From an uncultured Bacteroidia bacterium (GTDB lineage Bacteria > Bacteroidota > Bacteroidia > Bacteroidales > F082), in NCBI GenBank assembly GCA_902801625.1, contig CADCJI010000005.1:177696-241695 (forward strand): a stretch of DNA of 64,000 bases, in the 5' to 3' direction. Positions within the stretch are counted from its first letter, which is position 1. Every line of letters starts with the position of its first letter. Shown here in pieces: positions 1-64,000 of the stretch. A program made the position numbers and the translations under genes. The notes under the pieces are model-generated. The model was not told where the DNA came from, did not search any database, and was given only the letters and a program-made list of their open reading frames with translations.

Positions 1-2
1 TT

Positions 3-1049
3 GCCATCATGACCTCGGGTTATCACAGCGTCACCGATGCCTTCTTGCAGAAGGCCATGGAAGACACCTTGGACTACCTGTATCAAGGCCGCATCCAAAT
101 GGTGCGCTACCCCGATTTCTTCGAGCAGGGCTATCGGTTCAAGCAGGAGAAAGACATCCACCATTACCTCGACAATGTCGCCCGTCGCAACCCCGACGAG
201 ATGCGCCGTGGCTTTTGTCACCGCATTCTCCGCGATGCCGTAGGTCTTTGGGGATTGAAGAGCGTCGACGATGTCGAGACGCGTTTCAAGATGGAGATTG
301 GGAACCTCAAGGAAGGCAAGCCCAACAGCCATGAGATTCAGAAGCTCAAAGGCGAGATCCGCGAATTTGAAGAGGAGCTTGTGTGGGCCTATACCGGTAC
401 CGCCTTGGACCATATCCATCACTTGAGGTTGGGGTTGTATGAAAGTAAAAGCGAGGTCCCTGAGCCCGTCGAAGGGCCGACAAAAAACGGACCGGCCTGT
501 CGACAGGCTCAAGGACCTGTTTTTTCCCGCGATATTGAGCCCATCCTCAATCAATTCCGAGAATTGAAGCCCACCGTCATCAGCGTCGCCATCGACTCGG
601 AGGGACTAGGACCTAACACGCACTACAAGGTCATGCAAAGCATCGCCGAGGCTGTCAGGCTGTGGGGTGAGGAAGCAGACCTCAGCAAGCTGAGGATCTT
701 TGGCTACCGCAATGTCTGGTCGACTTTCCATCCTGCCGAGGCCAATGTGTATGTGCCCGTGTCGCTCAATGCTTTCGCCGTGTTCGAGAAGGCCTTCAAA
801 GACAGCTATCTCACACAGGTCAAGGCGGAGTTTCCCAATCCGGATTTTGATGGTCCTTTCAGCGAATTAGCAGAGACAATCTGGGTGAAGAATTACAAGG
901 ATGTGCAGTTCCTCCTCGGTAAGGACTTTTTCTTTGAGAATGCCCACCCGCTCATCCGCGCCACACATGGACTGATTTTCTTGAAGGAGATGGACGCGAA
1001 GGGATTTGTCGCCCTAGCGGAGGAGATGAAACAAAAGATAAATGTGTAG
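3..1049 (+). CDS. C-terminal part of a glucosamine-6-phosphate deaminase-like (NagB/PIG-L) protein, 5' end outside window
   Basis: The frame is already open at the window edge, so the first ATG (position 9) is probably internal. The stretch reading VISVAIDSEGLGPNTHYKV resembles the D-x-x-G-x-x-TH signature near the end of the PIG-L/LmbE-like deacetylase half of Bacteroidales NagB-PIG-L proteins. That would make this the last ~350 residues of a protein of about 650-780. Family assignment is from memory of the pattern and only moderately secure. Residues ~149-170 (VPEPVEGP...RQAQGP) are encoded by a palindromic repeat that also occurs elsewhere in the window, so they are an in-frame insertion and not part of the fold. 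The gene ends in TAG at 1047-1049 and is followed by a repeat element. Confidence 0.5.
   Translation, partial: AIMTSGYHSVTDAFLQKAMEDTLDYLYQGRIQMVRYPDFFEQGYRFKQEKDIHHYLDNVARRNPDEMRRGFCHRILRDAVGLWGLKSVDDVETRFKMEIGNLKEGKPNSHEIQKLKGEIREFEEELVWAYTGTALDHIHHLRLGLYESKSEVPEPVEGPTKNGPACRQAQGPVFSRDIEPILNQFRELKPTVISVAIDSEGLGPNTHYKVMQSIAEAVRLWGEEADLSKLRIFGYRNVWSTFHPAEANVYVPVSLNAFAVFEKAFKDSYLTQVKAEFPNPDFDGPFSELAETIWVKNYKDVQFLLGKDFFFENAHPLIRATHGLIFLKEMDAKGFVALAEEMKQKINV
454..518. repeat. Family B palindromic repeat, in-frame inside the NagB-like gene
   Basis: The left arm (aggtccctgagcccgtcgaa, 454-473, continuing gggccg) and the right arm (cggcctgtcgacaggctcaa, continuing ggacct) are near-perfect inverted repeats around a short A-rich loop. 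The same arms recur at 45981-46029, 51281-51345 and 60176-60296. The frame stays open through the element. Confidence 0.85.
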
Positions 1050-1053
1050 TTTA

Positions 1054-1195
1054 AGCCGCCTATGTCATTCCAAGTGGAGGATGTGCGACTGGAATCTATA
1101 GGCGGCGGCTTGAAAAATAGACTTTAAATGACGGTATTATAAAGCATAGATTCCAAACGCGCGTTTCCCTGCAAGGAATGACATGCTTTATAATC
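1054..1195. repeat. Family D long hairpin element (MITE-like)
   Basis: The outer arms are tgtcattcc (from 1063) and ggaatgacat (1176-1185). Inside them lie ggaatctata (1091-1100) and atagattcc (1146-1154), and gccgcctat (1055-1063) can pair with ataggcggc. A second copy with the same nested arms is at 52455-52600. No ORF is seen inside, so it looks like a non-autonomous mobile or structural repeat filling the gap before pnuC. Confidence 0.75.
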
Positions 1196-1213
1196 CCTGC
1201 AAAACACCTCTAA

Positions 1214-1795
1214 ATGGATTTCCTATCCCACCATTGGCTCGACATCACCACCACAGCTCTCGGTCTCGCCTATATCCTCCTGGAATACAAAGCCAGCGTA
1301 TGGATGTGGGTCGTGGGCTTCGTGATGCAGTCCTTGGGCATCTTACTCTATTACCAAAAAGGCCTATACGCCGACTGCGGCATGGAGTTCTACTACCTGG
1401 CCATGACCGTCTACGGCTTCATCGCCTGGATGCGGCATAAGCAGAAGGCCAAGGACCTCCCCATCCGGCACATGCCAAAGAAGATGGCTTTTATTTGGAT
1501 AGGGGTAGGCTTGGCCGTCTGGGCCTTCATCTACTTTGTGCTGAGCCGTTTCACCAACTCCAATGTCCCTGTAGCCGATGCCTTCACCACGGCATTAAGC
1601 ATTGTGGGCATCTGGGCCTTGGCGCGCAAGTACTTGGAGCAATGGTTTGTCTGGATTGTAGTGGATATCGTCACTAGTGTGCTATATTTTTACAAGGACA
1701 TCCCTTTCAAGGCCAGTCTTTATGCCTTGTATGTCATCATCGCCGTGTTCGGCTACTTCAAGTGGAAGAAAATGATGGCGACCAGCAAGGTTTGA
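1214..1795 (+). CDS. pnuC: PnuC-family vitamin-precursor transporter
   Basis: A 193-residue, strongly hydrophobic protein with about seven predicted membrane segments. It shows the family pattern of a central T-A-L-S-I-V-G-I-W-A-L-A-R-K-x-L-E-Q-W block, then W-I-V-V-D-I-V, then a C-terminal A-V-F-G-Y-F-K-W. PnuC proteins carry nicotinamide riboside (or thiamine in the PnuT subgroup) across the inner membrane by facilitated diffusion, trapped by phosphorylation. No thiamine riboswitch is evident upstream, where a hairpin repeat lies instead, so nicotinamide riboside is the default substrate guess. The ATG at 1214 opens directly on the first hydrophobic segment. The gene stands alone before the capsule genes. 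Confidence 0.85.
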   Translation: MDFLSHHWLDITTTALGLAYILLEYKASVWMWVVGFVMQSLGILLYYQKGLYADCGMEFYYLAMTVYGFIAWMRHKQKAKDLPIRHMPKKMAFIWIGVGLAVWAFIYFVLSRFTNSNVPVADAFTTALSIVGIWALARKYLEQWFVWIVVDIVTSVLYFYKDIPFKASLYALYVIIAVFGYFKWKKMMATSKV

Positions 1796-1836
1796 ATCTA
1801 TGCCTGCCTCAAAAATAAAATATAACTACAAAATAT

Positions 1837-2916
1837 ATGTCAGTATTTAAAGACAAAACCCTTCTCATCACGGGAGGCACAGGCAGCTTCGGCAACGCCG
1901 TGCTGAACCGTTTTTTGAGAACCGATATTGGAGAAATCCGCATCTTCAGCCGCGACGAGAAGAAACAGGACGACATGCGCCACGACTTTCAGGCCCGTAT
2001 GCCCGAGGTGGCCAACAAGATCAAGTTCTACATCGGCGATGTGCGCAACAAGAGCACGCTGAAGTATGCCATGAAGGGCGTGGATTATGTGTTCCATGCT
2101 GCCGCCCTGAAGCAAGTGCCTTCGTGTGAGTTTTTCCCGATGGAAGCCGTCAAGACCAATGTGATAGGCACAGACAACACACTCGATGCAGCCATCGATG
2201 CCGGCGTGAAGTGCGTGATTTGTCTCTCGACCGACAAGGCGGCCTATCCCATCAATGCCATGGGTATCACCAAGGCCATCGAGGAGAAGATTGCCGTGGC
2301 CAAGAGCCGACTCTCTGGCAATACCAAGATCTGCTGCACCCGATATGGCAATGTAATGTGCTCACGTGGATCGGTGATTCCGCTTTGGATCGACCAGATT
2401 CGCAAGGGTAACCCAATTACATTGACCGAACCTAAGATGACCCGTTTCATCATGTCGTTGGAAGAGGCTGTTGATTTGGTATTGTTTGCCTTTGAACATG
2501 GCCAAAACGGTGACATCCTTGTGCAGAAAGCTCCTGCCTGCACCATACAGACCCAGGCTGAGGCAGTGTGTGAGCTGTTTGGACATCAGTGGGGTGGCGG
2601 TGCTTCGACAGGATCAGCAGTCGAAAACATCAAGGTGATAGGTATCCGCCACGGCGAGAAGATGTACGAAACCCTCCTTACCAAAGAAGAATGCGCCAAG
2701 GCGGAGGATATGGGCAACTTCTATCGTGTGCCTGCCGACAACCGCGACTTGAACTACGACAAGTATTTCAAGGAAGGCGACATAAAACTTGCCACTATCG
2801 AAGAATTCAACAGCGACAACACCTATCGGCTCAACCTTCAGGAGACTATTGATAAAATCGCCTCTTTGGAGTACATCCAAAACGAGTTGAACGGTATACC
2901 CAACATCGTTAAGTGA
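1837..2916 (+). CDS. capE: UDP-N-acetylglucosamine 4,6-dehydratase/5-epimerase (CapE/FnlA type)
   Basis: A 359-residue extended short-chain dehydrogenase. Visible are the NAD(P)-binding G-G-T-G-S-F-G-N (residues ~13-20), FSRDEKKQDDMRHDF, and the STDKAAYPINAMGITK active-site block. The usual catalytic Tyr of Y-x3-K is Met here (M-G-I-T-K), which is characteristic of CapE/FnlA enzymes and not a defect. It would convert UDP-GlcNAc to the UDP-4-keto-6-deoxy-L-talo/ido sugar, the first step to UDP-L-FucNAc. CapF and CapG homologues follow in order. The segment G-G-G-A-S-T-G-S-A-V-E-N (nt ~2596-2631) has no obvious family counterpart and its DNA (cttcgacaggatcag) resembles a family B arm, so it may be a small in-frame insertion. 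Confidence 0.92.
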   Translation: MSVFKDKTLLITGGTGSFGNAVLNRFLRTDIGEIRIFSRDEKKQDDMRHDFQARMPEVANKIKFYIGDVRNKSTLKYAMKGVDYVFHAAALKQVPSCEFFPMEAVKTNVIGTDNTLDAAIDAGVKCVICLSTDKAAYPINAMGITKAIEEKIAVAKSRLSGNTKICCTRYGNVMCSRGSVIPLWIDQIRKGNPITLTEPKMTRFIMSLEEAVDLVLFAFEHGQNGDILVQKAPACTIQTQAEAVCELFGHQWGGGASTGSAVENIKVIGIRHGEKMYETLLTKEECAKAEDMGNFYRVPADNRDLNYDKYFKEGDIKLATIEEFNSDNTYRLNLQETIDKIASLEYIQNELNGIPNIVK

Positions 2917-2919
2917 TTT

Positions 2920-3003
2920 CAATAGAACAACGAAAAACACGAATTAACCCGAAAAATAGATACCCTTTTCGTGTCATTTCGGGTATTTCGATGTTGAAAA
3001 AGA
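2920..3003. repeat. Family C intergenic palindrome (capE-capF junction)
   Basis: The arms are aacaacgaaaaacacgaatt (from about 2926) and tttcgtgtcatttcgggtat, with the further imperfect complement atttcgatgttg. The same arms recur at nearly every gene junction from 2.9 to 8.2 kb (4275-4320, 4743-4826, 4849-4930, 6160-6236, 6631-6664, 8139-8180). It could form a long AU-rich hairpin in mRNA, but no terminator T-run is seen. Confidence 0.75.
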
Positions 3004-3013
3004 AAGAAACTAG

Positions 3014-4273
3014 ATGAAAGTATTAGTTACAGGTGCAAAAGGATTCGTTGGCAAGAATTTATGTGCGGAGCTCAACAACATAAAAGACGGCAAGGCTCGC
3101 TGCTACGGCGACCTCAAGATTGATGCCGTCTACGAATACGACATCGACAGCAAGCCCGAGGAGTTGGATGACTATTGCCAAGACTGTGACTTCGTCTTCA
3201 ACCTAGCCGGGGTCAACCGTCCCAAGGAACAGAGTGAGTTCATGCAAGGCAACTTCGGCTTTGCCAGCACGCTGCTCGACACCTTGAAGAAATACAACAA
3301 CCGCTGTCCCGTGATGCTTAGCTCATCCCAGCAAGCCTCGCTGACGGGGCGCTTTGGTAACTCGGAATACGGCCGTTCAAAGAAAGCAGGGGAGGAGCTC
3401 TTCCTTCAATATGAGCAGGACTTCCTACTTTCCAACTCTAAACTAACTACAGACTCTCAACTCTCAACTCTAAACTCTCAACTTAAGCCCCGTGTGCTGA
3501 TTTACCGCTTTCCGAACCTCTTCGGTAAATGGTGTCGTCCCAACTACAACAGCGCCGTAGCCACTTTCTGCAACAACATCGCCAATGACTTGCCCATCAC
3601 CGTCAACGATCCGAGTGTGGAACTGGAGCTGCTTTACATTGATGACCTAGTAGCTGAAATGATGAACGCCCTGCAGGGCAAGGAGCATCGCTGCGACTTC
3701 GATGGTCTGGGTGTGTTCCCGATGGAGAAAGGGCTGTATTGCTATTGTCCGGTTACCCATCATGTGAAGTTAGGCGAGATTGTGGATTTGCTCTATCGCT
3801 TTGCGGAGCAACCCAAGACCTTGATGATTCCCCAGATTCCCGAAGGAAGCTTTGCAAAGAAGTTATATTCCACCTATCTCTCGTATCTTCCTAAGGAGAA
3901 GGTTGCTTATCCAGTGAAGATGAAAGTGGATGATAGAGGTTCTTTCACCGAATTGGTGCATTTGGCCAACTGCGGACAGGTGAGCATCAACATCAGCAAG
4001 CCCGGCATCACCAAGGGCCAGCACTGGCACCATAGCAAGTGGGAGCTTTTCATCGTGGTGAAAGGACACGGCTTGATTCAGGAGCGCAAAGAGGGCACCG
4101 ATGAAGTCATTGAGTTCGAGGTGAGCGGCGACAAGATAGAGGTGGTGCACATGCTCCCAGGCTACACGCATAATATCATCAACCTCTCAGACACAGAGGA
4201 CTTGGTCACGGTGATGTACTGCAACGAGGTCTTCAATTCTTCTCACCCGGATACGTTCTTTGATCCAGTTTAG
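3014..4273 (+). CDS. capF: Bifunctional CapF/FnlB-type reductase with C-terminal cupin
   Basis: A 419-residue protein with two domains. The N-terminal SDR domain shows G-A-K-G-F-V-G-K-N at residues ~7-15, Y-G-R-S-K as the catalytic Y-x3-K, and YRFPNLFGKWCRPNYNS. A C-terminal cupin (~residues 300-419) shows the metal-binding H-W-H-H-S-K-W-E-L-F and the G-Y-T-H-N block. CapF enzymes epimerise and reduce the CapE product to UDP-N-acetyl-6-deoxy-L-talosamine. It is longer than the ~370-residue reference partly because a repeat (nt 3432-3484) adds residues reading S-N-S-K-L-T-T-D-S-Q-L-S in frame between two SDR elements. It follows capE directly and is expected to be co-transcribed. Confidence 0.92.
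   Translation: MKVLVTGAKGFVGKNLCAELNNIKDGKARCYGDLKIDAVYEYDIDSKPEELDDYCQDCDFVFNLAGVNRPKEQSEFMQGNFGFASTLLDTLKKYNNRCPVMLSSSQQASLTGRFGNSEYGRSKKAGEELFLQYEQDFLLSNSKLTTDSQLSTLNSQLKPRVLIYRFPNLFGKWCRPNYNSAVATFCNNIANDLPITVNDPSVELELLYIDDLVAEMMNALQGKEHRCDFDGLGVFPMEKGLYCYCPVTHHVKLGEIVDLLYRFAEQPKTLMIPQIPEGSFAKKLYSTYLSYLPKEKVAYPVKMKVDDRGSFTELVHLANCGQVSINISKPGITKGQHWHHSKWELFIVVKGHGLIQERKEGTDEVIEFEVSGDKIEVVHMLPGYTHNIINLSDTEDLVTVMYCNEVFNSSHPDTFFDPV
3432..3484. repeat. Family A 'ctctaaactctcaac' repeat, in-frame inside capF
   Basis: Degenerate short tandem words of the type aactctaaactctcaactc. The reading frame used gives [12 protein letters not shown] frame reading ctc-taa would stop, so the open phase has been kept. 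The same words occur at 5530-5597, 6668-6727, 8174-8195, 11757-12104 and 53602-53637, and in reverse orientation at 46226-46320 and 47350-47412. Confidence 0.85.
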
Positions 4274-4274
4274 T

Positions 4275-4320
4275 TGATAAACAACGAAAGACACAAATTT
4301 CCACGAAAAAGTATTTGTTT
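4275..4320. repeat. Family C half-element (capF-GxxExxY junction)
   Basis: Only the left-arm words (aaacaacgaaagacacaaat, then cacgaaaaa) are present here. The right arm is absent or degenerate. Confidence 0.55.
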
Positions 4321-4338
4321 TAATAAGCATCTGTTTAC

Positions 4339-4734
4339 ATGGGAGAAGTATTATATCCAAAGGAATCATATAAAATCATAGGTGCCATATATGAAGTTCA
4401 CAAGCATTTAGGGCCGGGTTTACTTGAGAAGGTGTACCAAGAAGCTTTGGAGCAGGAATTTTTGTTGCAGGAAATACCTTTTGAAAGAGAAAAAGAATTT
4501 GAAGTCGTATATAAAGGGAAAGCCTTACAACAAAAGTATATTGCAGATTTTGTTTGTTTTGACAAAATTATCGTTGAACTGAAAGCAGTAGAAGAATTGA
4601 TTCCGTTTCATACTTCACAGGTATTGAATTATCTAAACATCACTGGACTTAAACTAGGTTTGCTTGTTAATTTCAATGCAAGGAAAGTAGTGCCTCGGCG
4701 GATAGTAAGATTTGATAATGAGGAAGAGGAATGA
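4339..4734 (+). CDS. GxxExxY-family protein
   Basis: A 131-residue protein with the family-defining G-L-L-E-K-V-Y at residues 27-33, then I-A-D-F-V-C-F-D-K-I-I-V-E-L-K-A. This D...E-x-K arrangement recalls a PD-(D/E)XK nuclease fold. It ends with the typical Q-V-L-N-Y-L-N-I-T and G-L-L-V-N-F. The biological role of the family is not established, and it is frequent in Bacteroidetes between surface-polysaccharide genes. It separates capF from capG and is flanked on both sides by family C palindromes, as if it moved in with them. A second member is at 54035-54457. Confidence 0.85.
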   Translation: MGEVLYPKESYKIIGAIYEVHKHLGPGLLEKVYQEALEQEFLLQEIPFEREKEFEVVYKGKALQQKYIADFVCFDKIIVELKAVEELIPFHTSQVLNYLNITGLKLGLLVNFNARKVVPRRIVRFDNEEEE

Positions 4735-4742
4735 TTGTATTT

Positions 4743-4932
4743 AAACATTGAAAAGCGCGAGTTGGCACGAAAAACAATGAGTTCTATTTTTTTTAGTGTT
4801 TTTTCGAGTCTTTTGTTGTTAAATTGAAGAGAATCGTCAAATGAATTAAATAACAACGAAAAACACGAATTATCACGAATATTTGATGATTCTAATTCGG
4901 GTAATTTAGGGTCTTTCGTTGTTAAATAAGAA
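4743..4932. repeat. Two tandem family C palindromes (GxxExxY-capG junction)
   Basis: Copy 1 (about 4743-4826) starts aacattgaaaagcgcgagtt and ends with the words tcgagtcttttgttgttaaa. Copy 2 (about 4849-4930) starts aacaacgaaaaacacgaatt and ends gggtctttcgttgttaaata. Each is an imperfect inverted repeat. Confidence 0.75.
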
Positions 4933-4943
4933 AAAACAACCAG

Positions 4944-6155
4944 ATGTTTAAAAACAATGGAAAACTAAAGCTATTGATCATCGTCGGCACGCGCCCGGAG
5001 ATTATCCGTCTTGCCGCTGTGATTAACAAATGCAGACAATATTTCGACTGTATTTTGGCCCATACCGGACAGAACTACGACTACAACCTCAATGGCGTCT
5101 TCTTCAAGGACCTGAAGCTCGCCGACCCCGAGGTATATATGGATGCCGTAGGCAACGACCTGGGCGAGACCATGGGCAACATCATCGCCAAGAGTTACCA
5201 ACTCATGGTGGAGATTAAGCCTGACGCTGTCCTCGTTTTGGGCGACACAAACAGTTGCCTCAGTGTCATCGGTGCCAAGCGTCTTCATATCCCTATCTTC
5301 CACATGGAAGCGGGCAACCGCTGCAAGGACGAATGTCTGCCTGAGGAGACCAACCGTCGTATTGTCGACATCATCAGCGATGTGAATATGGCCTATAGCG
5401 AGCATGCCAGAAGGTATTTGGCCGACTGTGGCCTGCCCAAGGAGCGTACCTATGTGACGGGTAGTCCTATGGCCGAAGTATTGCATAACAATCTCAAAGA
5501 GATAGAGAGCAGCGACATCTTCAATAAGCTCAACTCCCAACTTTCAACTCTCAACTTACCACTGACTCTAAACTCTAAACTCTCAACTCTACACTTAGAG
5601 CCGAAAAAGTATATACTTCTGAGTGCCCATCGTGAGGAAAACATCGACACGGAGAAGAACTTCCTCAGCCTCTTCAATGCCATCAACGCCATGGCTGAGA
5701 AATACGACATGCCCATCCTCTACAGTTGCCATCCCCGCAGCCGCAAGCGCCTCGAAGCCAGCGGATTCAAACTTGATCCGCGTGTCATCCAGCACGAGCC
5801 TCTAGGCTTCCACGACTACAATTGCCTTCAGATGAATGCCTTCGCTGTGGTGAGCGATAGTGGTACCTTGCCCGAGGAGAGCAGTTTCTTTACTAGTGTG
5901 GGACATCCCTTCCCGGCGGTATGCATTCGTACCAGTACTGAGCGTCCTGAGGCTTTGGACAAAGGATGTTTCTTCATTGCCGGCATCGACACGGACAGTC
6001 TGTTGCAAGCAGTAGATACGGCAGTGACAATGAATGCTAATGGTGACCATGGCATTCCTGTGCCCGACTATGTGGATGAGAATGTGAGTACCAAGGTGGT
6101 GAAGATCATTCAGAGCTATACGGGTATTGTGAATAAGATGGTCTGGCGGAAGTAA
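4944..6155 (+). CDS. capG: UDP-N-acetylglucosamine 2-epimerase family, CapG/FnlC (UDP-L-FucNAc forming)
   Basis: A 403-residue GT-B-fold epimerase. Seen are IIVGTRPEIIRLAAVI near the N-terminus, HMEAGNRC, the E-E-T-N-R-R block, SAHREENID and SDSGTLPEESSFF near the C-terminus. CapG inverts C2 of UDP-N-acetyl-L-pneumosamine/talosamine to give UDP-N-acetyl-L-fucosamine. Its position after capE and capF gives the full three-enzyme pathway. A family A repeat (nt 5530-5597) adds about 22 residues reading N-S-Q-L-S-T-L-N-L-P-L just before the Y-I-L-L-S-A-H-R-E strand, a loop position likely to tolerate insertion. Confidence 0.92.
   Translation: MFKNNGKLKLLIIVGTRPEIIRLAAVINKCRQYFDCILAHTGQNYDYNLNGVFFKDLKLADPEVYMDAVGNDLGETMGNIIAKSYQLMVEIKPDAVLVLGDTNSCLSVIGAKRLHIPIFHMEAGNRCKDECLPEETNRRIVDIISDVNMAYSEHARRYLADCGLPKERTYVTGSPMAEVLHNNLKEIESSDIFNKLNSQLSTLNLPLTLNSKLSTLHLEPKKYILLSAHREENIDTEKNFLSLFNAINAMAEKYDMPILYSCHPRSRKRLEASGFKLDPRVIQHEPLGFHDYNCLQMNAFAVVSDSGTLPEESSFFTSVGHPFPAVCIRTSTERPEALDKGCFFIAGIDTDSLLQAVDTAVTMNANGDHGIPVPDYVDENVSTKVVKIIQSYTGIVNKMVWRK
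5530..5597. repeat. Family A repeat, in-frame inside capG
   Basis: Tandem variants of aactctaaactctcaactct read in the same phase as in capF (N-S-K-L-S-T-L). Confidence 0.85.
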
Positions 6156-6159
6156 TTTG

Positions 6160-6236
6160 TAAACAACGAAAGGCACGAATTACCCCGAAAATGACTCTTT
6201 TGGTTTCGTGCTTTTAGGGTTTTTTGTTGTTAAATT
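6160..6236. repeat. Family C palindrome (capG-wbuC junction)
   Basis: Left arm aaacaacgaaaggcacgaat, right arm tttcgtgcttttagggtttt followed by ttgttgttaaatt. Confidence 0.75.
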
Positions 6237-6240
6237 AAAA

Positions 6241-6630
6241 ATGCTCATAGATACCAAACTACTTGATGAGCTAACCGCTCAGGCCAAGGCCTCGCCAAAA
6301 CTAAGGATGAACTTTGACCTGCGCAACACGCCTGATGACCAAAGCCAGCGCATGCTGAACGCCTTGGAGCCTGGCACGGTGATGCCCATCCATCGCCATC
6401 AGAACACTTCCGAGACCGTTGTGGTGCTCCGTGGCAAGGTGAAGTGGCTCTATTATAACGACAAGGGTGAGCTTAAGGACACTATCCTCGTTGAAGCGGG
6501 CGGCGACATCTGTGGCCTCAGCGTCCCCAAGGGACAATGGCATTCGTTGGAGTGCCTCGAATCGGGTTCCGTCATCCTTGAAACCAAAGACGGACCTTGG
6601 GAGGCGTTGAAGGAGGAAGATATATTGTGA
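6241..6630 (+). CDS. wbuC: WbuC-family cupin metalloprotein
   Basis: A 129-residue single-domain cupin. Metal-site motifs are H-R-H-Q-N-T-S-E-T (residues ~49-57) and G-Q-W-H. The start at 6241 (MLIDTKLLDELTAQ) is preferred over the upstream in-frame ATG at 6208, because the upstream codons lie inside the family C repeat. WbuC genes accompany fnlABC-wbuB in O-antigen clusters such as E. coli O26. Here wbuC follows the capEFG set, while the WbuB-like transferase lies 38 kb away. Biochemical function is unproven; it probably acts on the FucNAc-containing unit or its precursor. Confidence 0.82.
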   Translation: MLIDTKLLDELTAQAKASPKLRMNFDLRNTPDDQSQRMLNALEPGTVMPIHRHQNTSETVVVLRGKVKWLYYNDKGELKDTILVEAGGDICGLSVPKGQWHSLECLESGSVILETKDGPWEALKEEDIL

Positions 6631-6728
6631 ACATCGAAAACCCCGAAAGAACCAAAAAGAGATTTACACTTTCAACTCTACACTATACACTGTCTCTAAA
6701 CTCTAAACTCTGAACTCTAAACTATACC
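6631..6728. repeat. Family C half-element followed by a family A repeat
   Basis: acatcgaaaaccccgaaaga (family C-like) is followed by tttcaactctacactataca and several ctctaaactc words, ending directly before the ugd stub. The same C-then-A order is at 8139-8195. Confidence 0.7.
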
Positions 6729-6729
6729 C

Positions 6730-6849
6730 ATGAATATCGCAGTAGCAGGCACTGGCTATGTCGGGCTTTCCATCGCCACCTTGTTGGCACATCACAACCA
6801 CGTCACCGCAGTGGATGTTGTTCCCGAAAAGTGTTATGCTGCAAACTAA
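6730..6849 (+). pseudogene. 5' stub of UDP-glucose 6-dehydrogenase, truncated at the edge of defence island I
   Basis: ATG to TAA encodes 39 residues beginning [16 protein letters not shown] and continuing [10 protein letters not shown]. This is the unmistakable NAD-binding start of UDP-glucose/GDP-mannose dehydrogenases, normally ~390-440 residues. Similarity stops after P-E-K, near 6834, where island DNA begins. The next gene starts 20 nt after the stop. A full-length but different, short dehydrogenase of the same superfamily starts at 19393, on the far side of the island. Confidence 0.85.
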
Positions 6850-6868
6850 AAATCCTAAATTAACCAAG

Positions 6869-7765
6869 ATGGCTGTCATCAAAGAATATATCAATGTAAG
6901 GGACGATAGGTTATTGGATGGCTTGACTCCAGTGGTTCGTTTGATGACCCGAATTGAAGCATTATCTGAGACAGAAGCAGTTACAATCGATTTCGGTGAT
7001 ACAGTTTTTATTACTCCTGTGTGTGCATTATCGATGATAGTATACTTGGCAGGGTGTGGAAGAAAGGTTTCCATGAGAAATATACCAGATTATCTTGAAA
7101 CAATAGGTATAACTAATGGTGGAATAAAACCTGACCAAATGCGACGGACTGAGTTTTTAGCCATAATGGAGAAGTATTCTGCAAAAAGTTACATTCCCAT
7201 CGTCAGTTTTGCAGCAAGCGAAAACATTGATGACAAGGAGGCTATTTCTTCTGTTGTAGAGAATATTCTTATTCGTCAACTGAACATCCGTCCGAATGTG
7301 GCTATGGGTCTGAAGTATATGGTGGAAGAGACCCTTGATAATATCACCGAGCATTCTAAGTCGAAGCGAGGATTTATTATGGCGCAGGCCTATCCTAGGA
7401 AAGGGTATCTTGACATTTGTATGGCTGACAACGGTGTAACATTGTTGGGTAGTTACAAAAAGCTGGCAGATAATGAGATTGTTGATGACTTGGAAGCCAT
7501 TAAGGCCGCAAATCGAGGTATTTCGAGTAAGAATCTTCCTGAAGCAGAAAATCGAGGTTATGGCATCCAAACCTCGAAACGAATGCTAGTAGAAGGTTTG
7601 GGAGGACAATATCTGATGATTTCAGGTAGTTGCATGTATTTGAAAAGTCCAGGACACGATAATGTTTATAGTGTCCCAGATGGTTTGCGTTGGAATGGAA
7701 CAATTGTTGCATTGCGCATTCCAGTTGATTCTTCTCAGTTTAATTATGTCAATTATTTAGAATAA
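6869..7765 (+). CDS. GHKL/HATPase ATP-binding protein with N-terminal STAS-like region
   Basis: A 298-residue protein. The N-terminal ~100 residues resemble a STAS-like fold (V-T-I-D-F-G-D-T-V-F-I-T-P-V-C-A-L-S). Residues ~150-235 carry a histidine-kinase-type ATP site: N-box E-E-T-L-D-N-I-T-E-H-S, G1 A-D-N-G-V-T-L and G2 N-R-G-Y-G-I-Q. No phospho-acceptor His domain or membrane segment is seen, so it is more like an anti-sigma-type switch kinase than a sensor kinase. The start at 6869 (MAVIKEYINV) is chosen because upstream codons overlap the ugd stub in another frame. It forms a pair with the STAS-like gene 13 nt downstream, suggesting a partner-switching module. It is the first gene of island I. 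Confidence 0.75.
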   Translation: MAVIKEYINVRDDRLLDGLTPVVRLMTRIEALSETEAVTIDFGDTVFITPVCALSMIVYLAGCGRKVSMRNIPDYLETIGITNGGIKPDQMRRTEFLAIMEKYSAKSYIPIVSFAASENIDDKEAISSVVENILIRQLNIRPNVAMGLKYMVEETLDNITEHSKSKRGFIMAQAYPRKGYLDICMADNGVTLLGSYKKLADNEIVDDLEAIKAANRGISSKNLPEAENRGYGIQTSKRMLVEGLGGQYLMISGSCMYLKSPGHDNVYSVPDGLRWNGTIVALRIPVDSSQFNYVNYLE

Positions 7766-7778
7766 AACAAAGTGGATT

Positions 7779-8135
7779 ATGAAAACGATAGATATAGCTC
7801 AAATCCTTTCTCCAGATTTAAAGTCCAGGATGAGGGCGCAAGATTTGAAGCTGTTGATAGAGAACAGCGAGGCTGATGTTGTAGAAATAGATTTCCACGG
7901 GGTGAAGTTTGCCACACGTAGCTTCATCGATGAGTTCTATAATCTCTTTCTAAAGAATCCGGAGGCAAATGCCTTCAAGGTGGAATTGACTAATGTGCCC
8001 GAGGACATCAAAACCATGCTTGATGCCGTGAGCCGCACGCAAGTCCGTGCCAAAGTGATTCCCTCGCAGATGCAAGAGATTTCTTTTGCCAATGTGAAAG
8101 AGTTCTTGAATTATTTGAGTTCGGTAGCGTTGTAG
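7779..8135 (+). CDS. STAS-like (DUF4325-type) protein
   Basis: A 118-residue protein with V-V-E-I-D-F-H-G-V-K-F-A-T-R-S-F-I-D-E-F, the strand-helix pattern of DUF4325/STAS-like proteins. These are small partners of GHKL ATPases, comparable in logic to anti-anti-sigma factors. It is placed 13 nt after the HATPase gene. Its C-terminus (Q-E-I-S-F-A-N-V-K-E-F-L) is duplicated 4 kb downstream as a remnant (12105-12167), so a second copy of this module once existed here. The target of the switch is unknown; its place in a defence-gene island suggests immunity or stress signalling (inference). Confidence 0.72.
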   Translation: MKTIDIAQILSPDLKSRMRAQDLKLLIENSEADVVEIDFHGVKFATRSFIDEFYNLFLKNPEANAFKVELTNVPEDIKTMLDAVSRTQVRAKVIPSQMQEISFANVKEFLNYLSSVAL

Positions 8136-8138
8136 ATT

Positions 8139-8195
8139 TAAATATCGAAAAACCCGAAAGAAACGAAAAGAGTTTTACACTTTCAACTCTAAACC
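8139..8195. repeat. Family C half-element plus short family A repeat
   Basis: aatatcgaaaaacccgaaag is followed by ttttacactttcaactctaa, the same composite as at 6631-6728. Copies therefore bracket the HATPase-STAS pair on both sides. Confidence 0.7.
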
Positions 8196-8204
8196 AACAA
8201 GACT

Positions 8205-8606
8205 ATGAAAATCTTTCAAACATATAAAACCGAGAAAGGTAAACACAAAATCAACAGGGGTTTGTTATGGGAATACCGTTTGGAGGACTTCGACTGGCAG
8301 AAATATCGTAGGGTTGTGGTTGAGCGTGTCATTAAAATGGGGAGACTCTCTGACTGGTATGGGGCTTTCGACCTCTATGGTGGAATCCGGGGGTTCCGTA
8401 AGATTGCCCGTGACGAGGTGGTGGACTTGACGCCTCGTGAGTTGGATTTTGTATGTATGGCGTTGAATATCAACAAAACGGAAACAAGATGTTACAAACA
8501 AGAACAGTTAAGACGTCAACACTTGGGTGATGCTATTATGACTGATAACCCAGATAAAGTGTATTTGACAGCTCCATTGAAAAAAAGAGACCTGTCTAAA
8601 CTCTGA
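8205..8606 (+). CDS. DUF6922-like protein
   Basis: A 133-residue protein with L-L-W-E-Y-R-L-E-D-F-D-W-Q-K near residue 20, then V-V-E-R-V-I-K-M-G-R-L-S-D-W-Y and Y-G-G-I-R-G-F-R-K. This is the pattern of a Bacteroidetes family (DUF6922, named from memory) often found as a small partner of nucleotidyltransferase-type toxins. No such toxin is adjacent here, so it may be an orphan antitoxin-like gene. The tail after residue ~100 (basic, K-K-R-D-L-S-K-L) has no recognised motif. It lies directly after the STAS gene and its composite repeat. Confidence 0.55.
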   Translation: MKIFQTYKTEKGKHKINRGLLWEYRLEDFDWQKYRRVVVERVIKMGRLSDWYGAFDLYGGIRGFRKIARDEVVDLTPRELDFVCMALNINKTETRCYKQEQLRRQHLGDAIMTDNPDKVYLTAPLKKRDLSKL

Positions 8607-8652
8607 AGGGGTCTTTCATCTTATAGATAGACTATTACTTCGAAAATATCCC

Positions 8653-9081
8653 ATGATTCAACAAGAATACCTTTCCAACTGGCACGATAGCTTTGTGAAC
8701 TATAAAAACAAAGACATGAAACAAAAAGAAATGAACGAACAGATAGAATTGATAATGAAATTCATAGACGCTTTTAGCGAGCCTAATCCCACGCCCGAGC
8801 AAAAGATTATCAAGGCACTCGTTAAGGCGGCTTTACTTAGCGATAACTTAGTGTTATATATTGGAGAGGTCTCAAGGGCTTTACATGGTTTTGGAAAAGT
8901 TAATGGCGACACGGTGAAAGGAATGGTCGAATATGTGAAAGCCCAACATGAAGTTCAGATTCGCAATCTTGATTGTTCTGAAGAGGAAAAAGATGATATG
9001 GTAAAGCAGGAGGAGAATCGGTTGACCAAAGCTGAAGTCTGGATTCTTGGGTCTTTGGCACATTTGGGTTTGTTGAAATGA
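8653..9081 (+). CDS. Hypothetical protein, alpha-helical
   Basis: A 142-residue protein with no recognised family. The composition is mostly helical and charged (M-K-Q-K-E-M-N-E-Q-I-E-L-I-M-K-F-I-D-A-F), with no signal peptide or membrane helix. An alternative start is the ATG at 8718 (M-K-Q-K-E-M), which would remove a less conserved-looking leader. It sits between the DUF6922-like gene and the AAA ATPase, 127 nt before the latter, so it could be an accessory of either. Confidence 0.5.
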   Translation: MIQQEYLSNWHDSFVNYKNKDMKQKEMNEQIELIMKFIDAFSEPNPTPEQKIIKALVKAALLSDNLVLYIGEVSRALHGFGKVNGDTVKGMVEYVKAQHEVQIRNLDCSEEEKDDMVKQEENRLTKAEVWILGSLAHLGLLK

Positions 9082-9207
9082 TAAATGCTTGTGTTGTATT
9101 CAAATCTGTTTCACTTCAGAATCTCTGCAAATAGCTGATTTTACTAGTATTTCAAAGAACTATATTGTTTTTTAGTGGACAGCAATATAAAAATACGATT
9201 AAATAAA

Positions 9208-10362
9208 ATGAAAGAATCTATAGTAATAAGGCATTTTGGTCCTATTGATCATCTTGAATTAGAGGATATCAAACCAATCACTGTTTTTGTCGGTGAATCG
9301 GGCAGTGGTAAAAGCACTATCATGAAAGTACTTGCCATTTTCCGTTGGATTTACAAGATGGTAGGAATACGTTCCTATATGAAGGACTATTCTAGTATAA
9401 AGAAGTCGCCGTTTAGGTTTAATTTTCCATTTTACTTGAAACAGGATGGACTGAATGGATACCTTTCCCAGGATACCTATATTCATTATTCGCGAGGCTT
9501 ATGCGCTATGGAATATAGCAACTCAAAGTTCAAGTTGTTGAGGCAACGCATTCCGGCCAATGAGTTGAATCTTGAGAAAATTTCTTATATTTCCGAAAAA
9601 CGGAACCTTATTCCTGATGTTCTTGACCATAATCTTGTTATCACCAAGAAAGCTTTTTATCTTAACGAAGTTTGGGGTGATTATATGTTGGCAGCTGAGC
9701 AGATTCAGGAGCTGGACATGCCTTTCACCAATGTCAAGTTTGTGAAACGCAAAACCAAGCAGGGTATAAAACATAGCATTCAACCCATGGGTACTAGTAG
9801 ACCATATACCATTGATTTGAAAGAAGCATCGTCGGGTATGCAGTCGTCGACCCCATTGTCGTTGATTGTAGAGTATTTTTCTCATCACTATGATTTGGTT
9901 AAAGCTATGAACAAGTCTGTCCTCTCATATCTGTCGGAACAAGATAATTTGAAAGATTTTCATAGTGAGATGAATATTGGTGATTTTCCATCCAAAAGGG
10001 TCAATCTCTTCATCGAGGAGCCTGAACTAAGCCTTTTCCCGGATAACCAAGTGGGGTTAATAGATTTTCTTGTTGACCGATGCTTCCGTTCAAAGACTGG
10101 GGATTATGACATCACTATGATGATTTCTACCCACAGTCCTTATATTGTGAATTATTTAAATGTGTTGTTGCGTCGGCCTGAAAACTGCATTCATATCAAC
10201 AAAGAATGGCTCTCTGTTTATCGTTTATATGAGGGTGGTATTCAGGATTTGATGATGCGTAATGCCGATAATGAAGTGGTAGCTGTTGATACCCGAGATT
10301 TGTCGGAAACCATGCAAACCATTTACAATGAATATGTGGGACTGAAAAGTGTTATGCAATGA
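9208..10362 (+). CDS. AAA/ABC-type ATPase (AAA_15/AAA_21-like), first of two similar ATPase-partner pairs
   Basis: A 384-residue protein with Walker A V-G-E-S-G-S-G-K-S-T (~residues 29-38), ABC-like S-S-G-M-Q-S-S in the middle, Walker B L-F-I-E-E-P-E-L-S-L-F-P and H-loop I-S-T-H-S-P-Y-I-V. This is the SMC/OLD/RloA-type ATPase layout without a TOPRIM domain. The ATG at 9208 (MKESIVIRHFGPI) is preferred over the GTG at 9175 because the family begins with I-x-x-F-G-P-I. Its stop overlaps the start of the next gene (ATGA), indicating translational coupling. A homologous pair with the same order and overlap is at 47696-49511, where an E-L-K nuclease-like motif is clearer. Probable role is an anti-phage or DNA-repair-like sensor ATPase. 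Confidence 0.82.
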   Translation: MKESIVIRHFGPIDHLELEDIKPITVFVGESGSGKSTIMKVLAIFRWIYKMVGIRSYMKDYSSIKKSPFRFNFPFYLKQDGLNGYLSQDTYIHYSRGLCAMEYSNSKFKLLRQRIPANELNLEKISYISEKRNLIPDVLDHNLVITKKAFYLNEVWGDYMLAAEQIQELDMPFTNVKFVKRKTKQGIKHSIQPMGTSRPYTIDLKEASSGMQSSTPLSLIVEYFSHHYDLVKAMNKSVLSYLSEQDNLKDFHSEMNIGDFPSKRVNLFIEEPELSLFPDNQVGLIDFLVDRCFRSKTGDYDITMMISTHSPYIVNYLNVLLRRPENCIHINKEWLSVYRLYEGGIQDLMMRNADNEVVAVDTRDLSETMQTIYNEYVGLKSVMQ

Positions 10363-10994
10363 TTGATCTTTTGCAAAACGATTATATTGCTCATTTTGGA
10401 TTGACTGGTAGTTACACTTTGGTTCATCATACTGTACAGGGAAGTGTTGTGTTTCATGACGAGATAGCTTGTGAAGATTGTAAAAATCGGGAAAAACAAC
10501 AATGTGATGCTGCTACCGATGAGCAGAATTTCAAACTATCTTCAAATTCAGAGGTGGAAGTTGTCAACATTGAGCAATTCTTTAACCAGTTCGATGGCAA
10601 ACGGGCCGGGGTGAGTGGTCGTTGTGACTTGATGTTGTACTCCAATAATAAGATTGCGTTTGTGGATATGTATTGTGGCCAGCAGAAATTTGTTTATCCA
10701 TATGCCAATCAGAAAGGTTTGCAGGAGGGGAAGTTGGCAAAGGTTCGAAAACAGATTACAAATACAATTGACAAGTTATGTGAAGTGCCATCAATTCGTA
10801 TGAAGATGTTGTTTTACAGGAAAAAGGTGGGCGTTTTTGCTTGTCGTAAGAAACAACCCATGGGAGAAGGTACTCCCGATGAGGAGAACATGCAAGTTTT
10901 TTTTCATCCAACCTTGGAAACGAAAGCTTTTACACTCCTAGCCAATGGTTTTGAGTTTATTACCGTTGAGTATCCTGATGAGTTTATTTGGTGA
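10359..10994 (+). CDS. Small partner of the AAA ATPase, degenerate PD-(D/E)XK-like
   Basis: A 211-residue protein of unnamed family, translationally coupled to the ATPase. The central stretch G-R-C-D-L-M-L-Y-S-N-N-K-I-A-F-V-D-M-Y-C aligns by eye with E-C-M-F-Y...L-F-L-E-L-K-Y-C of the partner at 48924-49511, followed in both by a K-x-x-x-x-I/T...L helix. In this copy the E-x-K is D-x-Y, so a nuclease centre may be lost or shifted. A cysteine cluster C-E-D-C-x8-C near residue 30 may bind metal. There is no signal peptide or TM. A TOPRIM-free effector or specificity factor is the alternative reading. Confidence 0.55.
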   Translation: MIDLLQNDYIAHFGLTGSYTLVHHTVQGSVVFHDEIACEDCKNREKQQCDAATDEQNFKLSSNSEVEVVNIEQFFNQFDGKRAGVSGRCDLMLYSNNKIAFVDMYCGQQKFVYPYANQKGLQEGKLAKVRKQITNTIDKLCEVPSIRMKMLFYRKKVGVFACRKKQPMGEGTPDEENMQVFFHPTLETKAFTLLANGFEFITVEYPDEFIW

Positions 10995-11213
10995 ATGAGT
11001 GTCTAACAAGATGTTTTCTGCCGTGATTGTGTTGAGATTTATCTTCCGAATGGTTTCGGCAAAGATATTCTAACGAAAGCTTTTGGTTACCCAATAGAAA
11101 AAAAACATAAATCGACCTTATACAATTTTTAACCTTGTTCAATAACGATCGTTTGATAATGTTCTTTTCGGTAAAACCAACACGAAGAAACTCATCATAG
11201 ACTCGTAATCAAT

Positions 11214-11747
11214 ATGGAAGTGTTTAATACTGCTCAAATAAACAAAGCTCAGTTCAGCGAAGATGTGAGATTTGCCGTCAGATACGGTTACCAGTACCGT
11301 CTTGTTGCTGAGGAAAATGCCGAAGAAGAAAACAGTTTAAAATATAATCTTCCTGCGGCATCAGACTTTTTGTATTGGTTGGCTAAAATGGTAATTAGTG
11401 GTGTTGCGTTCGAAATCATAAAAACAAGTGCTGCGGCATTATGGCAGAAGTTGAAGCAAAGCAACGAAGCGATTCCTGAAGATGTAAACAAGATTATGGT
11501 TGATGAAGAAGAATTGAAGCGTTTTGTCCATTATGTTGACGAGTTTAACCTCAAGAATCTGAGCGCAACTGAGAAGGAATTTTTGTTTATTAGAGAAGAG
11601 ATTATTGCAGATTATGTAGGAGATAAAGCAGGTGAGATATATGAGAATTACCACCGTGCTCCAAAACAAAAGGAGTTTGAGATGATAACAAAAGAGGCGA
11701 TCGTTTTAGCCGACAGACTATTAAAAAAAAGCTCGTCAAGCAAGTAA
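11214..11747 (+). CDS. Hypothetical protein
   Basis: A 177-residue protein of no recognised family. A moderately hydrophobic helix (W-L-A-K-M-V-I-S-G-V-A-F-E-I-I) around residues 56-75 could be a membrane or buried helix. The rest is acidic and helical, ending in a K-K-S-S-S-S-K tail. The 219 bases before it (10995-11213) hold an AT-rich stretch with a short open phase but no recognised gene. It is followed immediately by the family A array, so its 3' neighbourhood may have been rearranged. Confidence 0.45.
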   Translation: MEVFNTAQINKAQFSEDVRFAVRYGYQYRLVAEENAEEENSLKYNLPAASDFLYWLAKMVISGVAFEIIKTSAAALWQKLKQSNEAIPEDVNKIMVDEEELKRFVHYVDEFNLKNLSATEKEFLFIREEIIADYVGDKAGEIYENYHRAPKQKEFEMITKEAIVLADRLLKKSSSSK

Positions 11748-11756
11748 ATAATCATA

Positions 11757-12104
11757 CTATTCTCAACTCTTTCACCCCAACACTTTCAACTATCTCTAAA
11801 CTCTAAACCCTCAACTCTAAACTATCAATTGTAAATTCTCAATTATCAATTCTCACTGCGTTGCCCTAATCGGTCTCGCTCAACTTCTACTCTCAACTAA
11901 CAACTCTACACTAACCACTGCCTCTAAACTCTAAACCCTCAACTCTAAACTATCAATTGTCAATTATCAATTCTCAATTCTCCCCGCGTTGCCCTAATCG
12001 GGCTCGCTCAACTTTTACTCTCAACTAACAACTCTACACCTACAACTGACTCTAAACTCTAAACTCTAAACTCTACACTATCCGCTACCTCTAAACTCTA
12101 AACA
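11757..12104. repeat. Family A array with a ~138-bp higher-order tandem duplication
   Basis: This is the longest run of the ctctaaactc/caactctaaac repeat. A unit starting near 11794 is repeated from 11932 (period 138). Each unit contains the non-repetitive insert gcgttgccctaatcgg followed by ctcgctcaact, and caattatcaattctcaatt words. A third partial unit runs to about 12104. The array ends at the STAS-tail remnant. No gene is seen in the 11748-12283 gap apart from that remnant. Confidence 0.85.
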
Positions 12105-12167
12105 CAAGAGATTTCTTTCGCCAATGTGAAAGTGTTCTTGAAAGAGATGAGTTCGATGACGTTGTAG
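12105..12167 (+). pseudogene. 3' remnant of a second STAS-like (DUF4325) gene
   Basis: Twenty codons ending in TAG read Q-E-I-S-F-A-N-V-K-V-F-L-K-E-M-S-S-M-T-L. The end of the intact STAS gene at 8073-8135 reads Q-E-I-S-F-A-N-V-K-E-F-L-N-Y-L-S-S-V-A-L. DNA similarity is also high (aagagatttcttt...gccaatgtgaaag). Everything upstream of the remnant is replaced by the family A array, implying a deletion or recombination endpoint inside repeats. Confidence 0.85.
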
Positions 12168-12283
12168 AAAAAATACAAAGAACGTTGGGAAATTGATTGC
12201 GGAAGTTTGCGGAGAGAGGTCTAGTTTATAGTTGGAAAGATCTTATTCAAAATTTTGTATAGAAGAGATACAGTTTGTAAATC

Positions 12284-13720
12284 ATGACAATTCAGGAAAT
12301 ACAGGCTTGTACAGAGTTTCAGGTGTTTGACCGAAAGAGCATTCGTATTGATGCCAAGTCGTTGGCTATTACCATCATTGCGTTTGCGAATGCCGATGGT
12401 GGTAAGATAGCGTTAGGCATTGAAGATGATGGTACAATAAAGGGCGTGGATGGCCAGATTGAACACCTGAACGAATTGCTTCGTGCGGGTTTTGACTATT
12501 GTGTGCCATCAATTGCTATCTCAACCGATTATTTAGAGGTGACAGATTGCGATGGAAAACCAAACCACATCGTCATAGTGGGTGTTCCACAGAGTATGCG
12601 TGTCCATGCTAACCAAGCCGACGAGGTGTACTATCGTGTAGGCGACAAGTCAAAGAAGTTGAATTTCGAGCAGCGGATGCAGTTGGTGTATGCCAAAGGA
12701 GAGCATTATTATGAGGATGCCCCAGTGAATAATGCAAGTTGGGAGGACATCGACCTACCTGTTTTGGAGGATTATCTGCAAGTTGTTGGGTACAATAAGG
12801 GTGCAGAGGCATACATTCGCGAAAACGGGTATCTGATAAGGAAAGAGGATTATAAAGGACGAACGCTTGAAGTGCTTAGCGGCGCTGCTGTGTTGTTATT
12901 CGGCAAGAATCCGCAACGATTCTTTCAGCGGGCACAGGTGCGTGTCATCCGCTATGAAGGTACCGAAGCGAAAGTAGGTCGAGAGATGAATGTCATCAAG
13001 GACGAAATCTTCACTGGAGCTATTTTGAAAATGACCAACGATGTGCTTGCCTTTGTGAAAACACAAATCAAGGAGCACACTTATCTTGGCTCTGATGGTT
13101 TGTTTGTGACCGATGTGCAGTATCCTGAGTTTTGCTGGAAAGAAGTAATTGTGAACGCTATTGCGCATCGCGATTATAGTATCCTTGGGACGGACATCCA
13201 AGTAAAGTTGTTCGATGACCACATGACCGTTGAAAGTCCTGGTATTCTGCCTGGTCTAGTGCGGACCTATAATATACGAGAGATGCATTTCTCACGTAAT
13301 CCTAAGATTGCCCAATATATGCGGGCCTATAAGTTGGTGAAAGAGTTTGGAGAAGGCGTTGACCGAATGTTTAGAGAAATGGATGAAGCGGCTTGTCCAG
13401 CCCCAGAGTACAGACAGAATGAGTTTATGGTGTATGCCACATTGCGGCAACATCAAGTAGTTGAGGAATTAAATGGCAAAGAGGGAATAGATGGCGAATT
13501 AAATGGCGAATTAAGTGGTGAATTAAATGGCGAATTAAATTCTGCTCAAAGAGTGACATTGGAATTTATACAGGAGCATCCTGGATGCAAGGCGATAGAA
13601 ATTTCCGATAAGTTATCTATTCCCTTTAGTACGATAGACAAACATATACGTGTGTTGCTAAAAGGAAAACAAATCGAACGCCGCGGCAGCAAGAAGACGG
13701 GAGGGTATTATGCGGTGTGA
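12284..13720 (+). CDS. AlbA_2/Schlafen-type protein with ATPase-like region and winged helix
   Basis: A 478-residue protein. The N-terminal AlbA_2 domain (residues ~10-130) shows I-I-A-F-A-N-A-D-G-G-K-I-A-L-G-I-E-D-D-G and V-Y-Y-R-V-G-D-K-S-K-K. The middle carries the family's HATPase_c_4-like block (E-V-I-V-N-A-I-A-H-R-D-Y...V-E-S-P-G-I-L-P-G...G-E-G-V-D-R-M). A C-terminal winged helix (I-E-I-S-D-K-L-S-I-P-F-S-T-I-D-K-H-I) follows. Such proteins are predicted nucleic-acid-binding regulators, sometimes near defence genes. The linker at residues ~393-425 is a repeat of (L-N-G-E), encoded by tandem gaattaaatggc words, so its length is probably variable between strains. It stands alone between the family A array and the TIGR02391 cluster. 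Confidence 0.85.
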   Translation: MTIQEIQACTEFQVFDRKSIRIDAKSLAITIIAFANADGGKIALGIEDDGTIKGVDGQIEHLNELLRAGFDYCVPSIAISTDYLEVTDCDGKPNHIVIVGVPQSMRVHANQADEVYYRVGDKSKKLNFEQRMQLVYAKGEHYYEDAPVNNASWEDIDLPVLEDYLQVVGYNKGAEAYIRENGYLIRKEDYKGRTLEVLSGAAVLLFGKNPQRFFQRAQVRVIRYEGTEAKVGREMNVIKDEIFTGAILKMTNDVLAFVKTQIKEHTYLGSDGLFVTDVQYPEFCWKEVIVNAIAHRDYSILGTDIQVKLFDDHMTVESPGILPGLVRTYNIREMHFSRNPKIAQYMRAYKLVKEFGEGVDRMFREMDEAACPAPEYRQNEFMVYATLRQHQVVEELNGKEGIDGELNGELSGELNGELNSAQRVTLEFIQEHPGCKAIEISDKLSIPFSTIDKHIRVLLKGKQIERRGSKKTGGYYAV

Positions 13721-13820
13721 GATGTTGATAAGACCAAAATACTCGCACAAGTTGTGCAAGGAATTACCTCGAAATCTGAAAACAGCCGAGGAAAGAAGAA
13801 AACGTGATATTTAAGGGGAA

Positions 13821-14114
13821 ATGACAAACAATATACTACAAGAGATTGATCGCTTACACGACGAGTGTTCAAAAATGGACAAGGCGTCGCGAATAGGCTA
13901 TTTGTTGGGATATCGGAAGCAACTATATTCCATGGCAGACCAGATGGCGATGTATGTTGCTTACAATGGTGGTCGTATGACACCTACGGAAAGAGTACAG
14001 GCCCAAAACCTTCTTGAGATGATAGACGTAGTTAATGAAGAAGCAAGAAAAACTAGCAATGAATTGGTGAATGAAGCAGTTTTAGGATGGATTACTAATA
14101 ACCAAAACAAATGA
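13821..14114 (+). CDS. Small hypothetical protein, first of a three-gene coupled cluster
   Basis: A 97-residue, helical, soluble-looking protein of no recognised family (I-L-Q-E-I-D-R-L-H-D-E-C-S-K-M-D). It is preceded by aaggggaa, one of the few Shine-Dalgarno-like sites in the window. Its stop overlaps the next start (ATGA), and that gene in turn abuts the TIGR02391 gene, so the three are probably made together. Confidence 0.55.
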   Translation: MTNNILQEIDRLHDECSKMDKASRIGYLLGYRKQLYSMADQMAMYVAYNGGRMTPTERVQAQNLLEMIDVVNEEARKTSNELVNEAVLGWITNNQNK

Positions 14115-14407
14115 CCTATTCCGACTTCAAACAATTGATAGCTGATGCCGAAAATGACGACCATATGAAAGTAAATTTGGTTGACGCCAGTTTTAAGCCA
14201 AGATCTTGGATTAGTGTGAATAATTACATCACTTATCTTGACAATGTTGAACAATTCAATGATCAATATATTGGCCGAATTGTTTATGAGCCAGAATTTG
14301 ATACAAGAGGCAGAATAACTAAAGTTCACATTATCATTCATCACCCCGCCAACGAAGATGTTCCTGAAAGGGATGATTGGATGCTGTGGGAGGTAGTTTA
14401 CGGGTAA
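14111..14407 (+). CDS. Small hypothetical protein, second of the coupled cluster
   Basis: A 98-residue protein of no recognised family. An acidic N-terminus is followed by beta-rich segments (I-V-Y-E-P-E-F-D-T-R-G-R-I-T-K-V-H-I-I-I-H-H-P). The start overlaps the upstream stop by four bases and the stop abuts the next ATG with no gap. Tight coupling on both sides argues for a role with the TIGR02391 protein, for example as an inhibitor or accessory subunit. Confidence 0.55.
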   Translation: MTYSDFKQLIADAENDDHMKVNLVDASFKPRSWISVNNYITYLDNVEQFNDQYIGRIVYEPEFDTRGRITKVHIIIHHPANEDVPERDDWMLWEVVYG

Positions 14408-15190
14408 ATGTATAGAAAAATGACGAATAAGGAAATCATAGGATTATTAAAACAATACAGAACACATCTGCTAAAGCTTAGGTCGCGTCAAGAATATAAT
14501 TATCAGGAAACAAGGTCTTTCTTGAACAAAAACCGTCCGATGGTTCAACGCATTCTTGTCAAGACTCAAACGCTGAAGTTGATTAGTGTTGCCCCTCCTG
14601 CGTTGACGGGTGGCTATGTAATGCAAAATGTTAATCCATTGGATTATATTTTTGATCCCCCTTATGGTCTTGATATTCATGGTCATATTTGTGATGTAAT
14701 AGAGCAGGCAATTGGAGTGATTGAAGCCGATTCTGAATTTGCGAATAAGTTGGAGGGTAAACCATTGAATGATAGAGACGATAAAGACTGTGATATTTGG
14801 TCACTCGTTCATCCTTCAATTTCTGAGGTATCCAAAGAACGAATGAAAGACGGCTATTATGCTGATGCTGTAGAGGCGGCTTGTAAAGCTTTGAATACAA
14901 GAGTGCGTGATATAATGTTGGATCAAACAGGTGAGGAACTTGATGGCGCAGGGCTGATGCGTAAGGCGTTTTCTCCGGGTAATCCGATCATTAGAATTGC
15001 CAGTCCAGCATCAAAGAGTGGTCATGATACACAGCAGGGTTTTATGGACATTTTTGCGGGTGTGATGACGGGCATTAGGAATCCTAAGGCTCACGATAAC
15101 GAAACCATTACTAAGGAAGACGCCTTGCGCAAGTTGATTATGATTAGCTTGCTGATGTATAAAATTGATTCAAGAATAATTACGGAGTAG
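14408..15190 (+). CDS. TIGR02391 (Ymh-type, HEPN-like) protein
   Basis: A 260-residue protein. The C-terminal half matches the TIGR02391/Hypoth_Ymh pattern: L-V-H-P-S-I, G-Y-Y-A-D-A-V-E-A-A-C-K-A-L, L-D-G-A-G-L-M-R-K-A-F, and G-I-R-N-P-K-A-H-D. The last contains R-x4-H, the motif of HEPN ribonucleases. The N-terminal ~100 residues are a separate, unrecognised helical region. The family is a frequent member of defence islands, with RNA cleavage as the likely activity (inference). Start ambiguity: the ATG at 14420 (M-T-N-K-E-I-I) is also possible. Confidence 0.8.
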   Translation: MYRKMTNKEIIGLLKQYRTHLLKLRSRQEYNYQETRSFLNKNRPMVQRILVKTQTLKLISVAPPALTGGYVMQNVNPLDYIFDPPYGLDIHGHICDVIEQAIGVIEADSEFANKLEGKPLNDRDDKDCDIWSLVHPSISEVSKERMKDGYYADAVEAACKALNTRVRDIMLDQTGEELDGAGLMRKAFSPGNPIIRIASPASKSGHDTQQGFMDIFAGVMTGIRNPKAHDNETITKEDALRKLIMISLLMYKIDSRIITE

Positions 15191-15431
15191 AAGTATAAAC
15201 GCTCTAGGCTCGTTTGCGGTGATAGCCGACGCTAAAACAATAGCAACGCTAAACTCGCTTGGGCGTTGTCGAGCTGTGAAGAAGGAACACGAAGTTAACG
15301 AAAAAAGCTAAAATAAGCAAAAGCTGTTGATTTAAAAGTAGGTCAAACCCTACGATTTTGCAAAGTTGCTTCGAGCGGCGCTAGCATTACCTCAGCGTTA
15401 ACCGCGACTATGGAGCGCAAGAAACCAAACA
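15191..15431. other. 241-bp intergenic region with possible RNA structure
   Basis: No ORF of note. It contains a perfect short stem gtagg-tcaaac-cctac near 15339-15354 and G/C-rich words (gcggcgctagc; gcgttaaccgcg) that contrast with the AT-rich genes on both sides. It could be a regulatory leader of the PIN-like gene or a decayed gene; neither is proven. Confidence 0.3.
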
Positions 15432-16151
15432 ATGAGGGTATATTTGGATAATAACATTCTTGTTGATACTGAGGATGGAATATACGGGATTAAAGATTTC
15501 ATGAATGTTCCCCATGCGGAGTATTATTATTCTAACGCTCATATAAGTGAATTACTGAACGGGGTTGATAAATCTATAGTGGGGTTAAAGGAAAAACGTC
15601 TTAAGACGATAGAATCTATTTGTGGAAGCAAATACTTGTTTCAAGATACGCCATCAAGAATCAGATTGGCTCTGTGCAAGCCGGAACAGGCGTATGAAAA
15701 TGTTGTAAATGGGGGTTTTTTGAGAGGATACATTAATCAATTGGTGAATTACTTTACTCCTAACAGACAAGGCATCCTTGAAGAATTGAATTGGGATCCC
15801 AAAGAAGTTGGCAACTATTTACCACAGGAAATATTCGATGCAATAGAAGAAAAATTTCAAACTTCGTATCACTATGGCATACGTGAATACCTGCTTATGA
15901 CCGAAGCCTATACTCAGAGTACTATCTATGCAACACTATTCAATTTGTTGGATATGGTGAGTTACCGTAAGGACAAGAACAACGTTGCGCGCCTATATGA
16001 TTCTTCTCATGCGTATTATGCACAGAAGTGTGCTATACTTGTTTCAAATGATGCAAGAATGCGGATTAAAGCAGAGGCTGTCTATCATTATGTAAATATC
16101 AACACGAAAGTGATGGACGCCCAGTCCTATTTATTCGGTACTAATCAGTAA
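15432..16151 (+). CDS. PIN-domain-like protein
   Basis: A 239-residue protein. It starts M-R-V-Y-L-D-N-N-I-L-V-D, has S-N-A-H-I-S-E-L-L (conserved acidic second motif) near residue 37, and near the C-terminus A-I-L-V-S-N-D-A-R-M-R-I-K-A, the usual (S/T)xD of PIN nucleases. The spacing between motifs is longer than in VapC toxins, suggesting a larger PIN-like subfamily. It lies 29 bp upstream of the metallophosphatase-NTPase gene, in the same direction, so the two probably form one operon and perhaps one two-effector defence unit. Confidence 0.65.
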   Translation: MRVYLDNNILVDTEDGIYGIKDFMNVPHAEYYYSNAHISELLNGVDKSIVGLKEKRLKTIESICGSKYLFQDTPSRIRLALCKPEQAYENVVNGGFLRGYINQLVNYFTPNRQGILEELNWDPKEVGNYLPQEIFDAIEEKFQTSYHYGIREYLLMTEAYTQSTIYATLFNLLDMVSYRKDKNNVARLYDSSHAYYAQKCAILVSNDARMRIKAEAVYHYVNINTKVMDAQSYLFGTNQ

Positions 16152-16180
16152 TATACTATACATTTAAAAAGAAATACGTT

Positions 16181-19100
16181 ATGAATATACTTCATATATC
16201 AGATTTACATTTTGATGGTTCTGCCAAGTTGACGGATACTGTTATAGGTAAGATTGTGGATTCTCTTAAGGAGAAGAACAAGCATGTGGACTTTATCTTG
16301 TTCACAGGCGATTTAGTACAGTCAGCTACGATAAAAGGTCATTATGATTTGGCCAAAGAAAAACTGTTCGACTATTTTTGTGATACACTTCAAATACCAT
16401 CAACAAATGTTATTTTTTGCCCAGGCAATCATGATATAGACAGAAGTAGCAAGCATCCTGCTGTGATGCCCTACTTCAAACAGGAAATTAATAGCTCTAA
16501 AGATCTTAGTGATTTCTATAAGGCAAAAAATAAGGTTTATAACGATTCACTAAGTACTCTTGCTAACTATCAATCATTTGCCAAGACATATCATACTACG
16601 GTTGATGATATCTTCAGTGACCTTTACAGCTTACATTATCGCTCATACAATAATGAGACAATTGCATTTGTATGCATATATACACCTTGGCTTTCAGCTA
16701 TATGGGATGACAAGGGAGAGTTGGATGACGGCAATCTTTGCTACCCTATCAACGCACTTGATGAGATATTAGAGATTGTCAAAAAGAAGGCGGACCGAAA
16801 GGTTCTTTTAATGCATCATCCCATAGGGGCAATGAAAAAGTATCTTGCATTTGAGATCGAAGACCGTATTTACAATAGTTTTGAGATGTTGTTTACTGGC
16901 CATGTTCACAAAGTGATGAACGTAGCTCGGCATACTGGTGAGAATGGATTGTTTGAGCATACGGCAAAAGCAACATTAACAAAAGGCTCAGCAATAGGAT
17001 GTACCTTTATTGAGAACTTGGATTATGAGCCTAATAAGTATCTGGTAAGTGAGATAACCTATGTAAGAGACTCGAATGAGTGCCACTTTAGCTCTGAACC
17101 AGTTGTGGTTACTATTCCCGTGGGGCAAGAGAAGGAAGAACAAATACGTCTCAGAACAAAGGTTCATGAGCGCATTGAAGTAGAGATGCAGAATGCCAAT
17201 AACCTCCTGCTTCAGAATGATGAAAGCGATGAGAATTCTTTCTTGACGAAGTTTAATGCTCCAAATATTAAGACCCAACGTGAAGATACTGCAAATTCAT
17301 ACTTAACGTCATCTGTATTAATGAGCGAATTATATGCAGCACAGAGCAATTTCATTATCTTTGGGCGCGACAAATGTGGTAAATCAACTCTTCTTAGGCG
17401 CATTCAATTGGAGTATTTAATGAATTATACTTCATATCAAAGAATTCCACTCTATCTTGATGCCAAGCAGGAATGCAATAAAATAGATGATAAATATGAT
17501 TTAGAACAGATTCTAAGGAACTATCTCGCAATTAACACGAGGCAAGCTTCAGCAATTTCTCAGAGGGATACTTTGGTATTGCTGGTTGACAACTTTCGAC
17601 CGGATGATGCGTTCTGTAATTATCTAAGTGTATTTATCAAAACCCACCCTTATTGCGTTCTTTTCCTTGCGACCGACGACAACGTAAGCAACGGTATCTT
17701 GATAGATAATTTAGACTTTATTAAAGAAGGCAATTTCTATAAAGTGTTTTTTCATAATCTTCGCCGACAGGAGATTATTAAATATACAGATGCCAATCTT
17801 TCGAATACAGAAAATAAAGAAGCGGTTCAAGAAAAGATCATGAAGCTATGTAAACAAATGGAGTTGCCTTTTAATTATTGGACCATTTCGCTTTTTCTGC
17901 TAATTCATCATAAGTCCTCCGACGCTTATAGTAAAAATTTATTTGCTATATTGGATTATTGTGTTGATGAGATTTTTGACAAGAAGAAGTTTCTTGTAAA
18001 AGAGGCTCAAATAACATTTCCGCAGATAAAAATGGTTACAGCCTCATTAGCCTCGTACCTTTTCAAGAACCATGAAGCCACGGTATATAGCGCTTATGAT
18101 TATGAAATTCTCCAATATTTGGAAATGGAGTTTAAAAAGAATGTAAGAATCAACGCGCAGCCAAGGATGGTATTTGATTTTCTCAACGGTTGCGGTATGC
18201 TCAAGTCTCAGGCCGATGGACGGTATTGTTTCCGTCTTAATGGTTTTTTTGAGTATTTCCTGGCATATCATATGACGAGGGATGCTAATTTTAAAAAAGA
18301 AATACTTTCTGATGAGGTTAAGTATCTTGGGTTCCGAAATCAGCTAGAGATTTATAGTGGGTTGAAGAATGATGATGCTGAGACATTGAATCTTGTATTT
18401 GATAAGACGGTTTCGAAATGCAAGCCTTTGTTTACAAAATACGGCGAGGATAAAGATGCAAAACTTGTAGAAATCGTTAGCATACCACAACAATTAGAAG
18501 AAGAGCTCAAGCAAATATCTATACAGAATGCGCTCTCTCCTATGGAGAAAGCTAAAATAGAAGATGTTACAGAAGGTGTTCCAGAGCTTCGTTCCGATGT
18601 TCATCTCATGTATAGGTATGATCCAACTTCAACTAAGATAGAGGTGGTTGAGAGGTATCTTTCCATTTTGGCTCGTGTATTTAAGAATATTGACAATGTT
18701 GATGGCCAGAATGTTGATATTATAAAGATTTTCAACTCAATAATTGATTTTTATTGCGATTTTGGTTATTACATAGTAGAAAACATAGCAGGTGAAGTTA
18801 AGGAAGAATTGAAAAAAGAAGGCACATCGGATTTTAATGACTCTGATGAAATGAGGCTTCTCAAGATGATGACGTATTCCAGTCCAGTACTCGCTCAAAC
18901 ATTCCTTTATGATGGCTTGGGACATTATTCTCTTGTTCGTTTGCTAAAAATTAAGATAGATGAATTGAGAAATGAAAAAGAAACAAATCAATATCGTTTG
19001 TTTGTGCTGTACTTTACTTTGTTTGATATCTCACTTGTTGAGAACTATCGAATGATAGACCAGGCTATTGAGGATATTACAAAAATACCAATCCTGCGTT

Positions 19101-19288
19101 ATATGATGTTCCTGAAAGTGAACTACTATCTGGCCTTCAAATCTTACGGGAATAATCAAATGTCCACTTTCTTGCAAGAAAGGGCAAAAAAAATCAAAAT
19201 CCTTCTTGATAACAAAACGGATGTAGATAAACTCCAACAGGCATTAAGTGATACAAGAAAAACAGGATTAGTTACTAGAAACGAATAA
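16181..19288 (+). CDS. Metallophosphatase fused to a STAND-like P-loop NTPase
   Basis: A 1035-residue protein. The N-terminal calcineurin-like phosphoesterase (residues 1-~290) has all motifs: S-D-L-H-F-D-G, T-G-D-L, P-G-N-H-D, M-H-H-P and T-G-H-V-H. A linker follows, then a P-loop NTPase: Walker A G-R-D-K-C-G-K-S-T (~395-403) and Walker B-like L-V-L-L-V-D-N-F (~465-472). The C-terminal ~550 residues are helical with no recognised motif and may sense a ligand, as in STAND immune proteins. The enzyme-NTPase-sensor architecture resembles Avs/NACHT anti-phage proteins, with a phosphoesterase (nuclease or nucleotide hydrolase) as effector. No membrane helices are seen. It probably works with the PIN-like gene just upstream. 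It is the last gene of island I. Confidence 0.8.
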   Translation: MNILHISDLHFDGSAKLTDTVIGKIVDSLKEKNKHVDFILFTGDLVQSATIKGHYDLAKEKLFDYFCDTLQIPSTNVIFCPGNHDIDRSSKHPAVMPYFKQEINSSKDLSDFYKAKNKVYNDSLSTLANYQSFAKTYHTTVDDIFSDLYSLHYRSYNNETIAFVCIYTPWLSAIWDDKGELDDGNLCYPINALDEILEIVKKKADRKVLLMHHPIGAMKKYLAFEIEDRIYNSFEMLFTGHVHKVMNVARHTGENGLFEHTAKATLTKGSAIGCTFIENLDYEPNKYLVSEITYVRDSNECHFSSEPVVVTIPVGQEKEEQIRLRTKVHERIEVEMQNANNLLLQNDESDENSFLTKFNAPNIKTQREDTANSYLTSSVLMSELYAAQSNFIIFGRDKCGKSTLLRRIQLEYLMNYTSYQRIPLYLDAKQECNKIDDKYDLEQILRNYLAINTRQASAISQRDTLVLLVDNFRPDDAFCNYLSVFIKTHPYCVLFLATDDNVSNGILIDNLDFIKEGNFYKVFFHNLRRQEIIKYTDANLSNTENKEAVQEKIMKLCKQMELPFNYWTISLFLLIHHKSSDAYSKNLFAILDYCVDEIFDKKKFLVKEAQITFPQIKMVTASLASYLFKNHEATVYSAYDYEILQYLEMEFKKNVRINAQPRMVFDFLNGCGMLKSQADGRYCFRLNGFFEYFLAYHMTRDANFKKEILSDEVKYLGFRNQLEIYSGLKNDDAETLNLVFDKTVSKCKPLFTKYGEDKDAKLVEIVSIPQQLEEELKQISIQNALSPMEKAKIEDVTEGVPELRSDVHLMYRYDPTSTKIEVVERYLSILARVFKNIDNVDGQNVDIIKIFNSIIDFYCDFGYYIVENIAGEVKEELKKEGTSDFNDSDEMRLLKMMTYSSPVLAQTFLYDGLGHYSLVRLLKIKIDELRNEKETNQYRLFVLYFTLFDISLVENYRMIDQAIEDITKIPILRYMMFLKVNYYLAFKSYGNNQMSTFLQERAKKIKILLDNKTDVDKLQQALSDTRKTGLVTRNE

Positions 19289-19392
19289 ACATTTAAGGCA
19301 TAGAGTCTTCATTTCTTCACACACAGCCCCAGAGCCAGGCTGTCAAATCGCAAACAAAAGAATTGAAACTTAAATAAATACAAACATTTACA

Positions 19393-20148
19393 ATGATCAA
19401 CATAGGAATTATCGGCTGTGGCTTCGTAGGCGGAGCCCTTAAAGATTGGTTGGAACACAACAATCCTGAATGCAAACTCTTCATCAGCGACCCGCCCAAG
19501 GGTTACAATGATGATTTGAGCAATATTGATATTGCATTTTTGCAGATACATGTCCCTACCGAAGAAGACGGTACGCAGGATTTGCGACTTATGAAGGAGC
19601 TGATTACCGCTCTTCCCGATGTGCCCGTGTTCGTTCGTACCACCATTCTTCCGGGCACTAGCGAGATGCTTTCCCGTGAAACAGGACACAAGGTACATTA
19701 TATGCCCGAGTTCCTTACCGAACGCACGCATATCGAGGACTTCAAGAAGCAGACCATGGTCTTCACTGGTGCACATGAGTTGCTTTCCAAGATTTTTGTC
19801 GGCAAGAAGTATACCGTTATGACCCCTTTGGAGGCTGAGCTAACGAAATATATGCACAACGTGTTTGGTGCCTATAAGGTCACCTACTTCAACGCTTGCC
19901 GCGAGTACTGCGAGCAGATGGGTGCTGACTGGAGCAAGGTGCATACAGGCATACTTCTTTCGGGCTATATTAACGACACCCATACTTATGTCCCTGGTCC
20001 TGATGGCAAGTATGGTTACGGTGGCAAGTGTTTCCCCAAGGACGTGAACGCCTTCGCCAAGATGACCGAAGGCACGCCTCTTGGAACGCTTTTGGAGCAT
20101 CTCCATGAATTGAACGTTCATTTCCGTGGGGTGGAGGAGCATATTTAA
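19393..20148 (+). CDS. Short UDP-glucose/GDP-mannose dehydrogenase family protein
   Basis: A 251-residue protein. It has the NAD-binding I-G-I-I-G-C-G-F-V-G start and T-T-I-L-P-G-T-S, then Y-M-P-E-F-L-T-E-R and the catalytic-Cys block G-G-K-C-F-P-K-D-V-N-A-F. The C-terminal UDP-binding domain of standard enzymes is absent. Short members of this type do occur in capsule clusters, so it may be functional on its own. It would oxidise a nucleotide sugar to a uronate. It follows island I, whose other edge carries a 5' stub of a canonical dehydrogenase. Because the proteins differ, it is not simply the displaced 3' half of that stub. Confidence 0.8.
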   Translation: MINIGIIGCGFVGGALKDWLEHNNPECKLFISDPPKGYNDDLSNIDIAFLQIHVPTEEDGTQDLRLMKELITALPDVPVFVRTTILPGTSEMLSRETGHKVHYMPEFLTERTHIEDFKKQTMVFTGAHELLSKIFVGKKYTVMTPLEAELTKYMHNVFGAYKVTYFNACREYCEQMGADWSKVHTGILLSGYINDTHTYVPGPDGKYGYGGKCFPKDVNAFAKMTEGTPLGTLLEHLHELNVHFRGVEEHI

Positions 20149-20194
20149 GATTAATTCAGAGTATTATACCATTTCAAGTGAATGTATTAAAGTT

Positions 20195-20430
20195 AAGGTA
20201 CTACTGGTTACATGAGGTACCAACAGCTTTTGCAATGCAATAAAAACCGCTTCCTACGAACTGAAATCGAAGAGATTCGTATCATCAGTAGTGACGAAAA
20301 GAAATAGGTTGATTTAAGGCACGATTTCCAAATGGGCTTCAATCATTGTATAACTTGTCCATGAAAGCACCACTGAAAGATGTGGCAGACACCCATGCGA
20401 GATGTAAAGAGAGTTTTTTCTTGGAATTTA
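20195..20430 (+). pseudogene. Decayed capE-like (nucleotide-sugar dehydratase) remnant
   Basis: In the 320-bp gap before the flippase, one phase reads F-L-R-T-E-I-E-E-I-R-I-I-S-S-D-E-K-K-stop-V-D-L-R-H-D-F-Q. The intact capE reads F-L-R-T-D-I-G-E-I-R-I-F-S-R-D-E-K-K-Q-D-D-M-R-H-D-F-Q at residues ~26-52. An upstream ggtactactggttacatgag corresponds to the G-G-T-G-S-F-G loop. Downstream, the match to the A-A-A-L-K-Q-V-P-S-C-E-F-F region is patchy and frame-shifted. It contains stops and is clearly non-functional. It indicates a former or donor dehydratase gene at this place in the locus. Confidence 0.75.
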
Positions 20431-20468
20431 TTGTAGGAAAGATTTTTTGAATCAAATATGCATTTTTG

Positions 20469-22001
20469 ATGACGTCTCATATAGAAGATAATAAAAGAAT
20501 TGCGAAGAATACTGTAATGCTTTATTTGCGGATGTTCTTGATTATGGGAGTGAGCTTATACACTTCTAGAGTCGTTCTGCAAGTACTGGGAGTAACTGAT
20601 TACGGTATTTATAATGTTGTTGGTGGAGTTGTCTCCTTGTTTTCTTTTATCCATAGTGCGATGACAAGTGCCACGCAACGATATATTACATTTGCATTAG
20701 GTAAAGAAGACCAACAAAACTTACATAATACTTTTTGCACGTCGCTGAACATTCATGCGTTCATAGCTTTTGTACTAGTTGTGTTAGCGGAAACTATTGG
20801 CTTATGGTTTTTAAATGTAAAAATGACTATTCCAATAGAGCGAATGAGAGCTGCTAATTGGGTGTATCAGATGTCTGTTCTTTCTACAGTGGTACTTATA
20901 ATGAGTTCTCCGTATAATGCATTGATCATTGCCCACGAAAAAATGTCGGCATTTGCATATATTTCTGTTTTGGATGTCTCACTTAAATTGGCTATTGTCT
21001 TTATATTAAAGTGCTTAGGGTCAGATAAGTTGATTCTATATGCAATCCTTGTGTTTTCTATACAATTACTGATTCGATTTATTTATACAGCTTATTGTAA
21101 GAAGAACTTTATTGAGTCAAAATACAAGTTTGTTTGGGATAAACCACTTACTTTTGAGATGATGTCTTATTCGCTTTGGAGTCTATGGGGAAACCTCGCT
21201 GTTGTTTTCTCTGACCAAGGTGTTAACATACTCTTAAATATGTTCTTTGGTCCTACGGTCAATGCAGCACGTGGCGTTACGATGCAGGTCAAAAACGCCA
21301 TAAATGGATTCAGTTCCAATTTCCAGATGGCGATGAACCCACAAATCACAAAGAATTATGCAAAAGGAGACCTAAAGCAGATGCATTCTCTTGTGTTCGC
21401 ATCTTCAAAATATTCTTTCTTTTTGTTATACATATTAACTCTTCCGTTGATTTTGGAAGCCCCTACAATCTTGGATATTTGGCTTGATGTAGTGCCTGAG
21501 CATAGTGTTAATTTCCTTAGGATTGTGCTCATCATTACCATAATACAGGCTCTTGCTGGCCCTATGACAGTATCCGCTCAGGCTAATGGGAAGATTAAGA
21601 AATACCAAGCCATAGTAGGAGGGATACTATTACTAACCTTGCCGTTTTCGTTTATTGGATTAAAGATTTGGAATATACCAGAGGTTGTATTTGTCACTGA
21701 CCTCGTCGTTTCATTTATGGCTCAAGTAATTCGTCTGTTTCTTGTAAGAAAGATGGTAAACTTTTCTCTTCGAGCTTATTTTTCGGTAGTAGTATCACGC
21801 ATCGTTCTGGTGACAATTGCTTCTGCGATAATACCTATTTTGGCTCATATTGTTTTGCCGAAAACATTTCTTTCAGCATTATTGGTTGTTTTTATTTCTG
21901 TAGTTCTTGTGGCTATTAGTATTTATTTTCTCGGCCTTTCAAGTGCAGAACGAGTTTTTGTCAACAATAAGGTCACCCATTTTATTAGAAGAAAGAAATG
22001 A
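20469..22001 (+). CDS. Polysaccharide flippase, Wzx-like (MATE/MOP superfamily)
   Basis: A 510-residue integral membrane protein with about 12-14 hydrophobic helices. The N-terminus I-A-K-N-T-V-M-L-Y-L-R-M-F, then S-R-V-V-L-Q-V-L-G-V-T-D-Y-G-I-Y-N-V-V-G-G, is the typical Bacteroides lipopolysaccharide/capsule flippase signature. It would flip the undecaprenyl-linked repeat unit to the periplasmic side. ATG 20469 is used in place of the TTG three bases upstream. Its stop overlaps the next start by four bases (ATGA). It opens the tightly coupled run wzx - Fe-S protein - pyruvyl transferase - glycosyltransferase. Confidence 0.88.
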   Translation: MTSHIEDNKRIAKNTVMLYLRMFLIMGVSLYTSRVVLQVLGVTDYGIYNVVGGVVSLFSFIHSAMTSATQRYITFALGKEDQQNLHNTFCTSLNIHAFIAFVLVVLAETIGLWFLNVKMTIPIERMRAANWVYQMSVLSTVVLIMSSPYNALIIAHEKMSAFAYISVLDVSLKLAIVFILKCLGSDKLILYAILVFSIQLLIRFIYTAYCKKNFIESKYKFVWDKPLTFEMMSYSLWSLWGNLAVVFSDQGVNILLNMFFGPTVNAARGVTMQVKNAINGFSSNFQMAMNPQITKNYAKGDLKQMHSLVFASSKYSFFLLYILTLPLILEAPTILDIWLDVVPEHSVNFLRIVLIITIIQALAGPMTVSAQANGKIKKYQAIVGGILLLTLPFSFIGLKIWNIPEVVFVTDLVVSFMAQVIRLFLVRKMVNFSLRAYFSVVVSRIVLVTIASAIIPILAHIVLPKTFLSALLVVFISVVLVAISIYFLGLSSAERVFVNNKVTHFIRRKK

Positions 22002-23146
22002 TAATAATAACCGACAAACATTTCTGCTGTGGTTGCTCTGCTTGCGTACAATCGTGTCCCAAGCATTGTATAACACTGTGCAATGATCATGAAGGATTTC
22101 AATATCCTGTTGTTGATATATCTGTTTGTATTAACTGCAAATTGTGCGAGAAGGTCTGCCCGTATTTCAATAAAAGCGAAGAAAGGAAGCCTTTAGAAAT
22201 AGAGATTGCACACAATCCTGATACTAGAATTCGAGAGGATTCCTCATCTGGAGGTTTGTTTTCTTTGTTGGCCGAATATATTATCAAAAATAACGGAGTT
22301 GTATTTGGGGCGAGGTATGATAAAAACTGGGATGTCGTTCACGACTATACGGATAGCATTGATAATCTTTCTGTTTTCCGTGGCTCTAAGTATGTTCAAA
22401 GCATGATAGGCGATTCTTACAAAGTTGCTAAGTGTTTTCTTGAGAACGGGAATTTGGTTTTGTTCACAGGAACTCCTTGCCAAGTATATTCACTGAAAAG
22501 GTTTCTAAGGAAAAGTTATGACAACTTATATACAGTAGATATCGTTTGTCACGGCGTTCCAAGCCCAAAAGTATGGAGAGATTACTTGAACTACATAAAT
22601 CCCGGTAAAGAGGAAATCGTTGCTATCAATATGAGAGACAAGAGCAGAAGTTGGTCTCGGTATAGCTATAAGATAAAATCAAGCCGAGGAATGCTGTATG
22701 ATGACTATGCTGCTAATTCAGAATACCTTCACATGTACATCAATGGCTTTTCAGTACGCCCTTCTTGTTTTAATTGTCCTGTTAAAAATGGTAGGTCACA
22801 AAGCGATATTACTTTAGCCGATGCTTGGGGTATTAATCGAGTTTATCCTTCTATGAATGATGAAAAAGGGATCAGTGTAGTATGTATCAATTCGTTGGCT
22901 GGAAAAAAATTATACAACTCAATTGAAAAGGAGTCAAAACCATTCCCATTAAATGTCTTTTATGCAGAGAACCCCTCTTTCCATTCTTCTGCAAGTGATA
23001 CTGAACTCCGAGATACTTTTTGGGAGTTATATGAAAAAGAAGGAATAGGAGCTTACTACACCATCAAGAAGATGATGAAACGGCCTCTGTATAAGAGATT
23101 GTTGCACAAAGTATTCAATGTATTCAAATTTGACAAAAATCCATGA
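21998..23146 (+). CDS. Coenzyme F420 hydrogenase/dehydrogenase beta-subunit-like Fe-S protein
   Basis: A 382-residue protein with two 4Fe-4S ferredoxin motifs at the N-terminus (C-G-C-S-A-C-V-Q-S-C-P and C-I-N-C-K-L-C-E-K-V-C-P), followed by the FrhB-like domain (S-S-G-G-L-F, F-T-G-T-P-C-Q-V, D-I-V-C-H-G-V-P-S-P). Proteins of this type are often encoded beside polysaccharide pyruvyl transferases in capsule loci, as here. Their exact redox role in polymer modification is unknown. It overlaps wzx upstream and the pyruvyl transferase downstream by four bases each. Confidence 0.85.
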   Translation: MIIITDKHFCCGCSACVQSCPKHCITLCNDHEGFQYPVVDISVCINCKLCEKVCPYFNKSEERKPLEIEIAHNPDTRIREDSSSGGLFSLLAEYIIKNNGVVFGARYDKNWDVVHDYTDSIDNLSVFRGSKYVQSMIGDSYKVAKCFLENGNLVLFTGTPCQVYSLKRFLRKSYDNLYTVDIVCHGVPSPKVWRDYLNYINPGKEEIVAINMRDKSRSWSRYSYKIKSSRGMLYDDYAANSEYLHMYINGFSVRPSCFNCPVKNGRSQSDITLADAWGINRVYPSMNDEKGISVVCINSLAGKKLYNSIEKESKPFPLNVFYAENPSFHSSASDTELRDTFWELYEKEGIGAYYTIKKMMKRPLYKRLLHKVFNVFKFDKNP

Positions 23147-24183
23147 AGATAGGCATTTTAAGTTTAGTTTTAGGCCGTAACTATGGAGGCATCCTCCAAC
23201 AATATGCTCTAAAAAAATATCTTGAGTCGCAAGGACATCAGGTAGTTATACTGAACCGACAACCTAATGAGAGTAACTTTATAAAACAAACCTTACGCGA
23301 GATGCTTAAAGCGGTCGGTATGAAAAGGTTCAATACTTTTCCTAGGAAAGAGCCCAACTTACAATCCTTCATTCAAAGGGAGTTCCAAGTAACCGCACCT
23401 GTATCATCTTCAAAAGCTTTTAAGGTGTTATGTCGGACAGAAAACATTGACGCGATTGTGTATGGCAGTGACCAGATTTGGCGTTGTGAGTTTGAACGGC
23501 ACTATGGATTAGACTATTTTGGCGTATCTACGCCTGTCACTATAAAACAGGTAGCGTATGCCCCGTCTTTTGGATTAGATACATGGGAGTACTCAACTCA
23601 AGAAACAACACAAATTACCAAATCTTTTGCGAATTTCACAGCAATTTCTTCCAGAGAAGAATCTGGCGTGAGTCTTATCAAGAATTATCTCCACTATGAT
23701 GCTGTATTGGTTTGCGACCCCACCATTTTGCTTACAGCCGACGATTATTCCAAGATTGCATCAAAACCATTGCAAAGCAAACCATATTGTTTTGTCTATT
23801 GGCTCGGAGATAAGGAAACAATGGACGAAGTTGTTAATAACCATTTACAAGAAAAAGGTTTGGATGTCATCTCTATCAATTTGAGAACAGACTATCCGTT
23901 GTCCTCTATCGAGGACTGGCTTTCATATATTAAAAATGCGGAGTATGTCATTACCGATTCTTTTCATGGAACCGTGTTCTCGCTACTCTTTCACAAACAG
24001 TTCTACATCCATTGTAACAAATCAGGTGGATTCAGCCGACTTGAAACTCTACTCAAGAGAGTCGGTGCAGGAAGCAAGTTGATTAATCCTAATATTGAAA
24101 TAGATTATTCGGTAATAAATAATCGAGTGAGCGAGTTCCGCAGTCATTCACAGTCATTCTTAAACCAAGCTTTATCACAATGA
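23143..24183 (+). CDS. Polysaccharide pyruvyl transferase family protein
   Basis: A 346-residue protein beginning M-K-I-G-I-L-S-L-V-L-G-R-N-Y-G-G-I-L-Q-Q-Y-A-L, with Y-G-S-D-Q-I-W-R near residue 107 and the characteristic D-S-F-H-G-T-V-F-S-L-L-F. The family transfers pyruvate from phosphoenolpyruvate to a sugar as a ketal. A role decorating the capsule repeat unit fits the neighbours. It is coupled by ATGA overlaps to the Fe-S protein before it and the glycosyltransferase after it. Confidence 0.88.
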   Translation: MKIGILSLVLGRNYGGILQQYALKKYLESQGHQVVILNRQPNESNFIKQTLREMLKAVGMKRFNTFPRKEPNLQSFIQREFQVTAPVSSSKAFKVLCRTENIDAIVYGSDQIWRCEFERHYGLDYFGVSTPVTIKQVAYAPSFGLDTWEYSTQETTQITKSFANFTAISSREESGVSLIKNYLHYDAVLVCDPTILLTADDYSKIASKPLQSKPYCFVYWLGDKETMDEVVNNHLQEKGLDVISINLRTDYPLSSIEDWLSYIKNAEYVITDSFHGTVFSLLFHKQFYIHCNKSGGFSRLETLLKRVGAGSKLINPNIEIDYSVINNRVSEFRSHSQSFLNQALSQ

Positions 24184-25331
24184 CAATAACATTTTTTTCA
24201 AACTTTCTGAATATCCATCAGTTACCATTCTGCGAGGAATTGATGAAACATATCGGGTCAGAGAATTTCAAGTTTGTGGCCACGAGGCAGATGGATCAGG
24301 ATCGCGTGCAGATGAGTTTTGAGGATATGAATGTCACGAAACCATTTGTAGTTAGAGCTTATGAAAGTAGATACCTCTATGATGAAGCAAAAAAGTTGGC
24401 TTTAGATAGTGATGTTGCAATAATGGGTTCTGCGCCAATGGAGTTTACCAAGATAAGGATGAGGACTAATCGTCTGACCTTCCAATATTCCGAGAGATTG
24501 TTGAAGTTGGGTTGGAAGGCTATCTTGATGCCGGGATTTTGTCGCTCGTATGTTCATAAGTTTTTGATGAATAAAAACAAAAAGATGTATGTGCTTTGTG
24601 CAAGCGCATATACAGCGACCGATCTTCAATTATTATGTTTTCCAAGAAAAAAGTGCTTTAAGTGGGGATATTTTCCGGAAATGAAGCCGTATCCAAATTA
24701 TGATTTCCTTCACGAAAAGAAATCAGGATTAAAGCGTTCGGGTGTTTCCATCCTATGGGCTGGTAGGCTTATAGGATGGAAACATCCCGAAGAAGCTCTT
24801 TTTGTTGCAAAACATCTTAAAAACAGAGCCAAGGTATTTACAATGGAAATCATTGGTGACGGTCCGTTGCGTACAGATTTAGAGAAAAAAGTTTCCGCAC
24901 TTGGCTTGTCCGATAATGTTCATTTACTTGGTGCTCAGAGTCATAATGTCGTCTTGGATAAAATGGAGCAAGCGGACATATTCTTGTTTACTTCTGACAG
25001 AAATGAAGGCTGGGGTGCAGTTCTCAACGAAGCAATGAATGCTGGTTGTGCAATAGTAGCGAGCGATGCTATTGGATCAGCACCATTCCTCATTAGGGAT
25101 GGAGAAAACGGATATTTATATTCTGATGGAGAAAGTGCGCATTTGGCGAACAAGGTTTGCGAATTAATAGAGCATAGGGAAAGAATAGACTCCTTCTCGA
25201 AGAATGCTTTTATTACAATTAATGAAGATTGGGGCATAGAAAATGCCACGAATAAGTTTATAAAGCTTATAAATGGATTAATAACCCAAGGGAACAATCC
25301 GATTAAGGATGGCCCCTGTTCAAACGCATAA
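24180..25331 (+). CDS. Glycosyltransferase, GT4-like
   Basis: A 383-residue GT-B protein. The donor-site E-x7-E region reads R-N-E-G-W-G-A-V-L-N-E-A-M-N-A-G-C-A-I-V, and I-I-G-D-G-P-L precedes it. The N-terminal half is variable and gives no acceptor clue. Overlapping starts tie it to the pyruvyl transferase. Confidence 0.85.
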   Translation: MTITFFSNFLNIHQLPFCEELMKHIGSENFKFVATRQMDQDRVQMSFEDMNVTKPFVVRAYESRYLYDEAKKLALDSDVAIMGSAPMEFTKIRMRTNRLTFQYSERLLKLGWKAILMPGFCRSYVHKFLMNKNKKMYVLCASAYTATDLQLLCFPRKKCFKWGYFPEMKPYPNYDFLHEKKSGLKRSGVSILWAGRLIGWKHPEEALFVAKHLKNRAKVFTMEIIGDGPLRTDLEKKVSALGLSDNVHLLGAQSHNVVLDKMEQADIFLFTSDRNEGWGAVLNEAMNAGCAIVASDAIGSAPFLIRDGENGYLYSDGESAHLANKVCELIEHRERIDSFSKNAFITINEDWGIENATNKFIKLINGLITQGNNPIKDGPCSNA

Positions 25332-25333
25332 AT

Positions 25334-26596
25334 ATGAGAGTTCTTTGGATAACAAGTCGGCCCATTTCTGGCACATGTGGAACATCAACAGCTGCATCAA
25401 GTGGCTCTTGGTTAGATGCAGCCTATGATAGTTGTAAGAAGTCAGGCTGTATCACGATAGATGTGGCCTCATTGGGTAACGTTTCTGAGGTTAAGTGTTT
25501 TAATGACGGCGATAATCGTTTCTTCGTGTTACCAGGCGGGAGTGATGTCAGGTATGACATTAGATTAAAAAAAAATATTCAGCATTGGAATGAGTTAAGA
25601 GGAATGACTTCTCCGGATATTGTTCAAATCTGGGGTACAGAGAAGTCTTATTATCTTTTGGCACAAGAAACTTTTCACGATGTACCAAGTGTCGTTTATA
25701 TCCAAGGTGTAATAACGAAGATTGCCGACGATTATAGTGTAGGATTATCGGAATGGACAAAGCTGTGTAACATTTCCATACAAGACCTATATAGAGGAAC
25801 ATGGATTAGCCGTACACAAAGACATTTTCGGAAGATGGCCAAAGTGGAGCATAAAATTTTGCAGAATTCTTATGGAATAATCTTAGAAAATGACTGGTGC
25901 GAAGATCAGATGAATGCAATAGCTCCCGGCAAACAGATTTTTAGAAGTAAATTACCAATCAAGCAAGTATTCTTTGATAAAGAATGGGATATTGATGTAG
26001 TAACAGCCCATACAATTTTCACCAATGCCGGTGCAGCCCCAATAAAGGGACATCATATCCTGTTCAAGGCACTCGGCATCGTTAAACGCGAGTTCGCGGA
26101 TGTGAAGGTTCTTATCCCCGGCTTTTCAAGAATGGGGAATTCATTTAAAGATAGGATAGGACGTAATGGTTATAGTAATTACCTTTCAAAACTAATTCGC
26201 AAATATCATCTTGAAGATAATATTCAGTATGTAGGCGTGCTCAATTCCGAGGGAATGGCAGAAATGATTGCAAAATGCAATGTTTTTGTTATGCCTTCTT
26301 GTATAGAAAATCACTCATCATCATTAATAGAGGCAATGATAGTAGGTGCACCTTGTGTGTCGTCATTTGTTGGAGGTGTTGGTAGCATAGCAGTACATAA
26401 CAAGAATTCTCTATTGTATAATTACCCTGATGCAGAAGCTTTAGCCGGTCTAATTTGCCGTGTACTGAGGAATCGAGAGCTTGCGGTTTCTTTGTCTGAC
26501 AATGCAAAAAAAATTAGAGAAGATAGGATAGTTAATTTAGGAGAGGATTTTTCTTCAATTTATCATTTAGTATTAAGAGATGAGGGCAAAAAATAA
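25334..26596 (+). CDS. Glycosyltransferase, GT4-like
   Basis: A 420-residue protein starting M-R-V-L-W-I-T-S-R-P-I-S-G, with P-S-C-I-E-N-H-S-S-S-L-I-E-A-M as the donor-site E-x7-E block, then G-A-P-C-V-S-S-F-V-G-G. It starts 2 nt after the previous stop. Its 3' end overlaps the polymerase start by 17 bp. The sugar specificity cannot be read. Confidence 0.83.
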   Translation: MRVLWITSRPISGTCGTSTAASSGSWLDAAYDSCKKSGCITIDVASLGNVSEVKCFNDGDNRFFVLPGGSDVRYDIRLKKNIQHWNELRGMTSPDIVQIWGTEKSYYLLAQETFHDVPSVVYIQGVITKIADDYSVGLSEWTKLCNISIQDLYRGTWISRTQRHFRKMAKVEHKILQNSYGIILENDWCEDQMNAIAPGKQIFRSKLPIKQVFFDKEWDIDVVTAHTIFTNAGAAPIKGHHILFKALGIVKREFADVKVLIPGFSRMGNSFKDRIGRNGYSNYLSKLIRKYHLEDNIQYVGVLNSEGMAEMIAKCNVFVMPSCIENHSSSLIEAMIVGAPCVSSFVGGVGSIAVHNKNSLLYNYPDAEALAGLICRVLRNRELAVSLSDNAKKIREDRIVNLGEDFSSIYHLVLRDEGKK

Positions 26597-27845
26597 TGCG
26601 AAGACACTGACAATCTTGTCAGCTTTATATATATTGCATGCTATTCCTATCATAGGATATTATACACCTGCGATAGTTTTTCTTCTAGTTACATTGCTAC
26701 TATATGTAGTGTTGGCTCTGAATGCGAGTTCTGGTTCTTTTGTAAGATTACTGGCTCTTTCATTACCTGTTATTAGCATTCCTTTTCTTAGGTTAATTCA
26801 AGTCATAGTTGTCGGAGAACGTGATTTTTATTTGGAGAGTTACAGCTTTATTCAGGTTTTGATTTATCCAATGCTTGGGCTTTATGTTTTGCGAAGCAAG
26901 AATATCACTTTTTGCAAGACCATTCTTCTAATATTCTTAGTTTCATATTCTATAACTGCAGTAACAACTATCATAGGATGTTACTTGTTCCCAGACGCAG
27001 CAAGGGCTCTTACAGGAAATCAAGATAATCTTGCATTATATGGTCAATACAAACGCATGAATATCGGAGATTTTCATTTCGTTTATTTTATTACATTAAC
27101 ACTCCCTCTTATAATTGGGAGTATTAGATATAAATTAATTAAGAAGCCAATTGGAATCCTACTTGTTGTACTTGTTATAGTCGCCGTATATTATTCAGCA
27201 TATACGACAGCGTTGCTTTTTTCTATTTTAGCACTTTTATTATTCTTTGTGCCTAAAAATATTGCCGGAAACAAACTTTTTTTTCTTGGAATTGTGGCTT
27301 TTGTTATATTGATGATGAGTAGTACTGTTTTGTCTACGATATTATCGTCCGTTTCAGGAAATATAAATAATGAAGATATCGCGAGCCGATTAGCAGATAT
27401 GTCTACTGTGTTTTCCGGTGGTACTGTTGAATCGTTAGACGCAGAGTCCGATATGGGGGCTCGTTACGATTTGTTTTCACGTTCTTGGCAAGCATTTCTT
27501 CAGAATCCTATTATAGGTTCTTGGAGCTTGAGAGCTATTGGGGGACACTCTTTTTTCTTGGATACCATAGGTCTGTTTGGGCTCCTAGGTCTGCTTTGTT
27601 TAGTGTGGATGTATGTACGTTCTTTTAAACTGTTTTTGGCTCCGTTCAGAAAGAATTCCTGGTATGCTTTTCTTCTTTCTACTTTTTTCCTAATAATTTT
27701 TCAAGCAATTTTAAATCCACAGCCAACCATCAAAGTTTTGTCTTTCGTCTTACCGATGTATGCTTGTTTGATGGATAAAGAAACTCGTAGATGCTATTTA
27801 AAAGTGGATAAAAAGAATTGTACAGATAAGGGAATTGTTACATAA
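26580..27845 (+). CDS. O-antigen/capsule polymerase, Wzy-like
   Basis: A 421-residue protein with about 10-12 hydrophobic helices and a large loop between late helices (L-S-G-G-T-V-E-S-L-D-A-E-S-D-M-G-A-R-like region, ~residues 280-300). The R-Y-D-L-F-S-R-S-W...N-P-I-I-G-S-W pattern is typical of Wzy/ligase-type proteins. Wzy families share little sequence, so the call rests on topology and position between glycosyltransferases. It starts inside the previous gene (17-bp overlap). Confidence 0.75.
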   Translation: MRAKNNAKTLTILSALYILHAIPIIGYYTPAIVFLLVTLLLYVVLALNASSGSFVRLLALSLPVISIPFLRLIQVIVVGERDFYLESYSFIQVLIYPMLGLYVLRSKNITFCKTILLIFLVSYSITAVTTIIGCYLFPDAARALTGNQDNLALYGQYKRMNIGDFHFVYFITLTLPLIIGSIRYKLIKKPIGILLVVLVIVAVYYSAYTTALLFSILALLLFFVPKNIAGNKLFFLGIVAFVILMMSSTVLSTILSSVSGNINNEDIASRLADMSTVFSGGTVESLDAESDMGARYDLFSRSWQAFLQNPIIGSWSLRAIGGHSFFLDTIGLFGLLGLLCLVWMYVRSFKLFLAPFRKNSWYAFLLSTFFLIIFQAILNPQPTIKVLSFVLPMYACLMDKETRRCYLKVDKKNCTDKGIVT

Positions 27846-28125
27846 AAGTTGATAACAATGTGTTAATTGGATATTTGTTCGTGTCTTTATGGTTTTCAAT
27901 CATTTAGGTATGAGAAAAAGAAAGCCCAACCAACCTTATCGATTACAGGTGACAAATATTGCAAATAATTCAAGAATTCTCATTATGAAAGAAATAGTAT
28001 TCTCATAGGGACATCAAGGACTGCATACACTATGTCAATACAATTGGTTGCCAATAAAGGGTTGTCCCCATGGAAATCATTATTAACGAATTATTGTATT
28101 GAATTATAATAAACTCTAAAGCACA
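27846..28125. other. 280-bp gap with an unrecognised, possibly decayed coding stretch
   Basis: A frame reading G-T-S-R-T-A-Y-T-M-S-I-Q-L-V-A-N-K-G-L is open up to a stop shortly before the next gene but has no start and no recognised family. It may be a gene remnant. No terminator or promoter box is evident. Confidence 0.25.
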
Positions 28126-29313
28126 ATGAAAATAGCATATTATTCTAATTATGTGGGCAAAGAATTTGCCCGTAAATATTGTAATGGAGTAAAGTATGCC
28201 ATATCTGGTCCTCTGAAGATGCAAGGTATAGCACGAGCATTACTATCAGTAGGACATGAAGTAATCATCTTTAGCCCAGGAATCACAACATGCAATTGCA
28301 AAATTGCGGCTTTCTCCGAAGTTGAAAAGTACCCAGAGGGTAATTTAGTGATTCATTATTGCGATATTCTCTCATTTAGGCATCGAGGTCCAGTAAATGA
28401 TTACAGGATACATCGTATGATAGCCAAAGTGGACACAATTGAATATTTTGATGCCTATTTGTACTATAATCCATATTTAGGTGCTGCTCTGAATCTTCCT
28501 CTATTTAAGAATCGTCTCAAAATACTGGAATATGAAGATAATGTTTACAACAAATATGTAGTAGGAGCACAAAATCCCTTTGAAGGGATAAGGAGTACCA
28601 TCTATAAATATGTTGTGAAGAGAACTAATGCTGCTTTTATAGTATGTAAAGGAATGTTTTCAAGAGGAGAGGTCAAAAAATGCATCTTGACTCCTGGTGT
28701 CATAAACGATGATGTAACAGATGCTATATCTTTAGAAGAACATCATTTGACAGAAGGGCATAAAACAAGAATTATACTGACGGGAGGTACGGGTTATGAC
28801 AAGGGGAGTGATGTCATTATCAAGGCGCTTCAGTACGTTCAATCACCTTGTTCATTGGATTTCTATACAAACGGGAATTTCTTTGATCAAGCGAAAGCAT
28901 TGGTAACCTCAGTGCCCGACAGACACGAAATCAACATTAAAGGATATATGCCTCATAAAGACCTGATGAAGGTACTAAGTGCCGAAGGGGATATTTTCCT
29001 TAGCACAACTAGGAGTATGGGAGTTGAGGCTCAAAGTGCAGGCTTTCCCTTTAAGATAATGGAGTATGCTGCACTGGGCCGTCCGATTATAAGCAGCGAA
29101 CTGGCTAAGTTGGACGACGATTTTAACATTAGGGTCAACTACTACGAAGGAGACAGCCCTTTGACTTTGGCTAAAACCATAGACGATGTCATAATGAATT
29201 ATGAGGATAGGAGCCGTAAAGCAATTGAACTGCAAAAACTTGTTCTTGGGCGATATACGATTATGGGGCTAGGTAAACAATTAAAACAATTTTTAAACAC
29301 AATTCAAAAGTAA
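28126..29313 (+). CDS. Glycosyltransferase, GT4-like
   Basis: A 395-residue protein beginning M-K-I-A-Y-Y-S-N-Y-V-G. The C-terminal half has T-G-G-T-G-Y-D-K-G-S-D and F-K-I-M-E-Y-A-A-L-G-R-P-I-I-S-S, the nucleotide-sugar site of GT-B enzymes. The E-x7-E motif is less standard than in the neighbours. It begins the second half of the assembly genes, after a 280-bp gap. Confidence 0.75.
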   Translation: MKIAYYSNYVGKEFARKYCNGVKYAISGPLKMQGIARALLSVGHEVIIFSPGITTCNCKIAAFSEVEKYPEGNLVIHYCDILSFRHRGPVNDYRIHRMIAKVDTIEYFDAYLYYNPYLGAALNLPLFKNRLKILEYEDNVYNKYVVGAQNPFEGIRSTIYKYVVKRTNAAFIVCKGMFSRGEVKKCILTPGVINDDVTDAISLEEHHLTEGHKTRIILTGGTGYDKGSDVIIKALQYVQSPCSLDFYTNGNFFDQAKALVTSVPDRHEINIKGYMPHKDLMKVLSAEGDIFLSTTRSMGVEAQSAGFPFKIMEYAALGRPIISSELAKLDDDFNIRVNYYEGDSPLTLAKTIDDVIMNYEDRSRKAIELQKLVLGRYTIMGLGKQLKQFLNTIQK

Positions 29314-29343
29314 AGTCAGACTATTCAAAAGCAAGATATAAAC

Positions 29344-30264
29344 ATGGCAATAAACAAAAAACAATCTGATATATTTTGGACGTTGAAGGCGTTTGCTATA
29401 TTTGCTGTTTTTTTCGCTCATATGCCAGGGCACTTATATAATGCCGTAATCTTTGACAGAGTCGGTCTAATAGGTGTACCGCTGTTTATGCTATGTGCTG
29501 GCTTTTTCAACAAAAGAGGTCAGGAAGCAAGTTTCTTAGGATTTCTTAATAAAAAGCTCTACACCATTATTATTCCGTGGCTTATTTGGGGTACGGTAAC
29601 ATTCTTCATTCACTGCCTTAAGGAACCTAATTTCGGTGTACTAACTTATCTGAAATGGATTTTAGGTATCGGTACTTGGTTATATTTTGTTCCCGTACTT
29701 TTATGCTGTCAGATTCTGTCCTATTACATCAATAATGTTGTATTATTGGTTTTGGGATTAGTGTCAATGTTCTTGTCCGTATTCCACGTTATTCTTTATA
29801 ACGAGTTGTTCACACCATATGTGAATCCCTTTAATTTTATAGGCTATTTTGCCATCGGTAATTTTCTGCATACTTATGACAAGTGGCTGTCTATTAAACC
29901 AATAGTGGGGTGTGGTGTGGCGATTATCAGTATCCTGCTTATATGCTTGTTTAAACCTGTTTATTGGTATCCTTTTACTCTTGTGACTTCGACAGTTTTA
30001 TTGATAGGATTGTTCTCAATATACCAAGCATTCAACTGCTCTTTTGTATCACCGATTGGAAAGGTAAGTTTTGTAATCTATTTGTCTCACATTCAAATAG
30101 CAGGTTTCATTAATCAAATGCTTAGTAGATTGTGGGGGACTCCGTTCGAGTTTTTGAAAGTAGTTGTTGCCTTCACTTTGGTGACATTGATGGTAATAGG
30201 CTTTAAAAAGTTGCTTAGAGTTTTGAAGATGGATTCTTTGGAAAGGTATTTTGGTTATAGATAA
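29344..30264 (+). CDS. Membrane acyltransferase (acyltransferase-3 family)
   Basis: A 306-residue protein with about 8-10 membrane helices. The start Q-S-D-I-F-W-T-L-K-A-F-A-I-F-A-V-F-F-A-H contains the family's early conserved His after the first helix, and V-G-L-I-G-V-P-L-F-M-L-C-A-G-F-F is the second signature. Such enzymes O-acylate surface polysaccharides, usually with acetate. It lies between two glycosyltransferase genes with short gaps and is probably co-transcribed with them. Confidence 0.8.
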   Translation: MAINKKQSDIFWTLKAFAIFAVFFAHMPGHLYNAVIFDRVGLIGVPLFMLCAGFFNKRGQEASFLGFLNKKLYTIIIPWLIWGTVTFFIHCLKEPNFGVLTYLKWILGIGTWLYFVPVLLCCQILSYYINNVVLLVLGLVSMFLSVFHVILYNELFTPYVNPFNFIGYFAIGNFLHTYDKWLSIKPIVGCGVAIISILLICLFKPVYWYPFTLVTSTVLLIGLFSIYQAFNCSFVSPIGKVSFVIYLSHIQIAGFINQMLSRLWGTPFEFLKVVVAFTLVTLMVIGFKKLLRVLKMDSLERYFGYR

Positions 30265-30275
30265 AATGATGTATA

Positions 30276-31298
30276 ATGGCTCAAAAATATGATATTCTTT
30301 TCGTGACCACCATGGCGTCGTTCTACAAGGTTAATTTATTCAATGAGATCGCCAAAGAACAAAAAGTAATGGTTTTGTATACTGGTTCTACAGAAGGTGT
30401 AAGGAGTGCGGATTTCAGCAGTGTCAAAGCAAAATACGATAGTATTAAGCTACCGAGAAACAAGGCTTTGGCTATCTTGAAAACTGTTAAATTGCTTATA
30501 AGCATTTCTTTCAACAAGGCTAATGTAAGCGGATGGGATAACATAATTTCTTATCTTGTTGTTTTTTTGCATAAAAAGTCTAAAAATGGGTGCATCATTG
30601 AAAGCTCTATTTTTGAGAGTAATACAAAAGGGTTGAAGGCTTGGTTAAAAAAGGTGCTGCTCTCTCGCGTTTCAACTGTCTATGTCTCAGGCAAATCTCA
30701 GCGTATGCTGGCAGATGCATTAAGCTTTAATGGAAAAATAGTTGAATTTGGAGGCTGTGGGTTGTTGAATTATTTGCCCCAACCTGCATATATGCCGCGG
30801 ACTATTGTAAGGAAATTCCTTTATGTGGGCAGGATAGCCGAGGTAAAGAATCTTCAACTTTTGATTACAGTATTTAATGAATTAGTAGATCTGAACCTCA
30901 TCATTATAGGCGATGGCCCTCAACGGGAAGGTCTAGAAAAAAAAGCTGGTCAAAATATTCGTTTCTTAGGATCTATTGACAATAAGAAATTACCTCGCTT
31001 TTATAAAGAAGCCGATGTTTTTATATTGCCCTCTAAATCAGAGCCCTGGGGGCTTGTTGTAGAAGAGGCTCTGAATAATGGAACCCCTGTGATTGTAAGT
31101 TCCGCCGTAGGGTGTGCGAATAGTATAGTTAAGCCGTTTTCGTCAGGAATCATTTTTGAAACAGGGAATAAAGAGTCATTAAAAAGAACTATCCTAAAAA
31201 TGTGCAATCTGGATTTTTATAATGAGATACGAAAAAACGTGGCTTCAATGGACTTTATCGAACGAGGAAGGAAACAGGTCAATGCATTTGTTGATTAA
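30276..31298 (+). CDS. Glycosyltransferase, GT4-like
   Basis: A 340-residue GT-B protein with V-G-R-I-A-E-V-K-N-L, I-I-G-D-G-P-Q and P-S-K-S-E-P-W-G-L-V-V-E-E-A-L-N-N-G (E-x7-E). It starts 11 nt after the acyltransferase stop. The acceptor is unknown. Confidence 0.83.
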   Translation: MAQKYDILFVTTMASFYKVNLFNEIAKEQKVMVLYTGSTEGVRSADFSSVKAKYDSIKLPRNKALAILKTVKLLISISFNKANVSGWDNIISYLVVFLHKKSKNGCIIESSIFESNTKGLKAWLKKVLLSRVSTVYVSGKSQRMLADALSFNGKIVEFGGCGLLNYLPQPAYMPRTIVRKFLYVGRIAEVKNLQLLITVFNELVDLNLIIIGDGPQREGLEKKAGQNIRFLGSIDNKKLPRFYKEADVFILPSKSEPWGLVVEEALNNGTPVIVSSAVGCANSIVKPFSSGIIFETGNKESLKRTILKMCNLDFYNEIRKNVASMDFIERGRKQVNAFVD

Positions 31299-31624
31299 AC
31301 GAAATCGAACAAAAATGATTTCTAAAAATTACCAATTGTTGCCTAAAGGGTATTGAAGGTTTCTAGTGGATAAAACAAGAAATTGGCGTTCCCAATAAAT
31401 TATGGTGTGTGTTTTTATTGCTGTTAAAGTTATAGACTCCGTATGATTTCCCAAATTTCCTTCCTGTTGGTTTCTTGGGCATGTATTGTTATCTTCTCTT
31501 CTAGCTGCTTATAATACTACTTACGAATCGTTCAAATATCATTATGCTGTTTTGGCTCGTCTTGGATGCATTTAATTCGGAAAGACGACAATTTTAATAT
31601 AAAATAGAGTTTAATTCGTCTAAA
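31299..31624. other. 326-bp AT-rich intergenic region
   Basis: No ORF, repeat family or recognisable remnant was identified. It is low in G+C with short T-rich runs. A promoter for the following transferase could lie here, but no clean TAnnTTTG box was found. Confidence 0.3.
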
Positions 31625-32734
31625 ATGAAAATTCTGATAACGACAGGTTCTTTTTATCCGGCTCAGGAAGGGGGACCCACAAACGCAGTGTATTGGTTGG
31701 CTTCTGGTTTGGCGCATTGTGGCTATGATGTTCATGTGGTGGCCAGTTCGAAAGGACTGTCGGGACAAATGCCTTTGGATACATGGCAAGAGCTGAATGG
31801 TTTTAGGGTCATCTACAATTCTCCCGGCAAAGGTGAAGACATCCTCCATACGGAAATCGGTTGGAGCGAATGCCTTATCCGTTCAGGTGTTTGTGTCATA
31901 AAAGCCCATTTGTCGAATTTGAAGTATTTGAAAAGCGGAAGAAAACTGATACTCTCGCCAAGAGGAGAAGTTTTTTTTCCTGCTATTTTCCATAAAGGCA
32001 AAGTGTTTGGTTTACTGAAGTTTGTCTTCTTTAAGATTATGGGACTTTTGTATGGCAACAGAATTATTTATCATGGCACATCTGAAGAGGAAAAAGAGCA
32101 GATACAAAAGATTTTCGGACGAAAAAGGAGTGTTTTCACGGCTCCTAATTACATGATTATTCCAGATTACATTAATGATTCCGATAGGACAGGGGAGTAT
32201 AAAGACTTGATTTATGTTGGCCGAATAGCTCCAATTAAAGCTTTGGACAAACTTATTAAAGCCCTTTCTTTATCAAAGGCTTTTTTGGACAGTTCTGTCA
32301 GACTGCACATCTTAGGTGAATGTAAAGGAGATCACTATGATCTTTTGACTCAAATGATAGACCAACTTAACTTAAATGACAAGGTCGTGTTTCACGGAGT
32401 CGTTACTGGGCGTGATAAGGATTTGCTAATAGCTAACTCGCGTTGTCTGATATTGGCTTCTGAGTCAGAGAATTTTGGGAACGTGGTCATCGAAGCTTTA
32501 GCTCAGGGAACTCCTGTGATTGCATCGAAAGGAACGCCTTGGTCGGAATTGGAAGACAAGGATGCGGGTTTCTGGGTCTCGAACAAGCCACAGGATCTTT
32601 CTTCAGCTATAGACACCATGATTCAAATGGATGAGGTTCAGTATCAAGAACATCGCAAAAACGCCTATCGATATTCTAAAATGTTTGATGTTTATTCGAA
32701 TATGGATGTTTGGAGACTGATAATTGATAATTAG
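31625..32734 (+). CDS. Glycosyltransferase, GT4-like
   Basis: A 369-residue protein starting M-K-I-L-I-T-T-G-S-F-Y-P-A-Q-E-G-G, with V-G-R-I-A-P-I-K-A-L-D-K-L and S-E-S-E-N-F-G-N-V-V-I-E-A-L-A-Q-G (E-x7-E). It is the last capsule gene before island II. Three bases after its stop lies the 21-codon stub of the sugar transferase, so in the ancestral order this transferase probably directly preceded the initiating enzyme now at 41108. Confidence 0.85.
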   Translation: MKILITTGSFYPAQEGGPTNAVYWLASGLAHCGYDVHVVASSKGLSGQMPLDTWQELNGFRVIYNSPGKGEDILHTEIGWSECLIRSGVCVIKAHLSNLKYLKSGRKLILSPRGEVFFPAIFHKGKVFGLLKFVFFKIMGLLYGNRIIYHGTSEEEKEQIQKIFGRKRSVFTAPNYMIIPDYINDSDRTGEYKDLIYVGRIAPIKALDKLIKALSLSKAFLDSSVRLHILGECKGDHYDLLTQMIDQLNLNDKVVFHGVVTGRDKDLLIANSRCLILASESENFGNVVIEALAQGTPVIASKGTPWSELEDKDAGFWVSNKPQDLSSAIDTMIQMDEVQYQEHRKNAYRYSKMFDVYSNMDVWRLIIDN

Positions 32735-32737
32735 CAC

Positions 32738-32803
32738 CTGAACCAGTTTTTTAAACGTCTCTTCCATATCATCGGCAGTTTGTTTTTGCTGCTTACTATT
32801 TAA
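32738..32803 (+). pseudogene. 5' stub of the initiating sugar transferase, at the edge of island II
   Basis: The phase reads L-N-Q-F-F-K-R-L-F-H-I-I-G-S-L-F-L-L-L-T-I-stop. The intact sugar transferase at 41108 starts M-Y-Q-H-F-F-K-R-L-F-D-I-I-G-S-L-I-L-L-P-F. The DNA words (aaacgtct, atcat.ggcagt.tg, ctgct) also match. The start codon has decayed (CTG) and one codon is missing. The rest of the gene is replaced by island II, and a full copy resumes 8.3 kb downstream. Confidence 0.85.
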
Positions 32804-32860
32804 ATAAATCATCTTTTGTTCATCGTTTTGTGTTTAAAATTGAGGTTTTTTCTCAAATCC

Positions 32861-32891
32861 TTGCATGTTGAGATTAAAAACAGTATCTTTG
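32861..32891 (+). promoter_or_regulatory. Bacteroidetes-type promoter for rloA-rloB
   Basis: A TTG (-33 element, 32861-32863) lies 20 nt before TATCTTTG (32884-32891), which fits the TAnnTTTG -7 consensus. A start about 5 nt later would give a leader of roughly 20-25 nt to the ATG at 32920. Confidence 0.7.
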
Positions 32892-32919
32892 CAGCGTATA
32901 AAACAAAAACAAAGCTACC

Positions 32920-34182
32920 ATGCTTTATCAATTCACACTCGGCAATTACAGGTCGTTCTATAAGAAACGGACATTAAGCCTAATGGCAGAAGGTATCTCG
33001 GAAGCACCCACCGACAACATCGCTATCGACGGCAAACAAAAAGTATTGAAAACACTTGCCATCTATGGTGCCAATTCGAGCGGCAAATCCAATCTGGTGA
33101 AGGCGATTTCGGAAATGAGACTAATGGTGCTGAAATCGAACAAATTGAACGATGATGAAAACTTAAGGCATTTTCCTTTCCTGTTTCAGGTGGGAGCGAA
33201 TCAAGAGCCAACTTTTTTTGAGATTGTTTTCTCAAACCACACCACGGTTTATCGTTATGGTTTTGAATATAATCGTGAGAAAATTGTCAGTGAATGGCTG
33301 TTTGAAAAGAAAGGTCGCGGCGAGAAGTTGCTCTTTATTCGTACAAACGAAGGCATAGATTGGGACGAAAAGGTCTTCCAAGAGGGGAACATGCCCGACA
33401 GCGTCAATCTTAATGACAATCGGTTGTTCCTTTCTCTTTGCAACCAATTGGGAGGGAAGGTATCAAAGTCCATTATGTCGTGGTTTCAAAATGATTTGTC
33501 GGTCATTTCGGGGTTGACCAACCAATATTACAGGACATACACGCAACGCTTGTTCAAAGAGAAAGACCCCAAAAGCGATAAGGCTTTAGCGTTGTTTAAG
33601 GATTTGCAGTTGGGTTTCAACCAGTTGAGAGTTCATGAAGAACCTAATGTGATGTTCAATGGGGAGGTTCCTTCTGATCTCGTTGAGTTTTTCAAAGGTA
33701 ATGAGAAGCGTACCGTGGTTGACTCAAGTCATAACCTTTATACCAAGACGGGAAAAGTATGCGGGACGGTCGACATTCCTTTCGAGGAATACGAGTCGGA
33801 CGGCACCCAAAAATTATTCGACCTTTCCGGTCCCATGTTCAATGTGTTGAGCGAGGGTAGCACTTTGGTTATCGATGAGCTTGATGCGAAGATGCATCCT
33901 TTAATTTCACAATATCTAATAAGCATCTTCAATAGTCCTACCAAAAACCCTCATAATGCCCAATTGGTATTTACCACACATGATACACATTTGCTTTCTT
34001 CGCATCTGCTAAGGCGCGACCAGATATGGTTTACCGAAAAAGACCAAGCTGAACAAACTGACTTGTACAACATGATGGATATTGTTCTTCCCGACGGAAC
34101 CAAGCCTCGCAATGATAGCAATTACGAGAAAAACTACGTTGCTGGACGCTATGGGGCTGTGCCTTACATCATAAACGATTGA
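32920..34182 (+). CDS. rloA: RloA-like AAA ATPase
   Basis: A 420-residue protein starting M-L-Y-Q-F-T-L-G-N-Y-R-S-F, with Walker A I-Y-G-A-N-S-S-G-K-S-N (~residues 48-58), Walker B L-V-I-D-E-L-D-A-K-M-H-P (~311) and H-loop F-T-T-H-D-T-H-L-L. This is the ATPase half of RloA/RloB pairs, first noted as restriction-linked ORFs and related in logic to PARIS (AriA/AriB) defence. The partner RloB begins 3 nt after the stop. It has its own promoter, so it is an independent unit within island II. Confidence 0.85.
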   Translation: MLYQFTLGNYRSFYKKRTLSLMAEGISEAPTDNIAIDGKQKVLKTLAIYGANSSGKSNLVKAISEMRLMVLKSNKLNDDENLRHFPFLFQVGANQEPTFFEIVFSNHTTVYRYGFEYNREKIVSEWLFEKKGRGEKLLFIRTNEGIDWDEKVFQEGNMPDSVNLNDNRLFLSLCNQLGGKVSKSIMSWFQNDLSVISGLTNQYYRTYTQRLFKEKDPKSDKALALFKDLQLGFNQLRVHEEPNVMFNGEVPSDLVEFFKGNEKRTVVDSSHNLYTKTGKVCGTVDIPFEEYESDGTQKLFDLSGPMFNVLSEGSTLVIDELDAKMHPLISQYLISIFNSPTKNPHNAQLVFTTHDTHLLSSHLLRRDQIWFTEKDQAEQTDLYNMMDIVLPDGTKPRNDSNYEKNYVAGRYGAVPYIIND

Positions 34183-34185
34183 GCT

Positions 34186-34902
34186 ATGGGTATTCGTAAA
34201 AAGCGTTTAAGTGAACAGGAAAGAAGGCGTTTTGGACAGCAAAAAGCCAAAAGAGTGCCTCGTCAAGTAGTGTGTAGGATATTGATTGTTTGTGAAGGTA
34301 CTAAGACGGAACCCAACTATTTCCGCGCTTTCAACAAAAAGAGTCACCAGTCGGTGGTCTACGACCTTGAGATTCATGGTGAGGGAGTGAACACCCGTCA
34401 GGTAGTGGACAAGGCCATAGAGCTACGCGACAAAAATCCCAATACCTTTGACAGAGTATGGGCGGTGTTCGACAAGGACGACTTCAGCGACCATGATTTC
34501 AATGCCGCCATACAGAAAGCCGAGGGAAATCAAATCAACTGTGCCTGGAGCAACGAGTCGTTTGAGCTATGGTATCTTTATCATTTCAAAAATGTCACCA
34601 CGAGTATTCCTCGTGAAGAGTTCTATCAGCGCATTTCAGTTTCTGTCAATGAGTCACCGCTTTATAAAAAGAAAAAGACATACAGCTACAAAAAGGGCGA
34701 CCCTGAAAACCACAAAATCATGAACACCTATGGCTCGGAAGTGGATGCCATCAGATGGGCCGAAGCCAAGAGTCAAACCTACGAAGACCGTCGATACGCC
34801 CAACACAATCCTTGTACGATGGTGTTCAAGCTGGTTCGTCAATTGGAAGGACTTGATGATGAATTGAATGCATCGGTGGTGCAGAAGATGGAAAATGGGT
34901 AA
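34186..34902 (+). CDS. rloB: RloB-like protein (TOPRIM-like effector)
   Basis: A 238-residue protein. The basic N-terminus is followed by R-I-L-I-V-C-E-G-T-K-T-E-P-N-Y-F (conserved Glu motif, ~residues 30-45), then V-W-A-V-F-D-K-D-D-F (D-x-D motif) and W-S-N-E-S-F-E-L-W-Y-L-Y-H-F. These match the RloB family, whose fold resembles TOPRIM nucleases. It is the probable effector activated by RloA. The 3-nt gap to rloA indicates co-translation. Confidence 0.85.
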   Translation: MGIRKKRLSEQERRRFGQQKAKRVPRQVVCRILIVCEGTKTEPNYFRAFNKKSHQSVVYDLEIHGEGVNTRQVVDKAIELRDKNPNTFDRVWAVFDKDDFSDHDFNAAIQKAEGNQINCAWSNESFELWYLYHFKNVTTSIPREEFYQRISVSVNESPLYKKKKTYSYKKGDPENHKIMNTYGSEVDAIRWAEAKSQTYEDRRYAQHNPCTMVFKLVRQLEGLDDELNASVVQKMENG

Positions 34903-34949
34903 ATTAAGGACTTATTCAGCTCTTGTTTTTCTTTTTCATAGTCATTCTT

Positions 34950-37900
34950 ATGAAAGAACAACAACAAACCATAAGAGAACCACATCTTTTTAGATTCTCT
35001 TCAGCAAAGAGATATCTGAAGATTTACATTCCCGGCTTTGCCTTCAAACATGACGACAACAACGAAGGCAAGGACAAATTTGTGGGACGTGAAATACAGT
35101 TGCGTAAGCTTTATACTTGGCTGACGAGTGATTCTAAGTCTGGGTCATACCTCATCACGGGTTATCGTGGTATGGGCAAGTCACTCCTTGTGAAACGAGT
35201 GATTGACATGATTACCAGAGAGCCTAAGGCTTACAAGGAAGTTCTATTCCAATTTTCTATGGCATTGACAATTGTGGCTTGTTTTGTTGGAATAGAGATG
35301 TCGATAAAGTGGGCAGGGGTGCTACTGATTGCTTTAGCATTGTTGTTGGTGGCTATCTTGGAAGTGAGCAAGCAATGGAATTATGTGCTATACGAAAAAA
35401 ATATACATCGGTTCCCATTGCACCATATTTTCAGTAAGGATATGATAGCCAAAGTATGGCTGAAAATGACAGACCGTCGCAAACGTGAGTATAATACTAT
35501 TGCCGTAACAGTCAATCTTGGACAAGAAGTGCTACATGAACGTGATGTACTGAGTTTGATAGCACAAAACGTACGTGAGAAGTATGCCAAGTTTGTTCAT
35601 AATAGACAAAATCGCCCCATTACAAGTTATGTGGCTATTGGTGGTATTTGCATCGTGTCGTTTTTATTTACGCGTTATGTATTGTTTGAGCCAATTAAGC
35701 ATTTGGGAATTATATTACTTCAAAATCTGTCGGCGTTAGAGGGTAAGCAGACTTGGTTTTATGGAACTATTGTTGGAATACTGGAATGGATTCAATATCT
35801 GATAAATGGGAATGAGTTTTATAATCATATTTCAAGACTCTCTATCTATTTGTTCATTTATTATCTGATTGTACGAATACTGAAGGCAATCCGCAAACAC
35901 GCGTATTTCGTTTCTTTACCTTTCAATTCATTGAAGCGGCTGGATGTATTATGTGACCGCATAGCAGCAACGGTTAATGTGGAAGAAGGTTCTCACCCGC
36001 AATACAGCAGCAGTTTCTTTAACTTCTCCTTCGGCAAGGAGGGAAGAAGCAGGACTATATCGAAAGCTACAGTACGTGAGTTGGAGCAGGAGCTATTGGG
36101 CATAATCAATGATATCAATAGCGACGACTGCCCTCGTGATTACCGAGTGCAGTTTATCCTTGTTTTTGATGAACTGGATAAGATAACCAAAGCAGCGCAG
36201 AAACGCGAACGAAATCAAGAAACTAATGAAGAATCGGTACCTGAATTTGACACTTCAATGAAGGGCTTCACCGACGATATGGCCTACGAGGAACGCAAAC
36301 AGAACGTATTACGCTTGCTGGCCAATATGAAATTGTTTATTGCCTCGGTGAAGGCCAAATGTGTTTTCATATCTGGTCATGAGCTATTTGATGCTTCTCT
36401 AGCCGACTTGTCCGATCGCGAGTTTGCTATCAGCAGTATTTTCAATGGTGTACTGAATGTGAGCAGTTTCCTCTCGCCAGAACATGAACAATCGGATGTC
36501 AGCTCTATGACTGAGGTTTATCTGGCTACCATGTTGCTGCCAGATGACTACTTAAAGCAAAAAATTAAGGATAATGTGGTGGACAACGGGGTGTTGAAAG
36601 ATGAGCTGCCAAGTCTTCGCTGGTATAACGAGTATTTAATGGAGCAACATGTGCTGAAACATCCAGTCACAAAAGATAAGGAAGAAATAAAAGATTGTGT
36701 GGAAGAGATACGCCATGTAATGGAGTTCCTACGTTGTTTCTCAGTTTATCTTTCACATGTCAGCAATGGTTCGCCGAAGAAAATCGCCACCTACTTTGAG
36801 AAATACGTTAAGGTGAATTACGATGCCATACGGCAGTTTGATTGGTGTGATGAGATTGTGGTTGGCAAACCAACCGAAAAGGATGTCCGTAAACAATGTG
36901 TACTCTTTTTCAGTCCAGAGGATCAAAAACTCATCAACTTTGTTCATTATATAGCATCGCCGGTGATGAGTGCCATCACCAATGAGGTGAGTCACTATGG
37001 TGACAAGTTGCTTGTGTCGTCATCGTTCATGCTTGACCAAATATACAAATATCATGGCAAGGGCTTCTCATGGCGCAACCTAGAACAGATGCCCGAATTG
37101 CTCAACTCGAACAAGAACCCTGAATTGCGTGATTCAATGTCGGCCATTGTTGAATTTTTACTGCAGACACATATTACCCTCATTTCTTCAGGTATTTTCC
37201 AATATAAATTTCATAAACAGATAGCAGAAGAAATCTCCAACTTATCGAAGACTTCTGAGGAGGCTGCAGCCATGTTCAACTTCACCCTCAACGAGTCTGA
37301 AACCGTGAAACGCTACAATACACGTCTGCTTTGGCATTATGTAAACTTGGCCAAAAATCTCAAAGATAGCACACGTTATAATACCGTGTTAGAACGTATT
37401 CATGAGAATCTAGGCGACATATATTTTTCTGAGGAGGACTATTATAGAGCCATCCACGAATACCGCAATGCACTACAATATATCACGGCCGTTGACATCA
37501 CTTCATCCAACGTTCTTTCGTATTTGAAATGCAGTCTCAAGGTGGGCATGTCATACGAATACAGACGCACCTTTGAGAATGCCTATATGGTATATTGCCG
37601 CATTATCAACCAATTGGTACATCTGCAGTGGTTCGAGGAATCGGGATTGGGATTGGACTATACTATGCGGCTTACTAAGGATTGGCGAGTGAAGCAACCC
37701 GTGTTGGTCAACCATGATGCCACTCGTTGGCTGTTTGGTCATTACACTGATACTGACTATCGTCGCCAATTCCAGTCGGGACTACTTGAAGATATTGACA
37801 AAGACAAAAACTATTTCCACCCTGAATATAGCCTTGATTCTGACAAGACCATCTCTGGCTTGTCGGCCAATTATACACCAGAAAAGAGTGACATTTTCTT

Positions 37901-40361
37901 AAAATTAACCGCCTTTGAGGATGTGAAATACATCTATCAGGCCATTATTGCCAAACTATTTGTAATTGAGAAAATGGAGGCAAGCGGCATCACTCAGTCA
38001 AGTATCGATGCAGCCGAGGCTGAGTTTATTACCCTCTACAGTGCTACTAATTTCGATGAGAAATTTATGATGGCAGTTGATTTTTTCAGCAAATTGGCAG
38101 GCATTCTTTACTACAAAAATAACTTCGTGTCGGCAGCTCCTGTCAACAATATGTCGTCAGCCTTGTATGTGTTCGATATCAATGTGATGGCGTTGCTCGA
38201 TGATTATTGTTTCAAAGTATGCGGAGATAGCGGTTCAGACGATGCTATCAAAATAAAAGATGATGTTAGGATGTTTTTCAGCATATTGAAAGATTATGAT
38301 GTTGAAACAGCGAGCTGTTTTGAGAACTTGCTAACGAATATTAAAAGAAAGGAAGAACCTGAAAAATTTGAACAAACTCTTTCTCAAATTAGGAGTAACG
38401 TTGAAGGCTATTTAAAATATTTAGACAATAATAACTTTGGGTCGATAGAACCAAATGTAAACATAGTTGTGAAATTGTGGGATAGGATGAAGGACTGTGC
38501 CGACAGGCGTGAAAAGCTTTCTAAAGTTGGGTGTAAGCTTCCTTGCAATGCCTGTAAATATGCCAATCGAAGTCTTATCATTCTGATGGAAAAGATGTTT
38601 GCGACAAATGACTATGATGCTAGCTTGAAAGACAGCAAAGCCATCACCCTACTTCGAAACACTTCGCACCGTCATGTGCGTTTTCTCCGCAGGGAACACT
38701 TATCGGCTCTTGCTTATTCAGCCGAGCAGATGGCCGACCTTATGCTGTCTTGTGCTTGCACTAACATGGTTAAGGGGTCAGAGGATAAGGTGGATATTCA
38801 CGATGTAATTCAAGGTGAGACAGTCAATTTGTTGTGTTGTCTTTCTGAAACCACCATAGAGGAGAATAAGAGGAAAGAAGTTATTGAAGAATACGTAACG
38901 AGTATTAAGAAAGCTGGAAAAATAGGCAAGTTAGACCGAGCTTTGCTTTATTATTGGTCCTCTAGCCGATACTATGAGATTGCCTCTATGTATCAGGAAT
39001 CTATTCATTGTCTTGATCGTATTGCCAAAGTGATAGAAAATTACCTATTTGTGACAAATCTGAAGAAATGCAATTACATTATTCTTGATTGGACAAAATT
39101 GCTAGATAATCTCTTTACTCATGCTTCAAGAACAGTTGGACGACAGTATGATAACTTAGATATGGCAGAGATTCACGAATATAAATGGCTTTTACATCTA
39201 GAACATACTGATGATATTGACCTTGCAAAACTGACACAGTTCCCCAATCTCCAGTCTCTTTTCCTTTCATTGGTGAGAAGCAAAATCATGTTATTTAGGA
39301 AATCTGACATTATCCAATTATGTGATTATGTCCAAAAGATTTATCCTCGTGTAGCACCTGAACTTCGGCAAGAATGTACTTTTAAGTCAGAAGTCTATTT
39401 AAACTATACAAAGGCATTACTAAACCACTATATCTTTATTGATTTAATGGGGCGTGATTTTATGCAGACATATCGTAATAGTTTGTTTGACAAAAAGAAA
39501 TACTATCAAATCCCATTTTTTGAGTCGCTTGAGGCATACTTGACATCTGACAGGCAAAAGAATATTGAAACTGATTTGTTCAGAATTGATTGTTCGGTGC
39601 AGTCGCGGCTTGATTTGGTTGATTATTTGGTGTTCGATTCGTTAGTGTGTCTTTATAACGTCATTAAGATACTTCCGCCGCACAATCAAATCACTACTTT
39701 TTCCAATAGTTTTGTGGCAGATGTGTATGGCGATTTGTGGGAATGGTCGAAGTATTACGAAATGCTCTATAACCTTTATTTTTATTATCGTTGCTATAGT
39801 GTGGGTGATGAAAAGGGTATGGGAAAGATTGTTCGAATGATGGAACGTACTGCAGAGGTAAAGGGAAAGAAATCCAACGAAATGCTGTCTTTGCTAAACA
39901 AATGTGTATCTGTGATGTGTGATGGAGAGGTTATGTGTATGGATGATTTTGGCTATCGTTATTCCAAATTGTTTATGAATTTGCGTCACGAAATGGATGA
40001 TGCCACCATCCATCACATTTATACTAACTATTCCGCAGAGATGGCGGTAAAATACTACCGTGCAGCACGTGGCGTCAACAGCGAGGGTATGGAATACAAG
40101 AACCTTATCTATGGCATGTATGTGCTCGATGATGACCTTCGCAATGACACTTGTCAGTCGAACTTGGCCGATGAACGATATTTGATTAATAGTGGTGTGA
40201 TTAACCTAAAACGTAAGCAGTTGCAAAAGATGTATGAAGATTCCAACATCAATCGGATGCGCTATTATGAGGAACCGCGTAAAGATGATGATGAACGGTC
40301 ACCATATGATAAGTTACAAGGAAGATACCAAGATTCTCCTTTTCTCAATACGGAATACTAA
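34950..40361 (+). CDS. Giant KAP-like membrane P-loop NTPase with TPR-like C-terminal region
   Basis: A 1803-residue protein. Walker A is G-Y-R-G-M-G-K-S-L (~residues 70-78) and Walker B is F-I-L-V-F-D-E-L-D-K-I (~402-412). Between them lie hydrophobic segments at ~96-140, ~226-247 and ~297-312. Membrane helices inserted between the two Walker motifs are the hallmark of KAP NTPases (which include the phage-exclusion protein PifA), hence the call; overall similarity is unverified. From about residue 800 there are TPR-like helices (L-G-D-I-Y-F-S-E-E-D-Y-Y-R-A-I-H-E-Y). A Cys cluster C-x3-C-x2-C lies near 1193. The ATG at 34950 is chosen over the upstream TTG at 34923, which would add a poly-Phe leader. 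A two-helix membrane gene follows after 23 bp. Suggested role: membrane-anchored sensor or abortive-infection ATPase. Confidence 0.65.
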   Translation: MKEQQQTIREPHLFRFSSAKRYLKIYIPGFAFKHDDNNEGKDKFVGREIQLRKLYTWLTSDSKSGSYLITGYRGMGKSLLVKRVIDMITREPKAYKEVLFQFSMALTIVACFVGIEMSIKWAGVLLIALALLLVAILEVSKQWNYVLYEKNIHRFPLHHIFSKDMIAKVWLKMTDRRKREYNTIAVTVNLGQEVLHERDVLSLIAQNVREKYAKFVHNRQNRPITSYVAIGGICIVSFLFTRYVLFEPIKHLGIILLQNLSALEGKQTWFYGTIVGILEWIQYLINGNEFYNHISRLSIYLFIYYLIVRILKAIRKHAYFVSLPFNSLKRLDVLCDRIAATVNVEEGSHPQYSSSFFNFSFGKEGRSRTISKATVRELEQELLGIINDINSDDCPRDYRVQFILVFDELDKITKAAQKRERNQETNEESVPEFDTSMKGFTDDMAYEERKQNVLRLLANMKLFIASVKAKCVFISGHELFDASLADLSDREFAISSIFNGVLNVSSFLSPEHEQSDVSSMTEVYLATMLLPDDYLKQKIKDNVVDNGVLKDELPSLRWYNEYLMEQHVLKHPVTKDKEEIKDCVEEIRHVMEFLRCFSVYLSHVSNGSPKKIATYFEKYVKVNYDAIRQFDWCDEIVVGKPTEKDVRKQCVLFFSPEDQKLINFVHYIASPVMSAITNEVSHYGDKLLVSSSFMLDQIYKYHGKGFSWRNLEQMPELLNSNKNPELRDSMSAIVEFLLQTHITLISSGIFQYKFHKQIAEEISNLSKTSEEAAAMFNFTLNESETVKRYNTRLLWHYVNLAKNLKDSTRYNTVLERIHENLGDIYFSEEDYYRAIHEYRNALQYITAVDITSSNVLSYLKCSLKVGMSYEYRRTFENAYMVYCRIINQLVHLQWFEESGLGLDYTMRLTKDWRVKQPVLVNHDATRWLFGHYTDTDYRRQFQSGLLEDIDKDKNYFHPEYSLDSDKTISGLSANYTPEKSDIFLKLTAFEDVKYIYQAIIAKLFVIEKMEASGITQSSIDAAEAEFITLYSATNFDEKFMMAVDFFSKLAGILYYKNNFVSAAPVNNMSSALYVFDINVMALLDDYCFKVCGDSGSDDAIKIKDDVRMFFSILKDYDVETASCFENLLTNIKRKEEPEKFEQTLSQIRSNVEGYLKYLDNNNFGSIEPNVNIVVKLWDRMKDCADRREKLSKVGCKLPCNACKYANRSLIILMEKMFATNDYDASLKDSKAITLLRNTSHRHVRFLRREHLSALAYSAEQMADLMLSCACTNMVKGSEDKVDIHDVIQGETVNLLCCLSETTIEENKRKEVIEEYVTSIKKAGKIGKLDRALLYYWSSSRYYEIASMYQESIHCLDRIAKVIENYLFVTNLKKCNYIILDWTKLLDNLFTHASRTVGRQYDNLDMAEIHEYKWLLHLEHTDDIDLAKLTQFPNLQSLFLSLVRSKIMLFRKSDIIQLCDYVQKIYPRVAPELRQECTFKSEVYLNYTKALLNHYIFIDLMGRDFMQTYRNSLFDKKKYYQIPFFESLEAYLTSDRQKNIETDLFRIDCSVQSRLDLVDYLVFDSLVCLYNVIKILPPHNQITTFSNSFVADVYGDLWEWSKYYEMLYNLYFYYRCYSVGDEKGMGKIVRMMERTAEVKGKKSNEMLSLLNKCVSVMCDGEVMCMDDFGYRYSKLFMNLRHEMDDATIHHIYTNYSAEMAVKYYRAARGVNSEGMEYKNLIYGMYVLDDDLRNDTCQSNLADERYLINSGVINLKRKQLQKMYEDSNINRMRYYEEPRKDDDERSPYDKLQGRYQDSPFLNTEY

Positions 40362-40384
40362 GAATGATTTAAACTTTGAGTATT

Positions 40385-41104
40385 ATGGAAGATGAACACA
40401 AATCATTAGAGCCTCAGCAGGATAATGAAACCCTTCGGAATACTGCTACACTTACAGAGATGATGGACGACGAGATAGAGGAAACATCATCCCAAGACAC
40501 TCCAGACGAAACCATAAAAAGTGATGATGATAATCCGATAGAAAATGGAGAAAGCGGGGATGATACTGTTGAAGAAACAACAGCAGAAGAAACTATAGAT
40601 AGAACACAGGGTGGAACGATTGATGCAGAGGAAACGCAAACAGAAGAATTACCAGAAGATGAAGAGCCCCCCTTAAGGGACGATAAAAGAGATGATATCA
40701 AAAAGGAAAATGTTATAGAAGAACTGTGCAAATACAAAAGTTCATTAGATTGTGATAAGTTTTGTAACATCTTAAAGTTTTTGGTCTTGATTTTATTGAG
40801 TTTAAGCGGAATAGTTTTACTGGTGTTGGTGAAGTTTGGTGTTTGGAATGTAAAGATGAATAGGAGTACTATTGTACTAATATATGGGTTGATTCTACTT
40901 TTTATAGTGGCAACAATTATTTTGTCTTTTATGCTTACAACGTCAAATCGTCGTTATGGATCTGCCATAAATAGACTTGACTTGCTGATAACAAGAATTG
41001 GTTTCATGAAAAATGAATCAAAAATGCTTTTAGATGTTCATCGTGAGTTGCAGCTAATTGCCAGGATATTGGAATTATCAAATGAAAAAACAATAAATGT
41101 TTAA
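40385..41104 (+). CDS. Acidic two-helix membrane protein, partner of the giant NTPase
   Basis: A 239-residue protein of unknown family. Residues 1-~110 are extremely acidic and probably disordered (many E/D/T/S, e.g. E-E-T-T-A-E-E-T-I-D). Two membrane helices lie at ~125-149 and ~160-184, and a cytoplasmic-looking helical tail follows. The ATG at 40385 is preferred to the in-frame TTG at 40376. It lies 23 bp after the NTPase gene and 3 bp before the sugar transferase. Its layout suits a membrane effector or anchor for the NTPase; a purely structural role is equally possible. Confidence 0.6.
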   Translation: MEDEHKSLEPQQDNETLRNTATLTEMMDDEIEETSSQDTPDETIKSDDDNPIENGESGDDTVEETTAEETIDRTQGGTIDAEETQTEELPEDEEPPLRDDKRDDIKKENVIEELCKYKSSLDCDKFCNILKFLVLILLSLSGIVLLVLVKFGVWNVKMNRSTIVLIYGLILLFIVATIILSFMLTTSNRRYGSAINRLDLLITRIGFMKNESKMLLDVHRELQLIARILELSNEKTINV

Positions 41105-41107
41105 CTC

Positions 41108-41722
41108 ATGTACCAACACTTCTTCAAACGTCTTTTTGACATCATAGGCAGTCTGATTCTGCTGCCGTTTATGCTCCTTGAAATCATAGTGCTTGCACCC
41201 ATTATATGGTTAACCGATAAAGGGCCGGTATTCTATAATGCCACACGGGCAGGGAAGGGATATAAGCCATTCAAGATGTTCAAATTGCGCTCGATGTATG
41301 TGAATTCGCCTGACTTGAAGAACCCCGATGGCTCTACATATAACAGCGATGATGATCCGAGGGTGACATCTATTGGTAGAATAATGAGAAAAACATCGTT
41401 GGATGAGTTTCCTCAATTCTTGAATATCCTGACAGGTGACATGAGTTTTGTTGGGCCGCGACCGAAATTGTACTCTAAAGGGCGTTTGGATAACGAAACC
41501 AACGAAGACATTATAAAGAGTTTTCGTGTGAAGCCGGGTGTCACTGGCTATGCCCAAGCTTATTTCCGTAATAGCATTACCCAGGAAGAGAAATTCCATT
41601 GGGATGCCTATTATGCCGACAATGTGACCTTGTGGATGGATATTAAGATTCTTTTCCAAACCGTTTGGTCGGTCATTGCCCGCAAAAACATCAACACTGA
41701 GCAGAGCTACAAGAAAAAATGA
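41108..41722 (+). CDS. Initiating sugar transferase (polyprenyl-phosphate phosphoglycosyl transferase)
   Basis: A 204-residue small-type transferase with one N-terminal re-entrant membrane helix (I-I-G-S-L-I-L-L-P-F-M-L-L-E-I-I), then K-M-F-K-L-R-S-M, the catalytic D-E of T-S-L-D-E-F-P-Q-F-L-N-I and V-G-P-R-P. It loads the first sugar-phosphate onto undecaprenyl phosphate at the inner membrane. Its first 22 codons are duplicated as a stub at 32738-32803, on the other side of island II. Its stop overlaps the ATP-grasp start by four bases. Confidence 0.9.
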   Translation: MYQHFFKRLFDIIGSLILLPFMLLEIIVLAPIIWLTDKGPVFYNATRAGKGYKPFKMFKLRSMYVNSPDLKNPDGSTYNSDDDPRVTSIGRIMRKTSLDEFPQFLNILTGDMSFVGPRPKLYSKGRLDNETNEDIIKSFRVKPGVTGYAQAYFRNSITQEEKFHWDAYYADNVTLWMDIKILFQTVWSVIARKNINTEQSYKKK

Positions 41723-42900
41723 AAAAACTAATGATAGTAGGAGCCTCAGTGCTTCAACTTCCTGCTATTTTGAAAGCCAAGGAAATGGGTTTGCATGTGG
41801 CTGTGGTGGATTACAACCCTCAGGCCGTCGGCATAACCTATGCCGATAAGTATTACAACGCATCTACGATGGACGAGGATGCAGTGCTCGCGGCAGCCGA
41901 GGACTATCAACCTGATGGCATCATGACCCTTGCCACCGACATGCCCATGCGTGGCGTTTCCAAGGCATCCGACAAGTTACATCTTCATAGCATCAATTAC
42001 GAGACGGCGTTGAAGGCCACCGACAAGTACGACATGATTAAGGCGTTCAAGGCACACAATGTGCCTTCACCTTGGTTCTTTGTTGTGGATACATTGGAAG
42101 AACTAAAGATACATGAGTCTGATGTTACTTTTCCTTGCATCATCAAACCAACCGACAACGCAGGGAGCCATGGCGTTGCCAAAGTACATAGTTTTCAAGA
42201 ACTGCTGGATAACTATGAATACGCCCATTCATGCAGCCGTCATGGGAAAGTCATCGTTGAGGAATATCTTGACGGTGCCGAGGTGTCGGTGGAGGTTATG
42301 GTGATAGACAACGAAGTTCATATCCTTCAGATTACTGACAAGATTACCACCGAAGCTCCTCACTTTGTGGAGATGGGACACACGCAACCTTCAAGGTTGC
42401 CTTTGGCTACACAGCAAGCCATTCGTGATGTCACCATTGCCGCTTGCAAGGCCATTGGTATTGACAAAGGGCCCGCACACGTAGAGATGAAGGTCACAAA
42501 ACATGGCCCCGTGATGATAGAACTGGGTGCCCGTATGGGCGGTGACAACATCACCACGCATTTGGTACCGCTCAGCACAGGTATCGATATGGTGGGTTCC
42601 ACTATCAAAGTAGCTCTGGGTGAGCAACCAGACATTGAGCCTACGCTTCATTGTGGATCTGCCATTCGTTACTTTGAAGTGCCCTTTGGTACCATCAAAG
42701 CCATAGAGCATGTGGAAGAAGCGCAACGTATCTCGGGCGTGAGACAAATCACCTTTATCAAGCAGATAGGCGAGCAATCCACGCCAATCCAATGCAGTAA
42801 CGATCGCATCGGCTTTGTGATTGCTCAAGGCGCAACTGCCGAAGAGGCGGTAAGGGCCTGTGAGGAGGCAATGAAAACAATTAAAGTTAAAATAGGTTAA
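41719..42900 (+). CDS. ATP-grasp family ligase
   Basis: A 393-residue protein. The N-terminal pre-grasp domain (M-I-V-G-A-S-V-L-Q-L-P-A-I) is followed by F-P-C-I-I-K-P-T-D-N-A-G-S-H-G-V (nucleotide-binding Lys and glycine loop), V-E-E-Y-L-D-G-A-E and V-M-I-E-L-G-A-R-M-G-G-D (metal-binding Glu, Arg). Such enzymes join a carboxylate to an amine or thiol through an acyl-phosphate. In this operon, with a MaoC and a CitE-like gene, it probably ligates an organic acid to an amino-sugar or amino acid of the polymer (inference). Confidence 0.82.
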   Translation: MKKLMIVGASVLQLPAILKAKEMGLHVAVVDYNPQAVGITYADKYYNASTMDEDAVLAAAEDYQPDGIMTLATDMPMRGVSKASDKLHLHSINYETALKATDKYDMIKAFKAHNVPSPWFFVVDTLEELKIHESDVTFPCIIKPTDNAGSHGVAKVHSFQELLDNYEYAHSCSRHGKVIVEEYLDGAEVSVEVMVIDNEVHILQITDKITTEAPHFVEMGHTQPSRLPLATQQAIRDVTIAACKAIGIDKGPAHVEMKVTKHGPVMIELGARMGGDNITTHLVPLSTGIDMVGSTIKVALGEQPDIEPTLHCGSAIRYFEVPFGTIKAIEHVEEAQRISGVRQITFIKQIGEQSTPIQCSNDRIGFVIAQGATAEEAVRACEEAMKTIKVKIG

Positions 42901-42921
42901 TCTAATTATAATGTGAATAAC

Positions 42922-43386
42922 ATGAATCAATCAGTATTAGGATTATACTTCGAAGAATTCGAAGTGGGTTCGGAGATAAAGCATGCGCTATCAAAGACCA
43001 TCTTCGAGAGCGATAACAATTTCTTCAGCCTTATGACAATGAATCACCATCCAGTCCATATAAATGTTGATTATGCAAGCCATAACCAGCACGGCCAAGT
43101 GTTGGTTGTGGGGACACTTGTGTTTTCGCTTGTAGTTGGCATGACAGTACCAGATATTAGCGGCAAAGCTATCGCTAACTTGGGTTATGAGAGCATCAAG
43201 CATCTTGCCCCAACTTTTGTGGGAGACACCATCTATGCTCGTACAAAAATATTGGATAAGCGTGAATCAAAGTCGAAAAACGATAGAGGTATAGTCTATG
43301 TCGAAACTATTGGCTATAATCAGCGTGGTGAGGATGTAATATCTTTCCGTCGTAATGTATTAGTGAAAAAACAAAATCCATCATGA
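42922..43386 (+). CDS. MaoC-like hydratase (hotdog fold)
   Basis: A 154-residue protein. It has the MaoC pattern of an N-terminal Y-F-E-E-F-E-V-G-S, then M-T-M-N-H-H-P-V-H-I-N-V-D-Y-A with the catalytic D/H-type site, and G-T-L-V-F-S-L-V-V-G. The ATG at 42922 is chosen over a GTG at 42913. The family hydrates enoyl-CoA or mesaconyl-CoA-type thioesters. It overlaps the CitE-like gene by four bases, a pair known from C4/C5-dicarboxyl-CoA metabolism but unusual inside a capsule operon. Confidence 0.8.
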   Translation: MNQSVLGLYFEEFEVGSEIKHALSKTIFESDNNFFSLMTMNHHPVHINVDYASHNQHGQVLVVGTLVFSLVVGMTVPDISGKAIANLGYESIKHLAPTFVGDTIYARTKILDKRESKSKNDRGIVYVETIGYNQRGEDVISFRRNVLVKKQNPS

Positions 43387-44270
43387 ATACCCAATATTTG
43401 ACCCGTAGCTTGATGTTTGTGCCAGCTCACAATGACAGGCTGATGCAAAGTGCATCTCGCAGTAACGCTGATATTCTTTTGCTCGACATAGAGGATAGTG
43501 TTCAGCCCATTGAGAACAAACAGGTGGCCCGTGATAAAATTGTCCAATTTGTTCGCGAGGGCTTCTTCCGTGATCACATCCTGTTTCCCCGTATCAACGA
43601 CCGCGAAAGCGGTCAACTGCTTAAAGACGTTTATCAGCTTGCAATTGAGGGGGTGACTGGTTTTATGTACCCTAAGGCGCGCTGTGGTGAGGATATATAT
43701 TTTATCGGGAAACTACTCGAAACCATCGAATACGACAAAGGTTTTTCCCCCGGTACTTTTAAGCTTATCCCGCTAATTGAAACTACGGGGGCAGTGATGA
43801 ATATCCAAGATATTTGCAAAGCCAGTCCACGTGTGGTTGCTGTGGCTTTCGGGTGTGAGGACTATGTGACAGATCTTGAGGGAAAGCATGACATCGAAGG
43901 GCAGAGCATCTTCTTTGCGCGTAACATGATTGTGAATGGGGCTCATAATTGTGGTGTGGCTGCTATTGACACGGTTCACATTCGTGTCCACGATCTTGAT
44001 GATTTGGAACACAATTTGGTTCTTTCCAAAAAGCTTGGTTTTGATGGTATGCTTATCCTTAATCCAAAAGAATTACCTTTATGCCATCGTTACTATTCAC
44101 CTTCTCCAGAAGAAGTGGAGTGGGCTGAAGAAATGGTTCAACTTACCGAAGAAGCAATTCGTGAAGGTAAAGGTGTGGCTGTGAAAGACGATAAGTTTAT
44201 TGGACCGCCAATGTTAAAAATGGCAGAAGAAATAATTAGAAAACATAAAATGATAATTGAGCATGAGTAA
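43383..44270 (+). CDS. HpcH/HpaI (CitE-like) CoA-ester lyase
   Basis: A 295-residue TIM-barrel protein. It starts T-R-S-L-M-F-V-P-A-H-N-D-R-L, with L-L-L-D-I-E-D-S-V (metal-binding region), P-L-I-E-T-T-G-A-V and A-F-G-C-E-D-Y-V-T-D-L. This family cleaves or forms malyl-, citramalyl- or citryl-CoA-type esters. With the upstream MaoC hydratase it could build or break a hydroxy-dicarboxyl-CoA unit used to decorate the polysaccharide. The next gene starts within its last codons. Confidence 0.82.
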   Translation: MNTQYLTRSLMFVPAHNDRLMQSASRSNADILLLDIEDSVQPIENKQVARDKIVQFVREGFFRDHILFPRINDRESGQLLKDVYQLAIEGVTGFMYPKARCGEDIYFIGKLLETIEYDKGFSPGTFKLIPLIETTGAVMNIQDICKASPRVVAVAFGCEDYVTDLEGKHDIEGQSIFFARNMIVNGAHNCGVAAIDTVHIRVHDLDDLEHNLVLSKKLGFDGMLILNPKELPLCHRYYSPSPEEVEWAEEMVQLTEEAIREGKGVAVKDDKFIGPPMLKMAEEIIRKHKMIIEHE

Positions 44271-44925
44271 GAAAATTTTGATTTTGGGAGGAGAAGGAAA
44301 TGGCGGAGTAATTGCAAATGCCATTCTTGACGCAAATAAAAGAGGATATGATGAATGGGTTGTTGAGGGATATCTCAATGATGGGGTGCCCGTTGGAACA
44401 ATCATTGACTCTTTTCCGGTCGTAGGGACCATAAAAAACGACTTGGAGAAATATGTAAAAGAAGGTTACTATTTTATCATAGCTATATTGAGACTAGATG
44501 GCGTAGAAGAGCGAATCAAGCTTATAGAATCGCTTCCTATCCCAGATGCCCAATTGGCTACATTTGTACATCCCACCGCATACGTTGCACCTAATGTAGA
44601 ACTAAGTCCGGGTTGTGTCATTATGCCAATGGTAGCCATTTCTTCCAACACGAAATTTGGAAAAGGATGCATTGCCATGGTTTGTTCAACCATTGGTCAC
44701 GACAACATAATAGGAGATTATTGTCATATCGCAGCACAAGCTTGCGTTGGTGCTTTCCTTACTATAGGAAAAGGAGTGCATATTGGTCTTAACTCGACAA
44801 TTAGGGAGCATATTACCATTGCGGATTACGCGACACTTGGTATGGGGGCAGTATTAACAAAGAATATTGGTTTTAAAGAAATTTGGGCGGGAATGCCTGC
44901 CAAGTTCTTAAGAATGGCAGAATAA
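44263..44925 (+). CDS. NeuD/PglD-type acyltransferase
   Basis: A 220-residue protein. The N-terminal Rossmann-like nucleotide-sugar domain (I-L-I-L-G-G-E-G-N-G-G-V) is followed by a left-handed beta-helix of hexapeptide repeats (V-H-P-T-A-Y-V-A-P-N-V-E-L...C-S-T-I-G-H-D-N-I-I-G-D). The start at 44263 (ATGAGTAAG) overlaps the CitE-like gene by 8 bp. NeuD/PglD enzymes acetylate amino-sugars or sialic acids. Here the acyl donor may come from the preceding three enzymes (inference). Confidence 0.85.
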   Translation: MSKKILILGGEGNGGVIANAILDANKRGYDEWVVEGYLNDGVPVGTIIDSFPVVGTIKNDLEKYVKEGYYFIIAILRLDGVEERIKLIESLPIPDAQLATFVHPTAYVAPNVELSPGCVIMPMVAISSNTKFGKGCIAMVCSTIGHDNIIGDYCHIAAQACVGAFLTIGKGVHIGLNSTIREHITIADYATLGMGAVLTKNIGFKEIWAGMPAKFLRMAE

Positions 44926-44926
44926 T

Positions 44927-46243
44927 ATGAAAGTATTGTTTCTACCTGCATACTTCTATCCAGAAACCGCGGCAAGTTCCTATTTAGGTGACAATATTAG
45001 GGATGCTTTATGCAAAGAAAGAATAGGCATAGAGCTGTATGTTCCTTCACCTTCTCGTGGTATTTCGGCTGAAGAAAGGAAGAAATACAAAAAGCTTAAA
45101 TACGAGAACCTTTCAGAAGGATATTTGAAAGTCCATCGTTTTTCCATATACGCCGAAGGCAAGAACCCCATACTACGTGCTTTGCGTTACGCTCTTTGTT
45201 CAATCAAGCACTTCAACCGTGGTGTCTTTGCCAAAGATGCCCGCACATGTGATGTGATGTTTATCTCCAGCACTCCCCCCATCCAAGGTGCCATGGCCGC
45301 TATGGTCAAGAAATGCCGCCGCGATCATATCCCCTTCGTCTACAACCTCCAAGACATTTTCCCCGATTCCCTTGTGGGCACTGGCCTCGCCAAGAAAGAC
45401 GGCTTACTTTGGAAAATCGGCCGTGTCATTGAGAACTTCACCTACCGCAATGCGGACAAGATCATCGTCATATCTCAAGACTTCAAGCGCAACATCATGG
45501 CCAAAGGTGTACCTGAAGAAAAGATTGAAGTCATCTATAACTGGGTGGATGAGAATGCCATTATCCCCGTGAAAGATGAAGAAAATGAGCTTTTTGAGGA
45601 GTTCGGCATCAGCAGGGATAAGTTCAGGGTGGTGTATGCCGGCAATCTGGGCAATGCACAAAACATCGAAATCATCATCGAGGCTGCCAAACGGATAAGA
45701 GACAAAGGGAACATTGAGTTCGTCATCTTTGGCACTGGAGGGTTGGAGGATGAAATCAAGGCTACCAAAGAGAAAGAACAGTTGGATAACCTAAAGATCT
45801 TGCCTTTGCAGCCTTACGAACGGGTGGCCAAAGTGTATGGCTTGGGCCATGTGTGCATCGTGGCTTGCAAGCCGGGCTTGGGCGGCGCGGCCATGCCCAG
45901 CAAGACGTGGAGCATCATGTCGAGCGGACGGGCGGTGCTGGCCAATTTCGATGAAGGGGAGCTGAAGGAGATAGTGGAAGGCGGCCCTTCGACAAGCCCT
46001 TCGACAAGCTCAGGGACCGACTCAGGGACCGCAAAACCTTGTGGCGTGTTCACCAAAGCTGGGGATTTGGAGGGCTTTGTGGCTGCTATAGAAGAGCTGT
46101 CGCAGCATCCAGAAAGGTGTGCCGAGATGGGCAGGAACGGACGGCAGTTTATCTTGGAGAACTTGACGCGCGAGGTGGGGACGAGGAGGTATGTGGAGGT
46201 GATTCGGCAGGTGGCGGGGAATGGTTTAGAGTTTAGAGTTTAG
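44927..46243 (+). CDS. wbuB: WbuB-like glycosyltransferase (probable L-fucosaminyl transferase)
   Basis: A 438-residue GT4-family protein: F-L-P-A-Y-F-Y-P-E-T-A-A, I-S-S-T-P-P-I-Q-G, D-I-F-P-D-S-L-V, V-Y-A-G-N-L-G-N-A-Q-N-I and A-A-M-P-S-K-T-W-S-I. These resemble WbuB/WcaI-type transferases. WbuB uses UDP-L-FucNAc and normally sits next to fnlABC-wbuC, so this gene probably completes the pathway made by capEFG and wbuC ~38 kb upstream. A family B repeat adds residues ~353-370 in frame (S-T-S-P-S-T-S-S-G-T-D-S-G-T). The last codons (G-N-G-L-E-F-R-V-stop) run into a family A repeat, which supplies the stop. Confidence 0.8.
   Translation: MKVLFLPAYFYPETAASSYLGDNIRDALCKERIGIELYVPSPSRGISAEERKKYKKLKYENLSEGYLKVHRFSIYAEGKNPILRALRYALCSIKHFNRGVFAKDARTCDVMFISSTPPIQGAMAAMVKKCRRDHIPFVYNLQDIFPDSLVGTGLAKKDGLLWKIGRVIENFTYRNADKIIVISQDFKRNIMAKGVPEEKIEVIYNWVDENAIIPVKDEENELFEEFGISRDKFRVVYAGNLGNAQNIEIIIEAAKRIRDKGNIEFVIFGTGGLEDEIKATKEKEQLDNLKILPLQPYERVAKVYGLGHVCIVACKPGLGGAAMPSKTWSIMSSGRAVLANFDEGELKEIVEGGPSTSPSTSSGTDSGTAKPCGVFTKAGDLEGFVAAIEELSQHPERCAEMGRNGRQFILENLTREVGTRRYVEVIRQVAGNGLEFRV
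45981..46029. repeat. Family B repeat, in-frame inside the WbuB-like gene
   Basis: cggcccttcgacaagcccttcgacaag followed by ctcagggaccgactcaggga. The arm words are duplicated in tandem. The phase used gives a Ser/Thr/Gly-rich peptide, different from the V-P-E-P-V-E-G phase used in the NagB-like gene. Confidence 0.8.
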
Positions 46244-46320
46244 GGTTTAGAGTTTAGAGTCAGTTGAGAGTGTAGAGTTTAGAGTTGAGAGTCAGTGGTA
46301 AGTTTAGAGTTGAGAGTTGG
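46226..46320. repeat. Family A repeat in reverse orientation
   Basis: Words tttagagtttagag and gttgagagt are the reverse complement of the family A repeat. It forms the 3' end and stop of the WbuB-like gene, then continues to the small-RNA region. Confidence 0.85.
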
Positions 46321-46385
46321 GGCATTGCCTGGATGTTTTGGGCGGGGCTTTTTAGGGAAAGCAAAAGCTCTGCAATCGTTGTAAA

Positions 46386-46475
46386 GTAAAAAACCCGCCA
46401 ACTTTGAAAAGCAGCGGGTATTCGGAGACTTGGTTACGTGCAGGTGATGCAGAGGCTTGACCAAGCATTACGGCA
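46386..46475 (-). ncRNA. Candidate small structured RNA divergent from the Abi_2 gene
   Basis: Read on the minus strand, a promoter box (TACTTTTG, 46484-46477) is followed by ~90 nt containing: a stem pairing cttggt (46460-46465) with accaag (46429-46434); a small tgca/tgca hairpin (46439-46451); and a terminal stem acccgc/gcgggt followed by six T. It is non-coding (no ORF of note), compact, and starts about 30 nt from the Abi_2 start codon. AbiF/Abi_2 genes have been reported with an adjacent conserved small RNA. This candidate matches that idea in position and size, but I cannot confirm membership. Confidence 0.6.
46388..46419 (-). terminator. Rho-independent terminator of the candidate small RNA
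   Basis: On the minus strand acccgc (46419-46414) pairs with gcgggt (46398-46393) over a 15-nt loop, immediately followed by a T-run (46393-46388). Confidence 0.65.
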
Positions 46476-46476
46476 G

Positions 46477-46484
46477 CAAAAGTA
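46477..46484 (-). promoter_or_regulatory. TAnnTTTG box for the candidate small RNA
   Basis: TACTTTTG on the minus strand fits the Bacteroidetes -7 consensus. The -33 element is not distinct. The predicted start is near 46472-46475. Confidence 0.55.
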
Positions 46485-46506
46485 CATATTTTTTTGATAT
46501 ATCGAC

Positions 46507-47226
46507 ATGAATTACAAAAAATTTTCGAAATTATATTCTAATGCTCGTGTTTCACGATATGTTAAAGCAGCAAATGGTGATAAACGAAAAGCACAAAAGA
46601 TGTATTATGCAAATGCAAGAATAGCACAGTCATTTCAGCCTTTGTTAAGTTTTTTCGAGGTGGTTTTGCGTAACCAGTTGCATTATGCAATTGCTGCTCA
46701 TTTTGGTGACGTACAGTGGATTATTAATCAGAAAACAGGGTTCATGTCAGATTCCAGCTTGACTCACAAAGCGAAAAAAACGGGAAAAATAGTGGTAAAT
46801 GATTTTTTAAAGAGAGAAGTGGAACGTTCGGAGCATACGCTATTAGGAAAAAAACGTAATGTGACAGCAGGAAGAGTCATAGCAGAGTTGAATCTTGGTT
46901 TTTGGAACAGTTTGTATGAGACACATCATTATGCATTGTTGAAAGGTGTTCCATGCCAGATATTCAAAAACTTGCCCATGGGGTATGGTCGAAAGGAAGT
47001 GAACACAAGGATTCAGGAAATCAGAATGCTACGCAATAGGGTGAGCCATAATGAGCCGTTATGTTTTTCGAATAAAGTGTTCGATATGACATACGTTAAG
47101 GAGATGTATGCGAAAATAAATGGTTTTCTTTCGTGGATTAACCCGGAAATTATGGTTTCGTTGAGAAATGAGTCGCTAGATAGTGTATGCTTGGAGATTG
47201 ACAAGACTGAAGAGATAATGAAATGA
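46507..47226 (+). CDS. Abi_2 (AbiD/AbiF-like) HEPN abortive-infection protein
   Basis: A 239-residue protein. The N-terminus is basic (M-N-Y-K-K-F-S-K-L-Y-S-N-A-R-V-S-R-Y). Then come S-F-F-E-V-V-L-R-N-Q-L (conserved R-N) and, in the second half, M-L-R-N-R-V-S-H-N-E-P-L. The R-x4-H within it is the HEPN ribonuclease motif. Abi_2 proteins cause abortive infection in lactococci and elsewhere. A divergent candidate small RNA starts 30 nt upstream and may be its regulator or antitoxin. The codon choice is AT-rich compared with the flanking capsule genes. No operon partner follows. Confidence 0.82.
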   Translation: MNYKKFSKLYSNARVSRYVKAANGDKRKAQKMYYANARIAQSFQPLLSFFEVVLRNQLHYAIAAHFGDVQWIINQKTGFMSDSSLTHKAKKTGKIVVNDFLKREVERSEHTLLGKKRNVTAGRVIAELNLGFWNSLYETHHYALLKGVPCQIFKNLPMGYGRKEVNTRIQEIRMLRNRVSHNEPLCFSNKVFDMTYVKEMYAKINGFLSWINPEIMVSLRNESLDSVCLEIDKTEEIMK

Positions 47227-47349
47227 TGAAAATCAGCTAGTTCTAAATGTTTATTTTAGTGTTGTTTGGTTTTTGGGAGATTGTTTTTGGGGGTATAGAA
47301 ACAAATCTTACATAAATCTATCATAAATATTTGGCGGCTGGTTCTTTTT

Positions 47350-47412
47350 GGGAGGCCTGGAGTTTAGTTGAGAGTTGAGAGTCAGTGGTAAGTTTAAAGT
47401 TGAGAGAGAGTT
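47350..47412. repeat. Family A repeat in reverse orientation
   Basis: gtttagttgagagttgagag and following words, with the same g-t-c-a-g-t-g-g-t-a-a-g spacer as the copy at 46226-46320. Two similar reverse copies therefore bracket the Abi_2/small-RNA block. Confidence 0.75.
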
Positions 47413-47439
47413 AGTTAATGAGATTAGAGTTATAAGTAC

Positions 47440-47600
47440 ATAGGCATTTTTGAGTGAACCGTTATGTTGGATGGCAATAGAGCAAGCGTTGTAGTTGTTG
47501 AGGAAGACTCTAGGCTTGCTGATGTCGATGGCATTGAATACAAGACCTTTGTTGTTGATGATGTAGTGGTATCCGCAGATGTGTCTATTAGTGGTTTTTG
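47440..47600 (-). pseudogene. Remnant of an N-acetylmuramoyl-L-alanine amidase (amidase_2)
   Basis: On the minus strand the frame reads H-I-C-G-Y-H-Y-I-I-N-N-K-G-L-V-F and later Y-N-A-C-S-I-A-I-Q-H-N-G-S-L. Both fit the amidase_2 signatures (G-Y-H-Y-V/I; N-x-x-S-I-G-I). Catalytic residues outside this ~50-codon block are missing, so it is a fragment. Intact amidases of this kind often flank Bacteroides capsule loci. Confidence 0.6.
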
Positions 47601-47655
47601 TATATGATAAGTCTAAAATGAGTATCAGATAAATTATGCATATCCAAAAAACATA

Positions 47656-47663
47656 TATCTTTG
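47656..47663 (+). promoter_or_regulatory. TAnnTTTG box for the second ATPase pair
   Basis: TATCTTTG, 33 nt before the ATG at 47696. No clear -33 motif. Confidence 0.6.
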
Positions 47664-47695
47664 CAAAATGATTCCCAAATAGTAAAATCCATCCT

Positions 47696-48934
47696 ATGAG
47701 CAGATTAGTCATACGAAATGTGGGTCCCATCAAGAGCGTGGACATTAACCTGAATAAGGTGAATGTTTTCATTGGTCCGCAGGGAAGCGGCAAGAGTTCT
47801 ATTGCCAAAATTGTGAGTTTCTGTTCGTGGATGGAGAAGATGAACGATGCGGCATATAGAGTCGTGGCAGATGGTCTGGTGGAAAGATTAGGCTCTTTCC
47901 ATCACATGAAAGAGTATTTCTCTGAAAAATCAGTACTTCTATATGTGGGCGACAACATTGCGTTTGTCTACAATTGGAAGGGGTCGGTTCCATTGAACAA
48001 GAAGTTTGTGGATGGTAATTCGGAACATTTCCACGACAAGGAGTATGTGTTTTATTCGAACAATAAGTTGGTGAATCCCAAAGTTTCCTACATTCCCGCA
48101 GAGCGTAACTTTGTGTCAGCTGTCCCTTCATTGAAAGATTATTCTGAGAATGACGACAACTTACAGAGTTTTGTGAATGACTGGTTTGATGCCAAACGAC
48201 ATTATACCAAGGATCACCCTATGCCGGTGACGAATCTTGGACTTGAATTTTACTACAACAAAAGCATAGACAGGGATTTCCTAACCATCGGAAGCAAAGG
48301 GAGTATCCCTCTTACTTCTGCCTCTAGTGGTTTTCAGTCCATCGTGCCTTTGGCGGTCATGGTCGAATGGCTCTCATCGGGTATCTACGAAGAGAACAAA
48401 CCCTTCTCCCCGTCAGAGAACCAACGCGTACGCGATATTTTAGCCCATTTGTCAGGGAGCGCAAGCGACAATGAGGCTGAGCTGATTGAGAGACTTCGTG
48501 GGTTTATCCAAGGCCGTGTGTATTCACATACCCAGTTCATTGTTGAAGAACCTGAGCAGAACCTGTTTCCCAAGACGCAGATGGATTTGTTGTATCATCT
48601 GATCTCAGAGATCAACCACGGGCGAAACCATAAGCTGGTTATCACAACACATAGCCCCTATATTCTCTATGCATTGAACAATTGTTTGCTCGCATATTTG
48701 GTAAGAGACAATCTAGACAAGGAAACGACCGAAGCGGTAGAGTGCGTAAAATATGCTATTAATCCTTCGGATGTTTCGGTATGGTCTATTAAGGACGGTT
48801 GCCTAAGAAATGATAAAGGCGAACCTCATAAGACCATTCAGGATGCTAGAGGACTGATTAGGAAGAATTATTTCAATGATGTCATGAAGACGGTGATGGG
48901 TGATTTCAACACCTTGCTTGGTTATGATGAATGA
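47696..48934 (+). CDS. AAA/ABC-type ATPase, second of two similar ATPase-partner pairs
   Basis: A 412-residue protein beginning M-S-R-L-V-I-R-N-V-G-P-I, with Walker A I-G-P-Q-G-S-G-K-S-S (~residues 26-35), S-S-G-F-Q-S-I-V-P-L (ABC-like), Walker B F-I-V-E-E-P-E-Q-N-L-F-P and H-loop I-T-T-H-S-P-Y-I-L-Y. Length, motif order and the start I-x-N-V-G-P-I match the ATPase at 9208-10362, and both have Y-I-(P/S)-E-(R/K)-R-N before the middle. It overlaps the start of its small partner by 11 bp. Likely a defence-type sensor ATPase with its own promoter box. Confidence 0.82.
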   Translation: MSRLVIRNVGPIKSVDINLNKVNVFIGPQGSGKSSIAKIVSFCSWMEKMNDAAYRVVADGLVERLGSFHHMKEYFSEKSVLLYVGDNIAFVYNWKGSVPLNKKFVDGNSEHFHDKEYVFYSNNKLVNPKVSYIPAERNFVSAVPSLKDYSENDDNLQSFVNDWFDAKRHYTKDHPMPVTNLGLEFYYNKSIDRDFLTIGSKGSIPLTSASSGFQSIVPLAVMVEWLSSGIYEENKPFSPSENQRVRDILAHLSGSASDNEAELIERLRGFIQGRVYSHTQFIVEEPEQNLFPKTQMDLLYHLISEINHGRNHKLVITTHSPYILYALNNCLLAYLVRDNLDKETTEAVECVKYAINPSDVSVWSIKDGCLRNDKGEPHKTIQDARGLIRKNYFNDVMKTVMGDFNTLLGYDE

Positions 48935-49511
48935 GAGAGGCGCCTTTGTGCAGGATGTGTTCGTGGCGGATTTCACGGAGTATAACAGCTACAACCCGGA
49001 AATGCCAGGGCCTTGTGCTGGCGTACAAATAGCCACGGAGGAAAATGGAATTATTCCTTCTTTCAAACTTACAGACAGAAACAGATATCCGTTTATGGCT
49101 GTCAACTTTGAAGAGAATCAGCAGGCCTTTATGCGAGGAGATGGGACAAAGGCTCCGCAGTGCGAATGTATGTTTTATGCCGTAAGGGAAGAATCACCGG
49201 CGTGGATGTTGTTTTTGGAGCTGAAGTACTGTGCTCCGAAAAATGCTTATAATAATATCATTGAGGGTATAGGCCAATTAAAGAAGACGTGCAAGTATCT
49301 TTTGGAAGAAAAGCAAGAATATGAATCTGCTAGATTCAAACGCTATTTTGCAGTGTCAACGCCTAACTGTGAACCATTGGATCCTTTTGATGCCGACTAT
49401 TTCAACCAAGAGGATATGCTGGCCTTGAAAGAAGAAACGAAAGCGGTTTTGTTCATTACAAATCAGGTGGATATCCATACACCTATACATCTTAGGAATG
49501 GAAAAAAATAA
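48924..49511 (+). CDS. Small PD-(D/E)XK-like partner of the AAA ATPase
   Basis: A 195-residue protein. The central C-E-C-M-F-Y-A...W-M-L-F-L-E-L-K-Y-C contains an E...E-x-K core typical of PD-(D/E)XK nucleases, followed by a helix G-I-G-Q-L-K-K-T-C-K-Y-L-L. The ATG at 48924 (or 48927) is preferred to 48900, which would overlap the ATPase by 35 bp. The partner of the first pair (10359-10994) aligns with it around this core but has D-x-Y in place of E-x-K. Best read as a nuclease effector coupled to the ATPase; no TOPRIM or HNH motif is seen. Confidence 0.6.
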   Translation: MMNERGAFVQDVFVADFTEYNSYNPEMPGPCAGVQIATEENGIIPSFKLTDRNRYPFMAVNFEENQQAFMRGDGTKAPQCECMFYAVREESPAWMLFLELKYCAPKNAYNNIIEGIGQLKKTCKYLLEEKQEYESARFKRYFAVSTPNCEPLDPFDADYFNQEDMLALKEETKAVLFITNQVDIHTPIHLRNGKK

Positions 49512-49616
49512 TTAATTGGATTTACTATGGGTAGCCATACCAATCCCGTTATGGCTTTAAGGCATAAATGGCTTGAAGATGCGCAAGCGGTCGAACACCG
49601 ACAAGAACACGATGAT

Positions 49617-49702
49617 CTTTGAACACGGATTGACACGGATTAGACGGATGGGTTTTGCGACGGTGTCGCAAAATTCCGTGGGAATCCGTGTTCGAGAGGA
49701 TA
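49617..49702. repeat. Family E hairpin repeat
   Basis: Arms gaacacggattgacacggat and aattccgtgggaatccgtgt frame a central perfect hairpin ttttgcgacggtgtcgcaaa. It lies between island III and the aminotransferase gene. The rest of the 49512-49775 gap shows no gene. Confidence 0.75.
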
Positions 49703-49775
49703 GGGGAATTTATGACAAATTAATGACAAATTACATGGTAATAAACCTATAAAATATAATACAAAATACAACTAT

Positions 49776-52445
49776 ATGAACTTAAAACCTAGAAAGATTC
49801 CGTTTTCGCCGCCCGACATGTCGGAGGCGGAAATCGAACAAGTGGCTGAAGTCTTGCGCTCCGGCTGGATTACCACCGGCCCGAAAACCAAGGAGTTTGA
49901 AAGACAAATAGCTGCTTATGTGGGTACGGCTAAGGCGGCTTGCCTAAGCTCGGCAACAGCAGCTATGGAAATGGCGCTGCGACTGATTGGGGTGGGACCC
50001 GATGACGAGGTGATTGTCCCGGCCTATACCTACACGGCTTCGGCTTCGGTGATACAGCATGTGGGCTGCAAGCTGGTATTGGTGGACTCGCAGCCCGACT
50101 GCGTGGAGATGGACTACGACAAGATGGCCGACGCCATTACCGAAAAAACCAAGGTAATCTGTCCAGTGGACTTGGGCGGCATCGTCTGCGACTTCGATCG
50201 CATCTTCCAGATTGTGGAGGCAAAGAAGGCACTTTTCCATCCATCCAACGCGATTCAAAAACGCATCGGCCGCATCATTGTGGCTGCCGACGATGCACAC
50301 GCTTTAGGTGCCCAGTGGCACGGCAAGATGGCAGGGAGCATCGCCGATTTCTCCTCGTTCAGCTTCCATGCCGTCAAGAACATGACAACGGCAGAAGGCG
50401 GGGCGTTGGTGTGGAATCTTCCGTTTGGAGAAGAACCGGTGCCATACGATGCTTGGTCAACAGTGCCGCCTGTTGAGGGCGAGACTTGGAATGAGTACTT
50501 GTACAGGCTCTTGCAGCTGTATTCTCTGCATGGGCAAAGCAAAGATGCATTTACTAAGACCCAGTTGGGGTCGTGGGAGTATGATGTGATAGGTCCTTGG
50601 TACAAATGCAACATGACGGACATCACGGCTGGTATAGGTTTGGCACAATTAAAACGCTATCCTGCCATGCTTGAGCGTCGTAAACAGATTATCGGTATGT
50701 ATGACGAGGCATTGAAAGATTTACCTGTCGCGGTATTGAAGCAATATGGTGAAGACTTCAGTGCAAACGGACATCTTTACCTCACCCGTTTGCTTGGTTG
50801 CACCGACAAGGAACGTCGTGAGGTCATTGCCAAGATGGCAGAGCGTGGCATTGCCTGCAATGTACACTACAAGCCCTTGCCGATGATGACGGCCTACAAA
50901 GCCCTCGGTTTCGACATCAAGGACTTCCCGAATGCCTATCATCTGTATGAAAACGAGGTGACATTGCCCTTACATACACGCTTGAGTGATGAGGACGTGG
51001 CCTATGTTATCGAGAATTATGTGGAGGTGATTAAGGACATTTGTTTTTCTGATGGTCGGCAACCACATTCTTTTAAGTCTAATGTTTTAAATTCAAATTT
51101 TATCAAATCAAAACCCAATCCCATGGAACGCAAACGCATTTACCTCTGCCTGGCTCACATGAGCGAAGCAGGACTTGAACAAAAATACATACAAGAAGCC
51201 TTCGACACCAATTGGGTGGTGCCGCTGGGACCGAATGTCAATGGCTTTGAAAAAGATTTAGAGGATTTTGTAAATGAAGCCAAGGTCCCTGAGCTTGTCG
51301 AAGGGCCGATCCCCCAAACCGGCGTTTCGACAGGCTCAACGACCTTGCTTAACAAACGTGTCGTCGCCCTCTCCGCAGGCACAGCCGCTGTGCATCTCTC
51401 GCTGATTGCCTGTGGCGTGCAGCCTGGCGATGAGGTCATCGTCCAATCTTTCACCTTCTGCGCCTCCTCGCATCCCATCACCTACCTTGGCGCAAAACCG
51501 ATTTTCGTCGATTCGGAAAAGGACTCCTGGAACATGGATGTCGATTTGATGGAAGAAGCCATCAAGGATCGTATCGCCAAGACGGGCAAGAAACCTAAGG
51601 CCATCGTGCCTGTGGCACTTTATGGCATGCCCTATGACATCGACCGTATCATGGCCGTTGCCGAGAAATACGGCATCCCGGTGGTCGAAGACGCCGCCGA
51701 AGGCTTCGGTAGCCGCTGGAAAGGCCAAGTACTGGGCACTTTTGGCGAATACGGCATCCTTTCCTTCAACGGCAACAAGATGATCACCACCTCGGGCGGC
51801 GGAGCCCTTGTCTGCCCCAACCAGGAGGCATGGCAGAAAATCATGTGGCTGGCCACCCAAGCGCGTGAGGCCTATCCCTACTACCAGCATGAGGCCATCG
51901 GCTACAACTACCGCATGTCCAACATCTGCGCGGGCATCGGTCGCGGTCAGATGACGGTCGTTGATGACCATATCGCTCACCACAAGCATGTGTTTGAGCT
52001 TTACAAGGAATTGTTGAAAGACGTGCCAGGCATCGAAGTCCACGGCAACCCTGATGAGCGTTACGACAGCAACTTCTGGTTGAATACCATCACCATCGAT
52101 CCGAGCGTTCGCATCAAGGGACAGGAGAATGCCTATAAGACCATCGTTCAAGGTGCAGTGGGTGGTGCAGGTGGTGTGGTGCATGCCTCCGAAAGCGCGC
52201 ACACCGACTGCGAGCCTAACGACAATGTGGAAGCTTTGCGCGTGTTCCTTGATCAAAGAGCCATCGAAGCACGACCGCTGTGGAAGCCCATGCATAAGCA
52301 ACCTGTTTATAAAGATGCACCTGCTTACGTCAATGGTGTTTCGGAAGCACTCTTCAAGATAGGTATGTGTCTGCCCAGCGGACCGTATGTCTCCGACGAG
52401 GATGTGCGCTATATCGTGGATTGCATCAAGGAAGCGATAGAATAA
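49776..52445 (+). CDS. Tandem fusion of two DegT/DnrJ/EryC1 (sugar) aminotransferases
   Basis: An 889-residue protein containing two complete PLP aminotransferases, each normally ~370-430 residues and separate. Copy 1 (residues ~1-425): R-S-G-W-I-T-T-G-P-K-T, D-D-A-H-A-L-G, and the PLP lysine in F-H-A-V-K-N-M-T-T-A-E-G-G. Copy 2 (from ~450; internal ATG at 51124): V-V-A-L-S-A-G-T-A-A-V-H-L, E-D-A-A-E-G-F-G-S, and the PLP lysine in F-N-G-N-K-M-I-T-T-S-G-G-G. The ~29-residue linker is Asn/Ser/Lys-rich and looks like former intergenic sequence without a stop. Copy 2 also contains an in-frame family B repeat (nt 51281-51345). Both halves probably aminate keto-sugars. Whether they are made as one chain or copy 2 is also started at 51124 cannot be told. 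Confidence 0.88.
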   Translation: MNLKPRKIPFSPPDMSEAEIEQVAEVLRSGWITTGPKTKEFERQIAAYVGTAKAACLSSATAAMEMALRLIGVGPDDEVIVPAYTYTASASVIQHVGCKLVLVDSQPDCVEMDYDKMADAITEKTKVICPVDLGGIVCDFDRIFQIVEAKKALFHPSNAIQKRIGRIIVAADDAHALGAQWHGKMAGSIADFSSFSFHAVKNMTTAEGGALVWNLPFGEEPVPYDAWSTVPPVEGETWNEYLYRLLQLYSLHGQSKDAFTKTQLGSWEYDVIGPWYKCNMTDITAGIGLAQLKRYPAMLERRKQIIGMYDEALKDLPVAVLKQYGEDFSANGHLYLTRLLGCTDKERREVIAKMAERGIACNVHYKPLPMMTAYKALGFDIKDFPNAYHLYENEVTLPLHTRLSDEDVAYVIENYVEVIKDICFSDGRQPHSFKSNVLNSNFIKSKPNPMERKRIYLCLAHMSEAGLEQKYIQEAFDTNWVVPLGPNVNGFEKDLEDFVNEAKVPELVEGPIPQTGVSTGSTTLLNKRVVALSAGTAAVHLSLIACGVQPGDEVIVQSFTFCASSHPITYLGAKPIFVDSEKDSWNMDVDLMEEAIKDRIAKTGKKPKAIVPVALYGMPYDIDRIMAVAEKYGIPVVEDAAEGFGSRWKGQVLGTFGEYGILSFNGNKMITTSGGGALVCPNQEAWQKIMWLATQAREAYPYYQHEAIGYNYRMSNICAGIGRGQMTVVDDHIAHHKHVFELYKELLKDVPGIEVHGNPDERYDSNFWLNTITIDPSVRIKGQENAYKTIVQGAVGGAGGVVHASESAHTDCEPNDNVEALRVFLDQRAIEARPLWKPMHKQPVYKDAPAYVNGVSEALFKIGMCLPSGPYVSDEDVRYIVDCIKEAIE
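51281..51345. repeat. Family B palindromic repeat, in-frame inside aminotransferase copy 2
   Basis: aaggtccctgagcttgtcga, continuing agggccg, and the right arm ggcgtttcgacaggctcaac, continuing gacctt. The peptide V-P-E-L-V-E-G-P...V-S-T-G-S-T-T-L is the same phase as in the NagB-like gene for the left arm. Confidence 0.85.
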
Positions 52446-52454
52446 TATAACGCC

Positions 52455-52600
52455 AGCCTCCTATGTCATTCCAGCAGAGGCATGTGGGTGAGCATGGAAT
52501 CTATGGGAGGCGGTTCAAGAAATAAGAACCTATAAAGGACGGCCTTTGAAGCCATAGATTCCCGCCAACGCACCACCCACCGTTGGAATGACATGTCTTC
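52455..52600. repeat. Family D long hairpin element, second copy
   Basis: Nested arms as in the 1054-1195 copy: tgtcattcc / ggaatgacat outside and ggaatctat / atagattcc inside, with gcctcctat pairing atgggaggc. The internal loop differs, so the arms are conserved more than the centre. Confidence 0.75.
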
Positions 52601-52624
52601 AAAAGCCTGCTTTAACCAAAATAA

Positions 52625-52655
52625 CGGATTCGACCACAGTCGGGTCCGTTTTTTT
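52625..52655 (+). terminator. Rho-independent terminator after the double aminotransferase
   Basis: A ten-base-pair stem (cggattcgac / gtcgggtccg, two G-T pairs) over a caca loop is followed by seven T. It ends the transcript just before the gmd promoter. Confidence 0.8.
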
Positions 52656-52685
52656 GTCTGCACAAAGCTTTTTGTTCTATCTTTG
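52653..52685 (+). promoter_or_regulatory. Bacteroidetes-type promoter for gmd
   Basis: TTTG (52653-52656), a 21-nt spacer, then TATCTTTG (52678-52685), 26 nt before the ATG at 52712. It overlaps the terminator T-run. Confidence 0.72.
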
Positions 52686-52711
52686 CACCCAATAACAAAT
52701 CCGATTATCCT

Positions 52712-53842
52712 ATGTCAAAAACAGCATTAATCACTGGCATCACAGGTCAAGACGGCTCCTTCCTTGCCGAGTTGCTCTTGGAAAAAGACTATGAAGTGCA
52801 CGGGATCATCCGTCGCTCGTCATCGTTCAATACCGGCCGTATCGAGCATCTCTATCTCGACGAATGGGTGCGCGACATGAAGAACAAACGTCTCATCACC
52901 TTGCATTATGGCGACATGACGGATTCATCTTCACTGGTGCGCATCATCCAGAAAGTGCAACCCGATGAAATCTATAACCTTGCCGCCCAAAGCCATGTGA
53001 AAGTCTCGTTCGATTGCCCCGAATACACTGCCGAAGCCGATGCGGTAGGCACGTTGCGCCTCCTTGAAGCCATGCGCATCTTGGGTCTGGAGAAGAAATG
53101 CAAAATCTACCAAGCCTCTACATCCGAACTCTTTGGCTTGGTGCAAGAGGTGCCGCAGAAAGAGACGACGCCATTCTATCCACGTTCACCCTACGGCGTG
53201 GCCAAGCAGTATGGCTTCTGGATCGTGAAGAACTATCGCGAGAGTTACGGTATGTTTGCCGTCAACGGCATCCTCTTCAACCATGAGAGCGAGCGTCGTG
53301 GCGAGACTTTTGTCACGCGAAAAATTACGCTGGCTGCCGCCCGCATCAAGCAGGGTCATCAGGACAAGCTCTACCTCGGTAACCTCAACGCCCTTCGCGA
53401 CTGGGGTTATGCCAAGGACTATGTGGAGTGCATGTGGCTGATTTTGCAGCAGGACAAGCCGGAGGACTTTGTCATTGCCACGGGCGAATACCACACGGTG
53501 CGTGAATTCTGTACCTTGGCCTTCAAGCATGTGGGCATTGAGTTGCGTTGGGAAGGTAGTGGAGAAAACGAAAAAGGAATTTGCGTGAAAGACGAAAGCC
53601 TTTCTCTAAACTCTAAACTCTCAACTCTCAACTCATTAGAAGGTAAAACTCTCGTTGAAGTTGATCCCCGTTTCTTCCGCCCTGCCGAAGTGGAACAGCT
53701 GCTTGGCGACCCCACCAAGGCCAAGACGCTTCTCGGCTGGAACCCGCGCAAGACTTCCTTCGAAGAACTGGTCAAGATCATGGTTGAACACGACATGCGC
53801 TTCGTCAAAAAGCTCTATCTCAAGGCACATCTAGAAGATTGA
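52712..53842 (+). CDS. gmd: GDP-mannose 4,6-dehydratase
   Basis: A 376-residue SDR with [12 protein letters not shown] near the N-terminus, [11 protein letters not shown], the catalytic S-T-S-E-L-F-G and Y-x3-K of [14 protein letters not shown], and [14 protein letters not shown] near the C-terminus. It makes GDP-4-keto-6-deoxy-mannose, the first step to GDP-L-fucose; fcl lies 0.9 kb downstream. A family A repeat adds about 15 residues ([10 protein letters not shown]) between C-V-K-D-E and E-G-K-T-L-V-E-V-D. It has its own promoter behind a terminator. Confidence 0.95.
53602..53637. repeat. Family A repeat, in-frame inside gmd
   Basis: tctctaaactctaaactctc and following words, read N-S-K-L-S-T-L-N-S as in capF and capG. 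Confidence 0.85.
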
Positions 53843-54034
53843 TGGGATATTCCTTCGGAATAGAAATGCTTTGCATTCGGCGGAGCCAAATCGTTCAAAA
53901 ATGGATATAAAATCGTTCAAAAATAGTAAAAAATCAATCAAAAATTGGTGTTTGATAGTTTGAATAATGTTGATTTTCAGAAGATTTTGAAATGATAGAT
54001 TTTTGTTGGATTTCTTACGAAGTAATAAATAAAA

Positions 54035-54457
54035 ATGGACCTGCTGAAAGAACATAATAAGAAGTATCAGTTCTTTGTGGACATTACAGGAATTGCCATG
54101 AAGGTCTACAACAAATACCATTATGGCTTGCTAGAGTCGGCATATGAAGCTGCCATGAGATATCTTCTGGAGCAAGACGGGTATAAAGTTGAAAGGCAAG
54201 TGTATCTACCTATTTATTGGGATGATGTTCAACTTGACCAAACCTATCGAATGGATTTGGTCATAGACGACGATATCATTGTTGAGTTGAAATCCATCAA
54301 ATTCATAGGAGATGAACATAGAAAACAATTGAAAAACTACTTGAATATTACTCATATCAAGTATGGTATGCTGATAAACTTTTCTCCTGAAAGAATCTAC
54401 AGCGAGTGGTACGAGCGAGACTCTGACGGCACCATAGAACGGATAAAGCTTTTTTAA
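54035..54457 (+). CDS. GxxExxY-family protein (second copy)
   Basis: A 140-residue protein with G-L-L-E-S-A-Y at residues 31-37, M-D-L-V-I-D-D-D-I-I-V-E-L-K-S (D...E-x-K core), N-Y-L-N-I-T and G-M-L-I-N-F. It is only distantly similar to the member at 4339. It sits between the two GDP-fucose genes, as the first sits between capF and capG. Its ATG is preceded by the leader word tttcttacgaagtaata, which is also found before fcl. The 192-bp gap before it contains two copies of aaaatcgttcaaaaat. Confidence 0.85.
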   Translation: MDLLKEHNKKYQFFVDITGIAMKVYNKYHYGLLESAYEAAMRYLLEQDGYKVERQVYLPIYWDDVQLDQTYRMDLVIDDDIIVELKSIKFIGDEHRKQLKNYLNITHIKYGMLINFSPERIYSEWYERDSDGTIERIKLF

Positions 54458-54497
54458 ACTCAGGGAAGAAAAAGGAGATTTTGAGGGATTTTAAACT

Positions 54498-54757
54498 GAT
54501 TTTAGACAGATTTTGAAATTGATTTTCGATAGATTTAACTGCGTTGAATGCAAGCATTTCTTACGAAGTAATACCATAGAAGTAGAATGATACAGGTTAA
54601 AATGCGAGGATTTTAGACAGATTTTGTAATTGATTTTCTACAGATTTCTTACGAAGTAATACCATAAGAAGTAGAATGACAAGGTAGAATGCGAGGATTT
54701 TAGACAGATTTTATAATTGATTTTATACAGATTTCTTACGAAGTAATACCATAAAAA
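54498..54757. repeat. Three tandem ~87-111-bp repeats upstream of fcl
   Basis: Units start gattttagacagatttt at 54498, 54609 and 54696, and each ends with tttcttacgaagtaata (54557, 54645, 54732) followed by ccata. The last unit ends 9 nt before the fcl ATG. A fourth partial copy precedes the GxxExxY gene at 54035 (word at 54011). Together they fill the whole 300-bp gap. Confidence 0.8.
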
Positions 54758-55699
54758 ATGAACAAAGACAGTAAAATATACGTGGCCGGTCACCGTGGAA
54801 TGGTGGGCTCGGCAATTGTGCGTGAGCTGCAACGTCAAGGCTGCAACAACATCATCACCAGAACCCATAAAGAACTCGACCTCTGTCGGCAAGACCAAGT
54901 GGAAGCTTTCTTTGAGGCTGAAAAGCCTGAATATGTGTTTCTTGCAGCGGCAAAAGTCGGTGGCATCGTGGCCAACCAAAACGCCTTGGCCGACTTCATG
55001 TACGACAACATGATTCTCGAGATGAACGTCATCCATTCGGCATGGAAAAACGGCTGCAAGAAGCTGGAGTTCCTCGGCTCGTCGTGCATCTATCCCCGCA
55101 TGGCGCTCCAGCCGATGAAAGAGAGTTGTCTGCTGACAGGTGAATTGGAGAAGACCAACGAAGCTTACGCCTTGGCGAAAATCAGCGGCCTGAAATATTG
55201 CGAGTTTTTGAACCGTCAGTATGGCTCAGACTATATCTCGGTGATGCCGACCAACCTCTATGGCCCCAACGACAACTACCACCCTGAGCATAGCCATGTG
55301 CTACCCGCCTTGATCCGTCGTTTTCACGAAGCCAAGGTCAATGGGCTGAAGGAAGTGACCTGCTGGGGAGATGGCAGTCCGCTGCGCGAGTTCCTTTATG
55401 TGGACGATTTGGCCAACCTATGCGTCTTTCTGATGAACAACTATAGTGGCAATGAGACCGTGAATGCAGGAACGGGCAAGGAATTAACCATCAAGGCATT
55501 GACCGAAATGGTGGCCAAAGTGATTGGTTATGAGGGTGACATCAAGTGGGACACCACGCGTCCTAACGGCACACCGCGCAAGCTGCTCGATGTGAGCAAG
55601 GCGACGGCTTTGGGCTGGACCTACAAGACAGAACTGGAAGACGGTATTCGACTCGCTTACGACGACTTCTTGAACAATCCCATGCGCGCCGAACGGTAA
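54758..55699 (+). CDS. fcl: GDP-L-fucose synthase
   Basis: A 313-residue SDR: V-A-G-H-R-G-M-V-G-S-A-I (NADP-binding), L-G-S-S-C-I-Y-P and Y-A-L-A-K (catalytic Ser/Tyr/Lys), and N-L-Y-G-P-N-D-N-Y-H-P. It epimerises and reduces the Gmd product to GDP-L-fucose. Length is standard, with no inserted repeat. It is separated from gmd by the GxxExxY gene and the tandem repeats, so it may have its own leader. Confidence 0.95.
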   Translation: MNKDSKIYVAGHRGMVGSAIVRELQRQGCNNIITRTHKELDLCRQDQVEAFFEAEKPEYVFLAAAKVGGIVANQNALADFMYDNMILEMNVIHSAWKNGCKKLEFLGSSCIYPRMALQPMKESCLLTGELEKTNEAYALAKISGLKYCEFLNRQYGSDYISVMPTNLYGPNDNYHPEHSHVLPALIRRFHEAKVNGLKEVTCWGDGSPLREFLYVDDLANLCVFLMNNYSGNETVNAGTGKELTIKALTEMVAKVIGYEGDIKWDTTRPNGTPRKLLDVSKATALGWTYKTELEDGIRLAYDDFLNNPMRAER

Positions 55700-55734
55700 T
55701 CTGTTGAGGCCTGCAGAGGCAATCGAAAAAACAC

Positions 55735-55910
55735 CACCTGAACGACTATCCTTTCCCCGAAACCCTCATAGCGGACGGTCACGATCCGCTATCCCTGACA
55801 CGAAACGATTGCAAGAAGAAAACGCCTTTCGAGTGTCTCCCAATAGCGTGAGGGATGGCGGATGCCTCTCCGCCATGAGGGCAAGAAGGACGGTAGTGGT
55901 CCGTTGAAGG
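55735..55910. repeat. Intergenic G+C-rich inverted-repeat region
   Basis: In the 400-bp gap after fcl, agcgga(cggtcacga)tccgct and ggcgga(tgcctc)tccgcc hairpins and two tatccctgac / gagggatgg-type complementary words suggest a composite hairpin element. A 67-codon frame across it (55704-55907) has repeat-like composition and is not called as a gene. Confidence 0.5.
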
Positions 55911-56033
55911 GTGAGTTTGGGATGACATGCCTGCTGAGGCCTGTTTGAATGTTATAATAGCTTTTATATCAGTTAGTTACAAAAGAGCAATCGTTATTTT
56001 TGCTAAAAAGACCTATAATTCAAATAATTGTTG

Positions 56034-56041
56034 TACCTTTG
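56034..56041 (+). promoter_or_regulatory. TAnnTTTG box for the export operon
   Basis: TACCTTTG about 60 nt before the Wza-like gene. No well-placed -33 TTTG is seen, so the assignment is tentative. Confidence 0.5.
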
Positions 56042-56100
56042 AACCGCGAATACTATCTTGTGTCCGCATGCTATTATTATGAATTAAAGCTATTTATACT

Positions 56101-56952
56101 ATGCCTGTTTACCACGAAAACAAACGTAAGTTTTTGAAATCAAACTATCTGCTTCTCTTTGCCCTATTGCTTGTGTTGTCGTCATGCGATATGTCGAAGC
56201 GGATTACCTATTTCCAGGATATCCAAGACCAACGAACCACCTACATCAACGAGCAACCTACTCCTGAGATTCGTTTGCGTCCCGAAGACAAGATTTCCAT
56301 CATTGTCAACACCAAGGTGCCCGAACTGACGGCGCTGTTCAATTTGCCTTATACGGCTCGGGTGTTAGGATCGCAAACTGAACAGCTTTCTAGTAATTCT
56401 CAAGGCACCTCAGGCTATATCATCAAGGCTGATGGTACTATTGATTTCCCGGTATTGGGGATGGTGCAGGCGGCTGGCAAGACACGCGATGAATTGGCGG
56501 CCCACATCAAGTCGGAACTGATTGACCGCAATCTAGTCAATGACCCTGTGGTGACTGTGGAATTCGTCAACCTTAAGTTTTCGGTGATGGGCGAGGTGAG
56601 GGCTCCGGGTTCTTACCCGATTACGCGCGACCATATCACCCTTTTGGATGCCTTGTCGATGGCAGGTGATTTGACCATCGACGGCAAGCGCGACAATATT
56701 ATGGTGCTTCGTCCCAATGCCACAGGCAAGCTCACTGCCTACACCGTTGACATGCTTTCTTTCAACGATGTGCAGCATTCTCCAGCTTACTATATCCATC
56801 AGAACGATTATATTTACGTTGAGCCCAATAAGAAACGTGCCAACCAGTCGACCGTCAATGCCAACACGGTGCAATCCGCCTCTTTCTGGATTTCAGTGAT
56901 TTCTTTGCTCGCCTCTTTGGCCACCACGATTTCGGTTCTGTCCTTGAAGTAA
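56101..56952 (+). CDS. Polysaccharide export outer-membrane lipoprotein (Wza-like, SLBB)
   Basis: A 283-residue protein. The signal peptide has a lipobox L-S-S-C (Cys29). The poly-export domain has R-L-R-P-E-D-K-I-S-I-I-V, Y-I-I-K-A-D-G-T-I-D-F-P-V-L-G and K-F-S-V-M-G-E-V-R-A-P-G-S-Y (SLBB). A C-terminal hydrophobic helix (F-W-I-S-V-I-S-L-L-A-S-L-A) follows. It would form the outer-membrane part of the capsule channel. The next gene, the Wzc-like kinase, starts 32 nt later. Confidence 0.92.
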   Translation: MPVYHENKRKFLKSNYLLLFALLLVLSSCDMSKRITYFQDIQDQRTTYINEQPTPEIRLRPEDKISIIVNTKVPELTALFNLPYTARVLGSQTEQLSSNSQGTSGYIIKADGTIDFPVLGMVQAAGKTRDELAAHIKSELIDRNLVNDPVVTVEFVNLKFSVMGEVRAPGSYPITRDHITLLDALSMAGDLTIDGKRDNIMVLRPNATGKLTAYTVDMLSFNDVQHSPAYYIHQNDYIYVEPNKKRANQSTVNANTVQSASFWISVISLLASLATTISVLSLK

Positions 56953-56984
56953 AAACAGTATCAATCTTGCCAATTCAATAAATC

Positions 56985-59477
56985 ATGCAAAACGAAGTAA
57001 TATTAGTAGATCAGGACGAGTCAAAAGATGAAAAGCCCATTGATTGGAAAGCCATTTTGTATCTTTGCCTGTCACATTGGTATTGGTTCCTCATCTCTGT
57101 GGTTTTGGCTTTAGGTTTTGCGACCTACTATCTCCATAAGACCGTTCCTGTCTATACCCGTACTGCCAAGCTGTTGGTGAAATCGGATAAAGAGGGGTAC
57201 GATGTCGTGGATTTCTCGGAAGTGGGTATCATGAACGGAAGTGCCAAGATTTACAACGAATTGATTACTTTCAGTTCTATCGACAACGTCCAAGATGCGG
57301 TGCGTCTGCTGCATTTGGATATGAACTATACGATTGATAGTCGTTTCCGCCCAGTTTTGCTTTATGACAAGAGCCTTCCTGCGACTGTGGATTTGTTGGG
57401 TAACTTCGATAACGTTTCGGCATCGTTCGATATGAAGATTTCGGATAAAGGTAAGGGCGTGAGGCTTTCGGATTTTGTCCTTAATGGTATGGAAGTGCCA
57501 GGTGAGGTTTTGGCGAAATTTGGCGATACCATCAATACACCTATTGGCTTGATGTGTGTACATCCCTCTGACTATTTAGAGAGAGAAGACGGTGAGGGAG
57601 TCAGATTTGACGATGTTATCCATGTGAGTCATTCCAGTATCGAAAATGCGGCCAAAAGCTATGCCGGTAAACTGAGCGTTTCTTTGGTGGACAAAAATGC
57701 TGAAATCATGGCGCTTTCCGTTAGCGACATCTCCCCGAAAAGAGCCGATGATTTCATCAACATGCTGATTACGGTCTATAACAACAATTGGTTGAAAGAC
57801 AAGAACCAGATTATGGTGAGCACGTCCATGTTTATCGACGAACGTCTGGAATTGATAGAAAAGGAATTGGGCAATGTGGATAGTGACATTTCGTCCTACA
57901 AGAGCGAGAACCTGCTTCCCGATGTGGATGCGGCTTCAAGAATGTATCTGTCGCAAACCACCGAAACAAGCAAACACATTTTGGAAATCAACAACCAGAT
58001 TTCCATTACTAACTATATCCGGAAGATATTGAGTAACGAGACCATGAAGGATCAGCTGTTGCCTGTGAATTCGGGCGTCAACAGCATCAATATTGAGAGC
58101 CAAATCAACTCCTACAACGCCATGATGCTTCGCCGCAACAGCTTGGTGGCCAACAGTAGTGAGGAAAATCCTTTGGTGCTCGACTTGGATGAAAATCTTT
58201 CGGATTTGCGTCATGCCATCATTGCCAGCATCGACAACCAATTGGTGACACTCAATAACCAATTGGCAAGCTTGCAGGGTACTGAGCGTCGAATCAACGA
58301 ACGTCTTGCTGCCAATCCCAGCCAAGCCAAATACCTGCTTTCGGTGGAACGTCAGCAGAAGGTGAAAGAAGCTCTATATCTTTATCTCCTCCAAAAACGT
58401 GAAGAGAATCAGTTGACGCAGGCTTTCACTGCCTACAACACTAGAGTGGTTGAAAAGCCCCATGGTTCATCCGCACCTTCCAGGCCGAATGTGTCTAGGA
58501 TTAGATTGATTGCTTTGGTGCTCGGTTTGGCTATCCCGGCGCTCATTCTTTTCTTGAGAGAAAAACTGAATACTACGATTCGTGGTCGTAAGGATTTGGA
58601 GGATCTTACCTTGCCGTTTGTGGGTGAAATACCTTTGGCTTACAGCTCGGCTGACCAAAAGAAAAAGAAGAAGGAAGCCAGGAAAAAACGGGAGGAACTG
58701 AAAGGTCAAGACGTTAAGGAGGGCTTTGCCGATGGTGGCGTAGTGGTGAAGAAAGGCAGCCGTAATGTCGTCAATGAGGCTTTCCGCGTGTTCCGCACCA
58801 ATTTGGAATTCATGAGCAAGGACAAAGCTTCCAACGTCTTCATGTTCACTTCCTTTAACCCGGGTTCAGGAAAGTCATTCATTTGCATCAACTCGGCCAT
58901 TGCCCTTGCCATCAAGGGTAAGAAGGTGCTGGTGATTGACGGTGACTTGCGTCACGCTTCCTTGTCGGCCTATATCTTCTCGCCCAAGAAGGGCCTTACC
59001 AATTACCTTGCCCGTCAGGAAGAGGATATTAACCAGCTTGTCATGCCAAGTAATGACTATCCTACTTTGAGTTACTTGCCCGTGGGTACCATTCCCCCCA
59101 ACCCGACAGAATTGTTGGAAGACGAGCGTTTTGGTGCGTTGATTGAACGTTTTAGAAAGGAATATGAATACGTGCTGATCGACTGTCCTCCTGTCGACAT
59201 CGTGGCCGACCCACAGATTATCAACAAGTATGTCGACCGCACCATTTTCGTGGTTCGTTCCGGTCTGATGGAGCGCAGTTTGGTTCCCGAATTGGAAGAC
59301 ATCTATAAGCAGAATAAATTCAAGAACATGTGTTTGGTCCTCAACGGTGCCACGGGCAACGATGGACGTTATGGCTACCGTTATGGGTATGGTTACAGAT
59401 ATGGCTACAAATATGGCGGCAAATACGGTTACCATGCCAATGGCAAAGGTGGGTATTATCACGACGATGAAGAATAA
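56985..59477 (+). CDS. Wzc-like polysaccharide co-polymerase and tyrosine kinase
   Basis: An 830-residue protein. A Wzz-like N-terminal membrane segment (W-F-L-I-S-V-V-L-A-L) and a periplasmic coiled-coil region up to ~residue 500 are followed by a second membrane helix (L-I-A-L-V-L-G-L-A-I-P-A-L-I-L-F). The cytoplasmic BY-kinase has Walker A F-N-P-G-S-G-K-S-F (~623-631), Walker A' V-L-V-I-D-G-D-L-R and V-L-I-D-C-P-P-V-D-I-V. The tail is tyrosine-rich (Y-G-Y-R-Y-G-Y-G-Y...). It controls polymer length and export by cycling autophosphorylation. The matching phosphatase follows after 16 nt. Confidence 0.93.
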   Translation: MQNEVILVDQDESKDEKPIDWKAILYLCLSHWYWFLISVVLALGFATYYLHKTVPVYTRTAKLLVKSDKEGYDVVDFSEVGIMNGSAKIYNELITFSSIDNVQDAVRLLHLDMNYTIDSRFRPVLLYDKSLPATVDLLGNFDNVSASFDMKISDKGKGVRLSDFVLNGMEVPGEVLAKFGDTINTPIGLMCVHPSDYLEREDGEGVRFDDVIHVSHSSIENAAKSYAGKLSVSLVDKNAEIMALSVSDISPKRADDFINMLITVYNNNWLKDKNQIMVSTSMFIDERLELIEKELGNVDSDISSYKSENLLPDVDAASRMYLSQTTETSKHILEINNQISITNYIRKILSNETMKDQLLPVNSGVNSINIESQINSYNAMMLRRNSLVANSSEENPLVLDLDENLSDLRHAIIASIDNQLVTLNNQLASLQGTERRINERLAANPSQAKYLLSVERQQKVKEALYLYLLQKREENQLTQAFTAYNTRVVEKPHGSSAPSRPNVSRIRLIALVLGLAIPALILFLREKLNTTIRGRKDLEDLTLPFVGEIPLAYSSADQKKKKKEARKKREELKGQDVKEGFADGGVVVKKGSRNVVNEAFRVFRTNLEFMSKDKASNVFMFTSFNPGSGKSFICINSAIALAIKGKKVLVIDGDLRHASLSAYIFSPKKGLTNYLARQEEDINQLVMPSNDYPTLSYLPVGTIPPNPTELLEDERFGALIERFRKEYEYVLIDCPPVDIVADPQIINKYVDRTIFVVRSGLMERSLVPELEDIYKQNKFKNMCLVLNGATGNDGRYGYRYGYGYRYGYKYGGKYGYHANGKGGYYHDDEE

Positions 59478-59493
59478 TTGGTGAGAAAAGCTT

Positions 59494-60171
59494 ATGTTAT
59501 TTCCTAGGATTTCTTTCCTGCTCAACAATTTCACCGATCACCATTCCCATATTTTGCCTGGTGTGGACGATGGCGTGAAGAAGATGGAAGTGTCGTTGAA
59601 GGTGCTGGACCGATACGAACAGTTGGGCATTGCTGAAGTGTGGTGTACGCCTCACATCATGGAAGATATTCCCAATACAACAGATGCCTTACAGGCCCGC
59701 TTTGCTGAGCTTTGTGAGGCTTATCACGGTCCCATCAAGTTGCATCTCGCAGCGGAGTACATGATGGATGCGCTCTTCGAGGAAAGGTTGACCCAAGGCG
59801 ACTTGCTCCCTTTGGGAGACGAGGGCAACCAACTCTTGGTGGAGACCTCCTATTTCAATCCCCCAATGGACATGGACTCGATTCTGAATCGCATCAAACA
59901 GAAAGGGTATTATCCCGTGTTGGCGCATCCAGAGCGTTATGTTTACATGGGGCATGAGCGTTATACGGAATTGAAAAACAAAGATATACGTTTTCAGTTG
60001 AACCTTTCGTCTTTGGCAGGTGCCTATGGCTCCGAAGCTAAGGACAAATCCCGTTGGATACTGAAGCAAAACTATTACAACTTGGCAGGCTCCGACCTAC
60101 ATTCCTCCCACAATATGGAGTATTGGTCGACGCGTGCCCCAAGAGCTTTGAAAAGACTACTTCAAACATAA
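59494..60171 (+). CDS. PHP-family tyrosine-protein phosphatase (CpsB/YwqE-like)
   Basis: A 225-residue protein with D-H-H-S-H-I-L-P-G-V-D-D-G, C-T-P-H-I-M-E-D-I, A-E-Y-M-M-D, L-A-H-P-E-R-Y and A-G-S-D-L-H-S-S, i.e. all PHP metal-binding motifs. It dephosphorylates the tyrosine tail of the adjacent Wzc-like kinase. It is the last gene of the capsule locus and is followed by family B repeats. Confidence 0.9.
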   Translation: MLFPRISFLLNNFTDHHSHILPGVDDGVKKMEVSLKVLDRYEQLGIAEVWCTPHIMEDIPNTTDALQARFAELCEAYHGPIKLHLAAEYMMDALFEERLTQGDLLPLGDEGNQLLVETSYFNPPMDMDSILNRIKQKGYYPVLAHPERYVYMGHERYTELKNKDIRFQLNLSSLAGAYGSEAKDKSRWILKQNYYNLAGSDLHSSHNMEYWSTRAPRALKRLLQT

Positions 60172-60175
60172 AGCC

Positions 60176-60296
60176 AAGGTCCCTGAGCCCTGAGGTCCCT
60201 GAGCCTGTCGAAGGGCCGACCCACTAAACCGGCGTTTCGACAAGCTCAACGACCTAGCCCGTTAAGGTCCCTGAGCCTGTCGAAGGGCCGACAGAA
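60176..60296. repeat. Family B repeats, intergenic (multiple copies)
   Basis: Two left arms (aggtccctgagcctgtcgaa, continuing gggccg) and one right arm (cggcgtttcgacaagctcaa, continuing cgacct), plus a truncated left arm at the start. Being non-coding here, this shows the element's usual form and helps define the in-frame copies. Confidence 0.85.
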
Positions 60297-60347
60297 CAAA
60301 AAGAGTTTAATTATCAAACATATAGAATATCAATTAAAACCAACAAC

Positions 60348-62316
<1,969 letters not shown>

Positions 62317-62333
<17 letters not shown>

Positions 62334-64000
62334 AGACATCAACATCAACGCTATACCTAAGCACAGCGGCCTCATCCTGCCGAATGGCGAGCCTTGGGAG
62401 ACCTCTGAACACATCATGGTGAAGCCTGCCTACACCGAGAAAGACCTCGAAGGCATGGAGCACCTCAACTATGCCGCAGGCATCGCCCCCTTCCTCCGTG
62501 GACCTTACTCGACCATGTACGTGATGCGTCCTTGGACCATCCGTCAGTACGCTGGTTTCTCCACCGCTGAGGAATCCAATGCCTTCTACCGCCGTAACAT
62601 CGCTGCCGGTCAGAAGGGTCTGTCCGTGGCCTTCGACTTGGCCACCCACCGTGGCTACGACGCCGACCACGAGCGCGTCATGGGCGATGTGGGTAAGGCT
62701 GGTGTGAGCATCTGCTCCGTCGAGGACATGAAGGTGCTGTTCGACCAGATCCCGCTGAACAAAATGTCAGTCTCCATGACCATGAACGGTGCCGTGCTGC
62801 CGATCCTGGCCTTCTACATCGTCGCCGCCTTGGAGCAGGGTGCCAAGTACGAAGAGCTGCAAGGCACCATCCAGAACGACATCCTGAAGGAGTTCATGGT
62901 GCGTAACACCTATATCTATCCGCCTGAGTTCTCGATGCGCATCATCGCCGACATCTTCGAGTTCACCTCGCAGAACATGCCGAAGTTCAACAGCATCTCC
63001 ATCTCGGGTTACCACATGCAGGAAGCCGGTGCCACCTCCGACATCGAAATGGCCTACACCTTGGCCGATGGTTGGGATTACCTCCGCACCGGTGTCAAGG
63101 CTGGCTTGGATATCGACGCCTTCGCGCCGCGTCTGTCCTTCTTCTGGTGCTCGGGCATGAACCACTTCATGGAGATTGCCAAGATGCGTGCTGCCCGTAT
63201 GATTTGGGCCAAGATCGTGAAGACCTTCAACCCGAAGAACAGCAAGTCGCTGGCCCTGCGTACCCACACGCAGACCTCGGGCTGGTCGCTCACCGAGCAA
63301 GACCCGTTCAACAACGTGGCCCGTACCTGCATCGAGGCTATGGGCGCCGCCTTGGGTCACACCCAGTCGCTGCACACCAACGCCTTGGACGAGGCCATCG
63401 CCTTGCCCACTGACTTTAGTGCTCGTATCGCCCGCAACACCCAGATTTACATCCAGGAAGAAACCAACATCTGCCGCGTCGTTGACCCGTGGGCTGGCTC
63501 CTATTATGTGGAGAGCCTCACCCGCGACCTTTACGAGCGCGCTTGGGGTCACATCCAAGAAGTGGAAGCCATGGGTGGCATGGCCAAGGCCATCGAGACC
63601 GGCTTGCCGAAGATGCGTATCGAAGAAGCCGCTGCCCGCAAGCAGGCCAAGATCGACTCGGGTCGCGAGACCATCGTCGGTATCAACAAGTATCGCCTCG
63701 ACCACGAGGATCCCATCGAGACCTTGGAGGTCGACAACACCGCCGTGCGTGAGTCGCAGATCAAGCGTCTGAAAGAGCTCCGCGCCAACCGCAACGAGGC
63801 CGATGTGCAGCGTTGCCTCGAGGCCATCACCAAGTGTGCCGAGACGGGCGAGGGCAACTTGCTTGCCTTGGCCGTCGAAGCCGCCAAGTGCCGCGCTTCG
63901 TTGGGTGAGATTTCGATGGCTTGCGAGAAAGTCGCTGGTCGTTACAAAGCAGTAATCCGTTCAATTTCAGGAGTGTATTCTATGGAAACGAAAAACGATG
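62317..64000 (+). CDS. mutB: Methylmalonyl-CoA mutase large subunit, 3' end outside window
   Basis: The ATG at 62317 (M-K-P-N-Y-K-D-I-N) opens a frame that stays open to the window end (561 codons). Seen are [24 protein letters not shown] and [12 protein letters not shown], with substrate and radical-site residues as in the family, then [13 protein letters not shown]. The B12-binding domain lies beyond 64000. It starts inside the 3' end of mutA (17-bp overlap), consistent with coupled expression. High G+C and strongly biased codons mark it as native housekeeping DNA, unlike the islands. Confidence 0.95.

Follow-up and report, generated by a model that had tools for sequence, protein, structure and literature searches.

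KAP P-loop NTPases are distinguished by membrane helices that are inserted in the NTPase domain. KAP ATPases have been named among the participants in anti-phage immunity (PMC8195603), and for one relevant protein, PifA, an abortive-infection protein, cell death by membrane depolarisation has been suggested (PMC8594841). Another relevant class includes the STAND proteins with TPR sensors, which are activated by stepwise release of autoinhibition (PMC6468293). Finally, GAP1 systems have been described together with calcineurin-type phosphoesterases and two-TM SLATT proteins (PMC7159879, section 28). The locus analysed here, in a 64,000-nucleotide stretch of DNA from an uncultured Bacteroidia bacterium (hereafter, the window), encodes a giant membrane NTPase followed by a small protein with two transmembrane (TM) helices, a pair that an earlier note had put forward as a candidate defence system. 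Among the titles and abstract openings listed in searches of open-access literature, none describes this pair. The giant and its partner are almost certainly a real conserved module, and a role of this module in defence or another conflict, while unproven, is plausible and somewhat favoured. Related loci are denoted below by genome handles (G118 and the like).

Organization of the cassette

The assembly that contains the window consists of 62 contigs (3.58 Mb, 84% complete). The cassette is encoded on the forward strand, in the order rloA, rloB, giant, partner, and is followed by an intact sugar transferase gene. The first gene (32920..34182) encodes an RloA-like AAA_21 ATPase (AAA_21 E 5.6e-29; PADLOC AbiLi E 1.4e-93) and the second (34186..34902) encodes RloB (Pfam RloB E 1.3e-43; PADLOC AbiLii E 1.2e-28), so that the RloA/RloB pair is indeed located directly upstream of the NTPase, as previously read. 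The intergenic gaps are 3 bp between rloA and rloB, 47 bp between rloB and the giant, 23 bp between the giant and the partner, and 3 bp between the partner and the sugar transferase. A box TATCTTTG about 28 bp upstream of rloA resembles the Bacteroidetes -7 element; RloAB and the giant are probably expressed from one transcript in the window.

The downstream edge of the cassette is the intact capsule sugar transferase (41108..41722, forward strand; Bac_transf E 7.6e-60), and the upstream edge is a 5'-terminal remnant of the same gene (32744..32792, forward strand) that shows 77.6% identity over 49 bp to positions 41117-41165. The alignment score of this remnant is 43, compared to a maximum of 32 in 500 shuffles. 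Because this 49-bp remnant bounds the cassette upstream of the full copy, the earlier suggestion of an island that interrupts a capsule gene is supported. Among ORFs of at least 80 aa, the cassette contains no additional non-overlapping ORF besides rloA, rloB, the giant and the partner, and thus encodes no recombinase of that size.

The giant NTPase

The giant (34950..40361, forward strand) is an open ORF of 1803 aa, free of stop codons, with relatives in other genomes. Its Walker A motif GYRGMGKS (residues 71-78; 35160..35183) and Walker B motif FILVFDELDK (residues 402-411; 36153..36182) are evident from both the alignment and the sequence, and between them hydropathy detects hydrophobic windows at residues 97-115, 122-140 and 223-241. 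The first TM pair (residues 97-140; 35238..35369) is located behind the P-loop helix, and the second consists of residues 223-241 and about 297-314 (35616..35891; hydropathy, alignment and sequence); this fourth helix is below the hydropathy threshold in the window giant and above it in G118, G388, G127 and G136. The loop between the helices of the second pair varies in length among the aligned giants, and the soluble stretch between the two pairs carries a conserved N.G.EV..E.D.L motif. TM windows between Walker A and Walker B are present in all four giants that match both motif patterns (window, G388, G127 and G136), and the remaining five of the nine giants examined by hydropathy also have early TM windows. 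An intact NTPase with membrane helices between the two Walker motifs, as described in the earlier note, is thus observed, and the insert is conserved. One additional TM window is found far toward the C-terminus of the G127 giant.

C-terminal to Walker B, there is a G.EL.DA..ADLSDR block and an NGSPKK motif (residues 606-611; 36765..36782; alignment), the latter being, by eye, a GxP-like lid motif. The two Walker motifs, this block and NGSPKK are retained in all six aligned giants, and the key residues of each in all 12; for NGSPKK, these are G607, P609, K610 and K611. When the window giant is compared with five relatives in blocks of 50 residues, conservation is highest at residues 451-500 and 651-800, and the membrane segments 101-150 and 251-300 are the most variable. 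The cluster of cysteines noticed previously (C1183, C1199 and C1202; 38496..38555; alignments) is real: all three are invariant in six of six giants, and C1202 in 12 of 12. The TPR-like region of about 1000 residues proposed in the same note is less firm, being represented by a lone recognisable TPR motif (residues 817-844; 37398..37481; TPR_2 E 0.011, a weak match) and by matches of the family profile to designed TPR chains in the PDB (E 6.6e-5 and weaker, profile positions about 868-904); TPR_2 matches 3 of the 12 giants.

The topology is that of KAP/PifA, with the TM helices placed between the two Walker motifs, but the KAP membership proposed along with it was not supported by sequence. 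The window giant does not match the Pfam KAP_NTPase profile (PF07693), and the KAP profile is touched by one of the 12 giants (E 0.0053), whereas AAA_16 is touched by all 12 (E <= 0.1, best 5.4e-9); the AAA_16 match of the window giant itself is at 30.2 bits, below the cut-off of 32.6, and covers only the first 51 profile positions. Matches to nSTAND1 were obtained for 5 and to nSTAND6 for 4 of the 12 giants. When six KAP proteins, among them the F-plasmid PifA, were searched with the family profile, the scores were at most 7.4 bits, none significant, and an AAA_16-type control in the same test scored 5.6 bits. In profile-profile comparison, the alignment to KAP is limited to the P-loop (48 columns, prob 77) and Walker B (21 columns, prob 10), again without significance. 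With all three kinds of search non-significant, membership in KAP by sequence was rejected. The AlphaFold2 model of residues 1-817, built from a two-sequence input, has a mean pLDDT of 31.5, which is too poor for a fold search. The PDB entries weakly touched by the family profile are TsaE, Cdc6-type proteins, DnaX and the designed TPR chains, and a single-sequence search of the PDB with the giant gave no match. In PADLOC, the best match for the giant is only to PDC-S02 (E 0.044; PDC-S names, like NsnA-C below, are PADLOC labels). From these sequence comparisons, we place the giant among the likely AAA+/STAND-type switches, as one carrying a KAP-like membrane insert.

The two-TM partner

The partner (40385..41104, forward strand; 239 aa) consists of an acidic N-terminal arm, TM helices at residues 129-147 and 162-180, and a charged C-terminal tail, as judged from the ORF, hydropathy and sequence. 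Two-TM genes follow the giant in 8 of the 14 loci in which the next gene can be seen, namely in the window, G118, G388, G127, G136, G099 and G1044, where they are complete, and in G072, where the gene is cut by the contig end; no two-TM gene is found after the giant in G371, G976, G961, G556, G026 and G720. Among control ORFs, 4 of 110 have exactly two TM windows. The gaps between giant and partner are 6-23 bp (the one in G136 assuming an internal ATG as the partner start), with a 4-bp overlap in G072. Co-occurrence of a comparable pair in other genomes, which had been raised as a check of the original proposal, is therefore observed.

The small acidic neighbour was correctly described for the window, where the arm has 45 D/E versus 12 K/R over 128 residues, but acidity does not define the family: in G118, the arm is neutral (33 D/E versus 34 K/R), and in others it is longer. 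The acidic arm was accordingly rejected as a fixed feature. Since the arms differ between loci, the recurring element is the two-TM partner rather than the acidic arm. Links among the partners of G127, G136, G1044, G099 and G388 come from blastp (with E-values from a ten-sequence set, without composition correction) or from shuffles, not all pairs being significant. The window partner weakly resembles that of G118, its best match, with 15 of 1000 shuffles reaching the score, and shows no clear resemblance to the remaining partners, for which 72-376 of 1000 shuffles reach the score; it may be either a fast-changing homologue or a replacement. Pfam SLATT is not matched by the window partner (E <= 1) or by six other partners (limits 0.05-0.01). 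The window partner has a marginal PycTM match over the TM pair (E 0.0081), of a kind that membrane composition alone can yield.

Relatives and spread

Relatives of the giant were identified in 16 further Bacteroidota genomes, two of which contain fragments only. The 11 additional near-full-length relatives (24-57% identity) retain the motifs, so the family is more than a chance match; it is real but rare. Within the family of the source genome, 7 of 173 genomes match the giant, the own genome included. With the alignment of six giants (E <= 0.001, own genome included), matches were obtained in 16 of 393 genomes of the order, 11 of them weak (TPR motif or P-loop only), and in 4 of 395 genomes of the phylum, two of them similarly weak. 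Besides the window, the strong matches at the order level are G388, G371 and G556, together with a degraded C-terminal part of the giant in G522; at the phylum level, the strong match is G720. In one additional family, 3 of 43 genomes match (G371 again, G976 and G961), and in another, 11 of 104, seven weakly, the strong ones being G388 again, G1044 and G1036, plus a fragment at the end of a contig in G1038. No relatives were detected in plasmids, phages and viral contigs. A limited pattern scan of genome contigs, which is the only search that covered cellular genomes outside Bacteroidota, yielded one relative, JAFZIP010000009.1, the contig of G388 (also listed as L015 and counted once).

The alignment and tree of 12 giants do not include G026 and G099, in which the giant is split over two contigs, or G720. 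In this tree, the giants of the window and G118, which are 57% identical, join that of G388, from another family; G127 and G136, which are congeners of the window, group not with it but with G1044, a member of the same family as G388. The support for the window/G118/G388 and G127/G136/G1044 nodes is 97-100 / 99-100; the branches of G072, G556 and G1036 are long and their positions uncertain. The tree topology fits horizontal spread of the giant.

Neighbour genes and the question of defence

The genes next to the giants are diverse. In the window, the same-strand neighbour is RloB, 47 bp away; G118 encodes an FRG protein on the same strand, 63 bp away, and, downstream, an ATPase with a weak AbiLi match (E 2.6e-6). 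In G388, a calcineurin-type phosphoesterase gene overlaps by 4 bp and is followed, on the same strand, by DO-GTPase2, DO-GTPase1 and GAP1-N1; in G099, a TIR protein is encoded two genes on, and in G026, a patatin 63 bp upstream, both on the same strand as well. The G1044 pair has an AbiJ-type gene and NsnA, NsnB and NsnC downstream, the latter three presumably being linked to 'Menshen', and in G720 there is a Pycsar-type cyclase at a distance of about 5 kb from the giant. No single effector recurs between loci, and, among the loci read, RloAB is recognised beside the window giant only.

A test of PADLOC family density (E <= 1e-15) indicated no enrichment: 113 flank ORFs touch 25 families and 96 control ORFs touch 50, the counts being families per ORF set that are not assigned to single ORFs. 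The flanks extended up to 7 kb, so that NsnB and NsnC of G1044 lie beyond them; the PADLOC set comprised all but 1 of the 114 flank ORFs and all but 14, located at region ends, of the 110 control ORFs. The control regions were taken from 7 of the giant-bearing contigs or genomes; as ORFs longer than 1500 aa were excluded, region L138 contributed none, and the 96 ORFs come from 9 of 10 regions. The families touched by the control stretches include, among the matches listed, KwaA, KwaB, AbiEii, AbiLi and LmuA, so these stretches are a defence-rich background. Taken together with the close same-strand neighbours of effector types, which point toward defence, the evidence from gene neighbourhoods is mixed.

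The differing effector-type genes in line with the giant or the pair in the window, G118, G388, G099 and G026 are compatible with a scheme in which the giant and partner would be a threat sensor and switch common to exchangeable effectors, with the neighbour (TIR, FRG, phosphoesterase, patatin or RloAB) killing or arresting the cell. However, the pair in G1044 is not followed by any gene within 500 bp, no effector was recognised by eye beside the G371, G976 and G961 giants, and the neighbour genes of G388 are those of a system that is described without the giant (PMC7159879, section 28). We consider this scheme improbable.

Capsule loci and insertion sites

Polysaccharide genes surround the giant in the window (Pfam) and in G118, G1044 and G556 (mostly by eye); in G556, an MBOAT acyltransferase gene is located 21 bp after the giant. 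In G388, a wbuC-like gene is located about 9 kb from the giant. A glycosyltransferase-like gene, recognised by eye, converges on the giant of G961. As four giants are located among polysaccharide genes and a fifth is not far from the wbuC-like gene, a capsule-related role is allowed, and the system could be an envelope machine that regulates or controls polysaccharide synthesis, its defence appearance resulting from mobile genes that collect in capsule loci. Against this, inspection by eye of the flanking stretches that were read in G127, G136, G099, G371, G976, G026 and G720 revealed no polysaccharide genes, the giant is sporadic (7 of the 173 genomes of the family), and its other close neighbours are of effector types; we regard such a role as decidedly improbable.

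The edges of the cassettes are also informative. In G090, a congener of the window that is not among the seven giant-matching genomes of the family, two 5' remnants of the sugar transferase, one of 21 bp, precede the intact copy, and a RloAB-like pair (AbiLi 3.3e-72, AbiLii 7.5e-12) together with an NsnB/NsnC pair is located in between. The G1044 giant pair is flanked on one side by an intact wbuC-like gene (Pfam DUF6016/Cupin_2) and on the other by a 221-bp copy (84% identity) that comprises the 3' end of this gene and the bases next to it, and the G388 locus contains several wbuC fragments, with small groups of genes between them. These sequence arrangements suggest that the ends of capsule genes may be entry points for cassettes. 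A reading as improbable as the capsule role is that RloA, RloB, giant and partner together make up one defence system, in which the membrane NTPase would act through RloAB as its effector arm. Their common strand, short gaps (3, 47 and 23 bp) and shared cassette between remnant and intact sugar transferase speak for it. Against it, RloAB was not seen beside other giants among the loci read and was rejected as a fixed component, and the RloAB-like pair of G090 occupies the same kind of site in a genome outside the giant-matching set.

Proposed mechanism

The reading that we consider best is that the giant and partner are a variant of the membrane-NTPase, abortive-infection kind, with a mechanism that can be proposed as follows. 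The pair would be a horizontally moving two-gene conflict module, probably anti-phage. The first gene would encode a membrane-anchored AAA+/STAND-type ATP switch, with the P-loop core split by four membrane helices in the KAP-like manner and the long C-terminal region, probably helical, acting as the sensor; the product of the second gene, a two-helix membrane protein, would dock on it. We infer that the resting NTPase holds ADP until a signal of infection is bound by the C-terminal region. Binding of ATP might then drive assembly within the membrane, where the helices of the NTPase, together with the hairpin of the partner, could open the membrane or, alternatively, the signal could pass to a co-encoded effector, and infected cells would stop growing or die. 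For this explanation as a whole, the chances appear to be evenly balanced. A membrane-perturbing mechanism, such as a pore or depolarisation, is suggested by analogy and, taken separately, is possible, if on the unlikely side. The STAND, PifA and KAP precedents cited at the outset likewise serve as analogies. A broader generalization, which is tentative and seems to us somewhat less likely still, is that Bacteroidota possess a class of membrane-embedded immune receptors with an AAA+/STAND core threaded through the membrane and a quickly changing two-helix partner. These receptors would travel with exchangeable effectors in cassettes inserted into capsule loci at the ends of genes (the sugar-transferase 5' end and the wbuC 3' end). 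Capsule loci would then be insertion places for defence cassettes, linking surface variation with internal immunity.

Comparison with known systems

Among the described systems, KAP/PifA resembles the giant in having membrane helices within the NTPase domain, but the giant lacks sequence membership in that group, is much larger (1803 aa versus 741 aa for PifA), and has a long C-terminal region and a separate two-TM partner gene. The STAND ATPases with a TPR sensor, such as MalT, PH0952 and NLR-like defence proteins, share with it the N-terminal AAA_16-type P-loop, the GxP-like motif (by eye) and some C-terminal TPR signal; unlike them, the giant has membrane helices inside the NTPase core and no recognised N-terminal effector, and its TPR signal is thin. 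The combination of an NTPase with a two-TM protein is also seen in the DO-GTPase/GAP1 systems with SLATT, and in G388 the pair is encoded immediately in line with one of them; however, the giant is an AAA-type NTPase rather than a DO-GTPase, and the partners scanned have no Pfam SLATT match. RloA/RloB (PADLOC AbiL) share a common cassette with the window giant, yet are a separate, known defence pair. If the module is anti-phage, it would be a large, membrane-built NTPase sensor whose membrane partner is a separate protein and whose neighbours change, in contrast to the soluble NLR-like sensors.

Cassette boundaries and neighborhoods of the giant NTPase genes

In the window, the defence cassette that carries the RloA/RloB pair (RloAB) and the giant membrane P-loop NTPase is bounded by a 5' remnant of the capsule initial sugar-transferase gene (32744-32792, with the start of the intact gene at 41108-41165). 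In a congener (G090, locus L126), cassettes encoding an RloAB-like pair and NsnB/NsnC (PADLOC labels) are bounded by repeated 5' remnants and an intact copy of this gene (8310-8330, 6101-6136 and 3464-3499), as if its start were an insertion hotspot. Gene cassettes in G1044 and G388 are set apart by a wbuC-like cupin gene and its partial copies (L085 11538-11936 with L086 9559-9776, and L053 8183-8578, 10246-10573 and 12029-12184, respectively). One of these cassettes contains the giant gene and its two-TM partner; another starts with a gene for a SIR2-like protein, identified by eye only. In G522, the isolated giant remainder is a C-terminal piece (L060 10610-10921) and the adjoining matched piece contains a stop, which suggests that the module was lost.

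The glycosyltransferase-like ORF at window 44927-46243 contains a PSTSPSTSSGTDSGT stretch, with VPELVEG on the opposite strand, that looks like a short repeat element within a coding gene. G121 carries two tandem KAP-family NTPase genes (L096 343-2223 and L089 328-2790), both above the Pfam cut-off, with sugar-nucleotide epimerase-like genes nearby (by eye).

Immediately 3' of the G136 giant pair, three proteins encoded on the same strand (L017 3-4181) share a TQQGYVKT.GRP segment. The G720 giant is preceded, at a distance of ~5 kb, by a gene for a Pycsar-type cyclase (L059 3046-3846, E 3.1e-107). In G388, a phosphoesterase/DO-GTPase2/DO-GTPase1/GAP1-N1 conflict system is directly in line with the giant pair, with a 4-bp overlap (L015 15626-22403).
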